A stretch of 20,478 bases of DNA from a virus. Location: positions 1-20,478 of the IMG/VR virus record IMGVR_UViG_3300022074_000472, one strand, 5' to 3'. Both the position numbers and the translations under genes were made by a program. The notes below the pieces were generated by a model. That model saw nothing but the letters and a program-made list of their open reading frames with translations, was not told where the DNA came from and searched no databases. Within the stretch, counting starts at the first letter, position 1. Every line of letters starts with the position of its first letter. Positions 1 to 20,478 of this stretch are shown here, piece after piece.

Positions 1-1
1 T

Positions 2-133
2 CATACGGTAGCGCGATTCCTGTCCGAAAAAGTGTCAATGACAGAACAAAACAGCAATGAAACCCTTACAATATCCTTACACCCAGACGCACTAACCAGC
101 GACAAGGCCCACCTAAAAGCCATAAACGATTGA
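2..133 (+). CDS. C-terminal end of an unidentified plus-strand gene (integrase position)
   Basis: An open frame enters from the left edge and runs 43 codons to TGA at 131-133. It is the only candidate plus-strand gene in the window. The visible tail is polar, with few aromatic residues and no recognisable motif. An ATG at 38-40 has no Shine-Dalgarno sequence, so a separate 31-residue gene is unlikely and a partial gene is the better reading. It points toward the attachment site and stops 17 bases before it, which is where the C-terminus of a tyrosine integrase lies in many temperate phages. The catalytic Arg/His/Tyr residues would be outside the window, so the integrase idea rests on position only. 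Confidence 0.35.
   Translation, partial: HTVARFLSEKVSMTEQNSNETLTISLHPDALTSDKAHLKAIND
64..81 (+). repeat. Direct repeat CCTTACA x2, 11 bp apart
   Basis: CCTTACA occurs at 64-70 and 75-81, one helical turn apart. A third copy lies at 311-317 on the other side of the att core. Short phased repeats flanking a core are typical of integrase arm-type sites. The motif is short, and the left copies lie in a possible coding frame, so chance is not excluded. Confidence 0.3.
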
Positions 134-141
134 TTTTATAG

Positions 142-210
142 CCTAAATTTGGTCGGGGCGGAGAGATTCGAACTCCCGACCCTCTGCTCCCAAATTTAGG
201 TTATTTTTTT
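142..210 (+). terminator. Inverted repeat enclosing the att core, with T-tract
   Basis: CCTAAATTTGG (142-152) and CCAAATTTAGG (190-200) are perfect 11-bp inverted repeats around 37 bases of tRNA-derived sequence. On the plus strand the right arm is followed at once by TTATTTTTTT (201-210), so an RNA from the gene ending at 133 could fold into a stem with a U-tract. The loop is long for an intrinsic terminator, but it holds the T-arm hairpin of the tRNA fragment, which would shorten the effective loop. The arms also coincide with the two ends of the tRNA fragment, so a role in site-specific recombination is equally possible. Confidence 0.45.
150..194 (-). other. Attachment-site core: 3' half of tRNA-Pro(UGG)
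   Basis: Read on the minus strand this is the 3' part of a tRNA. It contains an anticodon loop TTTGGGA (194-188, anticodon TGG), the 3' strand of the anticodon stem GCAGA, a variable loop GGGTC, a T-arm GGGAG-TTCGAAT-CTCTC, an acceptor strand CGCCCCG, discriminator A, and CCA ending at 150. There is no D-arm, no 5' acceptor strand CGGGGCG and no 5' anticodon stem upstream, so it is not a working tRNA gene. Such a 3' fragment is the usual footprint of a tyrosine integrase that targets a tRNA gene. Whether this is attP or the distal junction of an integrated prophage cannot be decided here. Confidence 0.78.
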
Positions 211-273
211 ACTTGTAAATTTTATCGTTAGTTATGAGTCGGTTACGTTATAACCAAGTCGTCATAATTCCAC

Positions 274-312
274 CAAAAACCCTCAAAAACCACCGTTTTC
301 GATACAAAAACC
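274..312 (+). repeat. Direct repeat CAAAAACC x3, helically phased
   Basis: CAAAAACC occurs at 274-281, 284-291 and 305-312, with starts 10 and 21 bp apart, about one and two helical turns. They lie in the non-coding stretch between the att core and the nuclease stop codon. The position fits integrase arm-type or accessory-factor sites. The rest of the gene-free stretch from 201 to 312 shows a small GGTTA/TAACC inverted repeat (241-255) and nothing else I can name. Confidence 0.4.
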
Positions 313-618
313 TTACAGTGCGGGCACGGTATAGATTTCCCGAGTTTTAATGTCGACATACGCTATGTAGACGTTTAGCCGTTTTTGCAAATCTGTTCGC
401 CCCCGATAAATGCGATCGCGTTTTTTGCGACCTGTATTAACGCGGCTAGAGTCTTGCTTGGCGTCAAACATCAACACCTCACCGCTTTCGTTTATTGCAA
501 TAACGTCGACCGGCCCTTGCGCCGCTGGTGGGCGAAAAACCCAGTAACCAAGTCTAAGCAAATGCTCGCATAAAATCGTTTCGCAGATTTGCCCATTTTG
601 CTGACGGTAATCAGGCAA
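313..618 (-). CDS. PD-(D/E)XK family nuclease (Holliday-junction-resolvase-like)
   Basis: This is a 101-residue protein with the layout of small PD-(D/E)XK nucleases. A helix carries Glu13, then comes VFRPPAAQGPVDVIA with Asp38, then the strand MFDAKQ giving Asp52-x-Lys54. This arrangement matches archaeal-type Holliday junction resolvases and small phage PD-(D/E)XK endonucleases. The catalytic residues are read from the pattern, not from a structure. The start must be TTG at 618, because an in-frame TAG lies just upstream and no ATG precedes the conserved Glu. It overlaps the lysozyme stop by 8 bases and is the last gene of the late operon. It might resolve replicated or packaged DNA or act as a homing-type endonuclease; the sequence does not choose between these. 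Confidence 0.75.
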   Translation of the reverse strand: MPDYRQQNGQICETILCEHLLRLGYWVFRPPAAQGPVDVIAINESGEVLMFDAKQDSSRVNTGRKKRDRIYRGRTDLQKRLNVYIAYVDIKTREIYTVPAL

Positions 619-1057
619 TCGACTCTAGCCGTATTGCGTGACGTTCTGTCCGGTTTGGTGTTTGTTGATATAAGCGGGAATTGCGTAGCTCTCGAGCGGC
701 ACCATACCAATCGCCAAGCAAAATACATTGCCGATGCTTTTGAAATTTTGTGTAGCGAGGCATCCCAAGCTGAAACATTAGACTCGCGCAGGTTACTTTT
801 GCCTCGATAGGTAACTCGTCAAAGTCAGGAAATAAGTAATGCACGTCGCGTAAAACCGACTCTATATCGGCCTCAAATAGTTCTGTAACGCGTTTGTCAT
901 CGATCGGGGTCCCTACAGGCATTCCAAACTCTCGGTCGCTCTCGACAATAAGATGCCCAATACCGCACGTCTTATTCCCGAGGTGATCGTCGTAAATTTC
1001 TAATAGCTTGCCCTCGTCGACCTCGAGGGTAAGGCGGAGCTCGTCGTCGAAACTCAC
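611..1057 (-). CDS. Endolysin, T4-type lysozyme (GH24)
   Basis: This 148-residue muramidase of the T4 lysozyme family cuts the peptidoglycan glycan backbone at the end of infection. The T4 catalytic triad Glu11-Asp20-Thr26 is matched by Glu15 (VDEG), Asp24 (YDD) and Thr30 (KTCGIGH). The C-terminal YQQTPNRTER block matches the T4 YNQTPNRAKR region. There is no signal peptide or SAR segment, so export should need the holin made next door. The start is GTG at 1057, forming a GTGA overlap with the holin stop. The length is slightly below the 164 residues of T4 lysozyme. Confidence 0.93.
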   Translation of the reverse strand: MSFDDELRLTLEVDEGKLLEIYDDHLGNKTCGIGHLIVESDREFGMPVGTPIDDKRVTELFEADIESVLRDVHYLFPDFDELPIEAKVTCASLMFQLGMPRYTKFQKHRQCILLGDWYGAARELRNSRLYQQTPNRTERHAIRLESIA

Positions 1058-1455
1058 TTCGTTAACCCCTTCGTCTTTTCTAGTGTTCGAAGCGAACCGA
1101 TGCCAAGTAAGGAACCAAGTACGAATAGAAGGCTATCCATATCGAAGCTTGGGACCGGTAGGTGAAAACCCCATAAGGCCCCTGCCCACTCGACGACCGG
1201 CGCGACGATAAAATGAAATGCTAAGGCGGCGGCGCATACCCATCCGACGCACGGACGCCACCCGGCGACGAATACCGATCGGTGCGCGGCTTCGACCTTA
1301 TTTATTTCGAGTTGCCCTAGCTGACCTTTAACGGCGGCTTGGGCAAGCGTACGCTCGAGGTCGCTTTTAGCTTTTTCGTTACCGGCTTTATCGGGAACGA
1401 CGCGATCGAGGACCTCGCCGACGATCGGTAATAGCGAAGAAACGAGAGGTATCAT
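1054..1455 (-). CDS. Holin, GTA 3-TM family
   Basis: A 133-residue protein of the three-TM holin family first described in gene transfer agents. It has an amphipathic N-terminus, a charged helical middle, the family hallmark VFVAGWRPCVGW (about residues 61-72), and hydrophobic segments at about 70-90 and 107-122. It would form the inner-membrane lesion that releases the lysozyme encoded directly downstream. The ATG at 1455 forms an ATGA overlap with the preceding gene. A second holin candidate lies at 1771-1938, so which one sets lysis timing is unclear. Confidence 0.85.
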   Translation of the reverse strand: MIPLVSSLLPIVGEVLDRVVPDKAGNEKAKSDLERTLAQAAVKGQLGQLEINKVEAAHRSVFVAGWRPCVGWVCAAALAFHFIVAPVVEWAGALWGFHLPVPSFDMDSLLFVLGSLLGIGSLRTLEKTKGLTK

Positions 1456-1781
1456 GGGTGCTTTCCATTGTGGATATGACGAAGGCCCGAAACTTCAGAT
1501 TCGATGACGGAAAGACGCGCTTGGACATCAGCCATGACCATCGCCCGGTTTTCGCGCTCTTTTGGCGAAAGCATCTCTCCGTATGTGTTTAACGATTGAG
1601 CGTGATTACTCAGTTGGACCTCTTGTCTATCGGTAGATTTATCAAGACCCCGGATGCGGTCCTCTATGTCATTAATAATTTTATTGAGATTTCTGACTTC
1701 CCACCGAATAACACCAAAGGCAGCGGCCAAGGTACAAAGGGTCGTGCCAAGACTTATCAAAAGTCGCGGATCAAACTCCAC
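1452..1781 (-). CDS. TM plus coiled-coil protein of the lysis cassette (spanin- or holin-regulator-like)
   Basis: A 109-residue protein with one N-terminal membrane segment (about residues 8-27) followed by a long charged helical region rich in heptad-like Leu/Ile up to about residue 100. This topology, one membrane anchor then a coiled coil, resembles inner-membrane spanins and some small phage lysis accessory proteins. I see no family motif, and no lipoprotein partner with a lipobox, so the spanin reading is weak. The start is GTG at 1781, 11 bases inside the preceding gene. The stop overlaps the holin ATG (ATGA). Confidence 0.6.
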   Translation of the reverse strand: MEFDPRLLISLGTTLCTLAAAFGVIRWEVRNLNKIINDIEDRIRGLDKSTDRQEVQLSNHAQSLNTYGEMLSPKERENRAMVMADVQARLSVIESEVSGLRHIHNGKHP

Positions 1782-1938
1782 GACCTGTAAACCTTTTTAC
1801 GGTCTCAGATTCCCAAATTCTTAGACCTAACCAAACAATTGTAAAACCGGCTGCAATGTCAGGAAGCACAGAAAGCACCGCGCCCCCGGCTGCACCAACT
1901 GCAGACAAATCCAAAATTAACTTTGTTTCGTCTGTCAT
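1771..1938 (-). CDS. Small two-TM protein, class II holin candidate
   Basis: A 55-residue protein starting MTDETKLIL with two hydrophobic stretches, about 8-26 and 28-42, ending in VWLGLRIWES and a basic tail. Size, hairpin topology and the short charged C-terminus fit class II holins, and the neighbourhood is a lysis cassette. The ATG at 1938 is chosen because it forms an ATGA overlap with the previous stop. A longer reading from a TTG at 2025 would overlap the previous gene by about 90 bases and adds only basic, non-conserved-looking residues. Confidence 0.6.
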   Translation of the reverse strand: MTDETKLILDLSAVGAAGGAVLSVLPDIAAGFTIVWLGLRIWESETVKRFTGRGV

Positions 1939-2231
1939 GTGGAAATACCTTTTTGAGGTTTTTTGACGCCAATCAACGCGGGAGATGTGCAAAATCCGGC
2001 GGCTGACTTTATAAAAATCGTCCAAGTTTTTTCACTGATAAAAAAAAACATCTCTATGCCAAGAAGGTTTGTACCTTCGTAAACCAACTTTTCGTCGTGT
2101 TCTGCCGCTTTTGATTCCGCTGTTTCAAAATCGGAAAAGCAATACATTGTTTCTTGAGCTTGTGACGGACGCATAAAAAAAACCGCGACAAACGCGGTTA
2201 AAATAGCGAGGCAAAAAAGTTTTGCTGTCAT
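1935..2231 (-). CDS. Small secreted protein of unknown function
   Basis: A 98-residue protein with a convincing Sec signal peptide: Lys4, a hydrophobic core LAILTAFVAVFF, and a likely signal peptidase I site after RPSQA (residue 25). The mature protein would be about 73 residues with two cysteines (positions 31 and about 83) that could form a disulfide in the periplasm. There is no lipobox, so it is not an obvious outer-membrane spanin. The ATG at 2231 overlaps the previous stop (ATGA); a TTG at 2246 is the only longer choice. Its signal-peptide codons contain a terminator-like hairpin (2175-2199). I do not recognise the family. Being first in the lysis cassette, it may act on the envelope. 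Confidence 0.65.
   Translation of the reverse strand: MTAKLFCLAILTAFVAVFFMRPSQAQETMYCFSDFETAESKAAEHDEKLVYEGTNLLGIEMFFFISEKTWTIFIKSAAGFCTSPALIGVKKPQKGIST
2175..2199 (-). terminator. Terminator-like hairpin B inside a coding region
   Basis: On the minus strand AACCGCG (2199-2193) pairs perfectly with CGCGGTT (2187-2181) over a 5-base loop, followed by a T-run to 2175. This has the full form of an intrinsic terminator but lies in the signal-peptide codons of the secreted protein, encoding the AFVAVFF stretch. A near copy lies at 2824-2847. Whether it terminates in vivo while ribosomes translate it is unknown. Confidence 0.5.
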
Positions 2232-2806
2232 TCGATTTCCGGCCAATCGTAAAGCACGCCTGACTTTGTAACATTGCCGTCGTCTTCGCTCGTGTAAGTT
2301 ACAAACAACTTAGCTATTGCGTCAGTATCGGCAGCGTCCGCAATCGCCTCTTCCATTTCTGTCGCCTTTGCGCGAATAGCCAACCGCCACGCCGCTATGT
2401 CGTCAGGTATTGTTGCGCCAGTGTCGGCGTTTCGGATTACAGCCCAATCGGTTTGAGATAGCAGTGCGCCTTGCTGTAATTTTACTTCAGCAATTAAATT
2501 TGATTTAACGCCCGCAATAACGACCTGATTGCCTTTGTCGTCGAGCACAGGGGCGTCGTTTTTGTCAACCGCGTTTATATCGTCGAGCAATTTTGCAACG
2601 GCGTTTACTGAACCGTCGTCGTTATAGCTCCACGTATAAAGTCGGCGATCTGGCGGCGCTTCCTGAACGATCTCGGTTATGCCGTGCTCGGCTTTTTCGT
2701 CAGCGGTCCAGATTTGCCAGTTAGCGGGATGCTGCGTGCCGTCGGCAGCAACCCACGCTTTACCCGGTCTGATGGTTTTACCGTCGACTTTAAATATTGT
2801 AGCCAT
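2228..2806 (-). CDS. Tail fibre assembly-like protein
   Basis: A 192-residue protein placed directly after the fibre gene. The C-terminal half has the pattern of tail-fibre assembly and DUF4376-like proteins: QTDWAVIRNADTG..IPDDIAAWRLAIRAKATEME (about residues 118-153), where a TDW motif and a WR..IR helix are typical. The N-terminus is a short beta-rich segment with Trp residues. Proteins of this kind help fold or trimerise fibres, or form a small fibre-associated part; the role here is inferred from position and pattern. A strong AGGAGG site precedes the ATG at 2806. Near-identical terminator-like hairpins flank the gene, which could mark it as an exchangeable cassette. Confidence 0.6.
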   Translation of the reverse strand: MATIFKVDGKTIRPGKAWVAADGTQHPANWQIWTADEKAEHGITEIVQEAPPDRRLYTWSYNDDGSVNAVAKLLDDINAVDKNDAPVLDDKGNQVVIAGVKSNLIAEVKLQQGALLSQTDWAVIRNADTGATIPDDIAAWRLAIRAKATEMEEAIADAADTDAIAKLFVTYTSEDDGNVTKSGVLYDWPEIE

Positions 2807-2810
2807 TGCT

Positions 2811-2816
2811 CCTCCT
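2811..2816 (-). promoter_or_regulatory. Strong ribosome binding site for the fibre assembly-like gene
   Basis: AGGAGG reads on the minus strand at 2816-2811, 4 bases before the ATG at 2806. It lies right after hairpin A and the micro-ORF stop. Most neighbouring genes depend on stop-start overlap, so this is one of the few independent strong sites. Confidence 0.7.
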
Positions 2817-2877
2817 AGCGCATAAAAAAAGCCGCGATAAACGCGACTGAAAGGGTAAGGTATAAAATTCTACTCAT
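2815..2877 (-). CDS. 20-codon micro-ORF, possible membrane peptide or leader
   Basis: An ATG at 2877 overlaps the fibre stop (ATGA) and runs 20 codons to TAG at 2815. The peptide would be almost entirely hydrophobic and ends AFIAAFFMR, close to AFVAVFFMR in the signal peptide of the secreted protein at 1935-2231. The similarity is also visible in DNA, because both stretches are built on the same hairpin plus T-run. It may be a real leader peptide, a decayed duplicate, or simply the coding reading of a terminator. No evidence of translation beyond the overlapping start. Confidence 0.3.
   Translation of the reverse strand: MSRILYLTLSVAFIAAFFMR
2824..2847 (-). terminator. Intrinsic terminator-like hairpin A after the fibre gene
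   Basis: On the minus strand GTCGCG (2847-2842) pairs with CGCGGC (2836-2831) over a 5-base loop, with one G-U pair, followed by seven T (2830-2824). It stands 27 bases past the fibre gene stop. Partial termination here would lower expression of the assembly-like and lysis genes relative to structural genes. Confidence 0.6.
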
Positions 2878-5216
2878 CTGGCAGTTGCTGTTTTAAACGG
2901 CGTCTCAGCAAATGCCATATATATTATAGTAGCACCGGATTCATTTACTGCGTGGTCTGTTGTTCTTGCTTTAAATCCATTACTTAACAAATCAATTTGA
3001 TATCCTGTTGTTTCTGCAGTGGTAAGATTTGCAAATACAGTAGCATTAGCTACATTAAACGGTGATCTTACATTATCAGCAATAGGCCATGAATCTCCGG
3101 CGTTTGTTGCATTTTTTGTAAGAACGAAAGCAGGGGAAAATCCACAATCTACAAAAGGACCGTCTGCACTTCCATTTCCAGTGTAGCTTGAAAATTTTGA
3201 GTAGCCTTCCACCTCTGCAAAACAGTAAGCAACGAACTGACCACTGCTGACATTGACTGCCGAAGCGGTGCCTATTGAAAAAACTGATGACGTTGGACTT
3301 GTATCTTGCCAGCGTGTTGACGATGTCTGCGCTGCATCGCTTTTATTTAAAGATAAAGTTTTTGTTGGACCTATTGCACTAAAAAAACCTTCCCAGTTTG
3401 TAACGCTTCCTGAAGTCCGCTCTTTGACCAAAATAACATCAGGGGCAACACCAAGCCCGTGACCGACAGTAGCGTTCGATCCTGTACCTGTGTAGGTGCA
3501 TATAGAAAATCCTGCCGTTGTATTTACAGATGTAGACGTTGTGTTGATTGTACCATCTGTGTTGCTGCTGCCGCTGCCGTTGGCTTTCCACTGCCATGCG
3601 ACATAATTTTCAGATGAAGTATTTACTTTGTCATCATCACCCAATGCGAAACCGTCCGACTCGAAAGCCGTCAGCGTGTCAGCGTCGGTGCTTTCTGCCG
3701 ACGTAGCGTCAGACGATATAATTTTCGTTGCGCCACGAACAGCATCCGTAAGGACATGACTGTCTGCTGCGCTGCGGTTTTTGATCCAGACCCAATCAGG
3801 TTGAAAAGTTGACAAATTACCAGATTGACTAATTGATTGCGTTGATCCGTTGCCCGTGTACAGAGTGCTTTGAAAATATTGGGATGGATCTGCAATTGCT
3901 GGGTCTGATAGGTTTGAGACATTCAGCGCTTTTGCACCTGTTGGTGGTGTGTATGTAAAACCTGTTTGACCAAAATTAGCAGTAATTTGTCCTCCTCCTT
4001 GCGATGAAAATGCAAACAGAAAGTTACCTGATAGTCCAGTGAATGCCACACCTTGGGATACGTTGTTATGATAAAAAGTTAAGCTTCCACCATTCAATTG
4101 AACGCCAATAACGTGACCGGCACTGCCAGCGCTTCCGTAGCTTGTTGCTGTGCCATTATTTACTTTGCTGGGAGCGGGTGACCCAGACCAATTTGTTCTA
4201 TAGGAGAAACCATTTTCTTCATTGCCAAGCCTGCTTTCACTTGTTTGAGACAAGCCGGGATCGTCATCTGCAATAATGCCTACCTCCCAAACATGTGAAC
4301 CCGACCCTGTGGCATCTATTGTAAATTCAGCATAAAAATTTTCAGTTGCTGGAAAACTAATCGTTGATCGCTCTATACCTGATCCGTTGCCGCTTCGAAG
4401 CGCCGTAAGATTACCATTAGATAGCGTTGCAGGATTTACAGTTGCTGATATCGCGTTGAATGTTGCAGTATTATTTGTCGGGCTATCGGTAACCTGATCC
4501 GCCGCAGTTAAGCCACTGCTGGTGAAATCATTGTTATTGCCTGAGAAGTCTTCCCCTAGATCACTAGCTGTTGCGCCTGTGATGTAGAAGCCGTTGGTTC
4601 CGTAAGCACCGCTGTACTTCTTCGGAATCCACACACCATCGTCTTTCGTTTCTCCGAAGCCGCTCGGTGCCAAACTTGACCCATCAACGTGATTTATTTC
4701 AGCAAGGTAGCCGTCAAGATACTGACCTGCGCCGACCAGTTTTCCAATATCGTGTTCGCCGGTATTGTTAAATGAAGTTTCAAAATTAAGTGTGGGATTG
4801 CTATCAGTTCCAAAGTCAGTGATCTCTGATCCATTGAGATAGAGACGAAGCCTGTCACCAGCAGTTGAATTAGTTGTATCAACTCGCAGCACTATGTGCA
4901 TCCAAGCACCGGGATCACGGAATAGCTGAGTAGTAACGATGCGATAGTTTGATCCGCTGGTGTTAAAACCAAGCGTCTCCGCACTTAAAAACATGAGCCA
5001 ATCATCAGCACCGGCTGAAAATATGGGCTGGTTTGCGCCGGTTAGATTTGCTCTTTTTACCCAACAGCTAAATGTAAACGTGCGGCGATCACCTGCGCTG
5101 CTGGGGGTACGATTAAGATAAGCAGAATCATCGTCATTAAACCTTATACTTTGATCAATTATATGAACGCCGCCCTGCCCTGACGCGCCAGCAAGTATGT
5201 TTGACCCGATAACCAT
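2874..5216 (-). CDS. Tail fibre with LamG-type lectin domain
   Basis: A 780-residue fibre, likely the host-contact protein. The N-terminal part (about 15-190) has the pattern of a concanavalin/laminin-G domain: SIRFNDDDSAYLNR, FTFSCWVKR, RLRLYLNG and YLDGYLAEI. A second beta-rich region with SPRY-like features follows (about 250-430). Two related modules then follow to the C-terminus, marked by WVWIKNRS..DSHVLTD / VAWQWKANG and by FVLTKNATNAGDSWPI / IIYMAFAETPF, a pattern common in marine phage fibres. It overlaps the short trunk protein at its start (TAATG). By eye the DNA is more AT-rich and poorer in CGATCG/GTCGAC-type words than its neighbours, suggesting separate acquisition. Confidence 0.8.
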   Translation of the reverse strand: MVIGSNILAGASGQGGVHIIDQSIRFNDDDSAYLNRTPSSAGDRRTFTFSCWVKRANLTGANQPIFSAGADDWLMFLSAETLGFNTSGSNYRIVTTQLFRDPGAWMHIVLRVDTTNSTAGDRLRLYLNGSEITDFGTDSNPTLNFETSFNNTGEHDIGKLVGAGQYLDGYLAEINHVDGSSLAPSGFGETKDDGVWIPKKYSGAYGTNGFYITGATASDLGEDFSGNNNDFTSSGLTAADQVTDSPTNNTATFNAISATVNPATLSNGNLTALRSGNGSGIERSTISFPATENFYAEFTIDATGSGSHVWEVGIIADDDPGLSQTSESRLGNEENGFSYRTNWSGSPAPSKVNNGTATSYGSAGSAGHVIGVQLNGGSLTFYHNNVSQGVAFTGLSGNFLFAFSSQGGGQITANFGQTGFTYTPPTGAKALNVSNLSDPAIADPSQYFQSTLYTGNGSTQSISQSGNLSTFQPDWVWIKNRSAADSHVLTDAVRGATKIISSDATSAESTDADTLTAFESDGFALGDDDKVNTSSENYVAWQWKANGSGSSNTDGTINTTSTSVNTTAGFSICTYTGTGSNATVGHGLGVAPDVILVKERTSGSVTNWEGFFSAIGPTKTLSLNKSDAAQTSSTRWQDTSPTSSVFSIGTASAVNVSSGQFVAYCFAEVEGYSKFSSYTGNGSADGPFVDCGFSPAFVLTKNATNAGDSWPIADNVRSPFNVANATVFANLTTAETTGYQIDLLSNGFKARTTDHAVNESGATIIYMAFAETPFKTATAR

Positions 5217-5821
5217 TACGAATAATTTGCCGTAAAGACGCAGTGAATGCTCGAGGTTGTTCGCACGACGTAATCTATTCGGTCGACCGCAGATGCTGTC
5301 GTCGTAAGCGTCGGCGCTGTGCCGCCAACAAAATCATATTGCGATCCATACGAAAGCGTTCGCGACCCGCTACCGTCTTGCACAATAAAGATCGACCCGC
5401 TTTGCCCCGCCGTCAGGTTGCTAGGATTTGCCAGCGCTCGGTTTCCGGAGAGCGTTACGACAAAGTTATTACTCGCCGCCATATCTAACGCAATTGACGA
5501 GCCGTCTGTAAGCGTTGTGATCTCGCCGCGTTGACCAGCGGTAAAGGTCTGGGCTGCGCTCGTAAGCGCGTTATTTGCGATCGTGATGCTAGCAGTGTCT
5601 GCCGATTGATCGAGCGTAAACAGCGTTATAAATGCGTCGTTGTCCTCGTTACGTATTTTTAAAATGTTATTTGCCGAGTCGTACCAAAGCATATTTGAAT
5701 ACGTCGTCGACGGGGCAGTTGCGCCAGAGTTAACAGAAACAATTGCCGACAAAGCGCTGTTTAAATCACTGCGAAAATCTGGGAAACCTTGGTTTGCGAT
5801 AACATAATCATGCTGCGCCAT
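5216..5821 (-). CDS. Short tail fibre trunk / adaptor protein
   Basis: A 201-residue protein with an N-terminus of a type common in marine phage fibres: YVIANQGFPDFRSDLNSALSAI, then SGATAPSTTYSNMLWYDSANNILKIRNEDNDAFI. The remainder is Ser/Thr/Ala-rich beta sequence resembling fibre trunk and cap domains. It sits between the J-like tip protein (TAA then ATG with no gap) and the large fibre (TAATG overlap). The likely job is to join the distal fibre to the tail tip. In many phages this N-terminal region is part of one longer fibre; here it is a separate gene. Confidence 0.65.
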   Translation of the reverse strand: MAQHDYVIANQGFPDFRSDLNSALSAIVSVNSGATAPSTTYSNMLWYDSANNILKIRNEDNDAFITLFTLDQSADTASITIANNALTSAAQTFTAGQRGEITTLTDGSSIALDMAASNNFVVTLSGNRALANPSNLTAGQSGSIFIVQDGSGSRTLSYGSQYDFVGGTAPTLTTTASAVDRIDYVVRTTSSIHCVFTANYS

Positions 5822-8800
5822 TTAAAAGCCTTTCGCTAAATAGTCGAACGTGCGGCTGATGCCTGTGCCGCTGGAGTTAAAAAACTGTATTGAGAAGCCT
5901 GTCGCCGACTTTGACGTAATCGAATAAAAGTCACCGGTCGCAAGCCCCTGTGCTGAGATGCCTATTGCGGGCGTTGTCTTGAACGTCGTGCCAAACGTCA
6001 CCGCCTGCCCGCTCGCAGCGGCCACAATGTCTGCGTCGCTTTCTATTCGATCCGGTAGATCGATTTCGGCAGTTAGGGCGGAGATAACCGGCGTCACCTT
6101 GTTGTCGAGCGAATTAAGCGTTGCGCGAAACTTGAAAGCCCGAGCGGTAAACTCTCCGGCGTTAAACGACGAGAAATCTGTATATGTCGCCGATCCAGAC
6201 GGGTCGTCTGTGGTCGTTGCGACCTCAAACGCGACGCTCGAGTTACTTGGGGCGTCGCCGTCAAACGCGCCAGACGTTGCATCGAAATTGCCGCTAAGAC
6301 CATCGAACAGCGTATGACGATCGGACACTGACATAGTTGGACTAATTTTAACCTGCGCCGTATAAGTTGCGCCTAGATCAATATGCGTTGCAAAATCATA
6401 TGTGCCGGTACTCGCAACCGACGATGTTGCATTTGATCCGTCAAAAAAACCGGTCGCACTGTCAAAGTTGCCCGACGCGGCATCGATGAGTGCTGTGCCG
6501 GATAGCTGCAACGCACTATCTAAAAGCACGACGTTAGACTTCGCGCCCTCAAAATCTGGATGCTGTGCGCTTGATGCGACCGCGTTAAGATTTCCGATCG
6601 CAACAATGTTTGTTGATACGACTGTTGCAATCGCGCTTTCTTTGCCGATTTTGTCGCGGGCTTTAATTAGGTACGAGCCGACGCGAGCGGGGACCGTAAC
6701 GCTTGTCGCCGGTCGCGCTACCTTTTCGACAAGCGGCACGCTGTTCGGCCAATCCGCCCCGCTTGTCGCGGTACTAAATCGAATAATGTAATACTCAAGA
6801 TCGAGGTCGCTCACCGCGTTCCATGTTAAGTGCGCTTCCGAGCCGACGATATTTACCGCAAAGCCGGTAACGTTCGACGGCGGCGCGAGCTCGCCAACTA
6901 CGTCATGTGTTGCGGTCGCGTTGTCAGAGCTAACGCCTGCCGCGTTGATTGCTCGAGCTCGTACTGTGTAGTTTTCGCCGCTAATAACGTTTGGCACTTC
7001 GTAATTTAAATCGGTGCCGCGTCCAACGAGCCTAAAGTTAGCTTCCGACGTCTTTTTAAACTCAACCTCAAACTGATCAAGCGCAAAGTCAGTCGTCGAG
7101 GCCGTAAGTGCAATATTTAGCCTTACGTTAAACTGGCCGTCTGCATAACTTACGAGCTCGTCGCTTAATGCGATCGACGGCGCTGTGACTGTAAAAGCAT
7201 CCGGTAACGTCGTATTCGGTGCCGGGTCGATAGTCGTTTCTTGGCCCGCATTAAAATCAAATACCGCTGAGGCGTATTCTTGCGCTGTAATTGTAACGCC
7301 GCCCTCGACTTCAAATTCCATTTCGAGGACTCGAAATTCCTTATTAGAAAAACCAAAACGACTGTTTGTTAAACGTATAACGTCGCCAACGCTGACATTA
7401 AGCGCGGCATAGTTACAGGTCATTTGCACGACAATCGATTGCCGTGACTTCTCGAGTATAATTTTTGCTAGCCGCTGCGCCCGAGTAACGTCAATCGTAA
7501 ACGGCAGCACGATGTCGCGTGTAATCGTCTCGCCGTCCGCTGTTATGTAACCGGAGTTAGTTACAAGCGGGAAATCGGTTTCTTGGTAAAACTGATACGG
7601 TGACGTAAACGTGCCGCGCACCTGATTAAATAGCTCCCGCCTAGAAAACTTTGGCCGCACCTGTATTGGCCCTGCAAGAATGTCGTCGTCAAAGCTCGCA
7701 CTGTGCGATACCGCCGCGCCAGCGAAGACATGGTACTTACCAGCCTGATAAACCGTGTCGCCCGCCATCGACGACATAATCTCTTCCATTGCCTCTACGG
7801 GTTTGCGATCAAGCTTTATTGCGCCGTCTGTGGTGTAACGTAGCTGCGCGTTTTTGGTAATCGTATGCGTACCCGAGCCCGTCGATGTAATGTCGATCGC
7901 AGTACCGGCGATTGCGTTGGCAAGCGTTGTTGCAAGCTTTGCGGTCGCACCTGTCGGGGTTGTCGGAATGTAGAAGTAATTTGTCGAAGCCGATAAACCG
8001 CTCGGCAGTGACCCTGTGGTCGAAACCTGAACACGATCTCCAAGCTCAAACTCTTTTGATGCCGTCGCCCGTGTAATTATGTCTGTTGTTGCAGCGGTAA
8101 AAGTGTCGGCAACGGACGTGATCGTAACGTATTCATCGCAGATATTTGCAGCGGTGGTAATCGACGTTGCATCAACTTCCGCACTGGTCGCGCCAACGCC
8201 ATCCGATGACATCAAATAGTCTCTGGCAATAAGCGCCGGGTTGCGCGTCCAACGCGTTTGACTATCCCGCGTATCAAAAACCTTTTTGCCTCGCACGACG
8301 GCTTTGATGTTTGGTAATCCGCTTGGGAATATTTTGACGTCAAATTCCAGCCGCACGTAGATATAGGCAACGCCGCGCAGTCGGTGGTTTGTCGTCCACG
8401 CGCTTACCTCGCTAACAAGATCGCTGTCAGCGCTTTGGTCCGATGCGCCTAAGTGCTTTTTAATCCTGACTTTGCCGCTATAGCGCCCTGACGTTACATT
8501 GCCAGAGCCGTCAAGCATTGCCTCGGTCACTTCCTGATCGCTTATAAATACGGATTTTATTGCCTCGCATTCATGCCCTGCGAGCGGAATAACCAAATGC
8601 AGAAACTTATTATTGGTGCCTGTCGATGCGGCAAATACAATAGGTCCGGAGCTAACCATCTCGCCATAAATAAGCCGACGGGGCGCAACGCTTGATCTGA
8701 TTAACTGGTTTCGGTCCCGCGTCTCGGCGGTAAAGTCAAAATCGGGTTGCTTAGGTGTCGGCGCTAGCAGTGAGCTTGCGACAGACAAGCCAAAAACTGC

Positions 8801-8896
8801 AACCGCTGCAACCGGACCACCGGTAAAAAAAGCAACGGCTGTAGGTATTGCCGCTCTTACAGCCGATTTAACAAAACGCTTTAAGCTAAAACCCAT
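5822..8896 (-). CDS. Tail tip / receptor-binding hub protein (lambda J-like)
   Basis: A 1024-residue protein of the J/TipJ type at the tail tip, which connects tail tube to fibres and takes part in host recognition and DNA delivery. In order: a hydrophobic, possibly membrane-active N-terminal segment (about 17-46); the hub region with RRLIYGEM, RGVAYIYVRLEF, RWTRNPALIARDYL, SRRELFNQVRGTF and VSVGDVIRLTNSRFG (about 70-550); two fibronectin-III-like domains (about 580-665 and 672-765); and a C-terminal beta region with a repeated GNFD..(S)G.FDG motif. A beta-rich stretch of about 95 residues (257-350) interrupts the hub between ANICDEYV and LRYTTDGAI. ATG at 8896, 11 bases after the preceding stop. 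Confidence 0.85.
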   Translation of the reverse strand: MGFSLKRFVKSAVRAAIPTAVAFFTGGPVAAVAVFGLSVASSLLAPTPKQPDFDFTAETRDRNQLIRSSVAPRRLIYGEMVSSGPIVFAASTGTNNKFLHLVIPLAGHECEAIKSVFISDQEVTEAMLDGSGNVTSGRYSGKVRIKKHLGASDQSADSDLVSEVSAWTTNHRLRGVAYIYVRLEFDVKIFPSGLPNIKAVVRGKKVFDTRDSQTRWTRNPALIARDYLMSSDGVGATSAEVDATSITTAANICDEYVTITSVADTFTAATTDIITRATASKEFELGDRVQVSTTGSLPSGLSASTNYFYIPTTPTGATAKLATTLANAIAGTAIDITSTGSGTHTITKNAQLRYTTDGAIKLDRKPVEAMEEIMSSMAGDTVYQAGKYHVFAGAAVSHSASFDDDILAGPIQVRPKFSRRELFNQVRGTFTSPYQFYQETDFPLVTNSGYITADGETITRDIVLPFTIDVTRAQRLAKIILEKSRQSIVVQMTCNYAALNVSVGDVIRLTNSRFGFSNKEFRVLEMEFEVEGGVTITAQEYASAVFDFNAGQETTIDPAPNTTLPDAFTVTAPSIALSDELVSYADGQFNVRLNIALTASTTDFALDQFEVEFKKTSEANFRLVGRGTDLNYEVPNVISGENYTVRARAINAAGVSSDNATATHDVVGELAPPSNVTGFAVNIVGSEAHLTWNAVSDLDLEYYIIRFSTATSGADWPNSVPLVEKVARPATSVTVPARVGSYLIKARDKIGKESAIATVVSTNIVAIGNLNAVASSAQHPDFEGAKSNVVLLDSALQLSGTALIDAASGNFDSATGFFDGSNATSSVASTGTYDFATHIDLGATYTAQVKISPTMSVSDRHTLFDGLSGNFDATSGAFDGDAPSNSSVAFEVATTTDDPSGSATYTDFSSFNAGEFTARAFKFRATLNSLDNKVTPVISALTAEIDLPDRIESDADIVAAASGQAVTFGTTFKTTPAIGISAQGLATGDFYSITSKSATGFSIQFFNSSGTGISRTFDYLAKGF

Positions 8897-8907
8897 TGCC
8901 TAGACCC

Positions 8908-9465
8908 CTAAACCCGCCCCCAAATAAGCTCCTTCTCAACCATTTGAGGCACAAACTCGAAACCCTTATCGTTGCTAAAAGCGACTTGCTGGTCGGCGTT
9001 GTTGTATCGACGAATCCGTGGCCTTTCCCAATCGACTAATCGGCTCTCAACTGTCATAGAAAGCGTCGCAGTTTCTCCGGCCTCGATATTGATCTGATTA
9101 ATACGGCCTTTAAAAATCTCTACCGGATCAGCAATGAGCGCGTAGCTGTCATTTAGAAAACCTTGGAACAACGTTACGAACCGGTTCTGATAATTTTCGT
9201 CGAGCGATATTGATAAAAGCGCGGTCGGTATGCCGGATATTGAAAGCGTTACCGTATATGTCTGTAAATCGACGCCTTCCTCGACAACGCTAAACCCGGC
9301 AAAGTTGCCTATGCCGTCGTAAGTCTGACTGTCGTAAATGATTGCGCGATCGGCACCTGAGTAATAAACGGTGCCACTGTCAAACTCCATTTTAACCAGA
9401 GTTACAGGCCGCACGACATCGGCAGCAACAGCCGTTTGAACGTTAGATGTAAGCGACCGGGTCAT
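8908..9465 (-). CDS. Minor tail / tail-tip protein
   Basis: A 185-residue beta-rich protein immediately before the J-like gene. Recognisable features are an N-terminal strand pair VTLVKMEFDSGTVYYSGA, the middle IFKGRINQINIEAGETATLSMTVES, and a C-terminal RRYNNADQQVAFSNDKGFEFVPQ..ELIWGR, which is common in tail proteins that precede J-like hubs in phages of alphaproteobacteria. It likely forms a ring of the tail tip. The start is fixed by an ATGA overlap with the preceding stop. I cannot give a firm family name. Confidence 0.65.
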   Translation of the reverse strand: MTRSLTSNVQTAVAADVVRPVTLVKMEFDSGTVYYSGADRAIIYDSQTYDGIGNFAGFSVVEEGVDLQTYTVTLSISGIPTALLSISLDENYQNRFVTLFQGFLNDSYALIADPVEIFKGRINQINIEAGETATLSMTVESRLVDWERPRIRRYNNADQQVAFSNDKGFEFVPQMVEKELIWGRV

Positions 9466-10073
9466 ATGACCTCTACAGCGCTAAAACTAATCCCGATCGT
9501 TTGCGCTAGCGTTTCGTCCCAAGTTACTGCGTCAGATGTCAGGCGCATTACGCAGGCAGGGCTTGCCGTAATAATTGCCGCGTCGTCGGCGGGACTTATG
9601 CGAATAGACGGCTCGATCGTAAAAGTCGCATTGCCCGACCCGTCAGAATTTGCGTCGGCGACGACCATATGCAGCGATCGAGCGCTTGAAGTCGCGTAGG
9701 CAAGGTAATCGCCTGCTTTCATAACGCCGGTAACGCTTGCAGACCATCCGTCAGTAACAAGTGTATTTCCGGTTTGCGACGCGCCGTTAACCAGCGGCGT
9801 TCCGCCAAGCGCACCTTGCGCGGTTTTACGCGCTGGATCGTAGCCGTAGAAACTATTTGCTTGCCCGCGTAGCTTAGTCAAAAACGAAAGCCATACACCG
9901 GACTCAGACGGCGTCAGGGGCGGCACGGTATATGTTGCGTACCATCTTGCCCCTGTAAGCTCTACGACTTGCGTAGCGCCGCTTAAAGGGCTTTGAAACA
10001 CCTGTGTGTTTGATTGCAGACCAAAGCTTGCGCTAGATACCGTCGGCGTTGTTGGCAAATCGTACGTAGTCAT
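9462..10073 (-). CDS. Distal tail / minor tail protein
   Basis: A 203-residue protein between the tape measure and the tail-tip proteins. The N-terminal half has RWYATYTVPPLTPSESGVWLSFLTKLRGQANSFYGYDP, and the C-terminal half has a beta domain with MKAGDYLAYATS, FTIEPSIRI and SPACVMRLTSD. This two-part layout is seen in phage proteins at the distal end of the tail tube, where Dit-type proteins sit. The function is inferred from pattern and position. ATG overlaps the tape measure stop (ATGA). Confidence 0.65.
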   Translation of the reverse strand: MTTYDLPTTPTVSSASFGLQSNTQVFQSPLSGATQVVELTGARWYATYTVPPLTPSESGVWLSFLTKLRGQANSFYGYDPARKTAQGALGGTPLVNGASQTGNTLVTDGWSASVTGVMKAGDYLAYATSSARSLHMVVADANSDGSGNATFTIEPSIRISPADDAAIITASPACVMRLTSDAVTWDETLAQTIGISFSAVEVI

Positions 10074-11863
10074 CGACGCCCCGATATTTTTGCGTAATTA
10101 CCGCCTCGATCGATTGCCTGAAAAACGCTTGAGAAAGTTTCGGCTTTTATGCGTTGCGCCTCGTCGCGCAATAGCTGCACGGTTGCCGGATTTGCGCCGC
10201 TGAAATCAAAGCTTTGATTTACAGTTACGTTGCCGCCTAAGCTTTCATTAGGGAACACGGTCGCGCCGCGTCGACCGGGAACAATAAGCTCAGGCCCCCG
10301 CTCGCCGACAATTGCGGGACGGCCTCCCGCCGCATATCCGCCGTCCGCAAAACCTAGCGCCGGAGCGCCAGCAAACCCGCTTGCAAACGTACTGCCGCCG
10401 CCAAAAAACCCGCCAAGGCTACTACCTAAAAACGAGCTCAAAGGACCGATTACGCTTTGCTTTATTTGCATCCGTAACAAGTCGGAAATAATCGAGCTTG
10501 CCATTTCCCTAAACGCGTCTTTCGCGCTTTTTGTGCCGTCGATAATTCCTAAAATAGAGTTTTCGAGGTTATCCATCGCCCGGACGCCGATGTTTTGCAT
10601 TTGCCCGAATGTATCCTGTGCCTGACCGGCAAGCTCCTCGAGCGGCGTTTTTGGAAGTGTAAACGATGCCGAAAGCTTTTGCATATCGGCGTCGACGTTT
10701 GTCGTCATGTTTTTAGATATCTTTGCCGCTTCCTCGAGCTCAAACTCAAAGTCGTTTGTGAACGCCGACACGTCGTCCATAAACTCTTCCATTTTAAAAA
10801 CACCAAGCTCTTTTTCTGTTGGCACATTTGCCGCTGCCTGACGGGGTGCTTGAGTTTGCTGCATCGCCGGGTTTGTGATCTGCGGCAACGCAATCGGCTT
10901 TTCAAGCTTTTCTATCTCCGCCCTTAACTTCGCTGCTTTTTGCTGCGTATTCGCAAGAGTATTAATAAACGCTGTATCATTCATGCCGCGACGACCACCG
11001 GCGTTTAACACCTTGTCGATGTCGGCAATTCTTTTCTCTAACTTTTCAAGCTGTTTTGTTTTCTTCTCGATCTCGCTGCGTTCGATGACGCCAAAAAACT
11101 TAGCTGCGTTTATTGCGCCTTCTATAAAGTTTTGCGCGATCTTAGATACGTCGCTCGCAAGCGTAGAGAAATCAACCTCTTGCATAATCCGCAAGACGGC
11201 TTGCATAAACTGTACCTGAATAACCTTAGACGCGAGCGTAAACTGGTCTTTTATTTTTTCAGCGTTACGCAAAAGGTTCTCGTCGATAATAAGCCCAAGC
11301 TTGCGGGCTTGCTCGATACCGGCGTCAATCTCTTTTAGCGAAAGCTTTGAAATTGCGATTCCAGCCGTCCGGCCAAAGGCTGCTGCCGATAACGCTGCCT
11401 TATCTTGCGCGTTTGTCATTGTGTCGAGCCGACCAATTATAAGACGGAACGCTTGTTCGTTACTGGTCGTGTTTTGCAACAGGGTCTTAAACTGAGGGTC
11501 GGATTTATTAAGGAACGTGTTCATTGTTCCGGTGTTTTGTCTAAGCTCGCCCATACGCTTGGACAAAGCACCAAGGCCGCTATCAAGTTGCCCCTGACTG
11601 ATACCTGCCAGATCAGTCGCGACCCGCAACTCTTGGAGAGCGTTGGTGCTAACCCCGACCATGTCGGCGGTCTTTGCGATTTCGTCGGCAAAGTTTACGG
11701 CCTTTTTTGCCGCTGCAATAAACGCGGCACCGATCGCACCGACAGCAACACCGATTGCCAACGCGCCTTTTTTAAGCGACTTCATTGCCCGGTTGACGCT
11801 GGCAAATGCCTTTTTCGTCTTATCCTCGGCAACAATGTCTGTGCGAATTTGGTTACGAGCCAT
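10070..11863 (-). CDS. Tape measure protein
   Basis: A 597-residue protein that sets tail length and sits in the tail lumen. The N-terminus is basic with a hydrophobic segment (about 33-53) and a predicted helical body with heptad-rich stretches (about 270-325). The C-terminal part resembles the lambda gpH C-terminal region (NSILGIIDGTKSAKDAFREMASSIISDLLRMQIK, about 438-471), followed by a Gly/Phe-rich low-complexity stretch and FADGGYAAGGRPAIVGERGPELIVP. At roughly 1.5 angstrom per residue it predicts a tail near 90 nm, shorter than lambda's. It follows the frameshifted chaperone, the classic order in siphophages. Confidence 0.9.
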   Translation of the reverse strand: MARNQIRTDIVAEDKTKKAFASVNRAMKSLKKGALAIGVAVGAIGAAFIAAAKKAVNFADEIAKTADMVGVSTNALQELRVATDLAGISQGQLDSGLGALSKRMGELRQNTGTMNTFLNKSDPQFKTLLQNTTSNEQAFRLIIGRLDTMTNAQDKAALSAAAFGRTAGIAISKLSLKEIDAGIEQARKLGLIIDENLLRNAEKIKDQFTLASKVIQVQFMQAVLRIMQEVDFSTLASDVSKIAQNFIEGAINAAKFFGVIERSEIEKKTKQLEKLEKRIADIDKVLNAGGRRGMNDTAFINTLANTQQKAAKLRAEIEKLEKPIALPQITNPAMQQTQAPRQAAANVPTEKELGVFKMEEFMDDVSAFTNDFEFELEEAAKISKNMTTNVDADMQKLSASFTLPKTPLEELAGQAQDTFGQMQNIGVRAMDNLENSILGIIDGTKSAKDAFREMASSIISDLLRMQIKQSVIGPLSSFLGSSLGGFFGGGSTFASGFAGAPALGFADGGYAAGGRPAIVGERGPELIVPGRRGATVFPNESLGGNVTVNQSFDFSGANPATVQLLRDEAQRIKAETFSSVFQAIDRGGNYAKISGRR

Positions 11864-12343
11864 CAGGTTTATCCGTAATTCGGAAATAGGCGACCCACCC
11901 GCAATATTCCTCGAATGTCATCGCTTCTATTTCGCTTAAGGTTTTATGGAGCCGATCCGCGAGCGAATACGCAGACATCGTTAGCGGATCGGCCCTTAGT
12001 TTTTTTCAATCTCGTCGAGATCGTCCGAGTGATCCATCATTTCGCCAGCTATCCGCGACACGACGCTAAAGTGCCCTATGCGTAACAGCGGCTGTTTGTC
12101 TTCAAGCGTAAACATTCGCTTGCCGCCCTCATCTTCCGCTTTTGCGATAATGACATCGACCAAGACACTGATGTCGTCGCCATTAATGCCTTTATACCAA
12201 CGTCGGAGCTCTCCAAGCGTTATAGGCTTTGAGTATATAACGGTCGGTGCACCTAACTCGTCCGGCCATTCCTCAACCTCGATCATTTTACGACCGAGGT
12301 TTTCGCTATGCGCTTTTACGCGCTCAATAATGGGAGAAGCCAT
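11853..12343 (-). CDS. Tail assembly chaperone long form (gpG-T type) made by -1 frameshift
   Basis: Shifting -1 at A_AAA_AAC (12005-11999) lets ribosomes pass the TAA at 11998-11996 and read 48 more codons, ending TAA at 11855-11853, 11 bases inside the tape measure gene. The product is 163 residues. The added segment, with SAYSLADRLHKTLSEIEA and MTFEEYCGWVAYFRI, looks like the gpT-like domain of other tail chaperones. The long form is expected to bind the tape measure and recruit tail tube subunits, at a low ratio to the short form. An ATG within the extension (11978) has no Shine-Dalgarno sequence, so frameshifting is the better explanation. Confidence 0.85.
11951..12005 (-). promoter_or_regulatory. 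Programmed -1 ribosomal frameshift signal
   Basis: The slippery heptamer A_AAA_AAC lies in the zero frame at 12005-11999, directly before the stop codon. Five bases downstream begins GCCGATCCGC (11993-11984), which pairs perfectly with GCGGATCGGC (11960-11951) over a 23-base loop. Two more outer pairs are possible (G-U and G-C). Heptamer, spacer and stem have the canonical arrangement of a stimulated -1 site. Confidence 0.88.
11996..12343 (-). CDS. Tail assembly chaperone short form (gpG-like)
   Basis: A 115-residue acidic protein between tail tube and tape measure. It carries KMIEVEEWPDELGAPTVIYSKPITLGELRRWYKG (about 19-52), resembling the ubiquitin-like, substrate-specific N-terminal regions of other tail chaperones, and ends in an acidic DDLDEIEK tail. 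It should keep the tape measure soluble during tail assembly and be absent from virions. The ATG overlaps the tail tube stop (TAATG). Its last sense codons form the slippery site for the long form. Confidence 0.82.
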   Translation of the reverse strand: MASPIIERVKAHSENLGRKMIEVEEWPDELGAPTVIYSKPITLGELRRWYKGINGDDISVLVDVIIAKAEDEGGKRMFTLEDKQPLLRIGHFSVVSRIAGEMMDHSDDLDEIEKN

Positions 12344-12729
12344 TAGACCGTTGAAGTCGTTAAGCCGCCGGAGCCGGTGATCGTAATCGTCGCCTCGACC
12401 ATACCGTCAAATGCTGCGCTCTTTTCGACCGACGCAACAATGCCGGTGCCTTGGTAAAACGTATCGCCGGAGCTTGCGCCTTCCGGGAAAAATTCAACCG
12501 TTGCCGACGCGCCGGGTGTAAGCGCTGTTTGCGCGGTGTCGGTTTCGTCGAAATATACTTCGACGCTGCCGTTCCACGATTTCATGCCGACAGCAAATGA
12601 GCGGAAGCTATCCCCCATAGCCGACTTTTCAATTAAATCGGCTTCCTCGGTAAATGCATAAGAGCGGAGCTCGCCAATCGCATTGGACCCGACCTTTACA
12701 GTACCTTCTGAACCTGTGTGCACAGCCAT
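12343..12729 (-). CDS. Major tail tube protein
   Basis: A 128-residue beta-rich protein with the pattern of siphophage tail tube proteins: GSEGTVKVGSNAIGELRSYAFTEEADLIEKSAMGD, WNGSVEVYFDETD, and a C-terminal strand pair GMVEATITITGSGGL. It polymerises around the tape measure to form the tail tube. A strong AGGAGG site 8 bases upstream is in keeping with a protein needed in high copy. It sits in the expected place between tail terminator and tail chaperones. Confidence 0.85.
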   Translation of the reverse strand: MAVHTGSEGTVKVGSNAIGELRSYAFTEEADLIEKSAMGDSFRSFAVGMKSWNGSVEVYFDETDTAQTALTPGASATVEFFPEGASSGDTFYQGTGIVASVEKSAAFDGMVEATITITGSGGLTTSTV

Positions 12730-12873
12730 TTAATTAACCTCCTTTTTAGGTTTGGCAGATTTCATTTCTGTTTTTAGTTTCCAGCCTTTGGCAATCATTG
12801 CCTTTGCTGAATGCTCAAATACTTCGACCTTGGTTCCGCCGTCCGGCGAAACGACCTCGACACGTTTGTCCAT
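12730..12873 (-). CDS. Small 47-residue protein of the tail module
   Basis: An ATG at 12873 opens 47 codons ending TAA directly before the tail tube ATG. It is preceded by a GGGGG run and starts 10 bases after the tail terminator stop. The protein begins MDKRVEVVSPDGGTKVEV, has HSAKAMIAKGWKLK in the middle and a Lys-rich C-terminus. It is similar in style to the small head protein at 13640-13849 and to short phage proteins with a MIAKGWK-type motif. It fills an otherwise empty 154-base gap in a tightly packed operon, which supports it being real. Function unknown. Confidence 0.65.
   Translation of the reverse strand: MDKRVEVVSPDGGTKVEVFEHSAKAMIAKGWKLKTEMKSAKPKKEVN
12738..12743 (-). promoter_or_regulatory. 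Strong ribosome binding site for the tail tube gene
   Basis: AGGAGG (12743-12738, minus strand) lies 8 bases before the ATG at 12729, inside the last codons of the 47-residue gene. It is the best-placed Shine-Dalgarno site in the tail module. Confidence 0.75.
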
Positions 12874-12883
12874 AGCGGACCCC

Positions 12884-13327
12884 CTAAGTTGCAGTTGTGG
12901 CGTTATTGATCGCCGTTCGGTAGACGACCGCGAAAGTCATCTTTGCCATCCCGATCGGCTTGTCGCCGTCGTCGGAATATTCAATGTCGGTTGAGATTAG
13001 CTTTGTGTCTTTTGCGTTTGCGCCTCGCGTTACGTCGGTTGCAAGCGCGGCCTCGACCTCGGCGCATATTGTATCGAGAGTATTGTCGTAGTTAGCGGTC
13101 GCTCGAACGTAGGCATCGACAATAATGTCGACCGTTCGCTCGAGGCTACGGGTCGATATAAGCGTGTCGACCTCGCTGACTTCCGCGTTTGCGTAAACAC
13201 AAAGCCCCGGCAAGTCGCCATGCTCAAGCGGGTAAACCCGGGTGCGAAAAACATTGCTGCCGGTCGTTGATAGCCCGGTTACGGCAGTAACGACGTTATC
13301 GCGTATTGATTGGCGGACGTGCGGCAT
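12884..13327 (-). CDS. Tail terminator protein (gpU-like)
   Basis: A 147-residue protein with the pattern of siphophage tail terminators, which cap the tail tube and join it to the head. It has RQSIRDNVVTAVTGL at the N-terminus, FRTRVYPLEHGDLPGLCVYANAEVSEV (about 27-53), the helix NTLDTICAEVEAAL, and a C-terminal strand KMTFAVVYRTAIN. Its place between the head-joining protein and the tail tube is standard. Separated from the upstream stop by a single base. Confidence 0.8.
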   Translation of the reverse strand: MPHVRQSIRDNVVTAVTGLSTTGSNVFRTRVYPLEHGDLPGLCVYANAEVSEVDTLISTRSLERTVDIIVDAYVRATANYDNTLDTICAEVEAALATDVTRGANAKDTKLISTDIEYSDDGDKPIGMAKMTFAVVYRTAINNATTAT

Positions 13328-13328
13328 T

Positions 13329-13637
13329 TTACGCCTCGAGCTCGAGGGTTGTTATGCCCGTGCCGTCGTCTTCTACATTTCGGACAGTGTATGTTACCGA
13401 GTTAACCACGATTGCATCGCCGTTAGTCGCGCTCGACACGTCGCTAGTGCGGCAGATAAAGCGCGGGTCGTTACTTCCAACACCCACACCGTCGCCGATA
13501 GCGGCCAAAGCGTAATCTTTATCGAAAATACCGTTAATCGTTGAAGCACTGCCGCCACTAGGCGTGTAAGTCGCTGCGCTTCCGAAGTCATTGCTTGAAA
13601 AAAAGATTGCACGCTCGGTATCTCCCTCGACTGCCAT
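13329..13637 (-). CDS. Head-tail joining protein (lambda gpFII-like)
   Basis: A 102-residue protein with the shape of gpFII-type head-tail connectors: FFSSNDFGSAATYTPSGGSASTINGIFDKDY at the N-terminus, GVGVGSNDPRFICRTSDV in the middle, then GDAIVVNSVTYTVRNVEDDGTGITTLELEA, the typical closing strands with DGTG before a terminal leucine-rich strand. It should form the head-side ring to which the preformed tail attaches. It starts 2 bases after the stop of the small head protein. Confidence 0.78.
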   Translation of the reverse strand: MAVEGDTERAIFFSSNDFGSAATYTPSGGSASTINGIFDKDYALAAIGDGVGVGSNDPRFICRTSDVSSATNGDAIVVNSVTYTVRNVEDDGTGITTLELEA

Positions 13638-13639
13638 CG

Positions 13640-13849
13640 TTATTTTTTACGACCGCGCTTTTTGAGCGGCGCAGCGCTTTCAGTTGTCAAACCGACCGAT
13701 CGATCTTTGGCTTTTATTTGTTTGTCGCTAGGCGTTGCTTTGCCTATGTTAATTAGCGCAATTGCCTCATTATCATCTAGGTCGACGACGTCACCGGCTG
13801 GCACATGCACACCCTTAACGCCGCAATCACGTAAAATTTCTACTTTCAT
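13640..13849 (-). CDS. Small head protein of unknown role
   Basis: A 69-residue protein, first after the capsid terminator. The N-terminal half is a short beta fold (MKVEILRDCGVKGVHVPAGDVVDLDDNEAIALINIGKA) and the C-terminal part is a flexible basic tail ending PLKKRGRKK. Small proteins with this order of a VPAGDVVDL strand and EAxALI helix are common between capsid and connector genes. The basic tail might contact packaged DNA, but that is a guess. A GGGGG run precedes the ATG. Confidence 0.6.
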   Translation of the reverse strand: MKVEILRDCGVKGVHVPAGDVVDLDDNEAIALINIGKATPSDKQIKAKDRSVGLTTESAAPLKKRGRKK

Positions 13850-13858
13850 AGGACCCCC

Positions 13859-13891
13859 AAAAAAGTGAGGGAGAGGCCGAAGCCCCTCCCC
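13859..13891 (-). terminator. UUCG-capped intrinsic terminator after the capsid gene
   Basis: On the minus strand GGGAGGGGC (13890-13882) and GCCTCTCCC (13877-13869) pair over a TTCG loop closed by C-G, an exceptionally stable tetraloop, with one internal G-U pair. TCAC then TTTTTT (13864-13859) follow. It stands 6 bases beyond the capsid stop codon. Partial termination here would raise capsid mRNA relative to joining and tail genes. The 4-base gap before the T-tract makes it weaker than ideal. Confidence 0.75.
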
Positions 13892-13896
13892 TAGTC

Positions 13897-15177
13897 TTAG
13901 GTCGTAAGGTCAAGAACAGCCGCGAACGACTGAGCATGACGAACGGCGACGTCCATATCCTGATGAACGATAATCCGCACCGCACCTTTTGAACCGTTAG
14001 TGTACGGATCGACGAGCACATCAGCGGCAGAGAAAAAGCCGATCATCAATTGCGCGAAATCGCCAAAAATCATTGCCGAGCAAGTGCCGGACGTTGATCC
14101 TTTGGTTAAATCGCTGGGAACGTGTGTTGTGACACTCAGCGGGTACCCATAAAGAGAGTCCCATGGCGCATCTAGAAGCATGACGCTATCGGTCGACGAC
14201 ACTTTTGCCGTCTGCGCCATTTTCGACTTAACTTTTGGATTGGTCAAAAATGCAAGGTTGTCGGTGATAACAGCGTTATCAACCTCGACCTCTTTGACCA
14301 AATCGACGACAGACGCCCAAGTCGGCGCACCACCGTTTGTGCCAATCGCAACAGATCCGATACCGCTGGTTTTTGTAATGCCGGTCGGCTCGTTTGAGCC
14401 ATCGCCCTCAATGGCAACATCCTCAATTTTTGCCGCAACTGCATTTAGCAGATCGTCACGTACGAGCGCTTCGACGCTTGGGTCAGACTGGATCATTAGC
14501 TTTCGCGAAATATCCGTCATAACGCCAAGGGTTTTCGGAGCCATCGTAACCTGTGCGAAAGTCTGGTTTTGCTCGGAAACAGCGTTGTTTTCCGCAACAA
14601 ACCCCGCCGCTGCAACGCCTGACATTTTTGGAATTGCAACGTCACCTTGCAGACCGGTAAGGGTACGCGCACCGAGCCCAGCAACTACAAGACGAGCCCG
14701 CAGCGCTTCGATGTACTCGTTACCCAAATGATCCGTCGGCTTTAAAAATCCACCGTCGGCATTTGTACCGGCGATAAGATCACGTTGCCCCCATGCAGAG
14801 GTCGGAACGTAGAAGCCTTTTGCGGCGCGACCGGACATACGCCCGATTTCGTCACTTACTTCCCGCTCAAAACCAGCGTCGCGCCAATCGTTGTTAGCAG
14901 CGGCGTTTATTGCCCGCATGAGCGAGTAATTGCGCTGTTCTTTTGGCGCAATGTCCGGCTCGGCAACGTCTAGGGGTTTTGCGTCTCCAATAACGTCTAA
15001 CAGAACGCCTCGGAATTGCTCGATCGACAGACCTTTACCAATAGCATCCTCGGCAAGGTCGCGTTTATTGTGCTTCGCACCCAAAGCTAAAATTTCGGAT
15101 ACGTTTTTTGAGTAAGCGGCGCGTTCGGCCTGAGCGGCTTCAGCACGCACTTGCTCAACATTAATTTCCTGTTCCAT
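13897..15177 (-). CDS. Candidate independently initiated major capsid protein
   Basis: ATG at 15177 (codon 322 of the fusion) is preceded by AAGGAG with a 9-base spacer. Starting here gives a 426-residue protein made of a helical delta domain plus the HK97 capsid fold, close to the size of ordinary HK97-type capsid precursors (385 in HK97). The join lies exactly between protease and capsid. This suggests that most capsid could be made alone and the fusion made in small amounts, similar in principle to nested protease/scaffold genes of other phages. Not provable from sequence alone. Confidence 0.6.
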   Translation of the reverse strand: MEQEINVEQVRAEAAQAERAAYSKNVSEILALGAKHNKRDLAEDAIGKGLSIEQFRGVLLDVIGDAKPLDVAEPDIAPKEQRNYSLMRAINAAANNDWRDAGFEREVSDEIGRMSGRAAKGFYVPTSAWGQRDLIAGTNADGGFLKPTDHLGNEYIEALRARLVVAGLGARTLTGLQGDVAIPKMSGVAAAGFVAENNAVSEQNQTFAQVTMAPKTLGVMTDISRKLMIQSDPSVEALVRDDLLNAVAAKIEDVAIEGDGSNEPTGITKTSGIGSVAIGTNGGAPTWASVVDLVKEVEVDNAVITDNLAFLTNPKVKSKMAQTAKVSSTDSVMLLDAPWDSLYGYPLSVTTHVPSDLTKGSTSGTCSAMIFGDFAQLMIGFFSAADVLVDPYTNGSKGAVRIIVHQDMDVAVRHAQSFAAVLDLTT

Positions 15178-16140
15178 TGGTTTTTTCTCCTTGGGAATAG
15201 GGGTTGAGGTATCAGCCGATCGACCAACGCCAACAGATACATCTGCCGGGATCGATACAATCGACGTTTCTAGTGGCGTCCATCGCACAGCGCGGTACTC
15301 GACCGTCCCGTCGTCCCGCTCATCTTTGGACATTTTGTCGATGCGATATCCGACCGAGATGTTTGCTCGGATTCCATCAACGACGTCTCGAAAGACCTCG
15401 TCGGCAAGTGCGCCTTTTCCAAAGCGCACGTCCGCCCGCAACACGCGGTCAGACCCGATTTCTGTACTTTCGATAACTCCGATTTGCTGCCTTGGATCGT
15501 GGTCAAGTAGCAGCGGCGCACGACCTGAGCCAAGAAACGCAAGATCGATTGCGTCGGCGTCGTGCACTAAAACCTCGTTTCCAAACGATCGCTCGACCGG
15601 CGTCTCGCTACTAACAGCAATACGCACAGTGCGGTCGTCCTCGTCGTAATCATCGCCTTTAAGATCGGTATAGCGGTGATGTACGTCGATTGGATTAAAG
15701 CGCTCGTCTTCGACCTCTGGCGCTTCATCCATAGCTTTTTTAAATGAGATAACGATTTCCTCGTCTGTCTCGGTTACGGCGGCTATGTGCCGTTCAGCAT
15801 CTAGTGTTTCCATTTGCTTCACCAAATTGTTAGCCCATGTTTGACCGGGGTCACCGCCCCATAGCGCCCAAGCAATGCGCCCGTTCGACGGATACCCGTC
15901 CTCGCCGGGGCGAAACCCGTCGGCTTGCTTGTCGACCTCATGGCGAGCGAAGAAAGAACGCATTCGCTTTACCGTTCGGATCGATAGTTCTTTTCGGTTT
16001 TTGATATCCCGCGCTCGAGCAATACCGATTGGCGTACCGCCGCGCCCAAACTCCTCACGCCAATCGAGAGCCCGTGTCGCTTCCTCTACCATGCCGTTAG
16101 TCGGCGTAGTGTTTAGGTCTTTGGCTTTATAGGTAGCCAT
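13897..16140 (-). CDS. Fused N-terminal domain, prohead protease and major capsid protein
   Basis: A 747-residue three-part protein. Residues 1-110 form an extra domain with GRGGTPIGIARARDIKNRKELS, FFARHEVDK and PSNGRIAWALWGGDPGQTWA. Residues about 150-305 are an HK97-type prohead protease with likely catalytic His214 (LLLDHD) and Ser262 (NISVGY). Residues 322-445 are a helical scaffold-like delta region. Residues about 458-747 are the HK97-fold capsid (GGFLKPTDHLGNEYIEALR, GDVAIPKMSG, NEPTGIT, QDMDVAVRHAQSF). The ATG at 16140 follows the portal TAA directly and has no clear Shine-Dalgarno site. Protease and capsid are separate genes in HK97; here they are fused, with an internal start able to release the capsid part. 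Confidence 0.9.
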   Translation of the reverse strand: MATYKAKDLNTTPTNGMVEEATRALDWREEFGRGGTPIGIARARDIKNRKELSIRTVKRMRSFFARHEVDKQADGFRPGEDGYPSNGRIAWALWGGDPGQTWANNLVKQMETLDAERHIAAVTETDEEIVISFKKAMDEAPEVEDERFNPIDVHHRYTDLKGDDYDEDDRTVRIAVSSETPVERSFGNEVLVHDADAIDLAFLGSGRAPLLLDHDPRQQIGVIESTEIGSDRVLRADVRFGKGALADEVFRDVVDGIRANISVGYRIDKMSKDERDDGTVEYRAVRWTPLETSIVSIPADVSVGVGRSADTSTPIPKEKKPMEQEINVEQVRAEAAQAERAAYSKNVSEILALGAKHNKRDLAEDAIGKGLSIEQFRGVLLDVIGDAKPLDVAEPDIAPKEQRNYSLMRAINAAANNDWRDAGFEREVSDEIGRMSGRAAKGFYVPTSAWGQRDLIAGTNADGGFLKPTDHLGNEYIEALRARLVVAGLGARTLTGLQGDVAIPKMSGVAAAGFVAENNAVSEQNQTFAQVTMAPKTLGVMTDISRKLMIQSDPSVEALVRDDLLNAVAAKIEDVAIEGDGSNEPTGITKTSGIGSVAIGTNGGAPTWASVVDLVKEVEVDNAVITDNLAFLTNPKVKSKMAQTAKVSSTDSVMLLDAPWDSLYGYPLSVTTHVPSDLTKGSTSGTCSAMIFGDFAQLMIGFFSAADVLVDPYTNGSKGAVRIIVHQDMDVAVRHAQSFAAVLDLTT
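15187..15192 (-). promoter_or_regulatory. Internal ribosome binding site at the protease-capsid junction
   Basis: AAGGAG reads on the minus strand at 15192-15187, 9 bases before the in-frame ATG at 15177. It encodes part of a Lys-rich linker, so coding need alone could explain an A/G-rich stretch, but match and spacing are near ideal. Confidence 0.6.
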
Positions 16141-17592
16141 TTATTCGACAATCGGCTCTGCCGGTCCTTTTTGACCAAACGGTTGGAACGCGAGGCTTAT
16201 GCCGTATTGCTCGGCAAGTGCTTTTTCCCGCTGCACGCTTTCAAATACGTCCTCGATGTCTGAGCCGTAGTGATTGGCGACGTCTTGCATTGATAAAAGC
16301 CCGTTAGATAAGCCGGTGACTTGCGCGTTTATTTCTTTTTGCGGATCGATCCAGCTAAACCCACGCGGGCGGTAAATAACGCTATCCTGAAACTTTTCGT
16401 ATTTTGTCATCGGCAAGTTAACAGATCCGCTGGTCATTGCCGCCGCTAACCATGCCTCAAAAACCGGCATAACAAAGTGATCGATCATCAATTGTTGCAG
16501 CGTGCGGTAATGGTCGCGCTCGTCTAACGCACCTTGGCGGATCGACGAATAATTTACGCTCTCTAAATCAGACGCGAGCGCTGCGTAACTAACACCAAGG
16601 CTCGACGAAATGCCGCGCAATACGGCTTTATGAAAATCACTAAATGCCGTGACAGGATGTTGCGGATCAAAACTTTGCACTGTCATGCCCGCCGGTAGCT
16701 GTTCAAAACTACCGGGCTCGGCGTTCATTATTGGCGCATGGGTATCCTCGAGGTCTTCGCCTGTGTATCCGTCGCCGTCAGGGCTTGTAATAAAGCCCAT
16801 TTTCGCAGCGCTTACCCGTGCCGCGACAAGCTCGGCCTCACGATAACCGTGCAGCATTTTAAGCGCGTTGATTGCCGCTGCCATTGGCGGTGCGCCGCGT
16901 GTCTGGTGCGGGCGATCAGGCTGAAATATGTGAAGTATCTCAGAAGCCGGAACGCGGATATGCTGCCGAGCGTAACCGTTTGCAAATTCGTAGTCGCCGG
17001 GGTGCGCTTGCAACAAATGGTATGCAACGGCGCGACCAAACCCGTTTATTTCAACGCCCATTCGAACAGCGTTTCCGTTTTCGAGCTTTTTATTTAGCTC
17101 TTCATCAAGCAAGTCGGCTTCTAAAAACTGTATCGCAAAGCGATCAGGATTATTTGCGCCGTTTATTTTGCGAACGAGAACCTCGCCGTCGCGGGCGAGC
17201 GTTTCGATAACTAATCGCTGCGCGTCCGAAAAACTGAGCCGACCGTCGATCGTACAAACGCCACGCTTGCCCCAAGCTTTCCAAGCGCGTTCGATAAGCA
17301 GATTACCGGGGCCGTCAAGCGAGCCGTCGGCGTTTCGCGCTTTGCATTGGACACTGACGCCGTGCGGGCCGACGACGTTTGTTCTAAGTAACTGTAGATA
17401 ACGCCTAACATATTCGTCGTTTCTCGCGAGCTCTCTGCATCTGTTGCGTAATATTCTAAGCGCGGGTTTAAGCTCGGCGTCGCTTGAGCGCGTCATGGTT
17501 GCAAAGTCGGCAAACAGGCGACCGTTATTTATGCCTGCATAGCCGCGTTTTTTTGGTGGTTTTTTGCGACGGAATCGATCGAATAAAGCCAT
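16141..17592 (-). CDS. Portal protein (lambda gpB family)
   Basis: A 483-residue portal of the lambda family, the dodecameric ring at one capsid vertex through which DNA is packaged and released. Family features include the basic N-terminus, RILRNRCRELARNDEYVRRYLQLLRTNVVGP (about 47-77), RDGEVLVRKI, AIQFLEADLLDEELN, EILHIFQPDRPHQTRGAPPMAAAINALK (about 219-246), and SSLGVSYAALASDLESVNYSSIRQGALDERD (about 331-361). Length is close to the family norm. It follows the gpW-like gene with no gap and is followed directly by the protease-capsid fusion, the usual order. Confidence 0.93.
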   Translation of the reverse strand: MALFDRFRRKKPPKKRGYAGINNGRLFADFATMTRSSDAELKPALRILRNRCRELARNDEYVRRYLQLLRTNVVGPHGVSVQCKARNADGSLDGPGNLLIERAWKAWGKRGVCTIDGRLSFSDAQRLVIETLARDGEVLVRKINGANNPDRFAIQFLEADLLDEELNKKLENGNAVRMGVEINGFGRAVAYHLLQAHPGDYEFANGYARQHIRVPASEILHIFQPDRPHQTRGAPPMAAAINALKMLHGYREAELVAARVSAAKMGFITSPDGDGYTGEDLEDTHAPIMNAEPGSFEQLPAGMTVQSFDPQHPVTAFSDFHKAVLRGISSSLGVSYAALASDLESVNYSSIRQGALDERDHYRTLQQLMIDHFVMPVFEAWLAAAMTSGSVNLPMTKYEKFQDSVIYRPRGFSWIDPQKEINAQVTGLSNGLLSMQDVANHYGSDIEDVFESVQREKALAEQYGISLAFQPFGQKGPAEPIVE

Positions 17593-18177
17593 CTAAAACC
17601 TCGCAAGTACATTTGCGCCGGACGCAATGCCGTTTTTGCTGCGCTCGCGTCGCACTTCACGCAAATATTCTGCTTTGTAGCGATCGCGCCATTCCATAAG
17701 CTCGGCAATTGTCAGCTTTGTTAACGATCGCCCGTTTATCGAGTAGCTAGAGACGTCGCCGTCCGCCCTGCCCTCGAGCACGCTCTCTATTTTTTCGACC
17801 ATGATCCGCGCATGCGATCTAGGATCGGTTGTCGCGGCGTCTCTGTTAGGCACAACTTCCCATGTGCCGCTATCAAGCGTTAGGCGCTGCGAGTCTGAAT
17901 TACGGGTTATGTACATTTGCCAGCGATAGGTGCCAGCGGCGTAATTAGCGGTCGTCGCGCTTGCGACCTCTATTAAATAATCGTCGCCGGACGCGCTTGC
18001 TGTTATCTCGATTTCGGTCGAGCCGGTTCCCTCGAGGCGAGCGGAATACTTTAGGGTATGCGCGCTGTTTGCGTAGTCGGCGTTTAAATCAGTGCGTTTA
18101 AATATAAGTCGATCGCCCGCAATGATGGTTTCGGGCTCTGTCGTTGCCGCGTTCGTTGTATCGAATAGATTTGCCAT
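17593..18177 (-). CDS. gpW-like head-tail joining protein with extra N-terminal beta domain
   Basis: A 194-residue protein in the lambda gpW position between large terminase and portal. The C-terminal part (SYSINGRSLTKLTIAELMEWRDRYKAEYLREV, about 143-174) matches the gpW pattern of a basic strand with a Gly-Arg turn and two helices. Lambda gpW is only 68 residues. The extra N-terminal portion (about 1-115) is beta-rich and Thr/Ser/Ala-rich (KYSARLEG, IEITAS, YRWQMYI, SGTWEVVPN) and looks like an immunoglobulin-type domain. The ATG at 18177 overlaps the terminase TAA (TAATG) with GAGG just before it; a GTG at 18189 is less likely. Confidence 0.7.
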   Translation of the reverse strand: MANLFDTTNAATTEPETIIAGDRLIFKRTDLNADYANSAHTLKYSARLEGTGSTEIEITASASGDDYLIEVASATTANYAAGTYRWQMYITRNSDSQRLTLDSGTWEVVPNRDAATTDPRSHARIMVEKIESVLEGRADGDVSSYSINGRSLTKLTIAELMEWRDRYKAEYLREVRRERSKNGIASGANVLARF

Positions 18178-20048
18178 TATCCTCGCCACGAATTGACAAA
18201 GCCCTGCGAGCGCTGAAAGCGACGGGCTTGGTGCGGTTGCTTTATTTGTTTTGTTTCTGGCGCTGGCGCGGCTTGCTGTTTTTCAAACCTTGCGGCCAGC
18301 CTGTTTAAGTTTGTGTTTAAAAGCGCGTAGGCAGCGACTGCATAAACGCGAACGTCGAGCGCTTCGTTACGAGCTCGGGTTTTTATCCAAGCGCGTTTAG
18401 CCCGTCCGGCGCTGTATTTTGTTACAATTTTTTCTGCCGTTAGCTGACGAAAATATTCGTCGTCCCTTGTTTCTGGAAAATGACAAAAACCTGCACCGGG
18501 TTCCTCGATTTTTAGTCGACCGTAAATAAGCTCCTTAGCTGTATCGACGCCGATCGGAAACAAACGGATTTTGCCGATGTTATTTTTTGACGGACGACCG
18601 ACAAGCGCTTTGCCCTCGCCGCCCATACCCTTAATCGCAAAGACGCGTCGCGCTTCTCGAGGTCGCACAAAGTTGTAAACCGCCGAGGTGTAATGTCCCC
18701 CGCTATCGATGCACGTTGCCCGAATAGGCAAGTCGACGCCTCTCGGATGTGCAAACGTCTGCCTTAGATAGTCATCGAGCTCGTTCCAAACAGCCGGAGC
18801 CGACGGGTCGCCGTAAATTACCTGATAATCGAGTGACCAAGTTTCCTCGTCGCGCCCCCAGCCGACGACCTCGAGCTCAAACCGATCGTCTTGCACGTCG
18901 ACGCCCGCCGTTATTAAAACGACCTCGTCCGGCAACTGGTCGCCCCAATCCTCCCGCCGATCGGCAATCGAGCTATCTTCTATTTGCTCTCCTTGGTCTT
19001 CCCAAGTCTCGCCTAAAAACGTGTTAACCCAGACCCGCAACTGTTCGGGTAGCTTTTTTGCCTCTAAAAAATCACGCGCCGCATCGCCTAGCGGCGTCCA
19101 AGGGCTGTAAAGTCCTGACAGATGAAAGCCCGCTGTTTTGTAGTGACCTGACGCGGTCGACATCCACTCGCCGCGCTGGATTGCGCGTTGACGCGTAACG
19201 TCATCCCAAATAGAACCGCAACTTTCACAAACATAAACGGCTTCGTCAGGTTTACCCTCGGGCCATCTGACTTGCTGCCATTTTAGGAAATGTTTCTCGC
19301 CGCAGTCTGGACACGGGACAAAGTATCGGCGCTGATCGCTTTCCTCGAACGCCGTTTCGATTCTAGACGACCCCCGGATTGTAGGTGTTGAAGTAAGTAC
19401 AAGTTTCCGATTGTGGAAAGTTGCAGATCGTTTTTTTGCAAGCGATACGGGGTCGCCCTCTGACCCGGCACTAGGCGGGTAACGATCGATTTCGTCGGCC
19501 AATACAACGCGGATTGGGCGCGACGCCAAGCTCGACGGGCTGTTCGACCCTGCGACTGTAATGTGACCACCCGGAAACCCCTTGTGTAACGTTGTGTTGT
19601 TTGCGTCGCGAGCGCGAGCGTCTTTTACTTTACCGGCAAGCGCTGGCGTGTCGCGTATCATTGGCGCTAGGCGGTCTTTAGAAAACGCTTGTCCCATCGC
19701 CAAGGTCGGTTGCAAAACCAAAATCGGCGCGGGATCGTGACAGATATAAAAGCCGATCGCGTTTAACAAAACCTCAGTTTTGCCCACTTGCGCCCCTGAC
19801 ATGAAAACAACTGTCTCAATGCGCGGATCAGACATTGCGTCCATAACGCCGCGCTGATACGGCGCTCGGTCAGTGTTCCAATGTCCGGGCTCGCTACTCG
19901 CCTCGGGGCTTAATCGCCTTTCGAGGTCGGCCCACTCGCTTATTGTGAGCTTTGGCGGCGGCTTCATTTTTTGCAGCGTTAATTTTTTCAAAGCCGTCAG
20001 GCTCGTCGAAATCTCTTGCGATTTCTCCGAGCGCTTCAAAGATGCCAT
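18177..20048 (-). CDS. Terminase large subunit (lambda GpA family)
   Basis: A 623-residue DNA packaging motor and nuclease. It has Walker A SGAQVGKT (84-91), Walker B VVLADE (181-186), and a zinc-ribbon pair CPDCG and CESCG (Cys246, 249, 274, 277) typical of GpA. The RNase H-like nuclease has candidate metal ligands Asp384 (AGVDVQ), Asp448 (CIDSGG) and Asp565 (EALDVRVYA). Homology to lambda gpA is clear at SEWAD..LSPE, TLGETWE-like FLGETWE and GTDTAKE-like GVDTAKELIYGR. The start is uncertain: ATG at 20048 overlaps the small subunit by 155 bases, and ATG at 19967 (codon 28) reduces this to 74. The family suggests cos-type packaging, but no cos site is seen. Confidence 0.93.
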   Translation of the reverse strand: MASLKRSEKSQEISTSLTALKKLTLQKMKPPPKLTISEWADLERRLSPEASSEPGHWNTDRAPYQRGVMDAMSDPRIETVVFMSGAQVGKTEVLLNAIGFYICHDPAPILVLQPTLAMGQAFSKDRLAPMIRDTPALAGKVKDARARDANNTTLHKGFPGGHITVAGSNSPSSLASRPIRVVLADEIDRYPPSAGSEGDPVSLAKKRSATFHNRKLVLTSTPTIRGSSRIETAFEESDQRRYFVPCPDCGEKHFLKWQQVRWPEGKPDEAVYVCESCGSIWDDVTRQRAIQRGEWMSTASGHYKTAGFHLSGLYSPWTPLGDAARDFLEAKKLPEQLRVWVNTFLGETWEDQGEQIEDSSIADRREDWGDQLPDEVVLITAGVDVQDDRFELEVVGWGRDEETWSLDYQVIYGDPSAPAVWNELDDYLRQTFAHPRGVDLPIRATCIDSGGHYTSAVYNFVRPREARRVFAIKGMGGEGKALVGRPSKNNIGKIRLFPIGVDTAKELIYGRLKIEEPGAGFCHFPETRDDEYFRQLTAEKIVTKYSAGRAKRAWIKTRARNEALDVRVYAVAAYALLNTNLNRLAARFEKQQAAPAPETKQIKQPHQARRFQRSQGFVNSWRG

Positions 20049-20472
20049 CCTCTATTAGGTCCTTTACGGTTGCGAGCTCAGTCTCGACGCTCACCATCGG
20101 CGCGAGTTTTGTCGGCACTGCAAGTATGCGCGTGCGGACGCTTGATAAAACCGAGTCCCATTGATGCTGCACCTCGTCGACACTGACAACGTCAGCCCTT
20201 GCCTGAGCAAGTTGTATCTCGGCAAGCTCGGCCTCTGCGTTAAGTTTGCGCTTGCGTGCGTCCTCGAGGCTTACAACTCCCTCGCCAAGGCTCCGATCGC
20301 GCAAATAGTGGATATAAGCCTTTACGACGGGCTCTAGTTCGTATCGCCCACGCTCTGTTTTAGGCAAAATATCCTTTGCACAAAGTTGCTGAACGCGGCG
20401 CTCTGACAGGTCGAGAATGCTCGCAATTTTTTTTAGGCCGTAAGTTGCGCTCAAGAAACGAACCCTTTTCAA
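19894..20472 (-). CDS. Terminase small subunit (Nu1-like)
   Basis: A DNA-recognition subunit of the packaging terminase. The N-terminus is a winged-helix type segment (YGLKKIASILDLSERRVQQL, then KTERGRYEL), followed by a long helical region (about 60-110) with LEDARKRKLNAEAELAEIQLAQA, and a basic tail GRPRKAIKPRGE. This matches Nu1-type proteins. The frame is open to the window edge. TTG at 20472 is possible, but TTG at 20454 follows AAAAGGG by 8 bases and starts SATYGLKKIA, which is a more natural N-terminus (186 residues). An ATG outside the window cannot be excluded. Confidence 0.85.
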   Translation of the reverse strand: MKRVRFLSATYGLKKIASILDLSERRVQQLCAKDILPKTERGRYELEPVVKAYIHYLRDRSLGEGVVSLEDARKRKLNAEAELAEIQLAQARADVVSVDEVQHQWDSVLSSVRTRILAVPTKLAPMVSVETELATVKDLIEDGIFEALGEIARDFDEPDGFEKINAAKNEAAAKAHNKRVGRPRKAIKPRGE

Positions 20473-20478
20473 AAATTC

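Follow-up and report, generated by a model that had tools for sequence, protein, structure and literature searches.

The −1 frameshift of the lambda G/GT tail chaperone was reportedly described by Xu, Hendrix, and Duda in 2004, together with many phage counterparts. Frameshifting in tail chaperones is known, and in some phages it seems to operate without a stimulator. The lambda type is covered in a review that also places the internal Shine-Dalgarno stimulator of dnaX 10 nt upstream (PMC5009743). Rare dnaX variants (PMC5009743), like the Rous sarcoma and barley yellow dwarf viruses (PMC4373837), have a stop codon immediately after the slip site. In addition, a −1 frameshift was reported for Rhodobacter phages in their genome announcement, and RcCronus, RcRhea, and RcSaxon (Cronusvirus) already carry an annotated joined coding sequence (PMC4882933).

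Here, we analyze a junction of this kind in a 20,478-base IMG/VR record, the whole of which we call the window. The locus resembles lambda G/GT in the order major tail protein, G, (T), and tape measure, in carrying an X_XXY_YYZ heptamer toward the 3′ end of G, and in having a T-like extension. It differs from the lambda type in its flush stop codon, its AAC A-site codon, its covarying hairpin, a T segment of only about 48 amino acids, and a Shine-Dalgarno–like (SD-like) element present in many relatives. Like the three-part cassettes of Escherichia coli dnaX and the IS911 type, it combines a heptamer with a 3′ stem-loop, and its 5-nt spacer falls within 5 to 8 nt. Unlike dnaX-type sites, however, it has AAC rather than AAG in the A-site, and a stop directly follows the heptamer; the SD-like element of relatives lies 7 nt before the heptamer, as opposed to 10 nt in dnaX, and is lacking in the window. 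The Rous sarcoma and barley yellow dwarf viruses share the zero-frame stop directly after the heptamer, although these are eukaryotic viruses and the genes are unrelated.

The Cronusvirus phages RcCronus, RcRhea, and RcSaxon encode distant homologues of the window's major tail protein and G. Their slip site is G_GGA_AAC flush with TGA, whereas that of the window is A_AAA_AAC, and their hairpin differs from the window's in sequence and place. A preliminary description of this DNA, made from the sequence alone, called tail chaperone frameshifting an established feature; the frameshift is already annotated in these three phages. The flush stop, AAC A-site, covarying hairpin, and SD-like GAGG were not found described for tail chaperones in the literature searched, the phage-site table of Xu et al. 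lying outside that search. Three family-level features go beyond the preliminary finding: a selected flush stop, a mostly AAC A-site, and a recurrent GAGG at −11.

Genomic context and anatomy of the junction

The gene order of the window is terminase, portal, protease-capsid fusion, head-tail genes, major tail protein, G, (T), tape measure, and distal tail. The junction is read on the minus strand. The major tail protein gene (12343..12729; phrog_1407, E 1.3e-12) lies upstream of the G ORF (11996..12343; zero frame, 115 aa), and its stop overlaps the start ATG of G (TAATG). G matches the tail assembly chaperone family phrog_344 (E 1.4e-4), and a close relative, L002, has a 65% identical protein at the same position. 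No Rfam family was found in the window, and no solved structure was found for G. Among the other structural genes, 13897-16140 encodes a major capsid protein of 747 aa to which an S78 protease-like domain is fused at the front; another N-terminal segment matches phrog_2859. Adjoining the tail genes, 2874-5216 encodes a 780-aa protein with SPRY and DUF7483 domains, possibly a host-recognition protein.

The junction reads GAA AAA AAC TAA GG GCCGATCCGC (23 nt) GCGGATCGGC. The slippery heptamer A_AAA_AAC (11999..12005) is in the zero frame of the G ORF, and its last base touches the zero-frame (intercodon) stop TAA (11996..11998). Beyond a 5-nt spacer, TAAGG, lies a stem supported by folding and covariation, with a 5′ arm GCCGATCCGC (11984..11993) and a 3′ arm GCGGATCGGC (11951..11960) that encodes ADRL in the −1 frame. 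The 23-nt loop between them (11961..11983) holds an ATG of the −1 frame (11978-11976). The putative T-like extension (11853..11999) comprises 48 codons, LRADPLTMSAYSLADRLHK...KPDGS*, is supported by a match to phrog_337 (E 4e-4) and by selection on the −1 frame of relatives, and would yield a GT fusion of 163 aa. Its stop (11855-11853) lies 11 nt inside the tape measure ORF (10070..11863, with its ATG at 11863-11861).

Every coordinate given in the preliminary description for heptamer, stop, spacer, stem, and loop checks against the minus-strand sequence, and on rereading, the −1 frame is indeed open for 48 codons and ends within the tape measure gene. Its proposal of a gpT-like −1 segment agrees with the weak family matches (phrog_344 for G and phrog_337, a tail protein, for the −1 segment) and with the gene context, which fit lambda G/GT. 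The label "textbook" undersells two features that depart from the E. coli textbook form, the flush placement of the stop and AAC as the A-site codon. The −1 peptide it put forward for detection, SAYSLADRLHK, needs replacing: trypsin would cut within it, and the natural peptide is ADPLTMSAYSLADR.

In-frame heptamers as such are common in the window (33 in 22 genes); one flush with the stop is found in G alone (1/22). Perfect stems of at least 10 bp placed 3 to 9 nt downstream occur at 0.14% of positions. The RNA fold at the junction has an energy of −26.1 kcal/mol (z −3.2), and 0 of 200 shuffles are as stable. On the sequence evidence, we consider a lambda G/GT-type cassette for −1 programmed ribosomal frameshifting very probable here.

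Conservation of the junction

Scans with major tail protein and G proteins returned 232 usable junctions, 70 of which are nonredundant (>85% identical sequences removed). Single proteins served as queries, since a profile built from 17 divergent G proteins yielded nothing usable for scanning collections. When used as query, the window's major tail protein found no relative in bacterial genomes; that of a Sinorhizobium phage matched three rhizobial loci. One junction, L068, looks normal but probably has a sequencing frameshift ahead of it; counts made later exclude it (hence 69).

Heptamer and stop are flush in 64 of the 70 junctions, the heptamer being A_AAA_AAC (36), G_GGA_AAC (22), A_AAA_AAG (3), or A_AAA_AAT (3). 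Three of the non-flush junctions are one codon off, an arrangement seen in Sinorhizobium phage phi3LM21; in L042 the stop is lost and G ends 18 nt (six codons) later, and in L057 an imperfect heptamer precedes a 9-bp stem. By comparison, a flush heptamer is present at only 10 of 923 other ORF ends in the relatives' loci. When one sequence is kept per 50% G identity, 17 of 21 remain flush. Relatives are non-independent samples that our tests treat as independent, so the z values overstate certainty, although the direction is clear. The preliminary description would have given up its reading if heptamer and stem were unconserved in homologues; we find the heptamer class kept in 68 of 70 junctions and compensatory changes within the stem-bearing lineage. 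L002 reads GAA AAA AAC TAG and has a stem with altered pairs. Three further relatives (L127, L128, and L131) have the slip site A_AAA_AAT TAG, with an amber zero-frame stop and no significant fold.

The variety of heptamers also bears on whether the frame is changed by RNA polymerase rather than by the ribosome. The window carries a run of seven A, and polymerases are known to slip where about nine A stand in a row (PMC5009743). Yet 22 of 70 relatives use G_GGA_AAC, which has three A only, and many A_AAA_AAC relatives have just six; the lack of a long A run in the G_GGA_AAC members speaks against this route. So do the phase relative to the G frame, the flush stop, the hairpin, and the SD-like element upstream, all of which indicate the ribosome, leaving slippage by polymerase extremely unlikely. 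Judging from the 232 homologous junctions (70 nonredundant), it is near certain that the family relies on −1 programmed ribosomal frameshifting.

Coding in the −1 frame

Among 42 independent close pairs, differences in the −1 frame fall 176/85/461 by codon position, and the ratio of nonsynonymous to synonymous change is 0.63, compared with 4.03 under neutral (random) change. This pattern indicates strong purifying selection on a protein-coding −1 frame. Even where the stop has been lost, in L042, the −1 reading LANDPELKAKYVLAETLHK is still conserved.

An alternative reading is that T is a separate small protein, started at the loop ATG (11978-11976) by coupling to the termination of G. That ATG is in frame, 18 nt past the stop, and some relatives likewise have an ATG at the loop place. 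However, no ATG, GTG, or TTG is found in the first 16 −1 codons of 23 of 69 relatives, and no ATG or GTG in 44 of 69. Thus, separate initiation cannot be the family mechanism. The residues ahead of the ATG (L-K/R-x-D-P) are conserved, and −1 codons 2 to 12 show a third-position excess. Moreover, the two arms of the stem seal off the ATG, and a gene start would explain neither the heptamer nor the GAGG at −11. We therefore regard a separately started T as highly improbable, and read the −1 frame as the extension of G.

A downstream hairpin

Downstream folding is stronger at the junction than elsewhere (mean z −2.2 at 69 junctions versus −0.3 in 278 control windows, p 2e-11), although z is above −1 in 22 of the 69. 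RNAalifold found no consensus structure in the mixed alignment because this includes hairpin-less lineages; the stem was then tested in 32 sequences picked solely because their 3′ arm encodes ADRL. Of these, 23 of 32 pair the Arg codon's third base with its partner (10.9 expected from shuffling), and 24 of 32 do so for that of the Ala codon (13.1 expected). Both are four-fold degenerate positions, and both pairs switch types: C-G, G-C, and A-T in one, and C-G, A-T, and T-A in the other. Thus, the search for compensatory changes that the preliminary description recommended reveals covariation at degenerate third bases.

It might still be argued that coding for DP...ADRL produces the paired arms incidentally and that there is no functional stem. 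The arms do fall in conserved codons, the inner pairs are unconserved, and the hairpin is missing in several subgroups. Against this, the Ala and Arg codons change at their third positions along with the partner bases, and other lineages form stems from unlike sequences at equal spacing (L004, L023, L057, L065, and HTVC111P). Where other residues are encoded, the arms can be wholly different and still complementary, as in L004 (GCGTCTCC/GGAGACGC), L065 (CCTCTC/GAGAGG), and L023. A by-product of coding is thus very unlikely. The covariation, set beside the 22 junctions without a strong fold, shows the stem to be frequent and selected, but not universal.

An upstream SD-like element in relatives

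In 44 of 69 junctions (e.g., L035, L044, L083, and L092), a Shine-Dalgarno–like GAGG occupies exactly positions −11 to −8, counted from the heptamer. Where a Glu codon followed by G occupies this place, the codon is GAG in 44 of 51 cases, compared with 15.7 expected from each locus (z 9). The anti-SD energy peaks sharply there, at about −4.5 kcal/mol versus near 0 around it; at the same place, other gene ends average −1.6, versus −4.9 for G. Because no start codon is suitably spaced from it, GAGG is unlikely to be a start signal. By analogy with dnaX, it is probably a second stimulator in these relatives, and not clearly one in the window. There, a clear SD-like element is absent: only a weak GAG remnant (12011..12013) lies near this place, with an energy of −3.0 kcal/mol against a family mean near −4.5. 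Thus, the window's cassette consists of heptamer, flush stop, and hairpin. We also looked for a trade-off between the SD-like element and the hairpin and found none; the weak rank correlation had the opposite sign (rho 0.26, p 0.03).

Proposed mechanism

We propose that ribosomes decode Lys-Asn on the heptamer with the hairpin at their entry. Most would terminate at the flush TAA to give the 115-aa G. A minority, pressed by the hairpin 5 nt ahead, would re-pair one base back on A_AAA_AAC and continue Leu-Arg-Ala-Asp... through the T-like segment to give the 163-aa GT. By analogy with lambda, G would coat the tape measure protein, and the T part would recruit major tail protein.

A_AAA_AAC slips far less than A_AAA_AAG in E. 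coli (PMC5009743). In this family the A-site codon is mostly AAC, and just 3 of the 64 flush junctions carry AAG. Weak slipping on AAC may be the reason that stimulators are kept; alternatively, slipping may be different in alphaproteobacterial hosts. In 62 of 68 junctions (11853-11863 in the window; also L002 and others), the −1 ORF and the tape measure gene overlap at the end of the former and the start of the latter. Since shifted ribosomes might thereby feed tape measure translation, the two could be coupled.

Selection on the flush stop

Where the heptamer ends in C, a CTN (Leu) codon of the −1 frame lies over the stop. A stop is formed in 58 of 59 such junctions, compared with 29 expected from the CTN usage of each locus and the first base of the next codon, and the codon is CTA in 42 compared with 13.6 expected. 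The stop is therefore maintained on its own account, and not solely via the −1 protein.

Two explanations can be offered. The stop may have no role in slippage and be kept only to fix the C-terminus of G, to which we give an even chance. G ends in a conserved ...EKN or ...SGN, and L042, which ends six codons later after losing its stop, shows that flushness is not essential. However, losing the stop would cost little. Without it, the next zero-frame stop would come at a median of 24 nt, near the mean stop-to-heptamer distances of 26 and 36 nt in two other phage sets (PMC10885494), yet the stop is held far beyond the codon-usage expectation. A stop at this position also lowered −1 frameshifting in bacteria and conferred RF2 sensitivity (PMC4373837).

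Alternatively, and more tentatively, the flush stop might be a working part of the cassette, with an A-site release factor competing with the slip; we consider this possible but less probable than a role confined to the C-terminus. If it were so, the SD-like element, heptamer, and hairpin would push toward slippage while the stop pulls toward termination, and the GT:G ratio would depend on the termination capacity of the cell. Given coupling via the overlapping T stop, tape measure synthesis would likewise depend on it. The cassette offers a natural system for studying stop-codon tuning of adjacent −1 slip sites in bacteria.

Distribution and annotation

The junction is present in a large family that includes isolates on Pelagibacter (HTVC026P/111P/112P/202P), roseobacters (Roseobacter CRP-406/811/823 and Dinoroseobacter R4C), and Rhodobacter (RcCronus/RcRhea), forming a compact cassette whose parts are readable from synonymous sites. 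The G/GT frameshift is unannotated in Pelagibacter phages and in most Roseobacter-group relatives. The expectation that standard gene calling overlooks the long form is borne out: among the isolates examined, only RcCronus, RcRhea, and RcSaxon have a joined coding sequence. The cassette provides a simple annotation rule for a gene overlooked by callers in most of these genomes. In HTVC111P (L084 2802-2954) and HTVC112P (L094 2802-2948), short reverse-strand genes, gp45 and gp41, respectively, are annotated over the −1 frame and the tape measure start.
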